Source: Candidatus Eisenbacteria bacterium
GTDB lineage: Bacteria; Orphanbacterota; Orphanbacteria; Orphanbacterales; Orphanbacteraceae
Assembly (NCBI GenBank): GCA_016930695.1
Contig: JAFGGD010000007.1
Location: 1 to 60,410, forward strand
DNA length: 60,410 nt
Direction of reading: 5' to 3'
A program made the translations under genes and the position numbers. Below, piece after piece: positions 1-60,410 of the stretch (position 1 is its first letter; each line of letters begins with the position of its first letter). Below the pieces are notes generated by a model. It was not told the DNA's origin. It searched no databases and worked only from the letters and a program-made list of their open reading frames with translations.

Positions 1-207
1 CCTCTCGGAGTCCGGGGCGTGCCGCCCCCTGGGTGGGTTCGTGATCGCCACGGAGTTCCCACAAGGGTGCGACCTCGCGCGGCTGTTCCTCACGCACCTC
101 GAGAGGTTGGGGCCCCCGTCCCGCCCCTTCTCCTCGAAGGATCACGCCGTCCGTCCGGGGAAGAGGCGGAGGGGATGGCGGGAGAGGGTGAGGGTGCTTT
201 GAAAACC

Positions 208-267
208 CCTCGTAACCTGATTCACTTTTCCGGAGCGGAGCGGAGGAAAAGGTATCTGGTTACGAGG
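208..267. repeat. Nested inverted repeat / hairpin
   Basis: A perfect 10-bp inverted repeat, cctcgtaacc at 208-217 and ggttacgagg at 258-267, encloses a second perfect 7-bp inverted repeat, cttttcc at 225-231 and ggaaaag at 245-251. No T-run follows on either side, so it is not a typical intrinsic terminator. It lies downstream of the minus-strand gene ending at 364. It could be an mRNA 3'-end structure, a protein-binding palindrome or a REP-like element. Confidence 0.6.
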
Positions 268-291
268 ATCCGCGAAGGGCTTGCCGTCACT

Positions 292-327
292 ATCGGGATC
301 GGGATCGCTATCGCAATCGAAATCGAC
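292..327. repeat. Degenerate hexamer tandem repeat (ATCGNN)x6
   Basis: Six consecutive hexamers start with ATCG: ATCGGG, ATCGGG, ATCGCT, ATCGCA, ATCGAA, ATCGAC. Read through in one frame they would give alternating Ile and small residues, but no gene is credible here. The rest of 1-363 shows no convincing coding sequence; the open frame crossing it on the plus strand is antisense to the gene ending at 364. Confidence 0.6.
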
Positions 328-363
328 CCGATTCGAATTCGTGAGCGGGGGATGGAGGAGATG

Positions 364-843
364 CTAGTCCAGCGTGGCGTGCAGCATGGTCCAGTCGATC
401 CGGCCGGCTTCGACTTCGTAGCCGAGGAGCATGCGGCCGGCGATGTGGCCGTCCTCGAACAAGGCGAAAGCGCTTCCCCCCGGGAGGATGACGATGTTGG
501 AGAAGAACATCGTTCCCCCGTGCACGCCATCGAAGGGGATCAGATCCGTGCGGCTCCGTAAATCGGCGATGAGATCTCTCTCCGGATCTTCGAGTCCCTG
601 CTTTCGCAGGAGTCGGATATCGGTGTCCGAGAGGGGGGAGGGGGATGCGTCGTCCGCCGCCGTTTCCTCTTCCGCTTCCGGAGCGGCGGTCTCCTCGACC
701 CGGGCCTTCGCGTCCCGCAGTTCCGCCTCCCGCCGGAGGCGGATGTCGTCGACGAGGAGGATGGTCGCGAGAACGACGAGGAGGACGACGGCGAAAAAGG
801 GGATCGGGAAGGACCGCCCGGAACCGCTCTCTCTCCACGCCAT
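364..843 (-). CDS. Small single-pass membrane protein of unknown function
   Basis: The product has 159 residues. A short basic N-terminus precedes one strongly hydrophobic segment at about residues 14-31. Next comes a charged, probably coiled-coil stretch, then an Ala/Glu-rich linker around residues 48-70, and a roughly 85-residue globular C-terminal part containing an F-D-G-V-H-G-G motif. This suggests an N-terminally anchored protein with its C-terminal domain outside the membrane. The ATG is preceded by ggagga at good spacing. It lies 18 bp downstream of the aminotransferase gene, so it is probably the last gene of the pheS-pheT-aminotransferase unit. I do not recognise a family. Confidence 0.7.
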   Translation of the reverse strand: MAWRESGSGRSFPIPFFAVVLLVVLATILLVDDIRLRREAELRDAKARVEETAAPEAEEETAADDASPSPLSDTDIRLLRKQGLEDPERDLIADLRSRTDLIPFDGVHGGTMFFSNIVILPGGSAFALFEDGHIAGRMLLGYEVEAGRIDWTMLHATLD

Positions 844-861
844 CCCCCTTTTCCTCCCTTC

Positions 862-2178
862 CTAGGCGTGCGCCGCGGCGAAGGCGCGAAGCCGCTCCTC
901 CAACTCCGGGATCTGGTCGAGGGAGGTCAGGCTGGTGCATGCCCTGAGCCCCTCGGTCCGCACGCTCCCGGCGGTGTCCAGCGTGATGGCGCTGATCCCG
1001 TAGTGGAGCAGTTCGGCGATCAGCTTCCATCCCTCGTCGTATTTCGGATGAGAAAGGGTGAAGTAGAAACCGTCCGCCAGCGGCTCGCCGAGGTCGTTGT
1101 CGTAGACGAGTCGGAAGCCGTTCTCCAGGAAAGCCTTTTTCATCGCCGCGGCGCGGCGGGCGTACTCCTTCACGTCCTGCAGGAAGGGGATCGTTCCGTC
1201 GTTCACCCCTTTGAGGAGCGCCAGAAGGCCGTACTGCGGTCCCTCGGGGGTGCAGGCGGTGATCGGGTAGACGCCGCCGTGAATGAAGGCATAGCCGATC
1301 TTCTCCGTCCCGAACCGGTCCTTCAGGTGAGGGGACCGCTCCTCCAAGAGCGCCGGCGAGAGGAAGGTGATCGCCACGCGCTGGCCGGCGTAGCTGAAGC
1401 TCTTGGAACTGGAGACCACCGAGAACCACCGCTTGCCGTGGCGGCCGATCGTCGGCTGGTAGGGGGGCTCGCCGGGGCGGCCGTACTCTTTGCGGAAGTC
1501 CATGCCGAAGTAGGCGAGATCCTCGATGGCGATGGCGCCGTGACGGTCGATCGCCTCCGCCATGCCGGCCAGCTCTTCCTCGGTGAGGATGATCCAGGAC
1601 GGATTGTTCGGGCTGGACCAGAGCACCGCCGCCACATCCCCCTTCGCGAGCCGCTCGTCCAAGGCGCGGATCAGCTTCTCCCCCCGGTGGTCGTAGAAAT
1701 CGATGTGGTCGGTTTTCAGCCCGAGAAAGCGGGTCTGCTGCTTGTTCACCGGAAACCCGGGGTCGAGAAAGAGGACCGTGTCCTTCCCGGGATCCACGTG
1801 TCCCGCCACGGCGAGGCTTACGAAGCATCCCTGCATGGCCCCGACGGTGGGGACGCAGCAGGACGGCGGCAGGTCGAGGTTCATGAAGTTCTTCGCGAAG
1901 CGCGCCGCCTCCGCCTTCAGTTCCGGCACGCCGTCGAAGGGGGCGTACCGCTGGGCGACCCCCTTTTCGCGGAGCGCCGTGATCTCCGCCTCCACGCCCG
2001 CCGGGTTCGGCGGCAACCCGGGGATGCCGAACTCCATCCGGATAAAGCGGACGTCCAGCGCCTGCTCGATCTCGTTCACCACCCTGTTCATCTCGCGGAT
2101 CGAAGCGGTGCTGAGGTCCACGCCCGCCTCCCGAACGATCCGCGCCACCGTTTCTCTGTCGAAAGGCACGTCGGGCAT
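862..2178 (-). CDS. PLP-dependent class I/II aminotransferase
   Basis: A 438-residue fold-type I aminotransferase, the usual length for class I/II. Visible signatures are the P-N-N-P motif in SSPNNPS at about residue 186, the D-L-A-Y region that holds the pyridine-ring Asp and Tyr, and the lysine of S-S-S-K-S-F-S-Y-A-G-Q-R that should form the Schiff base. A double Cys and a G-A-M-Q-G-C segment lie near the phosphate-binding region. Substrate specificity cannot be read from sequence; aromatic or aspartate-like amino acids and methionine are all possible. An aggaga ribosome site precedes the ATG. It follows pheT by about 50 bp on the same strand, which makes aromatic amino acid metabolism attractive but unproven. 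Confidence 0.9.
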   Translation of the reverse strand: MPDVPFDRETVARIVREAGVDLSTASIREMNRVVNEIEQALDVRFIRMEFGIPGLPPNPAGVEAEITALREKGVAQRYAPFDGVPELKAEAARFAKNFMNLDLPPSCCVPTVGAMQGCFVSLAVAGHVDPGKDTVLFLDPGFPVNKQQTRFLGLKTDHIDFYDHRGEKLIRALDERLAKGDVAAVLWSSPNNPSWIILTEEELAGMAEAIDRHGAIAIEDLAYFGMDFRKEYGRPGEPPYQPTIGRHGKRWFSVVSSSKSFSYAGQRVAITFLSPALLEERSPHLKDRFGTEKIGYAFIHGGVYPITACTPEGPQYGLLALLKGVNDGTIPFLQDVKEYARRAAAMKKAFLENGFRLVYDNDLGEPLADGFYFTLSHPKYDEGWKLIAELLHYGISAITLDTAGSVRTEGLRACTSLTSLDQIPELEERLRAFAAAHA

Positions 2179-2228
2179 CGGTCTCTCCTATCCCTCGTGA
2201 CGAAAGTCCGTGCAATCCAGGCTACGGT

Positions 2229-4037
2229 TCACCGGGATCGATCGAGTTCGATTTCGAAGATCGCCGCCGGCGCGGCGATGGAGTAGTTCTCCAGGACCTC
2301 CGGGTGCACCTCGCCGGCGCGGCCGATCACGCGGTTCTCGGCGAGAAGCTCCGCGCCCCGCCCCTCCAGAAAGAGGGGGTCGCGGGAAGGCCGGTAGGCG
2401 AGGGGGATCCCCAGCTCGCGGGCGGCGGCGTCGGCCACCGAACGGATGTCGGCGAAGCCGGCGGTCCGGTCCTGGATCACGCCGGCCAGATGGAGCCGCT
2501 CCTCCGGTTCGTCGTGTCCCTCCGCGAGAAGAACCACGTCGTCCGCCTCGAAGAGGCGGTGCGTTACGCCGGCGCCCCGGTTTCGTCCGAGCAGGCGGAG
2601 CAAACCGGGCGCGAGGGCGGTGCGGAGGATCCTCTGCTCCACCGACGCGGGATTCTCGGCGCGCACCGCGTCGCCCGGGTCGGCGGAGCGGGTCCTCTCG
2701 TAGAGATCCTTCTCGTTGGTCAGCATCAGGCTCATCGCCTCGGAGAAACCGAGGCCGAGCATGGTCTCCCGGGCGCGGCGCTGCAGCACCCTCTCCGGCC
2801 GTTCCCCGGCGAGGGTGAAGCTGGGGATGAGACGGCGCGGGATCTCGTCGTAGCCGATCGCCATCGCCACGTCCTCGATCAGGTCGACGGGGTGGAGGAT
2901 GTCGTTCCGGTAGGCGGGGACGACGGCGCGCACCATGTCCCCCTCCGGCTCCGCGTCGTGCCGCATGGCGCGAAGAAGCTTCGCCGTTCGCGCGGCGTCC
3001 AGCGGGACGCCGATCACCCGCTCCGCCTCGCGCGGGTCGAGGCGCATCTCCGCCGGCGTCAAGTCCGGCGTCTCCCGCCGCTCACCTCCCCGAACGATCG
3101 CCACCTTCTCAGGCCGCGCCTCCTCGAAAAGCTCGAGAAAGCTGGTCGTTAACACATGAAGCGCCTTTTCCACCGGGCGCTCCTCGATCCCCGTCACGTC
3201 GATGAAGAGGTCCGTCGACCCGGCGTGGATCGCCGTCTCCTTGCTGTTGATGACGGGGGGTATGCTGAGGACCTTCCCGCGGGCGTCCTCCAGGAGCGGG
3301 TAGCGCGCGTGTTCCTTGAGCAGATGGGCGTAGTCGATCCCCTTGGGATGCTTTTCCAGGATCTCCCGCGGCGTGAGCGCCCGGTCGTCCCGCGAGGCGA
3401 GTGGGACGAAGCGGATCTCCTCGGGGCCGACGGGCCGGTAGAGGAAGGGACCTTCGAGAACGGAGAGGTCGTAGACGCCGATGGAGGCGAACTTCCGGTT
3501 GCGGCCGAGCGCCCAGTGCAGATCCTCCTGGAGCTTCATCACCGCGCGGATGGTGAAGTCGTCGAGGCGGACGCCGCGCACCGCCGCGCAGGCGATGTAG
3601 GGGCGGTAGGAATCGGAACGCCCCATGTCCGGATCGACGCGGACTTCCAGGGACGCCGGCGCGAGATCGTAACGGGGGAGGCCGGTCTCGCGCCCCAGCA
3701 GACCGCGCAGCGCGCGGGCGAGACCACCGGCGTCGAACAGATCCGGCCGCACGGGAAGGAGATCCATCCGGATCGCGTTTTCCCAGCCGAGGTCGATCCA
3801 GTACTTCTCCGGATCGCCGCCGGCGTCGGCGAGACACTCCGGGCACGCGCCGGGCGGTTCCCCCTTCTCCGTCCTCTCCACGATGGAGCCGCAGGAAGGG
3901 CAGCGGAGGCGGCGCACCGGGGCGAAGCCTTCCACGTCGCAGCCGAGCCGTTCGAGAAGATGCATCAGTGTATCGTCGTCGACGGGGGCGCCGATCCGGC
4001 GCCGCAGCGCGTCGGTGGGTATGGCGACTACAGGCAC
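2229..4037 (-). CDS. pheT: Phenylalanyl-tRNA synthetase beta subunit, archaeal-type
   Basis: Beta subunit of the PheRS tetramer that charges tRNA-Phe; it carries B3/B4-type editing and B5 domains. At 602 residues it matches the short archaeal/eukaryotic form rather than the roughly 800-residue bacterial form with its tRNA-binding and anticodon domains. An unusual insert near the N-terminus has four cysteines at about 46, 49, 65 and 68 (CPSC then CPEC), a likely zinc ribbon. I chose a GTG start at 4037 because AGGAGA lies 7 bp upstream and the start overlaps the pheS stop by 10 bp, giving translational coupling. A longer open frame to 4550 only overlaps pheS and is not expected to be translated. 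Confidence 0.93.
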   Translation of the reverse strand: MPVVAIPTDALRRRIGAPVDDDTLMHLLERLGCDVEGFAPVRRLRCPSCGSIVERTEKGEPPGACPECLADAGGDPEKYWIDLGWENAIRMDLLPVRPDLFDAGGLARALRGLLGRETGLPRYDLAPASLEVRVDPDMGRSDSYRPYIACAAVRGVRLDDFTIRAVMKLQEDLHWALGRNRKFASIGVYDLSVLEGPFLYRPVGPEEIRFVPLASRDDRALTPREILEKHPKGIDYAHLLKEHARYPLLEDARGKVLSIPPVINSKETAIHAGSTDLFIDVTGIEERPVEKALHVLTTSFLELFEEARPEKVAIVRGGERRETPDLTPAEMRLDPREAERVIGVPLDAARTAKLLRAMRHDAEPEGDMVRAVVPAYRNDILHPVDLIEDVAMAIGYDEIPRRLIPSFTLAGERPERVLQRRARETMLGLGFSEAMSLMLTNEKDLYERTRSADPGDAVRAENPASVEQRILRTALAPGLLRLLGRNRGAGVTHRLFEADDVVLLAEGHDEPEERLHLAGVIQDRTAGFADIRSVADAAARELGIPLAYRPSRDPLFLEGRGAELLAENRVIGRAGEVHPEVLENYSIAAPAAIFEIELDRSR

Positions 4038-5551
4038 AGCGGCGTCTCCTCCAGCCAGCGGATATCGCTCCAGTAGAGTTTGCGGATGTCGGTGATGCCG
4101 AAGCGGCGCATGGCGAGCCGCTCCAGGCCGAGCCCCCATGCGAGGACCGGCGTGGCGCAGCCGTACGGCGCGGTCACCTCGGGACGGAAGACGCCGGCGC
4201 CGCCCAGCTCGAACCAGTCTCCCCGCTCCTCGTCGCGGACGAAGACCCCCACGCTCGGTTCGGTGTAGGGGAAATAGTCCGGACGGAAGCGGATCCGTTC
4301 GAAGCCCATCTGGCGGTAGAACTCGGCGAGCGTGCCGAGGAGGGTGCTGAGGCTCGCCTTCTCGTCCACGATGATCCCGTCCACCTGATAGAACTCGGGA
4401 AGGTGCTTGTAGTCGATCTTCTCGCGGCGAAAGACGCGGCCGACGAGGAAGACCTTGCGCGGGGGACGGGGATCCTCCCGGAGCGCGGCGACGGTGGCGG
4501 CCGTGGTGTGGGTGCGGAGCACCACGCGGCGCGCCGTCTCCTCGTCCCACTCGTAACGCCAGCCGATCGATCCGGTGCCGCCGCCGTTTTCGTGGATCGC
4601 GCGCACCTTCTCCACCAGCTCCCTTTCCGGAAGGGGGAAGCGCGGCGGGCGATCGACGTAGAAGGTGTCCTGCATCTCACGGGCCGGGTGGTCCTGGGGC
4701 TGGAAGAGGGCGTCGAAGTCCCAGAAGGCGCTCTCCACGCAGGAGCCGCGGATCTCTTGAAAGCCGAGGTGCAGGAAGGCGCGGCGCGCCTCCTCCAAGA
4801 TGCGGCGGAAGGGATGCGCCTTCGCCGGATGCACCGGCGCCGCCTCGACCGTCACGTCGTAGGGCCGGAAGGCGACCTTCCTCCAGGCGCCGTCCACGAG
4901 GAGTTCGGGATCGAGCTGGTTTCTCTCGTCCAGCGCATCGACGCCGGCCTTCAGGAGCGCGCGCCCCTCGCCGGTGAGGGCGAGCCGCCGCCGCGTCCGG
5001 GCGCGCACCTTCACGAACTCCCTCGCCTTCAGGTCGCCGAGGGCTTCCCGGAGTCGTTCCGCCTCCGCCCCGAGGAGCTCGAGCGGGGCTTCGCCGCGTC
5101 CCCGGAAACGCTCCAGAAGTTCCGCGTCCGCGAATCCCTCCGCCGCCGCGTCCGGGTCGGGCGCGAGGGCGCCTTTCTCCTTGCGGGCCAGTTTTTTGGA
5201 GAAGAGGAAGCGGAGCAGCTTCCCCGCCTCGCCCGGCGCCATTCCGAGCCGCGCGGCGATCTCCGTCACCGGAAGAGGACCCTCCTCGACGAGGATCCGG
5301 TGAACCCGGAGCTCCGGGAGCGGCTCGCCCGATTGCAGGAAGAGGCGGCCGGCGTCCAGGAGGCTCACCTCCTCGAAGGGCTCCTCCTCGACGCGGACCC
5401 AGCCCCGCTCCTCCGCCTCCACGGCCGCGGCGGCGATGAGCGACTGGTCCACGCCGGCGGCCTCGGCCACCTCGGGAAGATAGGCGCCGGCTTCCGCGCC
5501 TTCGAGGCCGCGGAGCAACGCGCATTGATTCGGTGGTAAAGCAGTACTCAT
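4028..5551 (-). CDS. pheS: Phenylalanyl-tRNA synthetase alpha subunit, archaeal-type
   Basis: Catalytic alpha subunit, a class II synthetase, 507 residues. Bacterial PheS is usually about 330-350 residues. This one has a long N-terminal region of winged-helix-like DNA/RNA-binding repeats (residues about 1-200, for example L-P-V-T-E-I-A-A-R-L-G-M) typical of archaeal and eukaryotic PheS. The C-terminal core shows motif 2-like R-T-H-T-T-A and motif 3 G-L-G-L-E-R-L-A-M followed by D-I-R-K-L-Y. I chose the ATG at 5551, since the open frame runs 28 codons further but the upstream part is basic and low complexity. gaggaag lies just upstream of the chosen start. It is the first gene of pheS-pheT. 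Confidence 0.93.
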   Translation of the reverse strand: MSTALPPNQCALLRGLEGAEAGAYLPEVAEAAGVDQSLIAAAAVEAEERGWVRVEEEPFEEVSLLDAGRLFLQSGEPLPELRVHRILVEEGPLPVTEIAARLGMAPGEAGKLLRFLFSKKLARKEKGALAPDPDAAAEGFADAELLERFRGRGEAPLELLGAEAERLREALGDLKAREFVKVRARTRRRLALTGEGRALLKAGVDALDERNQLDPELLVDGAWRKVAFRPYDVTVEAAPVHPAKAHPFRRILEEARRAFLHLGFQEIRGSCVESAFWDFDALFQPQDHPAREMQDTFYVDRPPRFPLPERELVEKVRAIHENGGGTGSIGWRYEWDEETARRVVLRTHTTAATVAALREDPRPPRKVFLVGRVFRREKIDYKHLPEFYQVDGIIVDEKASLSTLLGTLAEFYRQMGFERIRFRPDYFPYTEPSVGVFVRDEERGDWFELGGAGVFRPEVTAPYGCATPVLAWGLGLERLAMRRFGITDIRKLYWSDIRWLEETPLCL

Positions 5552-5700
5552 GGGGCGTCTTCCTCGTTTCCTACGTGATTGCGCGCGTTTTCGGAAGGAG
5601 GATACCACAAAGCCCCGGGGGACGGAAAACGGCAAAGTAAAACGCCGGCGGCGCTTTGCGGGGTTGTGAAGGGCGGGGTGCGGGTACGCGCGCGGCCGCT

Positions 5701-5719
5701 CCTCCCCGGGACGGGGAGG
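5701..5719 (-). terminator. GC-rich hairpin after the zinc-ribbon gene
   Basis: cctcccc and ggggagg form a 7-bp stem about 30 bp past the minus-strand stop at 5748, and the pairing can be extended by flanking gccgc/gcggc. There is no clear T-run on the minus strand, so termination is only a guess. The remaining 5552-5700 stretch holds the pheS leader; no gene is seen in it. Confidence 0.3.
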
Positions 5720-5747
5720 CGGCGGGCGCCGGACGTTTCATAAACCG

Positions 5748-6092
5748 TTATCTCATAAAGTAGATGAACCGTCCGCAGTGCGGGCAGCTGAGGATCTCCT
5801 CGTTCTTGTTGACCTGGGCGAGCTGGGTGGGGAGCCTCTGGAAGCAGCCGTAGCAGACTCCGTCGAAAACGGGGGCGATCACCTTGCCGTATTTGCCGCG
5901 GATCCGGTCGTAGCGGGAGAGAAGCTGCGGCGAGCAACTCTCGCGGGTGCGCTTGCGCGCGTCCTCGAGCTTTTCCTTCCGGCTCACGTCGAAACCGAGT
6001 TTCTCCTCCACTTCGGCGTTCCCTTTGCCCAGGTCGTCGATCATCAGCTCGATATCGTTCAGGATGACGAGGTATTCCAGTTCCGTCTTCAA
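5748..6092 (-). CDS. C4-type zinc-ribbon protein, short form
   Basis: A 114-residue product whose last 45 residues carry the C4 zinc-ribbon motif C-Y-G-C-F...C-P-H-C-G-R-F-I-Y seen at the C-terminus of COG1579-type proteins, whose usual members are about 240 residues with a long coiled coil. Here the N-terminal part is a single predicted helical stretch, so it looks like a shortened relative. The start is TTG, chosen because AGGAG sits 6 bp upstream. It lies 12 bp downstream of an EIIA gene on the same strand, so the two are probably co-transcribed. No enzymatic role is known; nucleic-acid or protein binding is a reasonable guess. Confidence 0.8.
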   Translation of the reverse strand: MKTELEYLVILNDIELMIDDLGKGNAEVEEKLGFDVSRKEKLEDARKRTRESCSPQLLSRYDRIRGKYGKVIAPVFDGVCYGCFQRLPTQLAQVNKNEEILSCPHCGRFIYFMR

Positions 6093-6104
6093 GGACTTCT
6101 CCTA

Positions 6105-6566
6105 TTATGAGGCCAGTTCGTCGATCAGATTGAGCAGTTCGGCTTTGGAATCGATCTCGCCCAGCCTCTTCCGGTTCTTGGGGAGCCGGATCAATTGCAC
6201 GATCTTGGCCAGAATCGGGTGGTAGAGATTCGAAGGGTCGATGGGGGGGGAAGCGACGAGGAAAAAGTGCCTGACCGGTTTGCCGTCCACCGCCCCGAAA
6301 TCGATCCCTTTGAGGGACCGCCCGTAGACGAGAGTGATCTGCGAGAAGATGGTGGATCGCAGATGAGGGATCGCGACCTCTTTCCCGATGCCGGTGGATC
6401 CGAGCGCCTCCCGCGACCGAACCAGTTCCAGGGCGATGTTCTTCGACTCGGGATCGATGTTCAGAAGGGCGACCAGCTCCTCCAGGACTTTGTCCTTAGT
6501 GCCGGCCTGCAATTCGAGGCTGATCGCATTCAGATCGAGATAGTCCGAAAGATGGATCGATTCCAT
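6105..6566 (-). CDS. PTS EIIA type-2 (fructose/nitrogen-type) domain protein
   Basis: A single-domain EIIA-2 protein of 153 residues, close to the PtsN family length. The phosphoacceptor histidine is in the motif A-I-P-H-L-R, preceded by R-E-A-L-G-S-T-G-I-G. In the known family this histidine takes phosphate from HPr or NPr and the protein acts in regulation or sugar uptake. No EI, HPr or membrane component lies nearby, which favours a regulatory role. ATG is preceded by AAGGAG with 7-bp spacing. It is co-directional with the zinc-ribbon gene downstream and diverges from the gene at 6726. A second, diverged EIIA occurs at 47389-47850. Confidence 0.88.
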   Translation of the reverse strand: MESIHLSDYLDLNAISLELQAGTKDKVLEELVALLNIDPESKNIALELVRSREALGSTGIGKEVAIPHLRSTIFSQITLVYGRSLKGIDFGAVDGKPVRHFFLVASPPIDPSNLYHPILAKIVQLIRLPKNRKRLGEIDSKAELLNLIDELAS

Positions 6567-6672
6567 TTGCGGGCTCCTTATTGGAGCGTTTCGCCTACGC
6601 CACGTTTTCCCCAGGGAATGTACGGTAATCGACGGCGGTCCGGCAAATGGTTTTTTCCTCCTCCGGCGCCGC

Positions 6673-6702
6673 TTGACCGGGCGGCCGGCCCTCCGCTACA
6701 GT
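6673..6702 (+). promoter_or_regulatory. Sigma70-type promoter for the helical-repeat gene
   Basis: TTGACC at 6673-6678 and TACAGT at 6697-6702 are separated by 18 bp, about 24 bp ahead of the TTG start at 6726. The same hexamer style recurs before several genes in this window. Confidence 0.55.
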
Positions 6703-6725
6703 CAATCGATACGGAGGAACCTGAT

Positions 6726-7550
6726 TTGGAACAGGGAAGACTGACGAAAGAAGAGCGCAAGAACATACGGGATAAGACGTTGGAATCGTTGAACGCCTTG
6801 ACCCCCGAGAGCGGAATCGAGGCGACGGCGGGCATCGCGCCGCTTCTCGTTCCGGACCCGAAAGCCGCGCCCGGGCAGAACGGTCTTCGCGTCGGTAGGG
6901 AAACGATCCTGGAAGTGATCGACGCGGTAGACAAGAAGATCCGGAGCAAGGCGAAGCGTTCCGCTCTGGTGGAGGCGCTCTGGTCCACCGGTTCCGGCGA
7001 GTGTCGCGTGGCCGCCGCGCTCCTTCTGCCCCCGCTCCTCCCCGCGCCGAACGAGGAGGAGGAGGCTATCGCGGTGGAGCGCGTTCGCGCCTATCTGGCG
7101 GCGACCGATTCGCCGGCCGTTCGGGAGGCGCTCGCCGATGCGGTCTCCCGCGAACTCGAGGCGGGGCGGGACGATTCCTGGAACCGGGCTTTCAAGGTCT
7201 GGCGGTCCGAAACGGACCCCCGCTATCGCGTGTTCGGCGTCGCCGCCTACGCCCGGCTCCTCTCCCGGGGGAAGGCGCCGGAGAAACTCTTCGACGGCCT
7301 GATGGTCGCCCGGCGCCATGCCGCCGATTCCGATCCGATGGTGCGTCGCTCCGTCGTGCAGCTTCTTCTCGCCGGGGCGCGCCGCCAGGCCCTCGCGGTG
7401 AGCCGCTTCGTGGCCCGGTTCGAAGAGGACGATCGGGAAGAGGTCCGCGCCCTTGCGGTGGAAGTGCTTCCCCGCGTCCGCAGGGAGCGGGACCAGGAGA
7501 CCGGCGCCGCGCCGGGGGAGGCGGACGGGGCCGGCGTCGCCCTCTCTTGA
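6726..7550 (+). CDS. Alpha-helical (HEAT/AlkD-like) repeat protein, function unknown
   Basis: A 274-residue, Ala/Arg/Glu-rich, probably all-helical protein. The middle and C-terminal parts contain paired amphipathic helices with phrases such as W-R-S-E-T-D-P-R-Y-R-V-F-G and D-S-D-P-M-V-R-R-S-V, which resemble HEAT-type or DNA-alkylation-repair (AlkD) repeats. I see no conserved catalytic site that would decide this. TTG at 6726 was chosen because GGAGG lies 8 bp upstream and a promoter precedes it. The open frame extends upstream, but that part overlaps the divergent EIIA gene. It is followed by its own intergenic region and a new promoter, so it is probably monocistronic. Confidence 0.65.
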   Translation: MEQGRLTKEERKNIRDKTLESLNALTPESGIEATAGIAPLLVPDPKAAPGQNGLRVGRETILEVIDAVDKKIRSKAKRSALVEALWSTGSGECRVAAALLLPPLLPAPNEEEEAIAVERVRAYLAATDSPAVREALADAVSRELEAGRDDSWNRAFKVWRSETDPRYRVFGVAAYARLLSRGKAPEKLFDGLMVARRHAADSDPMVRRSVVQLLLAGARRQALAVSRFVARFEEDDREEVRALAVEVLPRVRRERDQETGAAPGEADGAGVALS

Positions 7551-7576
7551 CGCGCCAGAACACCCAGTGATACACT
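7547..7576 (+). promoter_or_regulatory. Promoter for the EF-G paralogue
   Basis: TTGACG at 7547-7552 and TACACT at 7571-7576 are 18 bp apart. The -35 box overlaps the stop codon region of the preceding gene. An AAGGAG site follows at 7607-7612, 8 bp before the GTG start. Confidence 0.6.
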
Positions 7577-7620
7577 TCCTGATTCCGATGTTAAGCGAAA
7601 AGGAATAAGGAGATACGGTT

Positions 7621-9696
7621 GTGAAGGAATATGGAACGGACGCTCTCCGCAACCTGGCATTCGTCGGGCACGGAGGCTCGGGCAAAACCTCCCTCGCCGA
7701 CGCCCTCCTGTTCATCGCCGGCGGATCGAACCGACTGGGCCGGGTGGACGACGGCACCTCCCAATTCGATTTCGACGAGGAGGAGAAGAAGCGGAAGCTG
7801 ACCATCCGGAGCAGCCTCGGATTCGTCGAATGGAAGAAGAGCAAGATCAACTTCCTCGACACACCCGGCTACGCCGACTTCATCGGAGACGTGGTGGCCG
7901 CTCTGCAGGTGACCGACGCGGTCGTGGTCCTCGTGGACGCCCAAGCGGGCGTCGAGGTGGGCACCGACCGGGTTTGGCGCTACGCCAAGAGCCGTTCCCT
8001 TCCCGCTTTCTTTTGCGTGAACAAAGTCGATCGGGAGCACGCCGACTTCGCCAAGGCCTACGGATCGATCCGGGAGCGCCTCGCCGACGGGGCGGTGGCG
8101 GTGACCATTCCCCTGAACGAAGGGGAAGGCTTCGACGGCGTGATCGACGTTCTCCGGATGAAGGCGTTCCGTTATCCCTCCGACGGCTCCGGCAAAGGGA
8201 ACCCGGAGGAGATTCCCGCGGACGCGGCGGACCGCGCGCGGGAGGCGCGGGAGCGGTTGGTCGAGCAGGCCGCCGAGACGGATGATTCACTCGTGGAGAA
8301 ATACCTCGACGGCGGCGAGCTGACCGAGGAGGAGATTCTTCGCGGGCTGAAGGCGGGAATCGCCGCCGGCACGCTGTACCCCGTGTTCGCCGTTTCCACG
8401 GGCCGCAACATGGGCACCGACCTGTTGCTCGATCGGATCGCCGAGTCGGGCCCCTCGCCGGCGAACCGCTCCGAGATCGTTTCCGCCGACGGCGAGCAGA
8501 AGCGGAAACCTTCCGAGAGCGAACCCCTGGCGGCGCTCGCCTTCAAGACCGTTTCCGAAGCCCACATGGGTGAACTCACCTACTTCCGCGTTTTCAGCGG
8601 CGAGATGAAGGCCTCTTCCGAGCCGTACAACCCGAGGACGGAGAAGCCCGAGAGGATCGGACAGCTCTTCTACGTTCGCGGCAGGGAGCGGGTCGAGGCG
8701 ACACGGCTCACGGCCGGCGATTTCGGCGCGGGCGTCAAGCTCAAGGAAACCAAGACCGGCGACACGCTTTGCGAGCCCGGCGGCGACTTCGTCCTTCCCG
8801 CCATTCCCTTCCCGAAACCGGTGATCCGCTCCGCGGTGATCGCGATCAACAAGGGGGAGGAGGACAAGATCGGCAACGGCCTCGCCCGCCTGCAGGAAGA
8901 GGATCCCACCTTCCGCGTGGTGCACGACAAGGAAGTGCGCCAGACCCTCCTTCACGGCCTCGGCGAGATGCATCTGGACATCCTCGTGCAGAAGCTGAAG
9001 GAACGGTTCAACGTCGGGGTGGAGCTGATCAAGCCGCGCATTCCATATAAAGAAACGATCCGCGGAAAGGCGGAGGTGCAGGGCCGCTACAAGAAACAGA
9101 CCGGCGGCCGCGGCCAGTTCGGCGACGTCTGGCTCCGCATCGAGCCGCAACCGCGCGGCGTCGGTTTCGAGTTCGTCGATGCCGTCGTGGGCGGCGTGGT
9201 GCCGAACAAGTTCATCCCCGCCGTCGAGAAGGGCGTGGTGGCGGCGATGGAAGAGGGGGTCGTCGCCGGCTATAAGGTGGTGGACGTGAAGGTCAGCCTT
9301 TACGACGGATCCCACCATCCGGTCGACTCTTCGGAAAACTCCTTCAAGGTCGCCGGTTCGATGGCGTTCAAGAAGGGCTTCCTCCAGGCGAACCCGATTC
9401 TCCTCGAGCCGATTTACGAGGTGAAGGTGACCGTGCCCGAGGAGTACATGGGCGACGTGATGGGCGATCTCTCCTCCCGGCGCGGCAAGATCCTCGGCAT
9501 GGACTCCGAGGGGGGATTCCAGGTGTTGCGCGCCCGGGTTCCGCTGGCGGAGCTGTACAAGTATTCCACCAACCTGCGTTCCCTCACACAAGGTCGCGGG
9601 TTGTACGAGAGGGAATTCTCCACCTACGAGGAGGTTCCGAAGGATTTCGCCGAAAAGGTGATCGCCGAGGCACAGGCGGCCAAGGAGGAGGCCTGA
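7621..9696 (+). CDS. Elongation factor G-like translational GTPase (EF-G paralogue)
   Basis: A 691-residue GTPase with EF-G domain order: G domain, domain II, domain III, the domain IV beta-alpha fold with R-G-K-A-E-V-Q-G-R-Y-K-K-Q-T-G-G-R-G-Q-F, and domain V. The P-loop reads G-H-G-G-S-G-K-T instead of the canonical A-H-I-D-A-G-K-T. G3 (D-T-P-G) and G4 (N-K-V-D) are intact, but the switch I segment with its usual R-G-I-T is replaced by R-K-L-T-I. These features fit the EF-G-like paralogue family rather than the main fusA product. The GTG start has an AAGGAG site. The gene is not in a str operon, which also argues for a secondary EF-G. Role in elongation or recycling is unknown. Confidence 0.9.
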   Translation: MKEYGTDALRNLAFVGHGGSGKTSLADALLFIAGGSNRLGRVDDGTSQFDFDEEEKKRKLTIRSSLGFVEWKKSKINFLDTPGYADFIGDVVAALQVTDAVVVLVDAQAGVEVGTDRVWRYAKSRSLPAFFCVNKVDREHADFAKAYGSIRERLADGAVAVTIPLNEGEGFDGVIDVLRMKAFRYPSDGSGKGNPEEIPADAADRAREARERLVEQAAETDDSLVEKYLDGGELTEEEILRGLKAGIAAGTLYPVFAVSTGRNMGTDLLLDRIAESGPSPANRSEIVSADGEQKRKPSESEPLAALAFKTVSEAHMGELTYFRVFSGEMKASSEPYNPRTEKPERIGQLFYVRGRERVEATRLTAGDFGAGVKLKETKTGDTLCEPGGDFVLPAIPFPKPVIRSAVIAINKGEEDKIGNGLARLQEEDPTFRVVHDKEVRQTLLHGLGEMHLDILVQKLKERFNVGVELIKPRIPYKETIRGKAEVQGRYKKQTGGRGQFGDVWLRIEPQPRGVGFEFVDAVVGGVVPNKFIPAVEKGVVAAMEEGVVAGYKVVDVKVSLYDGSHHPVDSSENSFKVAGSMAFKKGFLQANPILLEPIYEVKVTVPEEYMGDVMGDLSSRRGKILGMDSEGGFQVLRARVPLAELYKYSTNLRSLTQGRGLYEREFSTYEEVPKDFAEKVIAEAQAAKEEA

Positions 9697-9735
9697 TCGG
9701 CCGGGTACGATGCGACAGACCGATCGAGACGTCGC

Positions 9736-9770
9736 GGGGGATCGGGCCTGTCCGGCCTGATCCCCCTTTT
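9736..9770 (+). terminator. Intrinsic terminator after the EF-G paralogue
   Basis: A 13-bp stem (9736-9748 with 9754-9766, one G-T pair) with a 5-nt loop is followed by TTTT at 9767-9770. It lies 40 bp past the stop at 9696. Confidence 0.85.
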
Positions 9771-9788
9771 CATCCGAACCGGGCGCCG

Positions 9789-9818
9789 TTGCCCGGTTCT
9801 CGAGGGATGTGCTACACT
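9789..9818 (+). promoter_or_regulatory. Promoter of the yebC-ruvCAB unit
   Basis: TTGCCC at 9789-9794 and TACACT at 9813-9818 are spaced 18 bp, with TG two bases before the -10 box (extended -10 character). It lies directly after a terminator and 66 bp before the yebC ATG. Confidence 0.6.
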
Positions 9819-9883
9819 TTCCCCGACGCGGCGGGGACGGTTCCGCCGGCGCCGCGCGGGCGATCCTACGGTTGAGGTGTGCC

Positions 9884-10636
9884 ATGTCCGGACACTCCAA
9901 GTGGTCGACGATCAAACGTAAAAAAGGGAAGGCCGACGCGCAGCGCGGCAAGATCTTCACGCGGCTCATCCGGGAATTGACCATCGCCGCCCGGTCGGGC
10001 GGGGGCGATCCTACCTCCAATCCGCGCCTCCGCACCGCCATCGACAACGCCAAAGCGAACAACATGCCGAACGCGAACATCGAGCGAGCGATCAAGAAGG
10101 GGACCGGCGACATCCCGGGCGAGACGATCGAGGAGATCAATTACGAAGGATACGCGCCGGGCGGCGTCGCGCTCCTGATCGAGACGATGACGGACAATCG
10201 AAACCGGACCACTTCCGAGGTCCGCCACATCCTGACCAAGCTGGGCGGGCGGATGGGCGAGGTCGGTTCGGTGGCCTACCTGTTCAAACAGAAGGGCCTG
10301 ATCGTGGTGGAGAAGAGGGATGGGCTCTCGGAGGACGACCTGATTATGATCGCCCTCGACGCGGGGGCGGAGGACGTCTCCGACGAGGGGGATTCCTGGG
10401 AGATTACGACCGATCCCTCCGCGGTGGGCGAAGTGACCGCGGCGCTCAAGGGGGCGGGGATCGTTCCCGACGAAGCCGAGGTGGTGCGGCTTCCCATGAC
10501 CACGGTGCCGCTGGGCCGGGATGCGGCGGGGAAGGTGCTTCGTATGGTCGAGGAGTTGGAGGACAATGACGACGTGCACCGCGTCTCCGCCAATTTCGAC
10601 ATCCCCGACGAGTTCCTCGAAGAGCTGAGTTCCTAG
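9884..10636 (+). CDS. yebC: YebC/PmpR-family regulator
   Basis: A 250-residue protein with the family's invariant start M-S-G-H-S-K-W-S-T-I-K-R-K-K and the N-N-M-P-N-A-N-I-E-R-A-I-K-K block. Length and all three domains match. Members have been described as DNA-binding transcription regulators and, more recently, as translation factors that relieve stalling at proline-rich stretches. I chose the ATG at 9884 by homology, since the frame opens 25 codons earlier. It stands upstream of ruvC, a classical arrangement in many bacteria, and 30 bp separate the two. Confidence 0.95.
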   Translation: MSGHSKWSTIKRKKGKADAQRGKIFTRLIRELTIAARSGGGDPTSNPRLRTAIDNAKANNMPNANIERAIKKGTGDIPGETIEEINYEGYAPGGVALLIETMTDNRNRTTSEVRHILTKLGGRMGEVGSVAYLFKQKGLIVVEKRDGLSEDDLIMIALDAGAEDVSDEGDSWEITTDPSAVGEVTAALKGAGIVPDEAEVVRLPMTTVPLGRDAAGKVLRMVEELEDNDDVHRVSANFDIPDEFLEELSS

Positions 10637-10666
10637 GCCGCGACGCGGGCCCGAGGCGGGCGTCCC

Positions 10667-11152
10667 ATGATCGTTCTCGGCGTCGATCCGGGGAGCGCGA
10701 GCACGGGCTTCGGCCTGATCCGCGCCGTCGGCGGGCGTTTGATCCGCATCCACTCCGGCGAGATCCGCCCCCCCCGAAACGCCCCTTTCCCGGAGAAACT
10801 GCAGGTGGTTTACCGCGGCGTGCGGGATCTCCTGGACAGGGAGGCTGTGGACGAGGCGGCGGTGGAGGATCTCTTCCAGGGCGTGAACCCCCGGACCGTG
10901 GCGCGGATCGGCCTGGTGCGCGGCGTGGTGCTCCTCGCCGCGGCGGACTCTTCGGTTTCCATCGCCGAATACCCGCCGGCGCGGATCAAGTCGGCGGTGA
11001 CCGGGAACGGCCAAGCCACCAAGGAGCAGGTGCGTTATATGGTGCGGAGCATCCTCGACCTAGCCGATCTCTCCGGATCGACGGACGAGTCGGACGCCCT
11101 CGCCGTGGCGATCTGCCACTGCCACCGGGTGGCGCGGGAGGGGGCGCGATGA
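10667..11152 (+). CDS. ruvC: Holliday junction resolvase RuvC
   Basis: The endonuclease that cuts Holliday junctions symmetrically, working with RuvAB. The 161-residue product begins with G-V-D-P-G-S-A-S-T-G-F-G, which holds the first catalytic Asp. The V-E-D-L-F segment carries the catalytic Glu, and the C-terminal D-E-S-D-A-L-A-V-A segment the last acidic pair. The K-x-x-V-x-G-x-G-x-A-x-K-x-Q-V block is also present. The stop overlaps the ruvA start by 4 bp (ATGA), so the two are translationally coupled. Confidence 0.96.
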   Translation: MIVLGVDPGSASTGFGLIRAVGGRLIRIHSGEIRPPRNAPFPEKLQVVYRGVRDLLDREAVDEAAVEDLFQGVNPRTVARIGLVRGVVLLAAADSSVSIAEYPPARIKSAVTGNGQATKEQVRYMVRSILDLADLSGSTDESDALAVAICHCHRVAREGAR

Positions 11153-11733
11153 TCGCCTACGTGCGGGGCCGCCTGGCGGAGAAGAGCCCTTCGCGGGCGG
11201 TGGTGGATGTGGGGGGCGTCGGTTTCGACCTCCTCATCTCGCTCTCCACTTTCGAGGACCTGCCCGCCGAGGGGAGAGAAGCGACGCTTTTCACCCTCCC
11301 CTATCTCCGGGAGGAGAAACTATACCTCTATGGTTTTTCCGATCGATCCGAGAGGGACGTTTTCCTGCAGACACTCGCCGTGCCGGGTGTCGGTCCCAAG
11401 CTGGCGCTGGCGGTGCTGTCGGCCCTCCGGCCGGATCGGTTCCGCGAGGCGGTACTGAACGGGGACACGATTCTCCTCACCCGGGTGCCCGGGATCGGCA
11501 AGAAGAGTGCCGAGCGGTTGGTGTTGGAGCTGAAGGGGCGTTTCGAACTGGAAGGTGGGACGGCGGGCACCGCCCTCCCCGGCGGGATCGCCGGCGAAGC
11601 GATCCTGGCGTTGGAAGCGCTCGGTTTCCGGGGGGACAAGGCGGCGAGGGCCGTGGAGCGGGCCGCCTCGGAGGGCGGTGGGGAAGACTCGACTCTGGAG
11701 CAATTGGTGAGGGAGGCTCTTCGTTTTGTCTGA
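11149..11733 (+). CDS. ruvA: Holliday junction DNA helicase subunit RuvA
   Basis: The junction-binding subunit that loads RuvB hexamers. The 194-residue product has an N-terminal OB fold (M-I-A-Y-V-R-G), two helix-hairpin-helix motifs (V-P-G-V-G-P-K and [12 protein letters not shown]), and a C-terminal domain III of about 50 residues that contacts RuvB. It overlaps ruvC by 4 bp at its start and ruvB by 8 bp at its end. Confidence 0.96.
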
Positions 11734-12775
11734 TTCGAACGCGCGCGATCAACGGGACCTGACCGCCGGCGCCCCCTTTCCGGGGGAGGAGCGTTTCGAA
11801 GAGACGCTGCGGCCGCGGAGGTTGGACGACTTCATCGGCCAGGAAAAGGTGAAGGCGAACCTGCGCGTGTTCATCGAGGCGACGCGGAATCGGGGCGAGG
11901 CGCTGGATCACGTTCTTCTCTCCGGACCGCCGGGGCTCGGCAAAACCACCCTCGCCTGGATTCTCGCCGAGGAACTGGGGGTGGAGATCAAGACGAGCTC
12001 CGGGCCGATCATCGAGAAGCCTGGTGATCTCGCCGGAATGCTCACCGGCCTCTCGGAGCGCGCGATTCTCTTTCTGGACGAGATCCACCGGATGAGCCAC
12101 GTGGTGGAGGAATACCTTTATCCGGCCATGGAGGACTATCAGATCGATATCCTGATCGACAAGGGCCCCCACGCCCGCTCGGTCCGCCTCAGCCTTCCTC
12201 CCTTCACGCTCGTCGGCGCCACCACCCGCTCCGGTCTTTTGACGCGGCCGCTCCGGAGCCGATTCGGCGTGGAGTGCCACATGGACTTCTACGATGCAAA
12301 GGATCTGCACAGGATCGTCATCCGCTCCGGCCGGATCCTCGGCGTGGATGTGGACGACGAGGGCGCCTCCGAGATCGCCCGCCGCTCCCGCGGAACGCCG
12401 CGGGTCGCCAACCGGTTGCTCCGGCGGGTGCGGGATTTCGCCGAGGTGGAGGGGAGCGGCCTGATCGACGTCTCCCTGGCGCGACACGCCCTCGCCCGTC
12501 TCGACGTGGACGAGCGGGGTCTCGGGGGGATGGATATCCGGATCCTGGAGGCGGTGGTGCGCAAGTTCGACGGCGGGCCGGTGGGACTCGGCACGCTGGC
12601 CGTCTCCGTCGGCGAAGAGGCGGACACCATCGAAGACGTGCACGAACCTTTCCTCCTCCGCGAGGGTCTCCTGCAGCGGACTCCGCGGGGGCGCGTGGCG
12701 ACCGCCGAAGCGTACCGCCACCTCGGCGTGGATCCGGAGGGGGATCGCCGGCGGCCGCAGGAGCGCCTCCTTTGA
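11726..12775 (+). CDS. ruvB: Holliday junction branch-migration motor RuvB
   Basis: An AAA+ ATPase of 349 residues with Walker [10 protein letters not shown], Walker B L-F-L-D-E-I-H, sensor 1 G-A-T-T-R-S-G-L-L and the C-terminal winged helix. The N-terminal [11 protein letters not shown] is the family signature. The start is TTG at 11726, inside the end of ruvA, with GGGAGG 9 bp upstream. It completes a compact ruvC-ruvA-ruvB set, so resolvase and branch-migration motor should be produced together. Confidence 0.96.
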
Positions 12776-12785
12776 TCGCTTCCCG

Positions 12786-13811
12786 ATGAAAATCTCCGAC
12801 TACGATTTCGAGCTGCCCGAGGAGCGGATCGCCCAGACGCCTGCGCCGGAGCGGGACCGGGCGCGGCTGATGACGGTGGAGCGTCGCGGCGGCGGGATCG
12901 GGCATGCCGAGGTTCGTGACCTGCCCTGGCTTCTCCGGCCGGGCGATCTTTTAATCTTCAACGACACGCGCGTTTTTCCCGCCCGCCTCTTCGGCGTTCT
13001 CGACGGGACGCGGAGGGCGGAAGCGCTCTTCCTCCGTCCGGTCGGGGAGGGGGAGTGGCTCCTTCTCGTCCGTCCTTCCCGCAAGGTGCGGCCCGGTTCG
13101 ATCCTCCGCTTCGAGGGGGCGGGACTGGAAGGCGAGGCGGTGCGCCGCGGCGGCGAGGGGGAATGGGTGGTCCGCTTCTCGGGGGGAGAAGACGTGGACC
13201 GCGCCCTGGACGGAGCGGGGGAGGTGCCTCTCCCTCCCTACATTCGGCGCCGCCCCGACGAGTCGGACCGTACGCGCTACCAGACCGTGTTCGCGCGAAC
13301 GAGGGGATCCATCGCTGCGCCCACCGCCGGGCTTCATTTCACCGAGTCGCTTCTCGAGGATCTGGACCGCGCCGGAATCCGCCGCGCACGCGTGACTCTG
13401 CACGTCGGGCCGGGGACTTTCCGTCCCGTCCGCGCCGAAGAGGTGGAGGACCACCGGATGGAGGAGGAGGAGTACCGCGTTCCGGAGGAGACCGCGGAAG
13501 CGGTGGATCGCGTCCGCCGTGAGGGAGGAAGAGTGGTGGCGGTGGGAACGACCGTGGTGCGCGCGTTGGAGACGGTCGCCCGGGGGGACCGCATCGAACC
13601 GGGGACCGGGTGGACGCGTCTCTTCCTCCATCCGCCGGCCAAGCCGCGCGTGACGGACGGATTATTGACCAATTTTCACCTGCCCCGCTCCACACTTTTC
13701 CTGCTCGTTTGCGCCTTCACCGGCGCGGACCGGATGATCGACGCCTACCGGTACGCGGTAGGGGAGGGGTATCGTTTCTACAGCTACGGCGACTGCATGC
13801 TGATCCTCTGA
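12786..13811 (+). CDS. queA: S-adenosylmethionine:tRNA ribosyltransferase-isomerase QueA
   Basis: Transfers and isomerises the ribosyl moiety of SAM onto preQ1-modified tRNA to give epoxyqueuosine, the step after Tgt. The 341-residue product has family motifs D-Y-D-F-E-L-P-E-E-R-I-A-Q, F-N-D-T-R-V-F-P-A-R, A-A-P-T-A-G-L-H-F-T and the C-terminal F-Y-S-Y-G-D-C-M-L-I. It lies 10 bp after ruvB. Its usual partner tgt lies 2.4 kb further on, separated by a decayed gene and a secreted metalloprotease gene. Confidence 0.96.
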   Translation: MKISDYDFELPEERIAQTPAPERDRARLMTVERRGGGIGHAEVRDLPWLLRPGDLLIFNDTRVFPARLFGVLDGTRRAEALFLRPVGEGEWLLLVRPSRKVRPGSILRFEGAGLEGEAVRRGGEGEWVVRFSGGEDVDRALDGAGEVPLPPYIRRRPDESDRTRYQTVFARTRGSIAAPTAGLHFTESLLEDLDRAGIRRARVTLHVGPGTFRPVRAEEVEDHRMEEEEYRVPEETAEAVDRVRREGGRVVAVGTTVVRALETVARGDRIEPGTGWTRLFLHPPAKPRVTDGLLTNFHLPRSTLFLLVCAFTGADRMIDAYRYAVGEGYRFYSYGDCMLIL

Positions 13812-13839
13812 TTCCCCGCCGCCGCCGAACGCCGACCCG

Positions 13840-14245
13840 TGAAATTCTCGGTGCTGAATAGCGGTCTGGGCCGTCCCACCATGCCGAACGACATCGCGAC
13901 CTTCGCACCGGACGGCGCTCATGTTTCGTGAGCAGCGGGAACATTCCCCTGTGGCCGGACGGCACCAACTCCATGATCATTCAGGCGCCGTTGATCGGCC
14001 TCCTGGAGAGTGAAGAGGTGGATGCCCTCTCCTGGGGGAAGGATCTGGTGGTGCTTCCCTCGGAAGTTCAAAAGCATTTCCCTCTCACCTTCTATTTCTC
14101 CGTCGATTATCTGACCACCGGCCTTCAGGGAACGGCGGTTTACACGGAGTCGCAGAGCGGCAATATCCTGGGGGACATCTTCTTCTCCGACTTTTCAGGG
14201 ATGGACTGGAAGGTGCTCGACGGATCCAACTCGATTCCCTCTGCG
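13840..14245 (+). pseudogene. Possible remnant of an exported protein gene
   Basis: From a GTG at 13840 one frame reads about 30 plausible codons (including N-S-G-L-G-R-P-T-M-P-N-D-I-A-T-F) and stops at about 13930. The next frame then continues with protein-like sequence to about 14240, including P-L-I-G-L-L-E-S-E-E-V-D-A-L-S-W-G and Y-F-S-V-D-Y. No stop occurs before the strong terminator at 14246, and the frame would have to read through that hairpin. A shift plus a lost 3' end suggests a decayed gene or a fusion of fragments. The alternative is that only the segment from the GTG at 13928 is expressed, as a short protein ending at 14323. Confidence 0.4.
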
Positions 14246-14280
14246 AAAGGGCGTCCGGCCGGCGGGCCGGGCGCCCTTTT
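14246..14280 (+). terminator. Strong intrinsic terminator
   Basis: A 15-bp stem, 14246-14260 with 14265-14279 (one G-T pair), has a 4-nt ggcg loop; its 3' arm ends in a T-run reaching 14280. It separates the queA side from the metalloprotease gene. Confidence 0.85.
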
Positions 14281-14306
14281 CCATGCCTCCTCGAACCTTT
14301 CCCGTG

Positions 14307-14335
14307 TTGACTTTCCCCGCTGATTTCATTACAAT
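14307..14335 (+). promoter_or_regulatory. Promoter of the secreted metalloprotease gene
   Basis: TTGACT at 14307-14312 and TACAAT at 14330-14335 are separated by exactly 17 bp, 60 bp before the ATG. This is one of the best sigma70-type matches in the window. Confidence 0.75.
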
Positions 14336-14395
14336 TAAGTCATTCAAACGGTCTCCCCAGACTCTCCCCGAGAACGTGATTACCTGGAGGATAGA

Positions 14396-16186
14396 ATGCG
14401 GATTCGTCTGATTTTCGCCGTTTTGTCGATCCTGTCCCTCGCCGCCGCGGTACACGCCGCCGATAGGCCGCGCCCCTTCGAGGATGTGGTGAACGACGCG
14501 CAGGAGCGAGGGGTGATCGACCGGGAAGAAGCGCTTCTGAGCCGTTTCCGTTTCGTCTTCGCGCCGGAGCGCGTCGCCCCGGTTTTGGCCGTCGAAAACG
14601 TTTTGCCCATCAAAAGTCTCACCCGGGCGGTTTGGGAATACGAGGAGGGGAAGGCGGGCTTCCGCGCCTCTACGGTGGAGGAGATCGAGGGATATCTGCG
14701 GGGGGATAGCGGCGCGGGAAAGACCGCGGCCTATACCTACGACAGTCCGAGCGGGCATTTCCGTTTGACCTATGAAACGATCGGAACGAACGCGGTGCCC
14801 ACCGAGGATGTGAACCCCGCCAACGGGATTCCGGACTACGTGGAGAAGGTGGCGATCTACTGCGATTCGTCCTGGACCCGCGAGGTGGACGAACTCGGAT
14901 TTCACGCCCCCGCCCTCGAACCCGGCGAGAAGTACTCCATCTCCTTCGAGAACATGGGCGCCTACGGCTACACGACTTCCGACGGGCACGGCGGAAGCGC
15001 GATCGTCATCGAGAACAATTTCGTCGGTTTCCCACCCAACGACGATCCGGAAGGGGATCAGCTCGGCGCCGCGAAGGTGACTTGCGCCCACGAGTTCAAG
15101 CACGCCACCCAGATGAACACCACCGGCGGCATGTCGATGGGGGGATGGATCGAGCTGGACGCGGTTTGGGCGGAGGATGTGGTTTTCGACGAGAGCAACG
15201 ACTACTACAACTACTTCGGATACAACGACGGGATCACCACGCCGGCCCTCTCGCTGGACGACGGCGGGAGCGGAACCTACGAGGACGCCATCTGGCAGCA
15301 CTTCCTCTGTGAGAAGTGGGGGATCGGGATGGGGCTCGCTCTCATGAACCGCCGCGAGATCGAACCCGCCGAGACCGTTCCGAACAGTTACGAGGCGATC
15401 ATCGGCGACCAGGGGATGTCCTTTCAGGACGCCTTCGCCGAGTTCGCCACCTGGAACTATCTGACCGCCGGCCGGGCGAACGACGACATACCCTGCTACG
15501 GGGAGGCCGATACCTATCCTCTCGGCATGGTCTACGCCACCGTCGACGCCTACCCCCACGAGGCGACCGACGTCATTTCGCGGATGTCCGCCCACCCCTA
15601 CCGGATCCGCAGCCTCGGCGATCTGACCGGCGCGCTCCGCGTCATCTTCGACGGATCGAACTTCCAGAGAGTGACCGCTCTCTACCGCCGCGACGCGGCC
15701 TACGGGGGAGGCTGGTTCCGGGAGGACATCCCGCTGGATTCGCTGAACCAGGCGGATCAGACCCTCGCCCTGCCGGCGGAGCAGACGGCGCAGCTCGTGG
15801 TGATCGTCGTGAACGGGAAGAAAAGAAGCGATCCGACGTCCTATACGATTCGCTTCGAGGACGGCACGGTGCAGACCGGCGTCGGCTCCGCCGTTCCGGT
15901 GGCGCTCCCCTTCGGCCTCGAACCGAACCGCCCCAATCCGTTCAACCCGACGACGACCATCGATTTTCGCCTCCCCGCGGAGGCGTCCACGTCTCTGTTG
16001 GTGTATAATCCGGCGGGACGTTTGGTGCGCACGCTGATCGGCGGCGAGAGCCTGCCGGCCGGCGGGCATTCGGTCCGCTGGGACGGCTCCGACGATTCGG
16101 GCCGCGACGCGGCTTCCGGCGTCTATTACTACCGGCTCACGTCGGGCGAACGGACGGAGACGCGCCGCATGGTCCTTATCCGCTGA
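14396..16186 (+). CDS. Secreted putative zinc metalloprotease with FlgD-like C-terminal tail
   Basis: A 596-residue exported protein. The N-terminal signal peptide (about 22 residues) ends in V-H-A-A. The central region carries H-E-F-K-H, an HExxH zinc-protease motif at about residue 232, followed by G-G-W-I-E-L-D-A-V-W-A-E-D in which a Glu could be the third ligand. This pattern resembles the MXAN_6640-type putative metalloproteases. The last 85 residues form a FlgD-like Ig fold: N-R-P-N-P-F-N-P, then W-D-G-S-D-D-S-G-R, and a final arginine, a tail thought to direct surface sorting. It has its own promoter and terminators on both sides and sits between queA and tgt. Substrate is unknown. Confidence 0.82.
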   Translation: MRIRLIFAVLSILSLAAAVHAADRPRPFEDVVNDAQERGVIDREEALLSRFRFVFAPERVAPVLAVENVLPIKSLTRAVWEYEEGKAGFRASTVEEIEGYLRGDSGAGKTAAYTYDSPSGHFRLTYETIGTNAVPTEDVNPANGIPDYVEKVAIYCDSSWTREVDELGFHAPALEPGEKYSISFENMGAYGYTTSDGHGGSAIVIENNFVGFPPNDDPEGDQLGAAKVTCAHEFKHATQMNTTGGMSMGGWIELDAVWAEDVVFDESNDYYNYFGYNDGITTPALSLDDGGSGTYEDAIWQHFLCEKWGIGMGLALMNRREIEPAETVPNSYEAIIGDQGMSFQDAFAEFATWNYLTAGRANDDIPCYGEADTYPLGMVYATVDAYPHEATDVISRMSAHPYRIRSLGDLTGALRVIFDGSNFQRVTALYRRDAAYGGGWFREDIPLDSLNQADQTLALPAEQTAQLVVIVVNGKKRSDPTSYTIRFEDGTVQTGVGSAVPVALPFGLEPNRPNPFNPTTTIDFRLPAEASTSLLVYNPAGRLVRTLIGGESLPAGGHSVRWDGSDDSGRDAASGVYYYRLTSGERTETRRMVLIR

Positions 16187-16211
16187 CCGGCGCGTCGCGC
16201 GAGCGAACGCG

Positions 16212-16245
16212 AGCCCCCGTCGCCATCGAGCGGCGGGGGCTTTTT
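16212..16245 (+). terminator. Intrinsic terminator after the metalloprotease gene
   Basis: agcccccgtcg at 16212-16222 pairs with cggcgggggct at 16231-16241, with one G-T pair, and is followed by a T-run to 16245. It lies 25 bp past the stop and 18 bp before the tgt start. Confidence 0.88.
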
Positions 16246-16262
16246 CACGGGAGCGACGGGCG

Positions 16263-17414
16263 ATGGCGGCGATTCGATTTACGTGTGAGGCGACCGATCC
16301 CGCTTCCGAGGCGCGGGCGGGGAGGATCGATTCGCCCCACGGCATCGTTCCCACCCCCGCCTTCATGCCCGTCGGGACGCGCGGTGCGGTGCGCGCCCTC
16401 GATCCCCGGGAGATCGAGGCGGCGGGGGGGCGGATCCTCCTCTCCAACACCTACCACCTCTATCTCCGCCCCGGCCACGAGCTGATCCGCGAACGGGGCG
16501 GTCTCCACCGCTTCATGGGCTGGACGAGGCCGATCCTGACCGACAGCGGCGGCTTCCAGGTCTTTTCCCTCTCGGCGCTCCGCCGGATCCGGGACGAGGG
16601 CGTGGAGTTCCGCTCCCACCTCGACGGCTCGGCCCATCACTTTACGCCTGAACTGGCCGTGGAGATCCAGGCGGCGCTCGGCGTGGACATCGCCATGTCC
16701 TTCGACCACTGCCCGCCCCTCCCGGCGGAACGGAGAAGCGTCGAGGAGGCGGTCCGCCGCACCACGCTTTGGGCGGAACGGGGGCGCCGCGCTCTGGACG
16801 CGCTCCCGCCGGAACGGACGCCGGAGGGGCGGAAACCGGCGCTTTTCGGCATCGTCCAGGGGGGGCTCGATCGGGACCTCCGGCGGAGGAGCGCCGAGGA
16901 GATCGCCGCCATCGGTTTCGACGGCCACGCCATCGGAGGGCTCTCGGTGGGGGAGACGAAGGAGCAGATGGGGGACACGCTCTCCTTCACGGCGCCGCTC
17001 CTCCCGGCGGACCGTCCCCGCTATCTGATGGGCGTCGGCTTTCCCGAGGATATCGTCGCCGGAATCGAACGGGGGATCGACCTCTTCGATTGCGTCCTCC
17101 CCACCCGAATGGCGCGCAACGGCACTCTCCTCACGTCGCGGGGGCGGTTGGTGGTGAAGAACGGCGCCTACGCCCGCGACGACCGTCCCCCCGATCCGGA
17201 TTGCGACTGTCCCGCCTGCCGGCTCTTCTCCCGCGCCTATCTGCGACACCTTTTTTCCGCGGGGGAGATCCTGGCGCTCCGCTCGGCGACACTTCACAAC
17301 CTAACATTCTATTTTCGCATCGTTCGCGAGGCTCGGGAGGCGATCCGGCGGGGCGAATACGCCGCCTGGAAGGGCGCCTTCCTGGAGCGCTGGTTCTCCG
17401 GCGAGGGTCTCTGA
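16263..17414 (+). CDS. tgt: tRNA-guanine transglycosylase Tgt
   Basis: Exchanges guanine 34 for the queuosine precursor preQ1 in tRNAs with GUN anticodons. The 383-residue product has D-S-G-G-F-Q-V-F-S-L with the general-base Asp, the nucleophile region F-D-C-V-L-P-T-R-M-A-R-N-G, and the zinc site C-D-C-P-A-C followed by the L-H-N-L histidine. It probably starts a tgt-yajC-fmt-rsmB run. No promoter was obvious in the 18 bp after the terminator, so transcription may start inside the terminator region or read through it. Confidence 0.96.
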   Translation: MAAIRFTCEATDPASEARAGRIDSPHGIVPTPAFMPVGTRGAVRALDPREIEAAGGRILLSNTYHLYLRPGHELIRERGGLHRFMGWTRPILTDSGGFQVFSLSALRRIRDEGVEFRSHLDGSAHHFTPELAVEIQAALGVDIAMSFDHCPPLPAERRSVEEAVRRTTLWAERGRRALDALPPERTPEGRKPALFGIVQGGLDRDLRRRSAEEIAAIGFDGHAIGGLSVGETKEQMGDTLSFTAPLLPADRPRYLMGVGFPEDIVAGIERGIDLFDCVLPTRMARNGTLLTSRGRLVVKNGAYARDDRPPDPDCDCPACRLFSRAYLRHLFSAGEILALRSATLHNLTFYFRIVREAREAIRRGEYAAWKGAFLERWFSGEGL

Positions 17415-17515
17415 TCCTCTCCGCGCCCGCGTTTAGGGGTTGCCAGGTCCCGCGCGGATCGGGGAAGATGGCGGGGATCGAAAACGAACCAACAACCCGA
17501 GCACGGGAGGGTTTC

Positions 17516-17869
17516 ATGAACGCGCACTGGCTTCTCGCCATGGGCTCATCGGGCGGCGGCGGCGCCTCGTCGGGAGGGGGCGGCGGATTCGGCCTGCTCT
17601 TTCTCTTCGGCGGTCTCTTTCTCATCTGGTGGTTCCTCTTTCTTCGGCCGCAGTTCAAGCGCCAGAAGGACCGCCAAAAAATGCTCGACGCCCTCAAGAA
17701 GGGGGACCGGGTGGTCACGCGGGGCGGTCTTCTCGGCACCATCGTGGGAATCAAGGAAAAGGTGGTGGTGGTCCGGATCGCCGAGAACGTGAAGGTGGAA
17801 GTGCTCCGGAGCAGCTTGGAAGGGATCGCGGGCGAAGGGGCGTCCCCGCAGCCGGAACAGAAGGAATGA
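17516..17869 (+). CDS. yajC: Preprotein translocase accessory subunit YajC
   Basis: A 117-residue single-pass inner-membrane protein of the SecDF-YajC complex. It has a Gly/Ser-rich N-terminus, a hydrophobic helix at about residues 24-43, then the family block R-P-Q-x-K-R-Q-K-D and G-D-R-V-V-T-R-G-G-L-L-G-T-I. ATG at 17516 follows a GGGAGG site. The stop overlaps the fmt start (ATGA). secD and secF, frequent neighbours downstream, are absent; fmt follows instead. Confidence 0.92.
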   Translation: MNAHWLLAMGSSGGGGASSGGGGGFGLLFLFGGLFLIWWFLFLRPQFKRQKDRQKMLDALKKGDRVVTRGGLLGTIVGIKEKVVVVRIAENVKVEVLRSSLEGIAGEGASPQPEQKE

Positions 17870-18804
17870 GGATTCTCTTCGCCGGCACGCCGGCCTTCGC
17901 GCTCCCCTCCCTGGACGCGATCGCCGGCGCCTCCCGGCACAGGCTGGTGGGCGTGCTCACCCGGCCGGACCGCCCGCGGGGGCGCGGCCGGAAGCAGGAG
18001 CCGCCGCCGGTCAAGGCGCGCGCCGAGGAGCTGGGGCTTCCGGTTCTCCAGCCGGCGCGCCCCTCCTCGGAGGAATCCCTCCGCTCGATCCGGGAACTGG
18101 CCCCCGAAGCGGTCGCCGTGGTCGCCTTCGGCCGCATACTGAAGCCCCCCTTTCTCGCCCTCCCTCCCCGCGGGTGCGTCAACGCGCACGCCTCGCTTCT
18201 CCCCGCCTACCGCGGCGCCGCGCCGATCGAAAGGGCGATTCTCGAGGGGGAGACGGAGACGGGGATCACCACCATGCTGATCGACGAGGGGCTGGACACG
18301 GGGGAGATGCTCCTTCGGGAGAAGACGCCGATCGGAGAGGGAGAGACCGCCGGAGAGCTGGCGGAACGGCTCGCGCGCATCGGTGGGAGGCTTCTGGTGG
18401 AGACGCTGGATCGATTGGAGCGGGGGGATTGTCCGCGCGAGCCGCAAAGGGAGGAGCGGGCGACCCACGCCCCGCCGATCCGCAAGGAAGAGGCGCGCGT
18501 CGATTGGGCCGCGCCGGCGGCGCGCGTCGTCCGTCTTGTGCGGGCGATGAATCCGAAGCCGGTCGCCTTCACCGGAACGTCGCGGGGGGCGATGCGGATC
18601 TGGCGCGCCTCCGAAACGGAGGGAGAGGGGGCGCCGGGGACGGTGCTCGTCGCCGAGGCGCGGTCGGGTCTCGTGATCGCCGCCGGAGAGGGAGCGGTTC
18701 GCCTGGAGGAAGTGCAGCTTCCGGGGAAACGGCGCGTCGAGGCGCGCGCCCTTCTCGCCGGCGTCCGTTTTCCCGTCGGCGCCCCGCTCGCCGGGGAGGC
18801 GTGA
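17866..18804 (+). CDS. fmt: Methionyl-tRNA formyltransferase
   Basis: Formylates Met-tRNAi with 10-formyl-THF for initiation. The 312-residue product has F-A-G-T-P-x-F-A at the start, the catalytic segment N-A-H-A-S-L-L-P-A-Y-R-G-A-A-P-I, D-T-G-E-M-L, and a C-terminal OB-like domain with I-R-K-E-E-A-R-V-D-W. Starts at the ATG overlapping the yajC stop by 4 bp. The peptide deformylase gene def, often adjacent, is not here. Confidence 0.95.
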   Translation: MRILFAGTPAFALPSLDAIAGASRHRLVGVLTRPDRPRGRGRKQEPPPVKARAEELGLPVLQPARPSSEESLRSIRELAPEAVAVVAFGRILKPPFLALPPRGCVNAHASLLPAYRGAAPIERAILEGETETGITTMLIDEGLDTGEMLLREKTPIGEGETAGELAERLARIGGRLLVETLDRLERGDCPREPQREERATHAPPIRKEEARVDWAAPAARVVRLVRAMNPKPVAFTGTSRGAMRIWRASETEGEGAPGTVLVAEARSGLVIAAGEGAVRLEEVQLPGKRRVEARALLAGVRFPVGAPLAGEA

Positions 18805-18806
18805 CG

Positions 18807-20150
18807 ATGGGCCGGGGAGGCGCCCGCGCGGCGGCGCTCACCGCGCTGATCGCCGTCGAAGAGGGTCTTTTCCTGGAACCGGCCCTGGAGCGGGGGGACC
18901 GGGTCGCCGGCCCGGACGGACGGGAGAGGGGGCTCGCCCGCCGGATCGTGCGCGGCGTGCTGCAGAACCGCGGCCGGATCGATTGGATCCTCGGTCGCTT
19001 CCTCGACCGGAGCGGACCGGAGCGACTCGATCCGCGCACCCGGAACCTTCTCCGGGCGGGCCTCTTCCAGCTCCTCTTTCTCTCCGCCGTCCCGGCGCGC
19101 GCCGCCGTGTTCGAGACGGTCGCCCTCGCCCGGCGGAGCGGCGGTGAACCGGCGGCGCGCCTCGTGAACGGCGTACTCCGCCGTTTCCTGCGCGAAGGGG
19201 AACCCCCGGGGATCCCCTCCATCGAGGACGACCCGGCGGGACATCTGTCGATCCGGGAGTCTCATCCTCTATGGCTCGCCTCCCGTTGGGTCGCTCGTCT
19301 CGGCGTGGAGCGCGCCGCTCTCCGGATGGCGGCGGGGAACCGGATCCCTCCTCTCTCCCTCCGTGTGCTTGACGGTAAAAAGGTTGATGCCATCGCCGGG
19401 GAGCTGGAGGCGGAGGGGGCGATCGTTCTGAAGAGCGCGCTCCACCCGGCCGTCCTCATGCTGCGGGAGGGCGGGGATCCCTCCCGTCTCGCCCCCTTCC
19501 GGCGCGGGGAGATGATCGTGCAGGACGAAGGGATCGCGGCGGCGGGGCGGGCCGCCGAGCCGGTGGACCCCGCGGCGCGGGTGGCGGATCTCTGCGCCGC
19601 GCCGGGGGGGAAGATCCTCCCCATCGCCGTCGCGCTCGGCCCGGAGGGGCGCTCGGCGGCGCTGGACCTCTCGGAGAGGAGGCTGCGACGCCTGGAGGAA
19701 AACAGAAGGCGGGTCGCCGCGGACAGGCTCCTTATCGCCGCGGCGGACGCGCTGGCGCCCCCTCTTCGGCGCGCCCGATTCGACCTCGTCCTCCTCGACG
19801 TTCCCTGCAGCGGTCTCGGCGTGCTTGCGCGGAGGCCGGATCTCCGCTGGCGCGTGCGCGAGGAGGACCCCGCCCGCCTCGCGCGCCTGCAGATCCGCAT
19901 GATCCGCTCGGCGGCGGAGCTTGTTGAGCCGGGCGGGCTGCTCGTTTATAGTACCTGTACCACCGAGGCGGAGGAGAACGAGGAGACGGTGGGGCGCTTT
20001 CTCGGGGAGAACCGGCGGTTCCGGCTCGAGGCGCCGCCGGCCGATCTCCCGGAAAGCTGCGTCGCCCCGGACGGGACGGTGCGGATCCTCCCGGAAACGC
20101 ATCGGTGCGACGGCGCTTTCGCGGCCCGCCTTCGGAGGATCGATCGCTGA
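18807..20150 (+). CDS. rsmB: 16S rRNA (cytosine-967-C5)-methyltransferase RsmB
   Basis: A 447-residue two-domain enzyme: N-terminal NusB-like RNA-binding domain (to about residue 140) and a C-terminal SAM-dependent m5C methyltransferase. SAM motif I is D-L-C-A-A-P-G-G-K; the motif IV cysteine lies in D-V-P-C-S-G-L-G, and the catalytic cysteine in Y-S-T-C-T-T-E-A-E-E-N-E. ATG at 18807 was chosen because GGGGAGG lies 7 bp upstream; a GTG two codons earlier is possible. It follows fmt with 2 bp between and its stop overlaps the PASTA gene by one base. Confidence 0.94.
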   Translation: MGRGGARAAALTALIAVEEGLFLEPALERGDRVAGPDGRERGLARRIVRGVLQNRGRIDWILGRFLDRSGPERLDPRTRNLLRAGLFQLLFLSAVPARAAVFETVALARRSGGEPAARLVNGVLRRFLREGEPPGIPSIEDDPAGHLSIRESHPLWLASRWVARLGVERAALRMAAGNRIPPLSLRVLDGKKVDAIAGELEAEGAIVLKSALHPAVLMLREGGDPSRLAPFRRGEMIVQDEGIAAAGRAAEPVDPAARVADLCAAPGGKILPIAVALGPEGRSAALDLSERRLRRLEENRRRVAADRLLIAAADALAPPLRRARFDLVLLDVPCSGLGVLARRPDLRWRVREEDPARLARLQIRMIRSAAELVEPGGLLVYSTCTTEAEENEETVGRFLGENRRFRLEAPPADLPESCVAPDGTVRILPETHRCDGAFAARLRRIDR

Positions 20151-20875
20151 TGCGCGTGTTTCGTTTTTTGCTCATCGCCGTCGCCCTCGGCGCTCTCTCT
20201 TTCGTCGGGGGGATCTTCCTCATGGACGTGGTCATGGGGGGCGTGGTCGGGCGTGGGGACGTGGTGAGCGTACCCTCGATCGAGGAGCTGCCCGAGGAAG
20301 AGGCGTCCCTCCGTCTGGAGGAGACCGGGCTCTACCTCGCGGTCGACCGGATCGAATTCAGCGCGCTCCTCGATTCCGGCATCGTGCTCCGCCAGCGCCC
20401 GGCTGCGGGGGAGAGGGTCAAGCGCGGGCGGCGGATCGGCGTGATCCTCTCCGCGGGAGCCGAGAGAGCGGCGGTACCGGAGTTGGTGGGGGAGAGGATC
20501 CGCCAGGCGCGGATCGCCCTCGCCGAGAAGGGGCTCCGCGTGGGAGGCGTGATCTCCGTTCCCCACGAAACGGTGGAGGAGCAGCGGGTGATCGCCACCG
20601 ACCCCGTGGCCGGAACGGCGACCCTCAAGGGGGCGCCGGTCGACCTTCTGGTCAGCCTCGGTCCCGAGCCCTCCCGTTTCCTGGCGCCCGACCTGGTCGG
20701 GCTTCCGCTCGCGGAGGTGAGGCGCCACCTCCGTCTCTTCGGGCTCTCCCTGGCGAACGTCGCGTACGAAACCGAAACGGACAAGCCGGAGGGGACGGTG
20801 CTGGCGCAAACCCCGCCCCCCGGCGTGCGGCTCGACCGGGACCGCCGGATCGAGCTGAAAGTGGCGTCGCCGTGA
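20150..20875 (+). CDS. Membrane-anchored protein with three PASTA domains
   Basis: A 241-residue product. Residues about 5-31 form one hydrophobic helix, then three PASTA-type repeats of about 65-70 residues follow, each with the V-P-x-L/I-x-x-L/M-x-x-x-x-A start and a Q/P-x-x-G-x-x-V end (P-S-I-E-E-L, P-E-L-V-G-E-R, P-D-L-V-G-L-P). PASTA domains bind muropeptides or beta-lactams in Ser/Thr kinases and penicillin-binding proteins; here no kinase or transpeptidase domain is attached, so it may be a cell-wall sensor or accessory protein. The ATG overlaps the rsmB stop by one base and the stop overlaps rpe by 4 bp, so translation is coupled within a housekeeping run. Confidence 0.88.
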   Translation: MRVFRFLLIAVALGALSFVGGIFLMDVVMGGVVGRGDVVSVPSIEELPEEEASLRLEETGLYLAVDRIEFSALLDSGIVLRQRPAAGERVKRGRRIGVILSAGAERAAVPELVGERIRQARIALAEKGLRVGGVISVPHETVEEQRVIATDPVAGTATLKGAPVDLLVSLGPEPSRFLAPDLVGLPLAEVRRHLRLFGLSLANVAYETETDKPEGTVLAQTPPPGVRLDRDRRIELKVASP

Positions 20876-21528
20876 ACCGCGCCGAGGTCCTGCCGTCTCT
20901 CCTCTCAGCGGATTTCTCGCGTCTCGGCGAGGAGATTCGGAGCGTGGAGGAGGCGGGGGCGCGCACCCTGCATCTGGACGTGATGGACGGCCGTTTCGTC
21001 CCCAACCTCACCTTCGGCCCGATCGTGGTCCGGGCGATCCGCAGGCTATCCTCGGCGGTGCTCGACACGCATCTGATGGTTCGCGAGCCGGCTCATCTCG
21101 TTCCCGCCTTCCGGAAGGCGGGAGCGGACTGGATCTCGATCCACGCCGAGGCGTGCGCCGACGTGGAGGGAACCCTGGAGGCGATTCGCGTTTCCGGCGC
21201 GCGGCCCGGCCTGGTGCTGAACCCGCCCACCCCGCTGGAGGCGGTCCTCCCCTGGATCGACGGGATCCACCACCTTCTGATCATGACCGTGAACCCGGGC
21301 TTCGGGGGACAATCGTTCATGCGCGAAGTGGTTCCCAAGATCCGCGAGGCACGCCGCGTCCGCGACGAGAGGGGGCTCGGTTTTCGGATCGAGGTGGACG
21401 GAGGCGTGAATCGTGAAACCGCGCCGATCGTCCGCGAGGCGGGGGGGGATCTGCTCGTCGCCGGCTCCGCCGTCTTCGGAGCCGCCGACCGGGCCGCCGA
21501 GATGCGCCTCATCGCGGGAGGGGACTGA
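20872..21528 (+). CDS. rpe: Ribulose-phosphate 3-epimerase
   Basis: Interconverts ribulose-5-phosphate and xylulose-5-phosphate in the pentose phosphate pathway. The 218-residue TIM barrel has L-P-S-L-L-S-A-D-F, H-L-D-V-M-D-G-R-F-V-P-N-L-T-F-G, D-T-H-L-M-V, M-T-V-N-P-G-F-G-G-Q and V-D-G-G-V. GTG start overlapping the upstream stop by 4 bp. The placement after rsmB and a PASTA protein matches a common bacterial gene order. Confidence 0.96.
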   Translation: MNRAEVLPSLLSADFSRLGEEIRSVEEAGARTLHLDVMDGRFVPNLTFGPIVVRAIRRLSSAVLDTHLMVREPAHLVPAFRKAGADWISIHAEACADVEGTLEAIRVSGARPGLVLNPPTPLEAVLPWIDGIHHLLIMTVNPGFGGQSFMREVVPKIREARRVRDERGLGFRIEVDGGVNRETAPIVREAGGDLLVAGSAVFGAADRAAEMRLIAGGD

Positions 21529-21588
21529 ACGCCCGCGCCGCGGAGGCGCCCCCGCCGAAACTCCCGCACCCCGCTCTCGCCTTCCTCC

Positions 21589-21616
21589 TTGCCTTTCACC
21601 GTCCGGCGGGTACACT
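21589..21616 (+). promoter_or_regulatory. Promoter of the OmpA-type lipoprotein gene
   Basis: TTGCCT at 21589-21594 and TACACT at 21611-21616 are 16 bp apart, about 65 bp upstream of the ATG. Confidence 0.5.
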
Positions 21617-21681
21617 GAGAAGACGTCGGCGCGCCGCGCCGGCTTCGAGGTGGGTTTTCGCGAAGGAAAAGGGGGAAATCG

Positions 21682-22308
21682 ATGGCCGGAAAACGCATCG
21701 GCGTCTACTGTCTCGTCCTTATCCTGGCGGCGGGTCTGGGGTGCTCGGGGAAAAAGGAGCTTCTGCTCCAGAAGGACCAGGAGATCACCCGGCTGCAGGA
21801 CCGCGTCGCCACGCTGGAGGAAAAGGCCCTCGCGGAGAAGACGCGGGCCGACGACCTGGAGCAGAACCTCCGGGGGGCGCTGAAGGATCTGGAGGAGACG
21901 GAGCAGGTCTGCATGCAGGAGAAGGAAGGCTGCCAGAGGATCACCCTCACGGACGCGGCCACGTTCGGCTCCGGTAGCGCGACGCTTTCCAAGAACGGAC
22001 GGTCGATCATCGACCGGATCTGGAATGTCCTGGATGAGTACCCCGACCGATACATCCTGATCGAGGGGCACACGGACAACGTGCCGATCGCGCCGAAGTT
22101 CCGGGACCGCTATGCGTCGAACTGGGAACTCTCCACGTCGCGGGCGCTGTCGGTGCTTCAGTACATCCTGTCGAAGGGGAAGGCGGACCCGACCCGCTTG
22201 GCCGTGGTCGGTTACGGCGAGGAGAGACCGGTGGCGTCGAACGACACCGCCGAGGGGCGGGCGCAGAACCGCCGCGTGGTGATCGCCGTCCGCGATTTCA
22301 TGGAATAG
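21682..22308 (+). CDS. OmpA-family peptidoglycan-binding lipoprotein
   Basis: A 208-residue lipoprotein: signal peptide ending in a lipobox-like L-A-A-G-L-G-C at about residue 21, a Lys/Glu-rich coiled coil at about residues 28-75, and a C-terminal OmpA/MotB-type domain with I-E-G-H-T-D-N-V-P-I and N-W-E-L-S-T-S-R-A. The D and R residues that hold diaminopimelate in Pal/OmpA are present. It should anchor in the outer membrane and bind peptidoglycan. Genes for a Tol-Pal system are not adjacent. The gene has its own promoter and converges with the DtxR-type gene that ends 24 bp away. Confidence 0.9.
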   Translation: MAGKRIGVYCLVLILAAGLGCSGKKELLLQKDQEITRLQDRVATLEEKALAEKTRADDLEQNLRGALKDLEETEQVCMQEKEGCQRITLTDAATFGSGSATLSKNGRSIIDRIWNVLDEYPDRYILIEGHTDNVPIAPKFRDRYASNWELSTSRALSVLQYILSKGKADPTRLAVVGYGEERPVASNDTAEGRAQNRRVVIAVRDFME

Positions 22309-22331
22309 CCCGGATACCGCGCGAAGTTCCC

Positions 22332-23081
22332 TCAGTCGGCCGACTCGACGAGAACCGCCTCCGCCTCGTCCCGGCCGAGGACGATCTCGAAACCTTCCAG
22401 GCGGATGCGGAAAGCGTCCTCATCCGTCTGGAAGGCGACCACCGTCACCACTCCGTTCGGCAGTATGCCGAGATCGAGGATCTTCTGCCGGAGCGCGCCG
22501 GTGGCGTTCACCTGAACGACCCGGCCCCTTTCGCCCGCCTCCATCTCGGCGAGATTCCGGAGACGGCCGAGGCGATCGGCGCGGGCGCGCTCCCTTGCCT
22601 CGCAGGCCAATTCGCACTCCGCCGAGGGGTTGTCGCGCACGAGCCCGCAGTGTTGAAACAGATCGAGGAGGCGCCGTCCCTCGGGGCACACCTGGAGGAA
22701 TTCGAAGAAGCGGACCAGAGAGGACATCCCCTGACGGGTGAGGCTGTGCTCCATGCAGCAGGCGTTCTCCACCGCGTCCTCCCGGGAGAGGCCGAGTACC
22801 TCCTCGAAGAGGCGGGTCAGGATGCGGTGACGGGCGTACACGCGCTGCGCCTGCTCCAAACCCTCGGGGGTGAGATCGATGTACTCCCGGCGGACGTAGC
22901 GGATGAGCCCCATGTCGGCCAGCCGTTTCATCGCCGGCGAAACCGACCCCGAGCGGACGCCGCGAAGGCTCGCGATATCGCGTACGCGGGCCAGTTTACG
23001 GTCCCGGACCAGCTCGTAGATCGTCTCCAGGTAGTCTTCCAGGGCGCCGGTCAGGGCGGGGGGCTGCTCCCGGTTCTCCAT
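22332..23081 (-). CDS. DtxR/MntR-family metal-dependent repressor with FeoA/SH3-like domain
   Basis: A 249-residue regulator. N-terminal winged helix (E-D-Y-L-E-T-I-Y-E-L and R-G-V-R-S-G-S-V-S-P-A-M-K-R-L), then a metal-binding dimerisation domain with H-R-I-L-T-R-L-F-E-E-V-L-G and C-C-M-E-H-S-L-T, and a C-terminal FeoA-like domain of about 75 residues. Two adjacent cysteines before M-E-H and further cysteines in C-E-L-A-C may join metal binding. Family members repress iron or manganese uptake when metal is bound. No transporter gene is next to it, so its targets are elsewhere. AAGGAGA precedes the ATG. Confidence 0.9.
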   Translation of the reverse strand: MENREQPPALTGALEDYLETIYELVRDRKLARVRDIASLRGVRSGSVSPAMKRLADMGLIRYVRREYIDLTPEGLEQAQRVYARHRILTRLFEEVLGLSREDAVENACCMEHSLTRQGMSSLVRFFEFLQVCPEGRRLLDLFQHCGLVRDNPSAECELACEARERARADRLGRLRNLAEMEAGERGRVVQVNATGALRQKILDLGILPNGVVTVVAFQTDEDAFRIRLEGFEIVLGRDEAEAVLVESAD

Positions 23082-23100
23082 GGCGTTCTCCTTCGTACCC

Positions 23101-23130
23101 TGTCTATCAGGAAGGGGAGGAGAGGGTCAA
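23101..23130 (-). promoter_or_regulatory. Promoter of the DtxR-type gene
   Basis: Read on the minus strand: TTGACC (23130-23125) and TAGACA (23106-23101) spaced 18 bp, ending 20 bp from the ATG at 23081. Autoregulation cannot be judged from this alone. Confidence 0.5.
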
Positions 23131-23260
23131 CGGGATAGTGCCCCTCTCCCGGTCCTCTCGGAGTCGGGGAGGGGAGGGGAGAATTTGGGGATGGAACCCC
23201 GGCCGAATGCGTGCTAGATTACTCGTTTAGGTCCCGCCTAGTCTGGTTTGGATTGGGAGC

Positions 23261-24577
<1,317 letters not shown>

Positions 24578-24615
24578 CCCGAACGAAAGAAAACGTTTTT
24601 CATTTCAAGCAAAAA

Positions 24616-24636
24616 GGCCGGACCGGGGGTCCGGTC
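24616..24636 (+). promoter_or_regulatory. GC-rich hairpin in the rpsP leader
   Basis: ggccggacc at 24616-24624 pairs with ggtccggtc around 24628-24636 across a 3-nt loop. It is 19 bp before the rpsP GTG and just upstream of an aggaga site. It might attenuate transcription or mark the ffh 3' end, but there is no T-run. Confidence 0.35.
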
Positions 24637-24654
24637 CGAGAGGAGACGGAGAAG

Positions 24655-25164
24655 GTGTCGACCAAGATTCGACTGGCCAGGCATGGACGCAAAAAACGCC
24701 CCTTTTATCGCATCGTCGTAACCGATTCGCGGAACGCCCGGGATGGGCGGTTCGTGGAGGTACTGGGAAGCTACAACCCGATCCACAATCCGGCCAAGGT
24801 GCAGGTGAACCAGGAGAAGGCTTTCCGCTGGCTGGGAGACGGCGCGGAGATGAGCGGTACGGTGGAAAACATCTTCGCCCGCGCCGGCGTTCTCTCCCGT
24901 TATCAGTCCGCCCGTTCCGGAGAGGAGCTGCGGGAAGAGGAGCGCAAGGTCACCATCGAGATCTTCGGGCATCCGCTGGACGAGCACGGATCGAAACGGA
25001 AGGGGAAGAAGGACGCTCCCTCCGGGCCGAGTGAGGAAGCGCCGGTCGCCGTCGCCGAGGAGCCGGTCGCCGAAGCGGCCGCCGAGGAGCCCGCCGCCGG
25101 GATCGAGGCGGAGGCCGTCCCGCCCGAGGAGGGCGCCGAGCCCGGCGAGGAAGTCAAGGAATGA
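24655..25164 (+). CDS. rpsP: 30S ribosomal protein S16 with long acidic C-terminal extension
   Basis: The first 80 residues are a standard S16 (R-L-A-R-H-G-R-K-K-R-P-F-Y-R-I-V, L-G-S-Y-N-P, D-G-A-E-M-S-G-T-V). The total length is 169 residues against a usual 80-100. The extension passes through a Lys/Arg-rich bridge and then becomes an Ala/Glu/Pro-rich tail over the last 50 residues. GTG start with GGAGA upstream. The stop overlaps khpA by 4 bp. The tail looks low complexity and is probably disordered. Confidence 0.95.
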   Translation: MSTKIRLARHGRKKRPFYRIVVTDSRNARDGRFVEVLGSYNPIHNPAKVQVNQEKAFRWLGDGAEMSGTVENIFARAGVLSRYQSARSGEELREEERKVTIEIFGHPLDEHGSKRKGKKDAPSGPSEEAPVAVAEEPVAEAAAEEPAAGIEAEAVPPEEGAEPGEEVKE

Positions 25165-25391
25165 GGGAGCTGGTCGAATACATCGCGCGGCACCTGGTGG
25201 ACAATCCGGATCAGGTACGGGTCGAGGAGGTGGAGAGGGACGGCGGCGTCGAATTCCTCCTCCACGTAGCCAAGGAGGACCTGGGCAAAGTGATCGGTAA
25301 GAACGGTCGGACCGCCCGATCGATCCGCGCCCTTCTCGGCGTGGTTTCGGCGAAGGAGGGGCGGAAGGCCGTACTGAGCATAGTAGACTAA
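25161..25391 (+). CDS. khpA: KH-domain RNA-binding protein KhpA
   Basis: A 76-residue single KH domain with the G-K-V-I-G-K-N-G-R-T-A motif, where the GxxG loop contacts RNA. Usual length for the family, which acts with KhpB in RNA metabolism and cell-division control in some firmicutes. The ATG overlaps the rpsP stop by 4 bp, as is common in rpsP-khpA-rimM-trmD operons. It ends 2 bp before a palindromic repeat element. Confidence 0.93.
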   Translation: MRELVEYIARHLVDNPDQVRVEEVERDGGVEFLLHVAKEDLGKVIGKNGRTARSIRALLGVVSAKEGRKAVLSIVD

Positions 25392-25392
25392 C

Positions 25393-25573
25393 CGACCCGC
25401 GGTCCGAGGGTCCATTCTACTGCGGCGTCGAACGCCGGGCTGCAAGGCCGCCTCTCCATCGTCGCTTCCTCCATCGTAGCTAAGGCTACGACTCCGGAAG
25501 CTCCTCGTCCGAGGCGCCCTCTCGCCTCGGCGTTCGGCGCCTCGTCACGAATGGGCCCTCGGACCGCGGGTCG
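25393..25573. repeat. 181-bp imperfect palindrome (REP/MITE-like element)
   Basis: Perfect 18-bp terminal inverted repeats (25393-25410 and 25556-25573) extend to 25 bp with one G-T pair. The centre is a perfect 7-bp hairpin, tcgtagc (25474-25480) and gctacga (25485-25491), at the exact midpoint, and parts of the intervening arms also pair (ggcg-cgaacgccg, gccgcctc, gcttcc). The element holds no ORF that looks real. It lies inside the rpsP-trmD gene block. I infer a non-autonomous mobile or REP-type repeat; a role in differential expression of the operon is possible. Confidence 0.75.
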
Positions 25574-25667
25574 ACGGCCTTGGTGGGTCGAGGGCCTGTA
25601 ATAAGGCCGTCTCTCGCCTCGTCCGCCGGCGTCTCGTCAACGAACGCGCTCGTGGACCGCGGGTCGA
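25574..25667. repeat. Second hairpin and partial duplication of the palindrome's right arm
   Basis: acggcctt (25574-25581) and aaggccgt (25603-25610) form an 8-bp inverted repeat. From 25611 to about 25667 the sequence is an imperfect direct copy of 25519-25573, sharing ctctcgcctcg, ctcgtca and ggaccgcgggtcga. So the right half of the element occurs twice in tandem. The remainder, 25668-25707, is the rimM leader. Confidence 0.6.
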
Positions 25668-25707
25668 GGCCGGGGCGATACGGGGAAGAAGGAAGAAAGA
25701 GAAGTCG

Positions 25708-26223
25708 ATGGAGTCGCAGTGGATCCGGATCGGTGGGGTCGGGAAGGCGCATGGGCTGCAGGGGGAGGTCCGGGTCTATCTGGACCGTCGCTTCGCGGCG
25801 GCTTTTCCCGATCTGCGCAGGATACTGCTCGTGGACGAGAAGGGACGCGAAAAGGAAACCGATTTCGAGGTGAGGCCCTCCTTCGCGGATTCGGGTTTGA
25901 TCTCGACCGCCCTCGCCGGCGACCGGGACGGAGCGGAAGCGCTTCGGAACGCGGTGATCTTTGCGGACCGGGAAGACCTGGCGGCGGTAGGCGTCGAAGG
26001 TCCGTTCCACGAGGACCTGATCGGCCTTCGAGTCGTGACCCGGGAAGGCCGCGACCTCGGCGTGCTCGAGGATGTGCTCCCCTATCCGGCGGGTGACCTC
26101 TATCGGGTCGTCGGCGAAGGAGGGGAAACGCTTCTCCCCGATTCGCCCGGGCTGATCGTCGGGATCGACGGCGGTGTGATGACCGTCGATCCGCTCCCCG
26201 GTCTATTAGGTCTAAACGGTTGA
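25708..26223 (+). CDS. rimM: Ribosome maturation factor RimM
   Basis: A 171-residue 16S rRNA processing factor that binds S19 in 30S assembly. The N-terminal RimM barrel starts I-G-G-V-G-K-A-H-G-L-Q-G-E-V-R-V and the C-terminal PRC-like barrel shows D-L-I-G-L-R-V. Length is normal. It is downstream of the palindromic element and its stop overlaps a possible TTG start of trmD. Confidence 0.94.
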   Translation: MESQWIRIGGVGKAHGLQGEVRVYLDRRFAAAFPDLRRILLVDEKGREKETDFEVRPSFADSGLISTALAGDRDGAEALRNAVIFADREDLAAVGVEGPFHEDLIGLRVVTREGRDLGVLEDVLPYPAGDLYRVVGEGGETLLPDSPGLIVGIDGGVMTVDPLPGLLGLNG

Positions 26224-26234
26224 GCCGCACGGAC

Positions 26235-26924
26235 ATGATTTTTTACGTCATCACCCTATTTCCGGATCTCTTCCCCGGCCCCCTCGCTTCCGGCGTCACC
26301 GGCAAAGCGATCGACGCGGGGAAGGCGAAGATCGTCCCGGTGAACCTGCGGGATTTTACCGACGACCGCCATCGAACGGTGGACGATTCCCCATACGGCG
26401 GAGGGCCGGGAATGGTCATGATGTGCGATCCCCTTTTCCGGGCGGTGGAGTCGATCCGGGAGGAAAGGGGCGAGAAGACGCCGGTGGTTCTGCTCACGCC
26501 CCAGGGGGAGCCTCTCCGGCAGGACCGCGTGGAGAGGATGATCCGGGAAGATGCATGGATACTCGTGTGCGGCCGTTACCGCGGCGTCGACCAGCGTTTT
26601 CGAAACGAGATGGTGGATCTGGAACTGTCGATGGGCGATTTCGTGATGAGCGGAGGCGAGATCCCCGCGATGGCGCTTTTGGACGCGGCGATCCGGCTTC
26701 TCCCCGGCGCGCTCGGCAACGAGGATTCGGCGGAGGAGGACAGTTTCTCCCGCGGAACCCTCGGACCGCCCGATTACACGCGCCCCGAGAGCTACCGCGG
26801 TCTCCGCGTGCCGGAGGTTCTCCTCAGCGGAGACCACGCCCGTATCGCGGCTTGGCGGGAAGAGGAGGCGCGGCGGCGCACCGTGGAACGACGACCCGAC
26901 CTGCCGCGTCGCCCGGTAGAATAG
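26235..26924 (+). CDS. trmD: tRNA (guanine-37-N1)-methyltransferase TrmD
   Basis: SPOUT-class methyltransferase that makes m1G37 and prevents frameshifting. The 229-residue product begins like other family members with a short strand then T-L-F-P-D-L-F, and has D-D-S-P-Y-G-G-G-P-G-M-V-M, C-G-R-Y-R-G-V-D-Q-R and the trefoil-knot segment S-G-G-E-I-P-A-M. I chose ATG at 26235 by homology; a TTG at 26220 that overlaps the rimM stop would add five residues. rplS, the usual next gene, lies 6.4 kb away. Confidence 0.95.
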   Translation: MIFYVITLFPDLFPGPLASGVTGKAIDAGKAKIVPVNLRDFTDDRHRTVDDSPYGGGPGMVMMCDPLFRAVESIREERGEKTPVVLLTPQGEPLRQDRVERMIREDAWILVCGRYRGVDQRFRNEMVDLELSMGDFVMSGGEIPAMALLDAAIRLLPGALGNEDSAEEDSFSRGTLGPPDYTRPESYRGLRVPEVLLSGDHARIAAWREEEARRRTVERRPDLPRRPVE

Positions 26925-26937
26925 GGAATACCCGCCG

Positions 26938-28074
26938 ATGCGATGGGAGAAGAGAATCGCGTCCCAGGTGATCACGTGGCTCGCCTCTTTGTTCCCGGCG
27001 GCGGCGCTCCTCGTTCTTGTCGCCGCGCTCCACGTCCCTCCCGCCGCCGCGGAGAAACCCGCGCCGGAGGGAGGGTTCTCCTTCCTCCCCTTGCCGGTCC
27101 TTTTCTACACCCCCGAAACGCATCTCGGAGGGGGCGCGGCGCTCCTGGTGATCCACCGCCCGGAGGATCGGCCGGAGGCGCACCGGCCTTCCCAGATCGC
27201 CGTCTTATTGGTTCACACAGAAAAGAAACAGACTCAAATCGTGGTCAAGGCGGATCTCTTCCTCCGGGAGGATGACTGGCGGTTTCTCGCCGAAGCCCAG
27301 TACGAAAACTACCCGGATCTCTTCTATGGAATCGGGCGGAACAGCCGCGCGGAGGAAGAGGAAACTTATACGCAACGCGGCCCGACGGTTCTCTTCGGCG
27401 TGCGGCGGAGGCTCGCTGAGGGGCTTTACGCCGGGCCGCGCTTTTCCTTCATGGACGTCGATGTCCGGGACGCGGAGGAGGGGGGCGCGATCGCGGAGGG
27501 TGCCGTAGACGGGGGCGGCGGCGCGAAGACCGCGACCATCGGCTTCGGATTCGGCTGGGACAGGCGGAACCACCCTTTCCTCCCCGACGGCGGTTTCCTT
27601 CTGCAGGGGACGGCGGATTTCGGCGACCGGCGCACCGGCTCCGATTTCGCCTACAATGCCTTCGCCCTGGACGGCCGCGCCTTCTTTCCCGGTTTCGGCG
27701 GCGACCACTCCATCGGGGCGCATCTGCTCTTCGAGGCGAGCACCGGCTCGCCCCCCTTCCAACTCCTCTACGGCCTCGGCGACGAGTCGATCCTCCGGGG
27801 ATACCACGGCCGCCGTTACGTGGACCGGATGAAGGCGGCCTTGCAAGCGGAGTACCGCCTCCCGCTCACGGGACGCCTCGGCGCGGTCCTCTACGGCGGC
27901 GCCGGCGATGTAGTCCGCGATCCCGGGGACTTCAAGAGATCGAAGTTCAAACACGGTTTCGGGTTCGGCTTCCGGTACGACGTGAAACCGGAGGAACGCC
28001 TCCGGCTCCGTCTCGATATCGCCTACGGCGCCGACGAGTCGGGCGTGTACGTCAACTTCGGCGAGGCGTTCTAG
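26938..28074 (+). CDS. Outer-membrane surface-antigen (BamA/D15-like) beta-barrel protein
   Basis: A 378-residue exported protein with a signal peptide (about 38 residues, ending P-A-A-A) and no visible POTRA domains. The rest is a series of alternating amphipathic strands ending in a C-terminal barrel. The S-I-L-R-G-Y segment resembles the conserved R-G-F/Y loop motif of BamA/TamA barrels, and the repeated aromatic-Gly strands and terminal phenylalanine fit outer-membrane insertion. Lacking POTRAs it is unlikely to be the main BamA; it may be a patatin-like or transport-type barrel. It starts 13 bp after trmD, so it is probably co-transcribed with it. Confidence 0.82.
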   Translation: MRWEKRIASQVITWLASLFPAAALLVLVAALHVPPAAAEKPAPEGGFSFLPLPVLFYTPETHLGGGAALLVIHRPEDRPEAHRPSQIAVLLVHTEKKQTQIVVKADLFLREDDWRFLAEAQYENYPDLFYGIGRNSRAEEEETYTQRGPTVLFGVRRRLAEGLYAGPRFSFMDVDVRDAEEGGAIAEGAVDGGGGAKTATIGFGFGWDRRNHPFLPDGGFLLQGTADFGDRRTGSDFAYNAFALDGRAFFPGFGGDHSIGAHLLFEASTGSPPFQLLYGLGDESILRGYHGRRYVDRMKAALQAEYRLPLTGRLGAVLYGGAGDVVRDPGDFKRSKFKHGFGFGFRYDVKPEERLRLRLDIAYGADESGVYVNFGEAF

Positions 28075-28330
28075 GCGGTTCGCGCCGGACGTTCACGTAA
28101 AACCTTCCTTCGCTCTCCCTATGCTGTTTTGTCTTCCGGAGATCGATTCAATCCCCATTCCCATAGATGATATTGATCAATAGAAAAAAATGAAATATAT
28201 GTTAGTATTATATTCAACATATGCGGTTCGCCGCAAGGACATACACATTGCAGCAATATCAACTTAGCAATGTAAAGGCTCCAACGCGGGGGATCGCGCT
28301 CATCTCCATGGAAAAGGGAGGGCGATCTTC
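28075..28330 (+). promoter_or_regulatory. AT-rich intergenic leader with candidate promoter
   Basis: This 256-bp gap is strikingly AT-rich between about 28150 and 28270, against very GC-rich surroundings. TTGATC at 28173-28178 and TATATG at 28196-28201 are 17 bp apart, and further TA-rich boxes occur to 28214. A small gcgg-ttcg-ccgc hairpin follows near 28222. GGGAGGG precedes the next ATG. No gene is seen. It probably drives the secreted-protein gene at 28331. Confidence 0.45.
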
Positions 28331-29776
28331 ATGCGTAGATTCTTGTGCATCTTGTCTCTTCTTGTCGTGAGTGCCGGATCGGCGGCGAGCATCGGTGTTC
28401 TTCTCCCCGAGAAGACCTCCGACGGATCTCTCTTCGTCGACGACTTCAACGACGGCGTGATGGACACCTCCTCCATTCTCGCCGCCCTCGTCCCCTGGCA
28501 ACCGATGTACGCCGATTCTTCGCTCGATTTTCGCGAAAGGGACGGATATTTCCAGGTGTTCGGCAACACCGGTCCGGAGAAGCTAGGCCAGCACCGGGGC
28601 ATCCAGACCAACCCATACACCTATCGAGGATGGGTGGCGGCCTCGCTGGAGACACTGGAACTCGTCTCGGTCGTGGAGATGCGGAACATGGATCCCGCCG
28701 AGCCGGCCGTCAATCCCTGGGGCGGACCGGCGGTGGCGCGGATGGCCCATCACTACTGTTGCAATTGCTGCGGCGCCGGCGGGGACTTCAACGCCACCGT
28801 CTCCGTCGGATATCTATTCGGCGAGGGGACCGGGCCGGGTTGGAACCCGCCCGGCGGGAAATGGGGATTCCGCGTCAAATGGCACGAGTGGAGCGACCGA
28901 TATTTAGTCGACATGGACACTCTCTTCGGCGACGAAGCAGATCGTTTCTTTCCCACGATGGTGGACAACTTCGGTTTCGACGAGGACGATTCTACCACCG
29001 CCACGGGGTATGTCCGGCGGAACGGTGAATGGATCTGTCTGGGGAGCCGCAAGCTCGACATGCGAACCTGCCGGAAGACGGAACTGAAATCCATGTGCGA
29101 GTGGGCTCGGAATCACGACATCGACTACCGCTGGGATAATTTTCGCCTGTTCCTCCACTCCGCGAAGTGGCCCGTCGAATTCCTTCTCGTGGACATGGAC
29201 ACAATCCCGATGGAGGGGGATTACGTGCTCGAGGCGAGAGACACGGAGTCGGATGAGCTGATCGACCGTGACACTCTCGTCGCCTCGTCGAATTTCTCCA
29301 TCCACCTCGATCACGTTCGTCATGTGATTCCGGCCGATGTCGATCTGATCCTTTTCGACGGCGAGGGCGCGGTGGTCGCAGCGGGACAGCTTCCGGCGAG
29401 CGGGGTAAAGGGATGCTATCCGAACGACGCCTGGAGGCTTTTCTGCGACACGACGTCGAATCTGACCGGGGTGACCGCAGCCGGCCGAAGCGATCCTCCC
29501 TCGCTTCGTCTTCTCCCCAACCGGCCGAACCCGTTCAACCCGGAGACCCGTATCGTTTTCGAACTCGTCCGTCCCTCCGAGGCGGCCCTCTCGATCCACG
29601 ATCTATCGGGGAGGCGGATCGTCACGCTCTTTGAGGGCCGCCTGGGATTCGGCGCCTTCCAGTCGGTTTGGGACGGTCGGGACGGATCCGGACGAGCGGC
29701 CCCGTCCGGCGTCTATTTCGCACGGCTCCGCGCCGGAAGCGCCGAAGAAACCCGCAAACTGCTCCTGATCCGCTAG
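28331..29776 (+). CDS. Exported FlgD-tail protein with Cys-rich cluster
   Basis: A 481-residue secreted protein. Residues 1-19 form a signal peptide. The central part looks like a beta-rich, lectin/LamG-like fold (opening F-V-D-D-F-N-D-G-V-M-D-T), and holds an unusual H-H-Y-C-C-N-C-C-G-A-G-G cluster at about residue 139 that could bind metal or form disulfides. The C-terminus is a FlgD-like domain with N-R-P-N-P-F-N-P, W-D-G-R-D-G-S-G-R and a last arginine. Its stop is followed by a hairpin. It lies in an insertion between trmD and rplS, and no domain beyond the tail is firmly recognised. Confidence 0.75.
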   Translation: MRRFLCILSLLVVSAGSAASIGVLLPEKTSDGSLFVDDFNDGVMDTSSILAALVPWQPMYADSSLDFRERDGYFQVFGNTGPEKLGQHRGIQTNPYTYRGWVAASLETLELVSVVEMRNMDPAEPAVNPWGGPAVARMAHHYCCNCCGAGGDFNATVSVGYLFGEGTGPGWNPPGGKWGFRVKWHEWSDRYLVDMDTLFGDEADRFFPTMVDNFGFDEDDSTTATGYVRRNGEWICLGSRKLDMRTCRKTELKSMCEWARNHDIDYRWDNFRLFLHSAKWPVEFLLVDMDTIPMEGDYVLEARDTESDELIDRDTLVASSNFSIHLDHVRHVIPADVDLILFDGEGAVVAAGQLPASGVKGCYPNDAWRLFCDTTSNLTGVTAAGRSDPPSLRLLPNRPNPFNPETRIVFELVRPSEAALSIHDLSGRRIVTLFEGRLGFGAFQSVWDGRDGSGRAAPSGVYFARLRAGSAEETRKLLLIR

Positions 29777-29786
29777 AATGGGCGTG

Positions 29787-29810
29787 CGCCCGGCTCGATC
29801 CGGCCGGGCG
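29787..29810 (+). terminator. Hairpin between the FlgD-tail gene and the RNA methyltransferase gene
   Basis: cgcccggc (29787-29794) and gccgggcg (29803-29810) form an 8-bp stem with an 8-nt loop. No T-run follows, so termination would be weak; it may instead end the upstream mRNA or affect the downstream start. Confidence 0.35.
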
Positions 29811-29819
29811 CGGGGGAGC

Positions 29820-31127
29820 ATGGACGAAGCGCCGGTCATCGAGACGACCATCGAGAAACTCGCCACGGGTGGAGCGGGCCTCGCGAGGGTGGGGGGGGAG
29901 GTGTTCTTCGTGCGGGGCGCCCTGCCGGGGGAGAGGGTCCTCACGCGGATCGTCCGGCGCGCCCGGGGGGTGGTGGAGGCGGAGGCGACGGAGATCCTCG
30001 ACCCTTCGCCGGACCGGGTCGAACCGCCGCCCGGCCCGCCGGGAGCTCTCGCGGGCGCCGACCTGGCGCACATGCGGCTGGACGCCCAGCGAGCCGCGAA
30101 AACCGAGATCCTCCGGGACTGTCTCTCCCGGATCGGCCGGATCGTTCCCGCCGATTTCGTGGAGCCGCCGGAGCCGGTCGGCCCCCCCTGGGGTTACCGA
30201 AACAAGATCCGCCTTCACGGCGACGGCGCGGGTTTGTACGGGATGCACTTCCCCGGCACGCGCCGCCTGATTCCTTTGGAACGAAACCATCTTCTTCCCG
30301 ATCTCTTTCACGAAGAGGCGCTCCCCCTGTTGCGGCGACTTCCTCCGGCGGAGGAGGCGACGATCCGTTTCGACGGGCGGGGCGGTTTTCTCCTCTCCCT
30401 CGGAAGCCGCGGCCGCGGCGCGGATCGCCTCGCGGCGCGGACGCCGACCGCTCTCCGGCGGGAACCTCCTCCCGCCTCCTGCGCGGGCGTACTCGCAGCC
30501 GGGCGGCGCGCGCACGGAAAGAAGCATCTCGAGATCCGTATCGCCGGAAAGCGGTTTCGCGTCCACGCGGGCAGTTTCTTCCAGGTGAACCTCGCCGAGA
30601 CGGAAGGATTGCTTTCCCTCGTAGTCGCCGCGCTCGACGAGGCCGGCGCCTCGCCCGGAACGCCCGCCCCGCTCCTACTCGACTTGTACGGAGGCGTCGG
30701 GCTCTTCTCCCTCGCCCTGGCGGATCGTTTCGAGAGGATTCTGTTGGTGGAGAGCGGCGGTTCCGAGATCCGCGACGCCGGGCCGAACGTACGGCGCGAC
30801 CCGGATGCCGCGGGCAGGGTGGAGGTGATCCACGGCGCGGTGGAGGAAATCGTGGCGGGATGGTCCGCGCGGGGGTTTCCACGGGGTGATTCGCGTGAGG
30901 CGATCGCTCTGGTCGACCCGCCGCGGGAGGGACTCGCGCCCGCCGCCCTCGACGCCCTGGTCTCCCTCGCCCCGCGGCGGATCCTTTATGTCGGTTGCGA
31001 TCCAGCCACCCTCTCCCGGGACGCGGGCCGCCTGGTCCGGGAAGGGTACGAACCTCTGCGCGCCCGGGTGATCGACATGTTCCCCCAGACCTCCCATCTG
31101 GAGACGCTGCTCGTCCTCGCCCGTTGA
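29820..31127 (+). CDS. RlmD/RumA-like RNA (uracil-C5)-methyltransferase lacking the Fe-S cysteines
   Basis: A 435-residue protein with an N-terminal TRAM-like domain and a C-terminal SAM-dependent m5U methyltransferase: L-D-L-Y-G-G-V-G-L-F-S motif I, V-D-P-P-R-E-G, and the catalytic cysteine in Y-V-G-C-D-P-A-T-L-S-R-D. Where RlmD has C-G-G-C-x-L-x-H, this protein reads L-A-G-A-D-L-A-H-M, and no other cysteines occur before residue about 98, so the 4Fe-4S cluster is missing. Start chosen at the ATG at 29820; an ATG at 29778 would read through the hairpin. Substrate RNA is uncertain. Confidence 0.87.
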   Translation: MDEAPVIETTIEKLATGGAGLARVGGEVFFVRGALPGERVLTRIVRRARGVVEAEATEILDPSPDRVEPPPGPPGALAGADLAHMRLDAQRAAKTEILRDCLSRIGRIVPADFVEPPEPVGPPWGYRNKIRLHGDGAGLYGMHFPGTRRLIPLERNHLLPDLFHEEALPLLRRLPPAEEATIRFDGRGGFLLSLGSRGRGADRLAARTPTALRREPPPASCAGVLAAGRRAHGKKHLEIRIAGKRFRVHAGSFFQVNLAETEGLLSLVVAALDEAGASPGTPAPLLLDLYGGVGLFSLALADRFERILLVESGGSEIRDAGPNVRRDPDAAGRVEVIHGAVEEIVAGWSARGFPRGDSREAIALVDPPREGLAPAALDALVSLAPRRILYVGCDPATLSRDAGRLVREGYEPLRARVIDMFPQTSHLETLLVLAR

Positions 31128-31179
31128 GTCGCTTTCCCGCCGACCGGTCCGGAGAGCCCGCCCTCTTCTTCCGGCCGAA

Positions 31180-31196
31180 CCCTCCGACACGGAGGG
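31180..31196. terminator. Short hairpin between convergent genes
   Basis: ccctccg and cggaggg pair across an aca loop in the 79-bp gap between the convergent stops at 31127 and 31207. No T-run; could serve both directions only weakly. Confidence 0.3.
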
Positions 31197-31206
31197 ACGG
31201 CGCCGG

Positions 31207-33084
31207 TCAACTCCCCGTCCGTTCGCCCGGGGGCGGACCGTCCGGTCGCCAGTCCCCGCCGCGCAGCCACTCCTCCGCCTCGGCACGATGGTCTCCGGCG
31301 ATCACGAAGGCGGCGCGATCGGCCTTCCGGAGGCGGGTCTCGTCGTCCACCGGCTTCCCCCGGCCGCCGGCGTGAACCGCAAGGGGGAGGATCACGTTTT
31401 CCGGCGCTTCTCGGCTCTCTTCCGTCTCCTCTGTACCGCCGTCCGGAGCCCACCATTCCACGATTCCCTTTCCCCTGCGGAGGCGGAGCGACCAGAGGTG
31501 AATGTCCCGCTGCGCCCCGAAGAGGATCGTCGCCCCTTCCTCGCGAATCATTCCCTCGTTCAGGTGTCCCTCCCGGAGGTGAAGCGCCACGATCCGTTTC
31601 GGCACCTTGAACTCCTCGCCCGCTCGGGTGGCGAAGAGTAGATTCACTTCTTCGTTCGGCGTGAGGGCGACGCACCCCGCCCGGTCCGCCAACCCGGCGC
31701 GATGGAGGGTCCGCTCCTCAAGGGCGTTGCCGAAGACGGCGCGGAAGCCCCCCTCCTGAGCGGCTCGGACCGCGCCGGCGTTGGAGTCGATGTAGACCGT
31801 CTCCTCGCCGCATTCGCGGAGCGCCGCGCCGAGCGCCAGCCCCAGCTCGTTCGCGCCGAGCACCGCGTACCCGCGTCTCGCGCCGCGCCGCACGCCGAGG
31901 AGCGACGCCAGCGGTCCCCCGGCGAGGCCTTGCACGAGCACCGTGACCGCGATCACGAGGAAGACCATCGCCCGGAGTTCCGCACCTCCCTCCATTCCCG
32001 CCTCGTCCATGACGGAGGCGAAGAAGGAGGCGACCGCCGCCGCCACGATTCCCCGCGGCGCCAGAAAGGAGAGAAAGAGCACCTGACGTCCGGAGAGGCC
32101 GGACCGGAAGGTGCTTGCCGCCACGTTCAGGGGGCGGACCACGAACATCAGCGCCGCCACCACGCCGAGCCCCGCCCACCCGAGGCTCCTCACCTCCGCG
32201 AAGCGGACGTCCGCTGCGAGGAGAACAAAAAGGAGACCGATGAGGAGGAGCGTGAGCTGTTCCTTGAACTCCATGAGGTCCCGCAGCACGCGTGTCCGGA
32301 CGTTTCCGACCGCCATCCCCGCGGTCACCGCCGCCGCGATTCCGCTCTCCGGGAAAAACGCGTTGCTTCCGTGGAAAAGGGCGAGCACCGCGCCGAGGAC
32401 GAACACGTTTTCGTAACCTTCCGGTATCAATCTTTTGGGCCGAAGCAGGGCGGCGAGGAGCAGGCCGCCGGCGGCGCCGAAGAGCGCCCCTCCGCCGAGG
32501 CGGGCCACCAGCTCCCGCGCGCCCGAAACGACGGAGGGGGAATCGGCGTGGACGGCCAGTTCGAGGGCGACCACGGCGACGATCGCGCCGATCGGATCGA
32601 TCAGCACTCCTTCCGCCTCGAGCACGGTCTGCAGGTCGCTGCGAAGGCGGATCCGGCGGACCAGGGGTTGGATCACCGTCGGGCCGGTGACGATCACCAG
32701 CGTGCCGAAGAGGAGAGAGAGACGCCAATCCCAGCCGAGGAGGAGGTGGGCCGCCGCGGCGCCGCCGAGCGCGGTGATCACCGCGCCGATCGTGATCAGC
32801 CGGCGGATCACGCCCGACTCGCGACGGATTTGGCGGAGGTTCAGGTTGAGTCCCCCCTCGAAGAGGATCACCGCCACCGCGTACCCGACCAGCGCCCGGA
32901 GCGCCTCTCCCAGCGATTCCGGGCGGATCACGCCGAGCGCCTCCGGGCCGAGGAGAGCCCCCGCGGCGAGAAGGAGCACGATTCCCGGGATCCGCAGGTG
33001 CCATGCGATCGACTGCGCCGCCAGCCCCGCGAGCAGGGCGAGGGCGACGGTGAGCGCCGGATCGGCGAGTGTCGGGTGCGGCAT
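31207..33084 (-). CDS. CPA1-type cation/proton antiporter with TrkA-N nucleotide-binding domain
   Basis: A 625-residue inner-membrane protein. The first roughly 400 residues contain about 12 hydrophobic helices of a Na/K-H exchanger; I-L-F-E-G-G-L-N-L and the A-E-G-V-L-I-D-P-I-G acidic motif are visible. Next, G-A-N-E-L-G-L-A-L-G at about residue 420 opens a Rossmann-type TrkA-N (RCK) domain, and a roughly 100-residue tail follows. The family exports Na+ or K+ in exchange for H+ under nucleotide control. ATG at 33084 has gggagga upstream, and I prefer it to an earlier in-frame start. It is transcribed away from the rplS promoter. Confidence 0.9.
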   Translation of the reverse strand: MPHPTLADPALTVALALLAGLAAQSIAWHLRIPGIVLLLAAGALLGPEALGVIRPESLGEALRALVGYAVAVILFEGGLNLNLRQIRRESGVIRRLITIGAVITALGGAAAAHLLLGWDWRLSLLFGTLVIVTGPTVIQPLVRRIRLRSDLQTVLEAEGVLIDPIGAIVAVVALELAVHADSPSVVSGARELVARLGGGALFGAAGGLLLAALLRPKRLIPEGYENVFVLGAVLALFHGSNAFFPESGIAAAVTAGMAVGNVRTRVLRDLMEFKEQLTLLLIGLLFVLLAADVRFAEVRSLGWAGLGVVAALMFVVRPLNVAASTFRSGLSGRQVLFLSFLAPRGIVAAAVASFFASVMDEAGMEGGAELRAMVFLVIAVTVLVQGLAGGPLASLLGVRRGARRGYAVLGANELGLALGAALRECGEETVYIDSNAGAVRAAQEGGFRAVFGNALEERTLHRAGLADRAGCVALTPNEEVNLLFATRAGEEFKVPKRIVALHLREGHLNEGMIREEGATILFGAQRDIHLWSLRLRRGKGIVEWWAPDGGTEETEESREAPENVILPLAVHAGGRGKPVDDETRLRKADRAAFVIAGDHRAEAEEWLRGGDWRPDGPPPGERTGS

Positions 33085-33225
33085 GGTTCCTCCCTCGGGG
33101 CGTCGCCGGAGCGCAGGCGGGAGATCCGCCCCGTCCCCTTTTCCTACCACAAACGGTCTCCCCGGGGCCAGAGGCGGGTTCCCGCGCCACCCCTTTCGGG
33201 GCGCCTCCCGAGGGGATTCCGGGGC

Positions 33226-33253
33226 TTGACAAGATGGAGAAATGTGCTAGATT
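33226..33253 (+). promoter_or_regulatory. Promoter of rplS-rnhB-yraN
   Basis: TTGACA at 33226-33231 and TAGATT at 33248-33253 are 16 bp apart, about 54 bp before the rplS start. The tgctagattta stretch echoes the -10 region upstream of ffh. Confidence 0.7.
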
Positions 33254-33306
33254 TATCGTTTCTATGAGGGAGGGTACCCCTCCCGGGAACGAAGGATGGT
33301 GGAAGC

Positions 33307-33651
33307 ATGGATTCGATCAAACAGCTGCAGTCGAGCCAGGTCCGCACGGACCTTCCCGATTTCGGGGCGGGCGACACGATCGCCGTCTCGGTGCGCGTGA
33401 GGGAAGGGGACAAGGAGCGCACACAGGTGTTCCAGGGTGTGGTGATCCAGCGGCGCGGCAGCGGGTTTTCCGAGACCTTCACGGTTCGTAAGGTGAGCGG
33501 TGGGATCGGAGTGGAGCGGGTTTTCCCGAACCAATCCCCCTCCGTCGCCGCCATCAAGTTGATCCGCCGCGGGCGTGTGCGCCGCGCACGGATCTTCTAT
33601 CTGCGCGACCGGATCGGCAAGGCGGCGCGCGTGAAGGAGAAACGGGGCTAG
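33307..33651 (+). CDS. rplS: 50S ribosomal protein L19
   Basis: A 114-residue L19 with the usual opening G-D-T-I-A-V-S-V-R-V-R-E-G and F-Q-G-V-V-I-Q-R-R-G. It sits at the 30S-50S interface. It is normally the last ribosomal gene of the rpsP-rimM-trmD-rplS operon, but here it has its own promoter and starts a separate unit with rnhB and yraN. Confidence 0.97.
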   Translation: MDSIKQLQSSQVRTDLPDFGAGDTIAVSVRVREGDKERTQVFQGVVIQRRGSGFSETFTVRKVSGGIGVERVFPNQSPSVAAIKLIRRGRVRRARIFYLRDRIGKAARVKEKRG

Positions 33652-34367
33652 TGCCCCCCGCGTACCGCTTCTCGGAAGAACTCGTCGGCCGTCTTTTCCG
33701 GGTGACCCTGGAGGAGACGGCTTTCTCGTTTTTCCCGGCGCGGCGGAAGAGACGGCCCGACCCGACCGACGAGTTGGAGCGCCCCTTCCGGCTTCGCGGC
33801 CGGACCGTCGCGGGCGTGGACGAGGCGGGCCGCGGCCCACTGGCGGGCCCGGTGGTGGCCGCCGCCGTGATCCTCGACCCGGACCGAACGCCGGACGGAC
33901 TGGACGACTCCAAGAAGCTCTCCCCGGCGGCGCGTTCGGCCCTTTTCCCCCGTATCGTGCGGAGTGCCCGCGCCGTCGGAGTCGGGCTGGCGAGCGCCGG
34001 CGAGATCGACGAGGGGAACATCCTGGCCGCCGCGCGCACCGCCATGATCCGCGCGGTGCGGGCGCTTCCCGAACCGCCGGACTGGGCGGCGGTGGACGGC
34101 CGCCGGCTCACCGGTTTCCCCATCCCCCAAATCGCCGTCGTCGGTGGAGACCGGCTCGTCCCGTCGATCGCCGCCGCCTCGGTGGTCGCCAAGGTTCTCC
34201 GCGACCGGCTGATGGAGGCGTTGGACCGTCTACTTCCCGTATACGGATTCGCCGGCCACAAGGGATACCCCACCGAGGATCACGCCGAGGCGATCCGGGA
34301 GAGGGGGGCGTCCGCCGTGCACCGCGCCACCTTCCACGTTCCTTGCGCGCCGGGAGAACGACGATGA
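33651..34367 (+). CDS. rnhB: Ribonuclease HII
   Basis: Removes RNA from RNA-DNA hybrids and single ribonucleotides. The 238-residue product has about 50 extra N-terminal residues, then G-V-D-E-A-G-R-G-P-L-A-G (the catalytic D-E), D-D-S-K-K-L and the later catalytic Asp residues in V-D-G and D-R-L-V. GTG start overlapping the rplS stop by one base. Stop overlaps yraN by 4 bp. Confidence 0.95.
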   Translation: MPPAYRFSEELVGRLFRVTLEETAFSFFPARRKRRPDPTDELERPFRLRGRTVAGVDEAGRGPLAGPVVAAAVILDPDRTPDGLDDSKKLSPAARSALFPRIVRSARAVGVGLASAGEIDEGNILAAARTAMIRAVRALPEPPDWAAVDGRRLTGFPIPQIAVVGGDRLVPSIAAASVVAKVLRDRLMEALDRLLPVYGFAGHKGYPTEDHAEAIRERGASAVHRATFHVPCAPGERR

Positions 34368-34768
34368 CGGAACGCGCCGAATCGGGGCGTTTGGGAGAGC
34401 GACTCGCCGCGGCTTTTCTGGAAAACGCGGGCCATCGGATCTTGGATCGCAACTATCGTACCCCCCGCGGGGAGATCGACCTGATCACCGAGGAGGGTGG
34501 GGATCTGGTCTTCGTGGAGGTCCGCCTGCGGAGCGGCACCGGTTTCGGGGGGGCGGCGGGATCGGTCGGTCCCGGAAAGCGGCGCCGGCTGGTGCGGGCC
34601 GCCGAGCGTTACTTGCTGGAGGCCGGCGATCCGGACCGACCGTGCCGTTTCGACGTCGTCTCCATCACCGCCGAGGGGGATTCCCACAGGATCGAGCACC
34701 TCAGAAACGCCTTCGACGGGGAGGGGAGGGCGACGGGAACCTGGTCTTCCGGACGTCCCCCCCGGTAG
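34364..34768 (+). CDS. yraN: UPF0102 (YraN) family putative endonuclease
   Basis: A 134-residue protein with the nuclease-like motif G-E-I-D-L-I...F-V-E-V-R, which matches the D-E-x-V core of a Holliday-junction-resolvase fold. The G-x-x-G-E-x-L-A-A-x-F-L-E start is typical. The function of the family is not established. ATG at 34364 chosen because GGGAGA is 6 bp upstream; it overlaps the rnhB stop. The order rplS-rnhB-yraN is conserved in many bacteria. Confidence 0.92.
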   Translation: MTERAESGRLGERLAAAFLENAGHRILDRNYRTPRGEIDLITEEGGDLVFVEVRLRSGTGFGGAAGSVGPGKRRRLVRAAERYLLEAGDPDRPCRFDVVSITAEGDSHRIEHLRNAFDGEGRATGTWSSGRPPR

Positions 34769-34888
34769 GGTCTTGGGCCGCCCGCGGTTCCGGCCGATGC
34801 ATGGAGAGGGGGTCCCCGAAAGGGGCTGCCGTTCCCGGCTTTTTATAGTAAGGTATAGCCATATCGGCTGTTACGGTTTGGGGGAATC

Positions 34889-35536
34889 ATGGGCTTTCGG
34901 GTCATCGCAGCGGCGCTCCTCCTCATGGTCTCGCTCCTCGCCGGTTGTTCGGAGAAATCCCCCAATGATCCGAACGGCAACGGGAACGTGACAAAGGATG
35001 AGGCTTACTGGACCGATGTCGGCTGGGCACGGTATGAGACGGGCGATTTCCAGGACGCCCTCAACGCGCACCTGAACGCCCTCAAAATCGATTCCACCTA
35101 TGTGCCCGCCATCTCCGGTCAAGCGTGGGTGAACCTGGAACTCGGTTGGAGCGGGCTCGCGCTCCGGCAGTTCGAGGAGGCGATCGGCTATGACAGCCTC
35201 TGCGTGGATTGCCGTTACGGCGCCGCCTACATGGCCCACACCCAAGCGCTCACTTTCACCGGCAACTCCCGGCCCCATTACGAAAAGACGGTACGATACG
35301 GGGAGGATGCGCTCGAACTGAGCGGCGACGGTTGGATCTTCCGGTACAACGAGGAAGTGAACGCCGGCGGCCTCCGGGTGTTGCTCGCCCGCGCCTATTA
35401 CGCCCTCGCCGAATACGACCGCGCCCACGACATCGTGGACCTCCTCGACCCGAACAACACGCTGAACCCGAGCGAGCCGGGGTATCTGCAGGACCTGCTC
35501 ATCGCCATCGAGAGCCTGGGAGGGGGGGGGAATTGA
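34889..35536 (+). CDS. TPR-containing lipoprotein
   Basis: A 215-residue lipoprotein: L-L-A-G-C lipobox at about residue 20, then TPR-like helix pairs (D-V-G-W-A-R-Y-E-T-G-D-F-Q-D-A-L at about residues 42-60, Y-V-P-A-I-S-G-Q-A-W next). The tail is a low-complexity Gly run. The stop overlaps a TTG start of the LVIVD gene by four bases, so the two are translationally coupled. TATAGT and TATAGC boxes occur at 34844-34859 but no good -35 is obvious. It probably assists assembly or anchoring of the partner. Confidence 0.82.
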   Translation: MGFRVIAAALLLMVSLLAGCSEKSPNDPNGNGNVTKDEAYWTDVGWARYETGDFQDALNAHLNALKIDSTYVPAISGQAWVNLELGWSGLALRQFEEAIGYDSLCVDCRYGAAYMAHTQALTFTGNSRPHYEKTVRYGEDALELSGDGWIFRYNEEVNAGGLRVLLARAYYALAEYDRAHDIVDLLDPNNTLNPSEPGYLQDLLIAIESLGGGGN

Positions 35537-38500
35537 GAAAAGCGGTGAGGACGGGCGCCCTGGCATGGGTTCTGGGGATGTTGGCTTTCACGGCGCTCTC
35601 ACCGGGCGCGCAGGAGATCGTCCCCGTCGGGGCGGCGCTCTTCTCCGCTCCCGCGGATATTCAATTCGTCGGTGATTATTTATACGTGATTTATCCGTCC
35701 GGGTTCGCCGTGGTGAACGCCTCTTCCCCGTACGAGCCTTCCCGTATTGCCGAGAGGGCGATCCCCGGGGAGGGGCGGGGAATCTTCGCCGGCGACTCGC
35801 TGGTCTATCTGAGCTGCGGAACCGGCGGTTTGGTCACCGTCGACGTCTCCGTTCCCTGGGCCCCCGTGATGCTGGACACCGTACCGGCGGGCTCCTCCTT
35901 CGGGAGGATCGTGGAGAACCGCGGGCGGATCCTGGTGGCGGACGACCGGGACGGCCTCGTTATCTTCGGTTTGGACGATCCCGGCCATCCGGAGAAACTC
36001 AGCGCCTTCGACGTGGGCGTGGAGATCGAGGACATGGTCGCCGCCGGGCGGGTCGCCTATCTGGCGACGGAACTCGCCGGCGTGCAACTGGTGGACATCT
36101 CCTCCTGGGAGGGAGTTCCACTCACCGGTCTTGTCGAGCTCGCCCCGGCGAACGATTTGGTCCTCTCCGGGGACACCCTCTTCGTCGCCCGTGGCGCCTT
36201 GGGCATCGCCGCGGTGGATGTGGCCGACTCGTCGGCGCCGTCGATTCTCGCCGGGACGTGGGTTCCGCCGGACACCCTCGACGGCATCGCCGGGATCGAC
36301 TCTCTGTTGGCGGCGGTCGCCGGCGACTCCGTTCTTCTCTTCCGTAAATCGGATCTTTCCGGCGGACCGGTGGGGGTCGTGGAGGACACTTCCGGCATCG
36401 GCCGGGTCTTCCGGTCCGGAAATCTGGTCGCGCTCGCCTCGGAAAGGGACGGGGTCGTTCTCTCCGATCTGATCCTTCCGAAGTCGACGGCGCTTCTCAC
36501 GCGATACCTTCCCGGTAATTTCACGATTCAAACGGTTTCCGTCCTGGGGGACAGCGTGTTTCTGGGTACGAGCGAAGCCGGAGTATTTCTGGCGTCGCTC
36601 GAGAATCCCCTGGAGCCCGAATCGCTCGGCGTTATCGTGACGGACGGGAACGTGCTCGATTGCGATGTCCGGCGGAGTCTGCTCTACACCATAGAGGACC
36701 GCGACACTCCGGGCGGCGTTCGGATTTACGACGTCGCCGCCGGGGAGCGGATCGCGAACCTCTCCCTTCCCGGAATCATGACGGAGATGACCCGAAGCGA
36801 TTCGATTCTCTATGTCTGCGCCGTCGATCGGGGCGTTTACGTGTTGGACGTCTCCGATTCCTCGGCGCCCGCACTCGTCGATTCCGTGCCGATCGGCTCG
36901 GTATCGAACCGCTTCGCTCGTTCGGTGGACATCGCCGGCGATCTCGCCGCGGTGGCCGAGGGAACGGCCGGGTTAAGGATCCTGGATCTCTCCGATCCGC
37001 TTCATCCCGTCGAGCTGGGCGCCTATAACCCGTTCGATTTCGTGTCCGACGTAGTCTGGGGGGAAGGGGGACGGCTTTACGTCTGCCTGCGCACCACCGG
37101 CGTCCTCGTTCTCGACGTGAACGATCCCGAGGCTCCCGATTCGGTGGGAGTGCTCGATATCGATCCTTTCTTCGACAAGCCGATTCTGCTGGAGGACATC
37201 ATCCGATCCGCCGAATTCCTTTACATCACCGGCTACGGGGGGATCGGCGGGTCGGGGGATCTGCACATCGTCTCCATCGACGATCCCGACGGACCGGAAT
37301 ACGTCAAGGCGGTCGAGTCCTCCGGGAATCCCTATGACATCCGCTTGGTGGGGAACACCATTCACGTGGCCGCCGGGTCCGATGGATATGAACAGTACGG
37401 GGTGTTCAACGATTTCGACCTGATCCGGCGGGGTCGCTATCGGCCCTCGCCTCCGGTGAGCCTGGCGGGCGCATCCGATTCGCGGATTCTCATCGTCGAC
37501 GACGAAGGGGGCGTTTGGCCGTTGGCGGTGGTGGGAGGGGAGTCTCTCGCCGTCGGCGAGCGCTACGACCTGGGCGGACCGGCGAACGATCTCTTCGTCG
37601 AGGAGAGGCGCGCCTTCGTCGCCCTGAACGGTGAGGACCGTTTGGCGATGTTCGACCTCCCCTTGAGCACCCAGGCTTTCTTCTCCCGGTGGATTCCTCT
37701 CGACGCGGCGGCGCAAGGTGTGGACGTCGTCGATTCGCTTCTCTACGTGGCGCAGGGTACGGGGGGGCTCGCGGTATTCGACGTCTCGCGAACCGACACG
37801 GTGATCCGGGTCGGTTCCTACGTGACCGACGGCGTGTACGACTTGGGCGGGGCCGCGGCGACCTCGGTCCGGGTCAGTGACGGCGTGGCCTACGTGGTCA
37901 CCCGCGACCGAACCAATTCCCTCTTCCTGCTCGACGTGACCGACCCGTCGGCGATCGAGGCGCTCGGCACGTACGGCAGCGGGCGCCGCGCGTTCCACGT
38001 GGCCGTCTACGGCGGCTATGCCTATCTGACCCAGCGGATCACCGGCATGGAGGTGATCGACGTCCAGAATCCGGCCAACCCGCTTTTCGTGATCGACCGG
38101 AACGACATGTTCGACGCGCGTTTCATGGAGATCGCCGAGGACGCGCTGTTCGTGGCGCGCCGCACGAGCGGCCTTTCGGTGCTCGACCTGACCAACGCCT
38201 ACAATCCCAGCGTGATCTTCAACCGGGTCACGGCCGGAGCGGTGGATGACCTGGCGCTCCACAGCAGCTATCTCGTCTTGGCGGATCGCAATGCGGCGCG
38301 GGTTTTCCTGCAGGACTTCGCCAACGCGGACCAGCAGGCGCCGGGCTACACCGTCGGGATCCTCCCCAACACCTTCGCCAACGCCTACGTGGATTTCATC
38401 GTCGTCGCCTCGGAGGCGCTGATCGAAGCGCCGAAGATCCGGTTCAGCATGGGCGAAACCGACTCGCTGCTTTCCGTCTTTCCCCTGAACACGGTGGAAC

Positions 38501-39279
38501 ACATCTACCACGCGGGCTACCGCCTCACCCAGACGGGGATCGGCAGCGTGCGCGTCGAGGGGGAGGATCTGGCCGGGAACAAATCGGAAACGAGCCGCGG
38601 CTTCTCCGTCTCCTACGTCCGCGGCGCCAAGGGCGGATCGATCTACGACGCCGCCGGCAAGGTGGAGGTGGCGGTCCCCGCCTCGGGTGCGGCGGACGAG
38701 GGCTATGTGATTCTCCTTCCCGCCTCTTCCTACGAGCTGGCGGACCGGATGAACGGCATGCCCGATCCGGTCGCCGGCCCCTTCCGCGTCGCCCTCGGTT
38801 CCCTGGAGGGACCGGTCACGGTCCGATTGCACGGCGTGGAGCCGGTGGAGGAGGGACCGACGCCGGCGCTCTGGCGGCTCGAAGGCTCCACCTGGGTCCG
38901 TGTCGAAGGGGCTTATGACGCGGAGAAACGCGTGGTGGAGGCCGGCCTCCCCGGTTCGTCCTTCTTCCTCTTCTCACCGGAAGGGGGCGCGCCCGCGCCC
39001 TTCGTCGTTCGCCTCGACCCGAACCGTCCCAACCCGTTCAATCCGACCACCACGCTCCGATTCTATCTCTCGCGCCCCGCCTCGGCGCGGCTCGCCGTCT
39101 ACGACGTGGCGGGCCGGATGGTGCGGCTCCTGTTCGACGGGAAGAGCCCCGCCGGTTGGAACGATGTGGTGTGGAACGGCGAGAACGGATCGGGCCGCCC
39201 GGTGGGGAGCGGCATCTATCTCTCTCGGCTGGAGGCGGCCGGGCTCGTCCGCACCGGCAAGATGATTCTTCTCCGCTAG
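35533..39279 (+). CDS. Giant exported LVIVD-repeat beta-propeller protein with FlgD-like tail
   Basis: About 1248 residues. Start is TTG at 35533 after a long G-run, overlapping the previous stop. Signal peptide at residues 1-27. About 11 LVIVD-type repeats (each V/L-x-V/I-x-D-V-x-D-x-x-x-P, e.g. V-Y-V-L-D-V-S-D-S-S-A-P, L-R-I-L-D-L-S-D-P-L-H-P, M-E-V-I-D-V-Q-N-P-A-N-P) span residues 60-970 and probably form one or two beta propellers. A Ca-binding/Ig-like segment follows, then a FlgD-like tail with N-R-P-N-P-F-N-P. Likely surface exposed. Function unknown; the TPR lipoprotein partner is upstream. Confidence 0.85.
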   Translation: MRKAVRTGALAWVLGMLAFTALSPGAQEIVPVGAALFSAPADIQFVGDYLYVIYPSGFAVVNASSPYEPSRIAERAIPGEGRGIFAGDSLVYLSCGTGGLVTVDVSVPWAPVMLDTVPAGSSFGRIVENRGRILVADDRDGLVIFGLDDPGHPEKLSAFDVGVEIEDMVAAGRVAYLATELAGVQLVDISSWEGVPLTGLVELAPANDLVLSGDTLFVARGALGIAAVDVADSSAPSILAGTWVPPDTLDGIAGIDSLLAAVAGDSVLLFRKSDLSGGPVGVVEDTSGIGRVFRSGNLVALASERDGVVLSDLILPKSTALLTRYLPGNFTIQTVSVLGDSVFLGTSEAGVFLASLENPLEPESLGVIVTDGNVLDCDVRRSLLYTIEDRDTPGGVRIYDVAAGERIANLSLPGIMTEMTRSDSILYVCAVDRGVYVLDVSDSSAPALVDSVPIGSVSNRFARSVDIAGDLAAVAEGTAGLRILDLSDPLHPVELGAYNPFDFVSDVVWGEGGRLYVCLRTTGVLVLDVNDPEAPDSVGVLDIDPFFDKPILLEDIIRSAEFLYITGYGGIGGSGDLHIVSIDDPDGPEYVKAVESSGNPYDIRLVGNTIHVAAGSDGYEQYGVFNDFDLIRRGRYRPSPPVSLAGASDSRILIVDDEGGVWPLAVVGGESLAVGERYDLGGPANDLFVEERRAFVALNGEDRLAMFDLPLSTQAFFSRWIPLDAAAQGVDVVDSLLYVAQGTGGLAVFDVSRTDTVIRVGSYVTDGVYDLGGAAATSVRVSDGVAYVVTRDRTNSLFLLDVTDPSAIEALGTYGSGRRAFHVAVYGGYAYLTQRITGMEVIDVQNPANPLFVIDRNDMFDARFMEIAEDALFVARRTSGLSVLDLTNAYNPSVIFNRVTAGAVDDLALHSSYLVLADRNAARVFLQDFANADQQAPGYTVGILPNTFANAYVDFIVVASEALIEAPKIRFSMGETDSLLSVFPLNTVEHIYHAGYRLTQTGIGSVRVEGEDLAGNKSETSRGFSVSYVRGAKGGSIYDAAGKVEVAVPASGAADEGYVILLPASSYELADRMNGMPDPVAGPFRVALGSLEGPVTVRLHGVEPVEEGPTPALWRLEGSTWVRVEGAYDAEKRVVEAGLPGSSFFLFSPEGGAPAPFVVRLDPNRPNPFNPTTTLRFYLSRPASARLAVYDVAGRMVRLLFDGKSPAGWNDVVWNGENGSGRPVGSGIYLSRLEAAGLVRTGKMILLR

Positions 39280-39422
39280 TCCCCGCTTCTCCTTTTTCTC
39301 GACCCCGGTGCGTTCCCCTTTCTCCCCTCCGTGGTTCTTTGCTCCCCGGGCCGAATCGGTTATGGTGAGCGGAAGGCCGGCGCGTCCCTTGGCCCCGCCG
39401 TGCCGAGGAGGACCGCCGATCG

Positions 39423-41597
39423 ATGGAGACGCCTCTCGAGGGGACTCTGGAACGGGTTGTTTTCCGCAATCCGGAAAACAGCTGGACCGTGGCCCGCCTC
39501 CGCGATGAGAAGGAAGACCGCATCGTCAGCGTGGTGGGGCGGATGCCCGATCTCTCCGCCGGCGAGTTGCTCCGACTCACGGGCCGGTGGGTTCTCCACC
39601 CGCGTTTCGGCGAGCAGTTCGAGGTGGAAACCGTCGAGGTGCGGCCGCCGGTGACGGAGGGGGGAATCGAGCGCTACCTCTCTTCCGGCCTGGTGCGCGG
39701 CATCGGCGGCGAGATGGCGCGACGGATCGTGGAGCGTTTCGGCGAGGGAACGCTCGACGTGATCGACAACGAGCCGGAGCGCCTGCTCGAGGTGGACGGG
39801 ATCGGCGCCAAGCGGCTCGACATGATCCGCGACGGCTGGCGCGACCAGAAGAGCGTTCGCGAAACGCTTATCTTTCTTCACGATCTCCCCATCGGTCCCG
39901 CCCTGGCGGCGCGTATCTACGAGACGTACCGCGAGCGAACCGTGCAGACGGTGCGATCCGATCCCTATCTCTTGGCGGATGAAGTGTGGGGGGTCGGCTT
40001 CCGCACCGCGGACCGGGTCGCGGAGGCGCTCGGCATAAGCGCCGATTCGCCGCGCCGCGCAGACGCGGGGGTGCTCTACCATCTCGGTCGCCTCCACCAA
40101 GCCGGCCACGTTTGCTTTCCCCGGGACGAGTTGGTGAGCGGCACCGCCGCATTCCTCGAGGCCGATGAACAGCACGTCGAGGAAGCCCTCGAGCGCCTCC
40201 TCGCCGCCGGCTCTCTCCAAGCGGAGGAGGCGGAGCCGGACCGGGAGCTGATCTACCGCGCCGAGATGCTCCATGCCGAGGAATCGGTGGCGCGCCGCGT
40301 CAACACGCTGCTCTCCGAGCCCGGCGTCGGCCCGGCCATCGACACTTTCCAGGCGCTTCGATGGATCGACGCCGCCCTCGATACCCGTCTCGGCGAGGAG
40401 CAGCAGGCGGCCGTGGAGGCGGCGCTGGAGGGGCGGGTGACGGTCGTGACCGGCGGTCCGGGGACGGGGAAGACCACGCTGGTCCGCTCGCTGCTCGCCG
40501 TGTTGGAACGCTCCGGCGAGGCGGCGCTTCTCGCCGCGCCGACCGGACGGGCGGCGAAGAAGATGGAGGAGGCGACGGGTCGTCCGGCGCGCACCATCCA
40601 CCGGCTCCTCGAGTTCGATCCGCGAACCGGGCGTTTCCAAAGGGACGCGGAGAACCCGCTCTCCGCGTCCACGGTGATCCTCGACGAGGTCTCCATGGTC
40701 GACCTGCTGCTGATGGACGGGCTGTTGGAGGCGATTCCGCCCGGCTGCCGCCTCGTGCTCGTCGGCGACGTGGATCAGCTTCCCTCGGTGGGGCCGGGGA
40801 ACGTTCTCCGGGACCTGATCGAGTCCGGCCGGGTCCCCACGGTCCGGCTCACCCGGATTTACCGCCAGGCCCGGGAGAGCCGCATCGTCCGAAACGCCCA
40901 CCGCGTGAACCGCGGGGAGATGCCCCTCATGGATGACGAGGCGCGGGACTTTCGCTTCGTCGTGGCGGAGGACGGCGCGCGCGCGCTCGAGTGGATCCGG
41001 TCTTTCCTCGGCGGCGAGGCGAAGAGCGGGTACGGCTTCGATCCGATACGGGACGTGCAGGTGCTCGCGCCGATGCACAAGGGGATCGCGGGCGTGACCA
41101 ATCTCAACCGCGAGATCCAGGAGCTGCTCAATCCGCGGGGGGAGGAGCTGCGCAGGGAAAACCGCGTTCTCCGGGTAGGGGATAAAATCATTCAGCTACG
41201 AAATAATTACGACTTGGACGTGTACAACGGCGACTCGGGTTGGATCGAATCGGTGGACCCGGAGGGACAGAAGGTCGAGGTCCGTTTCGGTCCGCGGTCG
41301 GTCATCTACGACTTCGCCCGGCTCGACGAACTGGCGCTGGCCTACGCCGTGTCGGTTCACAAGTCCCAGGGGAGCGAGTACCGGGCGGTGGTGGTTCCCC
41401 TTCTCGGCGAGCACTACCCGATGCTGCAGAGGAACCTGCTGTACACGGCGCTCACCCGTGGGCGCGAGCTGGTGGTGCTGGTCGGCACCAAGCGAACCGT
41501 CGGGCTCGCCGTGCGGAACAACCGCATCCGGCATCGCTACTCCCTGCTCGCCGAACGCCTCTGGCGCGCGGTCCTCCCCGGAGGAGTCGCATCTTGA
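39423..41597 (+). CDS. recD2: RecD2-type 5'-3' DNA helicase
   Basis: A 724-residue SF1B helicase with an OB-like and HhH N-terminus (V-D-G-I-G-A-K-R), Walker A G-G-P-G-T-G-K-T-T, A-P-T-G-R-A-A-K-K, D-E-V-S-M-V-D Walker B, and the C-terminal motif V-S-V-H-K-S-Q-G-S-E-Y. It belongs to the RecD2 group found without RecBC, consistent with the AddAB set in this window. ATG at 39423 begins about 140 bp after the LVIVD gene. The stop overlaps the glycosyltransferase TTG start by four bases. Confidence 0.94.
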   Translation: METPLEGTLERVVFRNPENSWTVARLRDEKEDRIVSVVGRMPDLSAGELLRLTGRWVLHPRFGEQFEVETVEVRPPVTEGGIERYLSSGLVRGIGGEMARRIVERFGEGTLDVIDNEPERLLEVDGIGAKRLDMIRDGWRDQKSVRETLIFLHDLPIGPALAARIYETYRERTVQTVRSDPYLLADEVWGVGFRTADRVAEALGISADSPRRADAGVLYHLGRLHQAGHVCFPRDELVSGTAAFLEADEQHVEEALERLLAAGSLQAEEAEPDRELIYRAEMLHAEESVARRVNTLLSEPGVGPAIDTFQALRWIDAALDTRLGEEQQAAVEAALEGRVTVVTGGPGTGKTTLVRSLLAVLERSGEAALLAAPTGRAAKKMEEATGRPARTIHRLLEFDPRTGRFQRDAENPLSASTVILDEVSMVDLLLMDGLLEAIPPGCRLVLVGDVDQLPSVGPGNVLRDLIESGRVPTVRLTRIYRQARESRIVRNAHRVNRGEMPLMDDEARDFRFVVAEDGARALEWIRSFLGGEAKSGYGFDPIRDVQVLAPMHKGIAGVTNLNREIQELLNPRGEELRRENRVLRVGDKIIQLRNNYDLDVYNGDSGWIESVDPEGQKVEVRFGPRSVIYDFARLDELALAYAVSVHKSQGSEYRAVVVPLLGEHYPMLQRNLLYTALTRGRELVVLVGTKRTVGLAVRNNRIRHRYSLLAERLWRAVLPGGVAS

Positions 41598-43225
41598 GCC
41601 GCCGCGCCGCCCGAGCCGCCGCCGCCCTCGTCGCCCTGCTTCTCCTCGCGCGGCTCGCCACCCTCGGGCTCCCCCCGCTTTTCGACGCCACGGAGGGGCG
41701 CTACGCCGAAATCGGCCGCGAGATGCTCGGCTCCGGCGATTGGATCACGCCCACCCTGCACGGCGGGGAGCCTTTCTGGGCGAAGCCGCCCCTCCATTTC
41801 TGGATGACCGCCCTCTCGCTCCGCGCGTTCGGCGTGAACGAGTGGGCGGCGCGCTTCCCCGGTTTCCTTTCCGGTCTCGGGATTCTGGCGCTCACGATGA
41901 TCGCCGCGCGCCGGCTCTACGGCGGCCGGGCGGCGCTCCTCGCCGGCTCCATCCTCGGCTCGTCGGGACTCTTCGCGCTCCTCGTCGGCACGGTGATCCT
42001 CGACGTGACCTTCACCTGCACGGTGACCGGCGCGCTCGTCTGCTATCTCCTGTTCCGCAAGGATCCCTCCCGACGTTGGCCGGGGCTCCTCCTCTTTCTC
42101 TTTCTCGGTCTCGGTCTTCTCGCCAAGGGGCCGATCGCGCTCGTCCTCGCCGGACTCCCCGTCTTTTTCGACGTGATCCGCGCGCGGAAACTCGGCGCGG
42201 TCCGACGTCTTCCCTGGGTGGCGGGGATCGGCCTCCTGCTCCTCGTCGCCGTCCCCTGGTACGTCCTCGCGGAGAGGAAAACGCCCGGGTTTTGGAATTA
42301 TTTCTTTCTGCACGAACATTTTCTCCGATACGTGCGCGCCGAGTACGGCGACCGCTACGGCCACGGCCACGTCTCCCCCTACGGCCTGATCTGGGCGCTC
42401 GGCCTGCTCGGCTTTCTCCCCTGGACGCCCGCCGCGGTCGGCGCGGCGATCCGGCGTTTCCGCCCCCACGCGACGACGGGCGCCGGCGACCCGTCGGAGG
42501 AAGAGGGCACCGCGTTTCTCTGGCTGTGGGCGCTCTCGCCGCTCCTCTTCTTCACCTTCAGCCGTTCCCTCTCGCTTCCTTACGTCTTTCCCGCCTTTCC
42601 GCCGCTGGCGATTCTCCTCGGCCGGGAGGCGGCGGGAGAAGGAGGGATTCCGGCCCGTCGAGTCGGGCTCGCCGTTCCGCTGTTTCTCCTGGTCGCCGGG
42701 ACCGTCTACGGTTTGGCCCGATTCTCAGGCCGTCCGGCGGAGGGGGCGGCGCTCCTCCTCCCCCTGCTCCTTGCCGGAGGGGCGGCGCTCTTCGCGTTCC
42801 GGCGGGGAGGCTCGGCGGCGGCGATCCTCTCCGGTTCGCTCCTCTTCCCCCTTTTCCTGATCGCCCTCTCCGTCGCCGTTCCCGGCGCGGTGGAGGAGGG
42901 GAAGTCGACGCGGCACCTCGCCCGGGCGACGGCTCCCCTCGGGGGAGAGCCTCTCTTTTTCGACGGCGTCCCTCCCTCGGCGGAGTTCTATTTCAGGGGG
43001 CGGGCGGTGAATCTGCGCGGCGAGGTCGGGGAGATCCTCCGCCGCTTCGAGGACGGGGGGGGGGATTTGCTCCTTCTCCGGGAGAAGCAGGAGCGGTATC
43101 TTTCCTCCACGATGATCGCCGCGCTGGAGCCTCTCCGTCGAACCGGGGATTACGTGATTTATCGGATCGTGGGGACGCCGGAGCGGGAGGCCGCGACGAC
43201 CGCGGCGGAGAGAAAGGAGAAATAG
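41594..43225 (+). CDS. ArnT/PMT-like membrane glycosyltransferase
   Basis: A 543-residue polytopic protein with about 10-12 hydrophobic helices. The first extracytoplasmic loop has F-D-A-T-E-G-R-Y-A-E-I-G-R and K-P-P-L-H-F-W-M-T, typical of GT83/ArnT-type enzymes that transfer sugars from undecaprenyl phosphate to lipids or proteins. A Gly/Ala-rich helix block follows and the last 100 residues form a soluble domain. Start TTG at 41594 within the recD2 stop. It stands next to a PAP2-type membrane phosphatase, so envelope lipid or glycan metabolism is likely, but the sugar is unknown. Confidence 0.85.
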   Translation: MSRRAARAAAALVALLLLARLATLGLPPLFDATEGRYAEIGREMLGSGDWITPTLHGGEPFWAKPPLHFWMTALSLRAFGVNEWAARFPGFLSGLGILALTMIAARRLYGGRAALLAGSILGSSGLFALLVGTVILDVTFTCTVTGALVCYLLFRKDPSRRWPGLLLFLFLGLGLLAKGPIALVLAGLPVFFDVIRARKLGAVRRLPWVAGIGLLLLVAVPWYVLAERKTPGFWNYFFLHEHFLRYVRAEYGDRYGHGHVSPYGLIWALGLLGFLPWTPAAVGAAIRRFRPHATTGAGDPSEEEGTAFLWLWALSPLLFFTFSRSLSLPYVFPAFPPLAILLGREAAGEGGIPARRVGLAVPLFLLVAGTVYGLARFSGRPAEGAALLLPLLLAGGAALFAFRRGGSAAAILSGSLLFPLFLIALSVAVPGAVEEGKSTRHLARATAPLGGEPLFFDGVPPSAEFYFRGRAVNLRGEVGEILRRFEDGGGDLLLLREKQERYLSSTMIAALEPLRRTGDYVIYRIVGTPEREAATTAAERKEK

Positions 43226-43228
43226 AAG

Positions 43229-44254
43229 ATGCGCGCGGATTCGGGAGCGAAAGGGAAGACGTCCGGGCGTGAAATCGTCGGCGCCGTTCTCGACCCGCTC
43301 CGGAGGCTCCGCCTGGAGGAGGCGCTCTTCGTTCTTCTCTTCATTCCATCCACGGCGGTGACGGTCTGGGCGAACCTGGAGATGCAACGCGCCGGCGAGG
43401 GATCCCGCAAGATCGAGGGAGGGATACTCCGGCTGGTGATCGTCGCCGCCGTGGCGGCGCTCCTGCCGCTCTTGGAGAAGGCGCGCCGCTCCCCCTCGGC
43501 CTCCCGGGCGCTCCGGGAGTCGGTGGAGTTCTTCCGGGTCATCCTCCCCTTCGCGCTCTGCTCGGCGGTCTACACGAACCTGCACGACACGGTCCGTTTC
43601 GTGAATCCCCACGACATCCACACGACGCTCGCGATGATCGAGGAGCGGTTGTTCGGTCTCCAGCCGGTGGTCTGGGCGGAGCAGTTCATCACGCCGGCGC
43701 GCACCGAGTTCTTCAGCTTTTTCTACACCAATTTCTTCCTCGTCGCCCCCTCGGTGGCGCTGTTGCTCTGGTTCACCGGCAGGAGGAGGGAGGCGCGGGA
43801 GACTCTCCTCGGCGTGATCATCACGTTCTACACCGGCTACGTGCTCTACGTGATCTTTCCCGCCGCGCCTCCTCGACTCTATTTCGAGTCGCTCGGCCTC
43901 TTTTCGGTCAACCTCGGCGGCGGCGCGATCGCCGATTTCCAGAACGCGCTGATCGCGATGATGCCGAACCACGCCTCGCGCGCCGCCTTCCCGAGCCTGC
44001 ACACCGCGGTGAGTCTCGTTTCCCTCTACTACGCCTGGCGCTACTGCCGCCGTTTCTTTCCGATCCTCCTCTTTTTCGTGATCGGTCTGCTCGCCTCCAC
44101 GGTCTACCTGCGCCATCACTACGTGGTGGATCTGATCGCGGGAGCCTTTCTGGTCCCCTGGACCGCCTGGGTGACGCCCCGGCTGGATCGTCTCTGGCAG
44201 CGTTTCCGCGGGGGCCGGTCCGATCGCGTTGACAGCGAGCGGAGCCTCCTCTAG
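43229..44254 (+). CDS. PAP2/AUR1-like membrane phosphatase or phosphotransferase
   Basis: A 341-residue membrane protein with about six hydrophobic segments. The C-terminal half carries the PAP2 signature: P-S-L-H-T-A and Y-L-R-H-H-Y-V-V-D-L-I-A-G, with the catalytic His and Asp. The spacing and the F-Y-T-N-F-F-L segment resemble the AUR1/inositol-phosphotransferase branch rather than simple PgpB. It starts 3 bp after the glycosyltransferase stop. Possible substrates are undecaprenyl pyrophosphate, phosphatidic acid or phosphoinositol lipids. A trxA promoter lies within its 3' end. Confidence 0.82.
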   Translation: MRADSGAKGKTSGREIVGAVLDPLRRLRLEEALFVLLFIPSTAVTVWANLEMQRAGEGSRKIEGGILRLVIVAAVAALLPLLEKARRSPSASRALRESVEFFRVILPFALCSAVYTNLHDTVRFVNPHDIHTTLAMIEERLFGLQPVVWAEQFITPARTEFFSFFYTNFFLVAPSVALLLWFTGRRREARETLLGVIITFYTGYVLYVIFPAAPPRLYFESLGLFSVNLGGGAIADFQNALIAMMPNHASRAAFPSLHTAVSLVSLYYAWRYCRRFFPILLFFVIGLLASTVYLRHHYVVDLIAGAFLVPWTAWVTPRLDRLWQRFRGGRSDRVDSERSLL

Positions 44255-44257
44255 ACT
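44229..44257 (+). promoter_or_regulatory. Promoter of trxA
   Basis: TTGACA at 44229-44234 and TAGACT at 44252-44257 are separated by 17 bp. It overlaps the last codons of the PAP2 gene. Confidence 0.75.
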
Positions 44258-44335
44258 GGTCCCCGAACCGAAATCCACACCCTCTCCCGCCGCGATTCCT
44301 CTCCGAGCCGGCGGCCGATGGAGGAGATCGACCGA

Positions 44336-44668
44336 ATGGCATCCGAGCATGTGATGGAAGTGGCGGACAACGATTTTCAGGAGAAAGTGATCGGGTCGCC
44401 GGTCCTGGTGATCACGGATTTCTGGGCCGAATGGTGCGGCCCGTGCAAACGAATCGGCCCGATCCTGGAGGAAGTGGCCGACCAATACGGCGGCAAGCTG
44501 AAGATCGCCAAGATCAACGTGGACGTGAATCCCACCGTGGCGGCGAACTTCGGCATCCGGAGCATTCCCACCCTGCTTTTCTTCAAGGGGGGCGAGGTGG
44601 TGGATACGGTCATCGGCGCCGTGCCGAAAAAGGAGATCGTGGAAAAGGTCGAGAAGATCATCGGTTAG
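44336..44668 (+). CDS. trxA: Thioredoxin
   Basis: A 110-residue thioredoxin with W-C-G-P-C-K, D-F-W-A-E and the cis-Pro segment S-I-P-T-L. Reduces protein disulfides in the cytoplasm. ATG at 44336 was preferred because ggagga lies upstream; an ATG at 44318 would add six residues. It has its own promoter and terminator, so it is monocistronic. Confidence 0.95.
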   Translation: MASEHVMEVADNDFQEKVIGSPVLVITDFWAEWCGPCKRIGPILEEVADQYGGKLKIAKINVDVNPTVAANFGIRSIPTLLFFKGGEVVDTVIGAVPKKEIVEKVEKIIG

Positions 44669-44691
44669 GGAAAGGACCGTTGGAAACCACG

Positions 44692-44743
44692 GGGTCCGGT
44701 CGGGGCGCCTCCACGAGGGGCGCCGCCCGGCCGGGCCCTTTTT
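44692..44743 (+). terminator. Intrinsic terminator of trxA
   Basis: gggtccggtcggggcg (44692 on) pairs with cgcccggccgggccc ending near 44738, with G-T pairs, around an inner ggcgcc pair; TTTTT follows at 44739-44743. Confidence 0.8.
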
Positions 44744-44771
44744 CGCGCCGGCCCGGCGGGGAGTAGAGACC

Positions 44772-45302
44772 TTGAAACTCGAAGCGATTCCGATCGATCG
44801 TCTGCTGGTGCGCGCTCATTCCCTCTGGGCCGATCGTTGGCTGATACTCGCCGCCGGCGACCTCGCCGCCGGGGAGTACAACGCCATGACCGTCGCCTGG
44901 GGGAGCCTGGGCTGCATGTGGAATTTCCCCTTCGCGCAGGTGGTGGTTCGTCCCACACGGCACACCTACGGCTTCATGGAGCGTTTTCCCGGCTTCACGC
45001 TCTCCGTGCTCCCGGAGCCGCTCCGGGAGGCGGCGCGGATTCTGGGCACCCGGTCCGGCCGGGACGGGGACAAGATCGCCGCCGCTGGCCTGACGCCGGT
45101 TCCGTCGGAGCGCGTCGCCGCTCCCGCCTTCGCCGAGGCGGAACTCGTCCTCGAGTGCCGAACTCTCTATTCCCAGGATATGGATCCCGCACGTTTCCTG
45201 GACCCCTCCATAGAAGAGCGTTACCCCGAGAAGGACTACCACCGCGTCTATTTCGGCGAGATCGTCGCCGCGCGGGGGACGGCGACTTGGAACGCCCCGT
45301 AA
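44772..45302 (+). CDS. Flavin reductase-like (FMN-binding split barrel) protein
   Basis: A 176-residue protein of the flavin reductase family, with the N-terminal N-A-M-T-V-A-W-G-S-L-G segment that contacts FMN phosphate and V-V-V-R-P-T-R-H-T-Y. Members bind FMN and may reduce flavins or act as flavoredoxins. TTG start with GGGGAG 8 bp upstream. It sits between the trxA terminator and the uracil-DNA glycosylase gene; no obvious partner. Confidence 0.83.
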   Translation: MKLEAIPIDRLLVRAHSLWADRWLILAAGDLAAGEYNAMTVAWGSLGCMWNFPFAQVVVRPTRHTYGFMERFPGFTLSVLPEPLREAARILGTRSGRDGDKIAAAGLTPVPSERVAAPAFAEAELVLECRTLYSQDMDPARFLDPSIEERYPEKDYHRVYFGEIVAARGTATWNAP

Positions 45303-45342
45303 TTCGATTTATGGGTGAATTTCGCGCCCCTCCCGTTTTCCC

Positions 45343-45371
45343 TTGTGCGCCGCCGCCGCCGCCGCTATGCT
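45343..45371 (+). promoter_or_regulatory. Promoter of the uracil-DNA glycosylase gene
   Basis: TTGTGC at 45343-45348 and TATGCT at 45366-45371, spacer 17 bp, about 35 bp before the ATG. Confidence 0.55.
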
Positions 45372-45405
45372 CTTTATCCGGAAGAAGTGCGACGGAGGGA
45401 GCGGC

Positions 45406-45996
45406 ATGCGCGACATGATCGAGCTGCGCGGCGTGGTGGAAGCGTGCCGCCGTTGTCCCCTCGGCCGGACCCGGACCCAGCCCGTGTTCGGCGCCGGCGA
45501 CGAGAGCGCGGATGTGGTGCTGATCGGCGAGGCGCCCGGCCGCCGGGAAGACGAGAGCGGCGTTCCCTTCGTCGGACAAGCGGGGAAGCTGCTGGACAAG
45601 GCGCTGGAGGCGGTCGGCCTCCGGCGGGAAGAGATATACATCGCCAACGTCCTCAAATGCCGGCCGCCGGAGAACCGGAATCCCAAGCGGGAGGAGATCG
45701 AGGCGTGCCGCCCCTTCCTGGAGGAGCAGCTCGCGCTCATCCGTCCCCGGGTTCTGGTGCCGATGGGCAATTTCGCGCTCAACCTCTTTACGCGGAAACG
45801 GGTGAGCATCAGCAAGGCGCACGGCCAGCGATTCTCCTGGAGCGACCGGACGGTGATCCCGATCTACCACCCCGCCGCGGTGCTCTACAACCGTTCCCTC
45901 GAGACGGTTCTGGCGGAGGATTTTCGCCGCATCGTCGCTTTTCTCGCGAGCGGCGACGAGGCGGAGGCCGAGCCGGAACAGATGACGCTCTTCTGA
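45406..45996 (+). CDS. Family 4 uracil-DNA glycosylase
   Basis: Removes uracil from DNA; the Fe-S family 4 enzyme type. The 196-residue product has G-E-A-P-G (family motif), G-x-P-F-V-G-Q-A-G-K-L-L, H-P-A-A-V-L at the C-terminal motif, and four cysteines at 14, 17, 85 and 101 that fit a 4Fe-4S cluster. ATG chosen at 45406 where GGAGGGA lies upstream; the frame opens 21 codons earlier in an Ala-rich stretch. Two bases separate it from pilD. Confidence 0.93.
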   Translation: MRDMIELRGVVEACRRCPLGRTRTQPVFGAGDESADVVLIGEAPGRREDESGVPFVGQAGKLLDKALEAVGLRREEIYIANVLKCRPPENRNPKREEIEACRPFLEEQLALIRPRVLVPMGNFALNLFTRKRVSISKAHGQRFSWSDRTVIPIYHPAAVLYNRSLETVLAEDFRRIVAFLASGDEAEAEPEQMTLF

Positions 45997-45997
45997 G

Positions 45998-46774
45998 ATG
46001 CAAACGATCCTTCTCCCCTTTCTCTTTCTCGCCGGGCTCTCGGTGGGCAGCTTTCTGAACGTTTGCATTTATCGGCTCCCGCGGGGACGTTCGGTGGCGC
46101 GTCCCCCCTCGGCCTGTCCCGCCTGCGGCGCGCCGGTTCGCCGGCGCCACAACGTACCGGTGCTCGGATGGCTCGTTCTGCGCGGTCGCTGCCGGGATTG
46201 CGGCGCCCCCATCTCGGTCCGCTACCCTTTGATCGAACTGGCCGGGGGCTTCCTCTTCCTCTGGATCGCCCTCTCCTTCCCGCAGGACTGGACGCTCCTC
46301 TTTCCGCTCTATTACGGCTGCGTGTTGCTCGTGGTGGTCTTCACCGACCTGGACCTGCAGCTCATCCCGGACTCGCTCACCCTGCCGGCGATCCCGATCG
46401 GTTTTCTCTATCACGGCTGGATCGAGGGGGCATGGGTCGACGCGGCGCTCGGTTTTCTGGTCGGCGGCGGGAGTCTCTGGTTGATCGGGGAGGTCTACCT
46501 GCGCGCCCGCGGCCGCGAGGGGATGGGGGGAGGGGACGTGAAACTCGCCGCCATGATGGGCGCTTTCCTCGGCTGGCAATCGATCTTGCTGGTCCTCTTT
46601 CTCTCCTCGTTCGCCGGCGGCCTCTTCGGGATCGCGCTGATCGCCTTCGCGCGGAAGGGAGGAGGGGCGAAGATCCCCTTCGGCGTCTTCCTCGCGCCGG
46701 TCGGTTTCCTCGCCCTGCTCTACGGAAACGCCTGGATCGATTGGTACCTGCGATTCGCCGGTCTCAGCGGCTGA
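45998..46774 (+). CDS. pilD: Prepilin peptidase / N-methyltransferase
   Basis: A 258-residue polytopic aspartic protease that cleaves and methylates type IV pilin-like proteins. The N-terminal loop has paired C-P-A-C and C-R-D-C (zinc-binding), and the catalytic aspartates are in F-T-D-L-D-L-Q-L-I-P-D and G-G-G-D-V-K-L. About seven hydrophobic helices. No pilin or assembly ATPase is nearby, so its clients are encoded elsewhere. It converges with rlmE, with the two stops overlapping by 11 bp. Confidence 0.94.
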   Translation: MQTILLPFLFLAGLSVGSFLNVCIYRLPRGRSVARPPSACPACGAPVRRRHNVPVLGWLVLRGRCRDCGAPISVRYPLIELAGGFLFLWIALSFPQDWTLLFPLYYGCVLLVVVFTDLDLQLIPDSLTLPAIPIGFLYHGWIEGAWVDAALGFLVGGGSLWLIGEVYLRARGREGMGGGDVKLAAMMGAFLGWQSILLVLFLSSFAGGLFGIALIAFARKGGGAKIPFGVFLAPVGFLALLYGNAWIDWYLRFAGLSG

Positions 46775-47392
46775 CCGGATCCTTCGAACCGTCCACCCCT
46801 CCGCTCTCCTTGAGTCCGGTGCCGACGAGGAAGAGCTCCACGCTCCCTCCTCGGGATCCCTTCGGCTTTTCGACGGCGAGCCTCTCGAAGAGGGGGCGCG
46901 CCTCCTTTTTCAGGGCGGCCAGATCCTCCCCCTGGAAGACCTTGCAGACCCAGGCGCCGCCGGGGGCGACCACCGCGCGGGCGAGTTCGAGTGTGCGACG
47001 CGCCAGCTCGACGGAGCGCGCGCTGTCGGCGAAGACGACGCCGGTCGTATTGGGCGCCGCGTCGGAGAGGAGAATGTCGAAACGGGGGGCGAAGGAGAGA
47101 AGGTCGGCCGGCTCGAGGCGGAAGATGTCCGCGCGGAGCACCCGGACCGTGTCCGGGAGAGAGATCCGGATCTCGGAGAGGTCGACGCCGACCACGAGTC
47201 CTTGGGGGCCGACCCGTTCAGCGATGTACTGGAGCCACGAGCCGGGGGCGGAGCCCAGGTCGACCACGCGGGCTCCCCGGCGGATCAGGTGATGGCGGCG
47301 ATCGATTTCTCGGAGCTTATAGAGAGAGCGGGCGGCGTACCCCTCCGTCTTCGCCTGCTTAAAAAAAAATCGCGCGGACGAAAGCGGCTCAC
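46764..47392 (-). CDS. rlmE: 23S rRNA (uridine-2552-2'-O)-methyltransferase RlmE, split by a T9 run (frameshift)
   Basis: RlmE/FtsJ methylates U2552 of 23S rRNA late in 50S assembly. From the GTG at 47392 the frame reads M-S-R-F-R-P-R-D-F-F and then enters nine Ts (minus strand, 47369-47361); in-frame translation stops at 47287-47285. Only after a -1 shift (D-F-F-F-K-Q-A-K-T-E-G-Y) does the rest follow, with A-A-R-S-L-Y-K-L, V-V-D-L-G-S-A-P-G-S-W and the catalytic K-V-F-Q-G segment. The corrected protein is about 209 residues, the family size. GTGA overlaps the upstream EIIA stop and GGAGA lies 7 bp before it. Without the shift only a part beginning at about 47267 remains. Confidence 0.85.
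47361..47369 (-). other. T9 homopolymer requiring -1 shift in rlmE
   Basis: On the minus strand the run reads GA-TTTTTTTTT-AAG. In frame it offers the slippery heptamer T-TTT-TTA followed by AGC. Re-reading one T restores the RlmE frame exactly. Ten Ts (or seven) would be needed for an unbroken gene. It may be a programmed ribosomal or transcriptional slip site, a true mutation, or an assembly error. Confidence 0.8.
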
Positions 47393-47850
47393 TCGGCGGT
47401 CTCCGTGAGGATGCGTTCCACCTCGGCGGTATCCTTCGCCTCGAGTAGGGCGTGCTGAATCTCCTCTCTCTTGAGGAGACGGGCCATGGTGGCCAGCGCC
47501 TGGACGTGGGTGGTGGTGGCGTTTCGGGGGGAAACGAGAAGAAAGATGAAACGGCTCGGTTTTCCGTCCAATGCGCCGAAATCGATCCCCTCCCGCGCCA
47601 GCGCGAAGGCGGCGGCCAGCGTATCGGTCCCCTCGGTCCGGCAGTGCGGCACCGCCACCCCTTGCTCCAGCCCGGTCCCTTTCTCCTTCTCCCGATCGAT
47701 TACGTCGGCGAGCGCCTTTTTGGGGTTCTTCACCCGGTCGGCTTTGGAGAGAAGCCCCACCAGATCCCGCAGGAGATCGGTCTTCTTCCTCGACTTGGAG
47801 AGTATGAGAATCGACCTCCGGTCCAGGAGGTCACCCATTGAAAGCATCAT
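47389..47850 (-). CDS. PTS EIIA type-2 domain protein (second copy)
   Basis: A 153-residue EIIA-2 protein. The phosphohistidine is in A-V-P-H-C-R; the preceding G-T-G-L-E-Q-G and the D-F-G-A-L-D-G segment match the family. A cysteine replaces the usual residue just after the His. It is clearly diverged from the copy at 6105-6566. Two successive ATGs (47850, 47847) follow AAGGA; either could start. The stop overlaps the rlmE GTG, so EIIA and rlmE are coupled. No EI, HPr or sugar permease is in the window. Confidence 0.87.
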   Translation of the reverse strand: MMLSMGDLLDRRSILILSKSRKKTDLLRDLVGLLSKADRVKNPKKALADVIDREKEKGTGLEQGVAVPHCRTEGTDTLAAAFALAREGIDFGALDGKPSRFIFLLVSPRNATTTHVQALATMARLLKREEIQHALLEAKDTAEVERILTETAE

Positions 47851-47869
47851 GTCCTTCGTCTGCTCGATC

Positions 47870-47898
47870 TTGTTCGTTTGCAACGGTCTTGGTAAAAT
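47870..47898 (+). promoter_or_regulatory. Promoter of the membrane spermidine-synthase-like gene
   Basis: TTGTTC at 47870-47875 and TAAAAT at 47893-47898, spacer 17 bp. It lies 72 bp before the ATG at 47970 and immediately next to the divergent EIIA start. Confidence 0.55.
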
Positions 47899-47969
47899 GA
47901 CCCGTCGAGACCCATGAAGTGTACGACCATGGGGTCTCCCTGACAAGGCCGATCTGGGGAGAGGGAACG

Positions 47970-50900
47970 ATGAACGGTGATGTGAAAAAGAGCGAAGGGA
48001 GGAGCGCCCTGCTCCAGATCCCGCCCTTTTTCGGTGGGGCGGCGTGGGCGTTTCTCCTTCTGGGCGGGCTCCGGGCGATCCGTTCCTTGATGGGCTCGGC
48101 CGGCGCGGACCCTGCGCGGGAAACTGTTTTGGCCGGGCTTTTAGCCGGTATCGCCGTGGGGGGACTCGCCGGCGACGCCGGGTTTCTGCGTCGGGGGCGC
48201 TCTCTCCGGGCGGCGGTTCGTCTCGTCCCCGCCGGAATCGCCCTCCTGCTGCCGTTGCTTCCACGGGCGTCCGCGGCGATTCCCGCCGAGGTCTTCGCGC
48301 CGATCCTCTCCGCCCTCGCCGGCCTCTGTCTGGGCGCGGCGGCGGCGGACCTGATCGCCGACCCGGAGAGGGGGAGAACCGGCCTCGCCGTTTCCCTGGC
48401 CGGCGCCTCGGCGGCCTCCTTTCTCGGTGGTTGGATCCTCTTCCCGTCCGCGGGCCTCGGCGGAATCGTCCTCTTCTCTTTCGCCCTCTTCTTGATCGCC
48501 GGCGGCGCGCTGATTCTCCCCGGACCGGGGAGTGCGGGGGTGGAGGCGGTGGGCGACGAAGAGCGGGAGGAGAGAGGCTTCGCATCGACGCTCGCCCTCC
48601 TGCCCGTCGGCGCGGCCGCGGCGATGGCGATGATCGCCTGGGTCCGGATCGGCGATCTGGTGCTCGGCTCCACCGAGAGGAATCTCGCTCTCCTCATCGC
48701 TGTGATTCTGCTCGGTTCGGGTGTGGGCATCGTTTCGAGCGTTTTCTCAAGTCGAATGCGAATTGATTTCTGGACAGGCGGTTGCGCCGTTCTTTTTGCG
48801 TCGTTTCTGATGTTTGTTCTTTTCCTGGTCCCGCACATGCCTTTCTGGTACGCCCGTTCGATCGGGGGCGGATTCCTCTCCCCGGGAGGGGTGTTTTCCA
48901 TCGCGGCTCTCCTGGCGGCCCTCATCGTTCTGCCGGGGGCGATCCCCCTCGGAGCGGCGGGAGGCGCGCTCCTCTTCCGGCACCGAAGGGTCGCCTCCTC
49001 TTCGGGGATCGGACGGCGCGGAGTCGCCCTCACCGCCGGCGCGGCGCTCGGAGCGTTCGTCGGTCCGCGACTCCTTCCCTCCATCGGCGTTCGGGGGATG
49101 GTCTCCGGAGCGGGGATGGTTCTTCTCCTCCTCGCGGCGCTTCTTCTCCTTTTCTCGCGCAGGCGCCCCCTCTCCATGAGGTTGCTCGGGATCGTCCCTC
49201 TCGTCCTTCTTCTGCTCTTCGTCCTTTTCAACCCACCGCGATGGAAGCCCGCCCTCGCCTCGGCGGGGATGTTCCGGCTCGCCTCCCTCCAGAAGGGGAA
49301 CGACTGGGACGCCTATCGGCTGGAGCACAACCAACTCCCCTCGCTTTATGGGGACGGCTCCAGCGCGAGCGTGATGGTGGTCGGCGCGCCCGGCTCCCGG
49401 GTGGTCCGCCGGGACGGTTGGATCGATGGATCGGACGGCGGGCTCAAGTCGATCGACATCCTTCTCGCGCGTCTCCCCTTTCTTTTCCGGCCCGATGCGG
49501 AGAGCGCGCTCGTCCTCGGCGCCGGAACGGGCGTCACCTCGGGAATGCTCTTCCGGGCCGGAGCGGAGCGAGTTCTCCTCGTCGATCCGGAACCGTTCGC
49601 GTTCCGGGCGATCCGCCATTTCGGGCGCATCAACGGGGAGCCGTGGAAGGAGGAGGGTTTCCAAACGCGCGCGGCGGATCCGCGCCGGCACCTGCTCCAC
49701 GGGGAACCGGTCGACGTGATCGTCTGCGCCGACGCCCCGGTCGCCGACCGCAAGAGGGCGCACCTGCGGACGGAGGAGTTCTTCCGCCTCGCCGCGTCCC
49801 GGCTGAAGGAGGGGGGGGTGGCGGTTTGTCCTTTGCCGCTTTCCGGTCTCCGGGAGGATCACCTTCGCTCCCTTCTCCTCTCTTTCCGCGCCTCCTTTCC
49901 CGAGGTGCTCGGTTTCCGGGCGGGAGACCAGCAGCGCCTGATCCTGTTGGGAAGCGATCGTCCTCTCACACTCCGCGCCTCCGAAGCGCTCGAGCGTTGG
50001 GAGGAGAACGCTCTGCGCGCCGATTTCGGCGAAGCACGCATCCGGGATCTGGAGGGCCTGGCGGCCGCCGTCCGACTCGACGGGGAAACGATCGATCGAT
50101 ACGCCGACGGAGCCGTTCCGAACCGGGACGCCGGCGGGTTCGTCGAGTACGGAGCGGAGTGGTGGCTTCGTGACTTGGAAGGGGGGAGCATGGACGCGAT
50201 CCTCCGCGGTCGGGGATACGACGTGGAACGCTTCCTCGATTTCGAGGGATTGCCGCCGGCGGCGGCGGCGGAACTCCACCTTCGTATCGCGCGCGCCTTC
50301 CGTCGCGACGGGTATGGACCGGGGGGGCTGCGGCACGCCGAGAAGAGCTGGCGTCTCGGGGAGACGCCGGTCGCCGCCGGTATGTACGCCTTCTTCCTGC
50401 GGACCGAGGAGAACGATCTCGACTCGGCGATCGCCGTGACCCGAAGCGGTCTCGCCCTCGATCCGGGGAACGCGCCGCTCATACGCCAGCTGGCCGACGA
50501 TCTTTTCTCCTCCCATCGATTCGAAGAGTGCGAAGCATTTCTCACCGGGATCATTCGGGGCGGTTTCCGCCAGGCATGGATCTATCTGATCCGCGGCAAG
50601 GCTCGTCTCGCCCAGGGCCGCCACGAGGCGGGGCTCGAGGACATGTTGGAGGCGAAGGAGATCGACCGCCTACAGGATCAGACGGGGACCATCAACTTCT
50701 TCATCGGGATGGCCCTTAAGAATCTGGGCCGCCTGGAGGAGTCCCAAAACTATTTGGAGAGGACGATCCGCAAGAACTCCCGCCACAGGATGGCGCGCTA
50801 CGAATACGGCGAAAACAAAATGCTCATGGGCGAGATCGACCGGGAGGAGTTCGAGAGGGAGTATCTGATCCCCAACAACCGGGCGCGGGCCGAATCGCTT

Positions 50901-51212
50901 TTCGTCAAGAGCGAGAAAGATTTCTACGAGCCGCGTCACGCCGAGGAGGTGGAGAAGGGGCTGATCACGGTCCTCAACTCCACGCCGAATCACTTCGGCG
51001 CCTATTTCCGGCTCGCCGAGTACTACGCGCGCCGCGGTGAGACGGAGCGGGAGAAGCGGGTGATCGAGAGGGCTCTCGTCCAGTTCGCGCGCCGCCCGGA
51101 GATCCTCGCGCTGACGGAGGAGTATCTGCGGCGGACCGGCGGCGGGGAGAAGGTGCGCGCCTACGGGGACCTCCTGCGCGGAGAAGGGTCCGGGGCCGCG
51201 GAGGATCCGTAG
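47970..51212 (+). CDS. Membrane protein fused to spermidine-synthase-like and TPR domains
   Basis: A 1080-residue protein in three parts. Residues about 15-430 form roughly 12 hydrophobic helices. The middle, residues about 440-660, is a spermine/spermidine-synthase-like Rossmann domain with L-V-L-G-A-G-T-G-V-T-S-G and V-D-P-E-P-F; the typical G-G-G-D-G is altered to G-A-G-T-G and the usual catalytic Asp pair is not obvious. Residues about 760-1070 carry TPR-like repeats. ATG at 47970 with GAGGG upstream. The 3' end overlaps the convergent deacetylase gene by 52 bp. Membrane-fused SpeE-like proteins are known; the activity and the role of the TPRs are unclear. Confidence 0.8.
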   Translation: MNGDVKKSEGRSALLQIPPFFGGAAWAFLLLGGLRAIRSLMGSAGADPARETVLAGLLAGIAVGGLAGDAGFLRRGRSLRAAVRLVPAGIALLLPLLPRASAAIPAEVFAPILSALAGLCLGAAAADLIADPERGRTGLAVSLAGASAASFLGGWILFPSAGLGGIVLFSFALFLIAGGALILPGPGSAGVEAVGDEEREERGFASTLALLPVGAAAAMAMIAWVRIGDLVLGSTERNLALLIAVILLGSGVGIVSSVFSSRMRIDFWTGGCAVLFASFLMFVLFLVPHMPFWYARSIGGGFLSPGGVFSIAALLAALIVLPGAIPLGAAGGALLFRHRRVASSSGIGRRGVALTAGAALGAFVGPRLLPSIGVRGMVSGAGMVLLLLAALLLLFSRRRPLSMRLLGIVPLVLLLLFVLFNPPRWKPALASAGMFRLASLQKGNDWDAYRLEHNQLPSLYGDGSSASVMVVGAPGSRVVRRDGWIDGSDGGLKSIDILLARLPFLFRPDAESALVLGAGTGVTSGMLFRAGAERVLLVDPEPFAFRAIRHFGRINGEPWKEEGFQTRAADPRRHLLHGEPVDVIVCADAPVADRKRAHLRTEEFFRLAASRLKEGGVAVCPLPLSGLREDHLRSLLLSFRASFPEVLGFRAGDQQRLILLGSDRPLTLRASEALERWEENALRADFGEARIRDLEGLAAAVRLDGETIDRYADGAVPNRDAGGFVEYGAEWWLRDLEGGSMDAILRGRGYDVERFLDFEGLPPAAAAELHLRIARAFRRDGYGPGGLRHAEKSWRLGETPVAAGMYAFFLRTEENDLDSAIAVTRSGLALDPGNAPLIRQLADDLFSSHRFEECEAFLTGIIRGGFRQAWIYLIRGKARLAQGRHEAGLEDMLEAKEIDRLQDQTGTINFFIGMALKNLGRLEESQNYLERTIRKNSRHRMARYEYGENKMLMGEIDREEFEREYLIPNNRARAESLFVKSEKDFYEPRHAEEVEKGLITVLNSTPNHFGAYFRLAEYYARRGETEREKRVIERALVQFARRPEILALTEEYLRRTGGGEKVRAYGDLLRGEGSGAAEDP

Positions 51213-51997
51213 GGGAAGAGGCTCTCCGCGCAAGGCCGGTTCTCATCATCCTCCGGATCGAGGACGGAGAATCGGGAGGGGAGAGGCCCGGCCGAGGGTT
51301 CGCCTCTTTCGAAAACGAGACGGAAGAGTTCTTCCCGGGTCGCCTCCCGGTAGTCCTCGAACGCGCGGCGGAGCTGCCTGTAAAAAGCGGTCTGCGTTCT
51401 GTGCCTCCGGATCGCCTCGATTTTTCTATCCATCGCCTCGTCGGAGACGCGGATCACCGCCTCGCGCTCATGGTCGCGAATCGGGAGGATCGGTTTTTTC
51501 CGGTGGAGAGAGAGGCGGGCCGCCGCCGTGGCGGAGATCCCGTACTCATAGATCCGTGCGGGTCCCTCCGCCCCCGCGCGAAGATAGGCGATCCGTGTGA
51601 AAAGGGTCACCGCGCGGTGGTCCGCGTGTCCGGAGATCCCCTTTTCGTCAAAAGTTATAAGGACTTGCGGGCGTGTTCTCATGATTTCGTCGAGCACTTC
51701 CCGCGCTCCGGCCTCCCTGCCGATTCCCTCCACCGCCCCGTCCGGCGCCCCGACGATCCTGTGTCCCGCGACGCCGAGGGCGCGGCAAGCCGCGGCGAGT
51801 TCCTCTTCCCGGCGGCACGCCAGCTCCTCCCGAGTGAAGCGGCGACTGCTCCCGAGAGAGCCCGCTTCTCCGCGCGTGAAGGTGAGGATATGGACCGGAT
51901 ACCCTTCGAGGGCGTAACGCGCCAGAGTTCCTCCCGGACCGTAGCACTCGTCGTCCGGGTGGGCGAACACACCGAGAATCGCGGGTTTGTTATTCAT
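51161..51997 (-). CDS. PIG-L (LmbE-like) N-deacetylase
   Basis: A 278-residue zinc-dependent deacetylase with A-H-P-D-D-E near the N-terminus (His, Asp, Asp of the metal site) and G-H-A-D-H at about residue 128 supplying the third ligand. Known members act on GlcNAc-containing small molecules or glycolipids, including bacillithiol and mycothiol precursors. ATG at 51997 with AAGGTGA upstream; the open frame extends further but is antisense to the HD gene. The C-terminal 40 residues are low complexity, antisense to the 3' end of the convergent gene. Confidence 0.9.
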   Translation of the reverse strand: MNNKPAILGVFAHPDDECYGPGGTLARYALEGYPVHILTFTRGEAGSLGSSRRFTREELACRREEELAAACRALGVAGHRIVGAPDGAVEGIGREAGAREVLDEIMRTRPQVLITFDEKGISGHADHRAVTLFTRIAYLRAGAEGPARIYEYGISATAAARLSLHRKKPILPIRDHEREAVIRVSDEAMDRKIEAIRRHRTQTAFYRQLRRAFEDYREATREELFRLVFERGEPSAGPLPSRFSVLDPEDDENRPCAESLFPYGSSAAPDPSPRRRSP

Positions 51998-52014
51998 CAC
52001 TTCACCTTCTTTCG

Positions 52015-52043
52015 AGCATAAAAAAAAGCTCCTCTTGCGGCAA
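52015..52043 (-). promoter_or_regulatory. Promoter of the PIG-L deacetylase gene
   Basis: On the minus strand, TTGCCG (52043-52038) and TATGCT (52020-52015) are 17 bp apart, 18 bp from the ATG at 51997. It is divergent from the promoter at 52062. Confidence 0.65.
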
Positions 52044-52061
52044 GTGCGTCGGGGGGACTCC

Positions 52062-52090
52062 TTGACCGCTGTGGGGGGGCCTTCTATACT
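52062..52090 (+). promoter_or_regulatory. Promoter of the HD-domain gene
   Basis: TTGACC at 52062-52067 and TATACT at 52085-52090, spacer 17 bp, 19 bp before the ATG. Confidence 0.75.
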
Positions 52091-52108
52091 GCGGAAGCGA
52101 GGAGAATG

Positions 52109-53131
52109 ATGAATACCGAGATCCATCTTCATCGAGGACAATTCATCGACACCCTGCGGGAAGGGGACCGGGTGACCGAGCACTATCGCGTGCTCAGGAA
52201 GAGCGTGAAGACCTCTCGCTCCGGCGAGCCCTACCTGGACCTCGACGTCGGCGACCGCACCGGCCGGATCACGGCCCGCATGTTCAAGCCCCGCCAGTCC
52301 GTCGGCGATCCCATCCAGTCCTTCGCTTCCCTTTTCCAGGTGGGGGATTCGATCCGCGTCTCCGGGCGCATCGATCTCTTCCAGGGACGCCTGCAGATGA
52401 TCCTCGACAAACTCCGCGTCAGCCTCCCCGAAGAAGTGGACGACGCGCTCTTCGAAAAGGCGAGCCCCCGCTCGCCGGAGGAGATGGAGGCGGAACTCCG
52501 CGGAGCGATCGAGCGGATCGGCGACCCGATGCTCCGGGCGATGATGGAGCGGATCTTCGAGGACGCCTCCTTCGCCGAACGATTCGCCGCCGCTCCCGCG
52601 GCGACCCGTCTCCATCACGCCTACCGCCGCGGGCTTCTGGAACACACCCTCTCCCTGATCGGCGCCGCGGAGCGCCTCCTGCCCCATTACCCGGAACTGA
52701 ACGCCGACCTCGTCCGCGTGGGCGTCCTGCTGCACGACATGGGAAAGACGGAGGAACTGGGGGAGAAGGCGGGGGAGGAGTACACCGTCGACGGTACCCT
52801 TCTCGGTCACGTCTATCTCGGCGCCCGCCGCGCCGAGAAGGCGATGGACGGTACCCCGGGCTTTCCGGAGGAGCACCGCCGCCAGGTGTTGCACATGATT
52901 CTCAGCCACCACGGCGAGCGCGAGTTCGGCGCCCCCGTTCTCCCCGCCACCCGGGAAGCGATCTTCATCTATCACCTGGACAACCTGGACGCCAAGCTGG
53001 CGAACGCCCGCGAGACCCTCGAGGCGGACCGAAACGAGGAGAGCTTTTTCACAGACCTCTATTCCTCGGGCGCCATCGGCCGGCGTTATTACAAAGCCTC
53101 CCTACCGGAGGAGCGGAACGGGGATGCGTGA
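52109..53131 (+). CDS. OB-fold/HD-domain protein, YhaM-like 3'-5' exonuclease
   Basis: A 340-residue protein with an N-terminal OB fold (D-L-D-V-G-D-R-T-G-R-I-T-A-R) and an HD phosphohydrolase domain: H-H-A-Y-R-R-G-L-L-E-H-T, L-L-H-D-M-G-K-T and L-S-H-H-G. This two-domain arrangement matches YhaM/Cbf1 enzymes that trim RNA or DNA from the 3' end. Start at 52109 was preferred because the GAGGAG site would be too close to the ATG at 52106. The next gene, addB, starts 54 bp downstream, so they may form a DNA-processing unit. Confidence 0.9.
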   Translation: MNTEIHLHRGQFIDTLREGDRVTEHYRVLRKSVKTSRSGEPYLDLDVGDRTGRITARMFKPRQSVGDPIQSFASLFQVGDSIRVSGRIDLFQGRLQMILDKLRVSLPEEVDDALFEKASPRSPEEMEAELRGAIERIGDPMLRAMMERIFEDASFAERFAAAPAATRLHHAYRRGLLEHTLSLIGAAERLLPHYPELNADLVRVGVLLHDMGKTEELGEKAGEEYTVDGTLLGHVYLGARRAEKAMDGTPGFPEEHRRQVLHMILSHHGEREFGAPVLPATREAIFIYHLDNLDAKLANARETLEADRNEESFFTDLYSSGAIGRRYYKASLPEERNGDA

Positions 53132-53185
53132 TCGTCTTTTCCGCGGCGGCGCCCGGCAGGCGGCGCGCCGATCGGGGAAAGCGCG

Positions 53186-56158
53186 ATGAACCGTCCCGCG
53201 TCGCCGGTCCTTCTCACCGGACCTCCCGGCTCGGGCAAAACGGAAAAGATGGTCCGTCTCTTTCTGGAGGGGGACGGGGGATCGGCGGAGGGCGGGCGCG
53301 CGCTCGTTCTCCTGCCGGATCGCGGGGCGGTGGAGATCTTCCGCCGGCGCGTCCTCGAAGGGGCCGGAGTGGCCGGCGTTTTCGACGGCGGGATCCGCAC
53401 CTTTGAGAGCTGGGCGATTCACCGCCTCGGGAGAACGCCCGAGGAGGGCGCCGCGCCGGAGGAGGAGTCTCTTCTGCTCCGCGCCGTCGCCGCCGATCTG
53501 CCCGCGGCCGTGGGGACTCGAGCGCTCTCTCCTCGGTTCCGCGGCGCTTTTCTCGCCTGGGCGGCGGACCTCGGCGAGGCGGGAATCGATCCGGCGTCGA
53601 TCCGCGAGATGCTCCTCCACGCGCCCGATGAAGAGGGGCGTCTCGAGACTCTCGCCGAAACGCTCGACCGTTTCCTCCGGGAGCGCGAGGGGGCCGGCCT
53701 CTTCCACGCCGCCGCGGCGCTTCTTCGGGCGGCGGAACGTCTCGCCTCCGGCGCGGACCGCGCCCCCCTTCCGGACCTTCTCCTGGTCGACGGTTTTCAT
53801 CGATTCTCCTCTCCCCGCCTCGCCCTCCTGCGCGAGCTGGCCTCCCGCGTCGGTGAGACATGGATCACTCTCCCTTCTCCTTCCGGGAACGGGGAGTGGA
53901 CAGGCGAGGCTTTGGAGCGATCCTTCGCCCTTCTCTCCTCGGAGATCGGTCCGTTCCGTGAAGAGCGACTCTCCGCAAAGGGGCCGGAGCCGCGGCCCCT
54001 ATTCCTCGGAGGCGCCGACAGGGAGGAAGTGGTGGAGAGGATCGCCCGGGAGATCCGCATCGCCTGCGCCGAGGAGGGGAGGCGCCCCGGCGATCACCTG
54101 ATTCTCTTTCGCGATGTCGAGCCGTACCGCGTTCTGGTGGAGGAGATCTTTCCCCGCTACGGCGTTCCCTTTCACGGGCGTTTCCAAACGGCGGGGGCGG
54201 AGACCCGCGCCGGCCGCTCCCTTCTCGACTGGATCCGCCTCGCCCGAGAGGGGGTGCGCGTCTCCACGGTTCTCCCGATCCTCAAGAACAGGATGACCGG
54301 TGCCGACCCGGACCATGCGGATCGTCTCGCCGCACGACTCCGGGAAGCGCCGGACGCGGAGGAGGGGGGGGAGGCGCTCCTTCTGCGCGCGCGCGGCGCG
54401 GATCCCGGCTTCGCTTCCGCCCATCTGGAGCCGCTCGCCGCTTTCGCCGCCGAGACGGGGAGCGTTCGGGGAAGCGCCGCGGTGGAAGCCCTTCTCCGTT
54501 GGTGGGAGGAGGGGATCGAAGCATCCGTTCGCGCCGACGCCGTTCCCGAAAGGGACGGTCCTCTTCACGCCGCCGCGTGGAACCGCTACCGGGAGTTTCT
54601 CGATCGGACGGTTCGCGCCTTTCGCCGGCGCCCGGCGCTGGATTCCATGGACGCCGCGGAGGCGCTCGAGATCGTGGAGGCCGAAGCGCGGCGGATCCGC
54701 GTCTCTTACGCCGTCGGTCCGCCGGGGGGGGCGCGGGTAGACGATTTCCGCCACGGCCAGAACCTCTCCGCGCCGGTCCTCTTCCTCGCCGGCCTGGAGG
54801 CGGCGCTCTGCCCCCGCGCCTATCAGTCGGGATCGTTTTGGACCGAAACGGATCGGGAGCGCTTGGGCGAAAGCGGCCAATACCGAGTCCCCGACAGGGA
54901 AGAGCACCGGATCGAGGAGCGCTATCTTTTCCGGCGCGCCTGGACGCGGGCGACGGAGATGGTTTACTTCTGTTCCCCCGCCTTCGAACGGACCGGAGAC
55001 GCCTCTCCTCCCTCCCCCTATCTTTTGGAGGCGCGCGAGTCGATCGGGGCGGAGCGGTTCGAGGATCGCGGCGCCGTGGAGCGTTTCGCGACGAGTCGTT
55101 CCCTCGCCGTCGAAGCGGACCTCTTCCCCTTTCTCGCCGCCCGCGCCGATCCGGCGGAAGGGGACGGGCCCGGTGTGGGACTCGCCGCCGCGCTCTTCCG
55201 CGAGAGGACCCCTCGAATCCCCTCCGAACCGCGACGGTTCGACGAGCCGGTTCGCGTCGGCGGCGTCAAACCCTTCCGCGTCTGGGCGGCGCGCCGCAAG
55301 GCGCACACCGTGAGCGCGCTGGAGGATTTCGGCGCCTGTCCCTATCGCTACCTCGCCCGCCATGTTTACCGCCTCGACGAGCCGGAGGAACCGCCCTTCT
55401 TCGGTTTCCCTCTTACCCGGGAGGGGGAGCTGATCCACGCCGTGTTGGAGGAGGCGCTGCGCGCAGGCGGTGATCCGGCGGCGCTCCTCGGCGAGAAGGC
55501 GATGCGGGCGCTCGGCGGCGTGCCGGAGCGAGTCGGCCACCGGCTCGCGGCCGAGCGGCTCCGGGAGGGGCTCGCCCTCCTTCTCGAGGAGGACCTCCGT
55601 TTCCGTGAGGAGCACGGCTGGGAACCGGTCGCCTATGAACGTTCTTTCGGCGGGGAGGACCGTCCCTTCCTGGCGGGGGGCGTGCCGGTCCGCGGCCGAA
55701 TCGACCGCGTCGACCGCTCCCCCGCGGGCGATCTCCTGGTCATCGACTACAAAAGGTCCGCCAGGCGCGGACCGGGGCTCGCCCGCGACCTGGAAGCGGG
55801 GCTTTCCCTCGCGCTTCCCCTCTATCTTCTCGCCGCGCGGGAACTCCACGGCGGCCGGCCGGTGGGCGCTTTCCTTCTCGGGCTCGGCGATCCCGTTCGC
55901 GGTGGTTTCTACGACACCCGATTCGTCGCCGAGGGGGTCGTCCCGGAGAAGCGCGCCGGGTCGGCTGTACCGATGGAGGGGGAGAGGATGGACGCCCTCC
56001 TCGCCGGCGTCCGGGAGAGGACGGCGGAGATCGCCCGCGAGATCGAGAGCGGTGAATTTCCGGTGGAGCCGGCGGATGATCGCACCTGCGAAAGGCTCCA
56101 CTGTCCCTACCGGGACCTCTGCCGGATCGTGCTCGCCGCTCTGGAGGACGGGGAATGA
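53186..56158 (+). CDS. addB: AddB subunit of the AddAB helicase-nuclease
   Basis: A 990-residue protein with a P-loop G-P-P-G-S-G-K-T at residues about 11-18, a helicase-like but divergent core, and a C-terminal RecB-type nuclease: G-R-I-D-R-V-D and V-I-D-Y-K. Cysteines at 718, 968, 973 and 979 could hold the Fe-S cluster known in AddB (C...C-x4-C-x5-C). AddAB processes DNA ends for recombination, recognising Chi. It overlaps addA by 4 bp (ATGA). It is somewhat shorter than B. subtilis AddB. Confidence 0.88.
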   Translation: MNRPASPVLLTGPPGSGKTEKMVRLFLEGDGGSAEGGRALVLLPDRGAVEIFRRRVLEGAGVAGVFDGGIRTFESWAIHRLGRTPEEGAAPEEESLLLRAVAADLPAAVGTRALSPRFRGAFLAWAADLGEAGIDPASIREMLLHAPDEEGRLETLAETLDRFLREREGAGLFHAAAALLRAAERLASGADRAPLPDLLLVDGFHRFSSPRLALLRELASRVGETWITLPSPSGNGEWTGEALERSFALLSSEIGPFREERLSAKGPEPRPLFLGGADREEVVERIAREIRIACAEEGRRPGDHLILFRDVEPYRVLVEEIFPRYGVPFHGRFQTAGAETRAGRSLLDWIRLAREGVRVSTVLPILKNRMTGADPDHADRLAARLREAPDAEEGGEALLLRARGADPGFASAHLEPLAAFAAETGSVRGSAAVEALLRWWEEGIEASVRADAVPERDGPLHAAAWNRYREFLDRTVRAFRRRPALDSMDAAEALEIVEAEARRIRVSYAVGPPGGARVDDFRHGQNLSAPVLFLAGLEAALCPRAYQSGSFWTETDRERLGESGQYRVPDREEHRIEERYLFRRAWTRATEMVYFCSPAFERTGDASPPSPYLLEARESIGAERFEDRGAVERFATSRSLAVEADLFPFLAARADPAEGDGPGVGLAAALFRERTPRIPSEPRRFDEPVRVGGVKPFRVWAARRKAHTVSALEDFGACPYRYLARHVYRLDEPEEPPFFGFPLTREGELIHAVLEEALRAGGDPAALLGEKAMRALGGVPERVGHRLAAERLREGLALLLEEDLRFREEHGWEPVAYERSFGGEDRPFLAGGVPVRGRIDRVDRSPAGDLLVIDYKRSARRGPGLARDLEAGLSLALPLYLLAARELHGGRPVGAFLLGLGDPVRGGFYDTRFVAEGVVPEKRAGSAVPMEGERMDALLAGVRERTAEIAREIESGEFPVEPADDRTCERLHCPYRDLCRIVLAALEDGE

Positions 56159-59100
56159 CGAAGCGCGCCGCGGGGAAGGGGATCCGTCTTACCGAGGCGC
56201 AAGCGGCGGCGGTGCAAACCGGCGACCGGGACCTCTGGCTCACCGCCGGCGCCGGCTCGGGAAAGACGTCGGTCCTCGCCGAGCGATACCTCCACCTCCA
56301 CCTCACGCGCGAGGTTCCGATCCGCCGCATCTTGGCGATTACCTTTACGGATAAAGCGGCCGCCGAGATGCGGGAGAGGATCGGCCGCCGTCTCCAGGAA
56401 GAGGGGAAGGCGGATTCGGTCCGTGAACTGGCGCACGCGCCCATCTCGACGATCGATTCTTTCTGCCGCCGCCTCCTCACGGAGTACGCCGAGCGGGCCG
56501 GCGTCGATCCCGACCTGCGCGTCCTGGACGAAGCGGAAGCGGCGGAGTTGCAGGAGAGAGTCTGGATCGACCTGCTCGATCGGTGGTGGAGGGAGCGGCC
56601 CGAGGAGACTCTTCTGCTGTTCCGCGAGCTGGAGTGGTCCGCCGGCGCGGATCATCCCGGCGGCGTCGACCCTTCCCCGCTTTTCGCCCTCGTCCGATCG
56701 ATCCGCACCGCCGGACGGGATGTGGGGGACGTCCCCTTCGTTCCCGATCCGGAGGAGCTTTTCGGTTCGGCGCGGCGGCGGCTGGCGGAGGCGACGGCGG
56801 CGGTTCGCGCGGCGGCCGCCGGTGAGGCGCCGCCCAAGACGAGGGAGAAACTCCGCCGGATCCTGGCGCTGGATGGGCTCGATCCCCTCCGCGATTCGGA
56901 TTGGGCGGATCGGGTCCGGACCGCCCGGGCCGGCGTCACCCGCGGCGTGGCGAAGAACGCGAAGGAGGCGGTGGGAGCGGCGATCGAAGCGATGGATCAT
57001 CTCCTCGAAGCGGCGGAGGAGCTGGACCTGGAGCGGCCACGCCTCCTCCTCCGCGAGCTGGCCGTCGATTTTCTGTCCGCCTACTCCGGCGAGAAGAAGG
57101 GAGCGGGCGCGGCGGACTTTCTCGATCTCGAAGAGAAGGCGGACCGTCTCCTCGGGAACGAACGGGTCCGGGAAGAGGTGCGCCGGCGTTTCTCCTATCT
57201 CCTGCTCGACGAGTGCCAGGACACCAATGAGCTGCAGCTCCGGCTGGTCCGCCGCCTGCGCGGCGCCGGCCGTTTCCTGGCGGTGGGGGACGCCAAACAG
57301 TCGATCTACGCGTTCCGGGACGCGGACGTCTCCGCCTTTCTCGACATGGGCGCGTCCCTTCCCCGATCGACCCGGCGCATTCTTTTGGATCAAAACTTTC
57401 GCAGTCGTCCCGTCATTCTCCGTTGGGTGAACGCCCTCGTCTCCCGCCTGTGGGAAACGAACCGCGCCATGGGCGTCCCCTACGAGCCTCTCGAACCGGG
57501 CCCGCGCGAGGAGTTTCCCCGGAAACGGGAGCCTTCGGTGGAGATCCTGGTCGCGCGTGAGGAATCGATCGGCGCCGCCCGGGAGAGGGAGGCGAGGCTC
57601 CTGGCGCGCAGGCTCCGGCGGATTCGCGAGGAGGGGCTCGACGGTCTCGCCTACGGCGACATGGCCGTTCTCTTCCGGAGCACGACCGATATGGCGCTTT
57701 ACGAGAGGGCGCTCCGGCGGGAGGGGATCCCGGCGTCCATCGCGTCGGGACGCGGTTTCTTCCAGACCCGCGAGGTGACCGATCTTCTCGCCGGTCTCTC
57801 ACTGGTGGACGATCCTTACGACGATCTCCGTCTCGCCGCCGCCCTTCGTTCCCCCCTCGCCGGCCTGGACGACCGGGACCTGGCGCAGTTGTTGATCGAA
57901 CGCCCACGCGACGTTTCCCTCTGGGACCGCGCGCGCGACCCTTCGGTGTCGGCCGCGCTTTCCGACGAGGGGCGCGACGCGCTCCGCCGTTTCCTGTCGA
58001 TTTTGGAGGGACTCCGGGACCGGCGCGGTCTCGAGCCGGCGGACCGCATCCTGCGGGCGCTCGTCGAGGAGACCGGCTACCTGGGCGCGGTCGTCCTGGA
58101 GCCGGGCGGTCTTCGAATGCGCGCGAATCTGCGCAAGCTGTTCGCCATCGCGCGGTCGTTGGAGGAGCGGGGGGAGCTTTCCCTCCACGATGGTCTTCGC
58201 GCGCTGGAGCGTTATCGGTCGACCCGGATCCGGGAGAGGGAATCGGCTGTGGATGAAGAGAGGGACGCGGTCCGCCTTCTCACCATCCACGGCGCGAAAG
58301 GGATGGAGTTCCCCCTCGTGGCCGTCGCCGATCTGGGGAGACCCCCGCGGGGAGGGGAATCGCCGCTCCTCTTCCACAAAAACCGGGGGATCGGCGTGCG
58401 GCGCCGCTCCGGCGGTCGGGTTCCTTATATTTATGCACGAATTGTCGAAGAGCTTAAAGTGCTCGCCGAGGCGGAGGATGTCCGCCTGCTCTATGTGGCG
58501 CTCACCCGCGCCGAGCGTCATCTGATTCTCTCCGGCGGCGTGGGCAATCGGATGACCGGATGGCTGGCGCGGATCGACGACGTGATCGGCTTACCGGAGG
58601 CGACGGGCGGGCATGACTGGGAGGGAATCCGTTTTCGCGTGATCGGCGGGGAAGAGGAGGGGGAGGATCGCTCCGTTCCCGTCGTCCCGCCGCGCGCGGT
58701 TCTTCGGTCGCCGGAGCGTTTCGCCGGGGACGCCGATCCGGAGGCGACGAAGCGCGTCCTCCGGCGGCTCGCCTCGAAACCGCCGCCACCCGACCCGGAC
58801 CCGGCGGGGCGCACCGTAACCGGGGTTCACGACTTTCTGGAATGTCCGCGGCGCTTCCGTCTCGCTCGCCTCTTCCCGGTCCATCCCGTTCGGGAGGGTG
58901 GGGGAGGGCCCTCTCTCGGCACGCGATTTCACAGGGCCGTCGAGTCGCGGGTACTCGGTCTCCCCGCCTCGGCGGCGGGCGAGGAGAACGGGGAAGGGGA
59001 ACTCGTCGACGGTTGGATGGAAAAGCTCGTCGCGGACCCGCGGATCGGACCGCTTCTCGAGCCGGGCCGCGCCGGCGCCGAGGTTTCCTTCGCGGCGATC

Positions 59101-59466
59101 GTCGGCGGCCGGCCCCTTCGGGGGGCGATCGATCTGCTCGCCCGTACGCCGGAAGGATGGGTGATAGTCGACTATAAAACCGATCGCGCCGCGCCGCGGG
59201 AGATCGAGGAACGGTATCGCATCTCTCTGCAGATGTACGCGGCCGCGGTCCGCGCCGCCGGGGGGGAAGAGGAGCGCGTGGAGACTTGGATCTGGGCGGC
59301 GCGAGTGGGACGCGGTTTGGCGATCGCGGAGGACGGAGATGCGGTTCGGGACGCGCTCGACCGTTACGACCGCGCGGAGAGAGAGGGCGATTACCCGGCG
59401 CGGCGGAACGAAAGCTGCCGTTACTGTCTCTATCGCCGGGGATGCCCGGAACACCCGACGGCCTGA
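56155..59466 (+). CDS. addA: AddA subunit of the AddAB helicase-nuclease
   Basis: A 1103-residue UvrD-like helicase with a C-terminal nuclease. Visible motifs: A-G-A-G-S-G-K-T, T-F-T-D-K-A-A-A-E-M, L-L-D-E-C-Q-D-T, V-G-D-A-K-Q-S-I-Y, N-F-R-S, T-I-H-G-A-K-G-M-E-F and A-L-T-R-A-E. The nuclease centre is G-A-I-D-L-L-A...V-D-Y-K-T-D. Unusually for AddA, the nuclease is flanked by cysteines at 897, 1088, 1091 and 1097 (C-x2-C-x5-C), as in Fe-S cluster nucleases. Starts inside the addB stop. Confidence 0.93.
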   Translation: MTKRAAGKGIRLTEAQAAAVQTGDRDLWLTAGAGSGKTSVLAERYLHLHLTREVPIRRILAITFTDKAAAEMRERIGRRLQEEGKADSVRELAHAPISTIDSFCRRLLTEYAERAGVDPDLRVLDEAEAAELQERVWIDLLDRWWRERPEETLLLFRELEWSAGADHPGGVDPSPLFALVRSIRTAGRDVGDVPFVPDPEELFGSARRRLAEATAAVRAAAAGEAPPKTREKLRRILALDGLDPLRDSDWADRVRTARAGVTRGVAKNAKEAVGAAIEAMDHLLEAAEELDLERPRLLLRELAVDFLSAYSGEKKGAGAADFLDLEEKADRLLGNERVREEVRRRFSYLLLDECQDTNELQLRLVRRLRGAGRFLAVGDAKQSIYAFRDADVSAFLDMGASLPRSTRRILLDQNFRSRPVILRWVNALVSRLWETNRAMGVPYEPLEPGPREEFPRKREPSVEILVAREESIGAAREREARLLARRLRRIREEGLDGLAYGDMAVLFRSTTDMALYERALRREGIPASIASGRGFFQTREVTDLLAGLSLVDDPYDDLRLAAALRSPLAGLDDRDLAQLLIERPRDVSLWDRARDPSVSAALSDEGRDALRRFLSILEGLRDRRGLEPADRILRALVEETGYLGAVVLEPGGLRMRANLRKLFAIARSLEERGELSLHDGLRALERYRSTRIRERESAVDEERDAVRLLTIHGAKGMEFPLVAVADLGRPPRGGESPLLFHKNRGIGVRRRSGGRVPYIYARIVEELKVLAEAEDVRLLYVALTRAERHLILSGGVGNRMTGWLARIDDVIGLPEATGGHDWEGIRFRVIGGEEEGEDRSVPVVPPRAVLRSPERFAGDADPEATKRVLRRLASKPPPPDPDPAGRTVTGVHDFLECPRRFRLARLFPVHPVREGGGGPSLGTRFHRAVESRVLGLPASAAGEENGEGELVDGWMEKLVADPRIGPLLEPGRAGAEVSFAAIVGGRPLRGAIDLLARTPEGWVIVDYKTDRAAPREIEERYRISLQMYAAAVRAAGGEEERVETWIWAARVGRGLAIAEDGDAVRDALDRYDRAEREGDYPARRNESCRYCLYRRGCPEHPTA

Positions 59467-59616
59467 CATTCCCGCCGATTTCGGAACCGTAACAAACACG
59501 GTTGCAAGGACTCAAACGGTCGGGGACACTGTTTCACCGAATCGGGCTACCGGCGCGGCGAAAAGGCTGTATATTAGGAGTAGGTGTGTGGACTCCCCCA
59601 CGGAGAGGGAATACAG

Positions 59617-60240
59617 ATGTTCGGCGACACCCACAAACTGAAGACCGAACAGATCATCCGCAACCGGCTTTGGAGGCATTCCATCGCGATCGGAGATGAG
59701 GCGGGTGTCCGGTCCAACGCGGGCGCTCTGGTAACCGCCCTCGTGCAGGGGCTTCCGGAGCGCCAGAGCGTGCTGCTCCATTCCTACATGGTCCTCCCGG
59801 AAGACGCGATCGATCGCGAGTTTTTCGGCGAGATCGAAAACGCCGAGAGCATCCGCCGTCCCCTGATGGGGGGGGTGTTCGGCCTTGGAGAGGGGAAAGA
59901 ATGGCGGAGCGAACCGATGGCTTTTTCCCTTTCGGGGAGCGGATTGATCGGTTCATTCGCGGACCGATTTTGGGGCGGAGATCAAATGGCGATCTTCCTC
60001 TCCTCGCTGGAACCGCTCGAATTTTTCGATGCGTGTCACGATTTTCCGGTGTTCCGGCGGGAAGGGGGACAGATGGTCTACGCGCCCTATTGGTATCCCG
60101 CCAGTTTCGAAAAGTACCTTCTGCAGTCGGCGTCCCGCGTGACCGACCGGATTTTCGACCGCATCGGTTACTACATCGTCGAGAGCGAGGGCGGGCGATC
60201 GGTCCGTGTCTACTGCCGGGGCGTTGATCGCTCCATCTGA
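59617..60240 (+). CDS. Conserved-looking protein of unknown function
   Basis: A 207-residue soluble-looking protein with no signal peptide or membrane helix. It mixes alpha and beta segments and includes W-R-H-S-I-A-I-G-D-E-A-G-V and A-P-Y-W-Y-P-A-S-F. I recognise no family. ATG at 59617 was chosen because ggagaggga lies 6 bp upstream. A TATATT box at 59569-59574 could be its -10, but no -35 is evident. It has its own strong terminator after the stop, so it is probably expressed alone. Confidence 0.72.
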   Translation: MFGDTHKLKTEQIIRNRLWRHSIAIGDEAGVRSNAGALVTALVQGLPERQSVLLHSYMVLPEDAIDREFFGEIENAESIRRPLMGGVFGLGEGKEWRSEPMAFSLSGSGLIGSFADRFWGGDQMAIFLSSLEPLEFFDACHDFPVFRREGGQMVYAPYWYPASFEKYLLQSASRVTDRIFDRIGYYIVESEGGRSVRVYCRGVDRSI

Positions 60241-60262
60241 TCTTTTCTCATCGAAGCCGACC

Positions 60263-60290
60263 GGCCGGGAACATCTCCCGGCCTTTTTTT
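60263..60290 (+). terminator. Strong intrinsic terminator
   Basis: ggccggga (60263-60270) pairs perfectly with tcccggcc (60276-60283) across a 5-nt acatc loop, followed by seven Ts (60284-60290), 23 bp past the stop at 60240. Confidence 0.93.
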
Positions 60291-60410
60291 ATGGAAAGGA
60301 ATGAAATCGCCAAATCGTTTACGTTCTTATGTTCCTTTTTCCCGGGAGGGTTTTGGGGTCGGGGGGTCGGTTCGTGACGAGAGCGTGTCCCATGAGGCGA
60401 GAGGGTGTTC
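60291..60410. other. Non-coding end of the window
   Basis: No gene or clear ribosome site is seen in the last 120 bp. It is first AT-rich (to about 60330) and then GC-rich with a run of G (ggggtcggggggtcgg). It may be the leader of a gene beyond the edge. Confidence 0.4.

Follow-up and report, generated by a model that had tools for sequence, protein, structure and literature searches.

Full-length RF2 is made from prfB by a +1 ribosomal shift, which takes place at a stop codon and is stimulated by a Shine-Dalgarno sequence, and some bacterial -1 frameshift sites work without a downstream stem-loop or pseudoknot. Previous studies suggested that runs of nine A/T serve recoding, such as in Shigella flexneri mxiE, whose transcriptional slippage is described here after a citing paper (PMC1088944), and in Thermus thermophilus dnaX, where transcriptional slippage occurs at an A9 run (PMC1088944). 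At A/T runs single-base insertions dominate and rise exponentially with run length (PMC5574713). In insect endosymbionts, slippage rescues frameshifted genes (Wernegreen et al. and others, as cited in PMC3711429 and PMC5009743), and 12-50% of endosymbiont transcripts can be corrected in this way (PMC5009743). The kind of mechanism that we propose below is therefore already known from mxiE, dnaX, IS elements and endosymbiont genes (PMC1088944, PMC5009743, PMC3711429), and an earlier report of a recoded FtsJ/RlmE gene was not found in a literature search limited to open-licence papers.

We analysed a stretch of 60,410 nucleotides from Candidatus Eisenbacteria bacterium (contig JAFGGD010000007.1, the window) and found that rlmE, on the minus strand, is split by a T9 run into two overlapping frames with the body in the -1 frame. 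The GTG start at 47392 overlaps the TGA of the upstream ptsN-like (PTS IIA-like) gene (47389..47838, minus strand) as GTGA, and a GGAG ribosome-binding sequence lies 8 nt upstream of it (47401..47404), in line with the GTGA overlap and the good ribosome site that a preliminary description of this DNA had claimed; the GGAG-to-start spacing is the same in the relatives G003 and G004. The 0-frame ORF from this GTG (47285..47392, 35 aa) has eight RlmE codons (MSRFRPRD), the T run, an unrelated tail and a TGA, and begins GTG AGC CGC TTT CGT CCG CGC GAT TTT TTT TTA AGC. The run at 47369-47361 has exactly nine T and contains the 0-frame heptamer T-TTT-TTA, as described before. The earlier statements that nine Ts interrupt the frame and that the stop is at 47287-47285 also held, whereas the placement of the run after 10 codons did not, since it begins at the third base of codon 8 (GAT). 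Across the run the body frame reads GA TTT TTT TTT AAG CAG GCG AAG, that is FFFKQAKTEGYAARSLYKL, and is open to 46764, so that the FtsJ/RlmE body (46764..47369) extends from FFFKQAK to its stop and includes the K-D-K-E residues. The first ATG/GTG/TTG in this frame is the GTG at 47265..47267, in agreement with the preliminary description; it is located 17 codons past the presumed catalytic lysine, which lies between the T run and this start.

The shifted body matched Pfam FtsJ in a profile search (2.6e-45), and the shifted product matched TIGR00438 (2e-48), but with 164 bits against a curated cut-off of 300. The catalytic residues K, D, K and E line up with those of E. coli FtsJ in an alignment with 1EIZ. 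From the family match and these four residues, the body is predicted to belong to the FtsJ/RlmE family (23S rRNA U2552 2'-O-methyltransferase), and the split gene is the only rlmE in the genome.

The phylum sample consisted of seven genomes of one family, G000 (the window genome) to G006. rlmE follows ptsN in six of them, with synteny kept in all six, and no rlmE region was detected in G006. Each of the six rlmE genes begins with M-(S/N)-R-F, its start codon overlapping the stop codon of ptsN as (G/T)TGA, and the conservation of M-(S/N)-R-F..D in the relatives bears out the claim that an RlmE-type N-terminus begins at GTG 47392. G001, G002 and G005 have no T run, start 39 nt before a fixed codon and are read in a single frame (MSRFNKEDPWFRRAK...), whereas G000, G003 and G004 start 38 nt before the same codon, have GA followed by T9, are each one base short and have a broken gene. 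The run and the frame offset are thus conserved in 3/6 rlmE-bearing genomes, with the 0-frame heptamer being T-TTT-TTA in G000 and G004 and T-TTT-TTC in G003, and the -1-shifted products of the T9 genes are collinear with the unbroken products of G001, G002 and G005. The preliminary description had named such an alignment as a check and had taken unbroken relatives with no conserved homopolymer as the sign of a sequencing error or simple mutation; we found three run-free, unbroken relatives collinear with the shifted product, and two relatives of other genera (G003 and G004) that keep the T9, the one-base offset and the start architecture, which supports its main claim that the full-length enzyme needs a -1 shift at T9. 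The T9 rlmE genes have a mutual protein identity of 56-69% and differ at 47-60% of third positions, synonymous sites between the T9 genera being saturated and a formal dN/dS not computable. The T9 and its one-base offset are common to at least two, probably three genera, and the alignments indicate that the split is not a private mutation of G000. In the loci read from other phyla, rlmE has no T run longer than six at the equivalent place, and the run of six is in frame. The equal 35-aa stubs of all three T9 genomes were set aside as evidence, being probably a by-product of the L-I dipeptide of the body (CTGATC).

Only six T9/A9 runs were present in the 3.78 Mb of G000 and one in the whole G003 genome (about 3.5 Mb), the latter being the homologous rlmE site. 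Outside the run, the Phe TTT codons of G000 rlmE were kept as TTT in 1/7 cases in G003 and 0/5 in G004, unlike the three TTT codons of the run, which were all kept. Because such runs are rare in both genomes, and because TTT is seldom kept elsewhere yet the run is kept, these counts indicate that the T9 at rlmE is more than chance.

A second gene with T9 at a homologous place in three genera was found in the phylum, the product of which is a membrane protein with weak similarity to PMT_2 glycosyltransferases. In tblastn comparisons with the intact protein, a T9 with a -1 frame break is located at the homologous place in G001 (L090, G001:C4:67265-67273) and G004 (L091, G004:C34:85340-85348), the T9 of G006 is in frame (L092, G006:C19:17112-17120), and the match is unbroken at the T9-equivalent place in G003, G000, G002 and G005. 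Among the judgeable coding T9 runs, all those out of frame were -1 and none was +1. A further T9/-1 candidate in G001 (L071) was rejected on reading, since its A strand is more probably the coding one.

We presume, with somewhat better than even confidence, that the T9 in rlmE is a maintained recoding site, most likely of transcriptional slippage (U9 to U10), a -1 ribosomal slip being possible. Initiation at GTG 47392 would lead to translation of the eight RlmE codons, after which the ribosome on a nine-U mRNA would stay in the 0 frame and stop at codon 36. A backward slip of RNA polymerase would add one U (U10) and place the N-terminus and the FtsJ body in one frame, giving an RlmE of normal length (MSRFRPRDFFFKQAK...); a -1 ribosomal slip on U-UUU-UUA would lead to an identical protein and may play a part. 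Overall, rlmE output would be limited to the slipping fraction. The split, the conserved site and offset, the conserved 0-frame N-terminus and the lack of other starts in G000 and G003 are observations; the occurrence of slippage, its rate and route, its limit on expression and any regulation are inferred. Both routes have their expected sequence here, namely a homopolymer of about nine or more A/T that connects two frames for transcriptional slippage, and a 0-frame X-XXY-YYZ heptamer (in G000, G003 and G004) for -1 frameshifting. Transcriptional slippage fits somewhat better, because no conserved downstream structure was found, nine T are kept where seven suffice, insertions of one base prevail at A/T runs, and such use of nine-base runs is known elsewhere. 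Programmed -1 ribosomal frameshifting on U-UUU-UUA (G000, G004) or U-UUU-UUC (G003) as the main route is in our view unlikely: the heptamer is in the correct frame in all three T9 genomes, but no upstream Shine-Dalgarno-like stimulator was seen, the run keeps nine T where seven would be enough, and downstream folding in the T9 genomes, modelled for stem-loops, was no better than shuffled (weak z-scores), with no stem-loop conserved. A search with Rfam models near the site had no hit above threshold.

All genomes compared are draft assemblies of metagenome type, and a consensus error, with a true run of T10 and an ordinary gene, has to be weighed. An in-frame gene would need exactly T10, and a frame break lies at a G10 run in G006, which means that homopolymer indels do occur in the phylum assemblies. 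However, the same base would have been lost in three genera and again in the second gene in two, longer runs (T11, G22 and G30) stand in these assemblies, the G-run controls of the window genome show gene boundaries only and no frame breaks, and such an error would imply that coding sequence contains T10 in frame more often than T9 in frame; we therefore consider it improbable. Phase variation, in which replication slippage would toggle T9 (off) and T10 (on) within the population, draws on the hypermutability of homopolymers, which are well known to phase-vary (PMC3711429), but all three assemblies have T9 and none T10 or T7, and rlmE is a housekeeping gene whose loss causes severe growth defects in E. 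coli (PMC6414753), which leaves this explanation with a low probability.

Of similarly low probability is a recently broken pseudogene, or a gene saved by another start. The frame is indeed broken as assembled, but the body is intact and without a stop, most differences between relatives fall at third positions, the 0-frame N-terminus has been conserved, and the same break is present across genera. As for another start, G000 and G003 have no ATG/GTG/TTG in the body frame before the catalytic lysine, and no near-cognate start codon is present nearby in that frame in G003 either. G004 (L004) alone has a body-frame ATG, 15 codons before the AKxxG motif, within ptsN and 1 nt after GGAG; this ATG is poorly placed and could give an unshifted enzyme, and a TTG in G004 holds the conserved start position with the 8-nt spacing.

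The proposed slippage in rlmE resembles that of mxiE in that two overlapping frames are connected by a U run and an additional mRNA nucleotide is required for the longer product, but mxiE encodes a virulence regulator on a plasmid and its slippage has been proven experimentally, whereas the rlmE site, eight codons after the start, is in a chromosomal rRNA methyltransferase gene and is known from sequence. As in Thermus dnaX, nine identical A/T bases lie in a housekeeping gene, and the organism is not an endosymbiont; slippage in dnaX leads to an additional shorter product, whereas the unslipped rlmE product is a short stub and the enzyme would depend on slippage. In the endosymbionts, likewise, conserved homopolymer frame breaks are tolerated since part of the transcripts is corrected, but such runs abound in those very small, AT-rich genomes, whereas they are few in the genomes of this phylum, which span 3.3-4.9 Mb and mostly have around 60-67% GC in the measured stretches. 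Like prfB, rlmE is related to translation, is interrupted early by a recoding site, here a proposed one, and would need a shift for its full product; the shift is +1 at a stop codon in prfB and -1 at a homopolymer here. If the reading is true, it would be unusual for a chromosomal housekeeping gene to depend on conserved slippage in a bacterium whose genome is GC-rich and of full size, and the enzyme concerned itself affects reading-frame fidelity. In automatic annotation such an rlmE would appear as a truncated or frameshifted gene, and a quality filter may treat it as an error of assembly. Given the second T9/-1 gene, the lineage looks promising for more sites and for the question of an unusually slippery RNA polymerase.

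In E. coli, +/-1 frameshifting is reduced in rlmE mutants (Widerak 2005, as cited in PMC6414753), and the ribosomal route could for this reason be self-reinforcing. RlmE would then enable its own synthesis, the rate of the ribosomal shift depending on Um2552, the mark that RlmE makes; this is speculation to which we give very little credence. If true, the split gene would be part of a positive feedback loop, reporting how far the ribosome is methylated and locking this state in.

In an rpoB tree G000 grouped with G003/G006 (100/100), and G004 was on the other side with G001 and G002/G005. As this tree does not unite the T9 carriers, the rlmE site would have arisen either twice or once long ago with later losses, and the second T9 gene likewise needs one of these histories. 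A recurrent T9 arrangement fits tolerance through slippage rescue, with or without regulatory use. Counting against recoding, there are three T9 rlmE cases only, and three relatives manage without T9.

Surveys of T8 runs (about 30 loci read) and G9 runs (about 23 loci read) served as partial controls. Most T8 runs were outside genes or in frame, and the frame differences at G runs in G000 and G001 were gene boundaries. A G10 run in a coding region of the window (43055-43064), a local control for assembly indels, has the frame kept on both sides. The G10 run of G006 (L161) is located in a repeat-containing gene at an apparent frame change, which an indel in the assembly, phase variation at the site or a broken gene could explain. 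Very long G runs were also observed, with 22 G at G000:C14:62067-62088 and 30 G at G002:C4:848133-848162.
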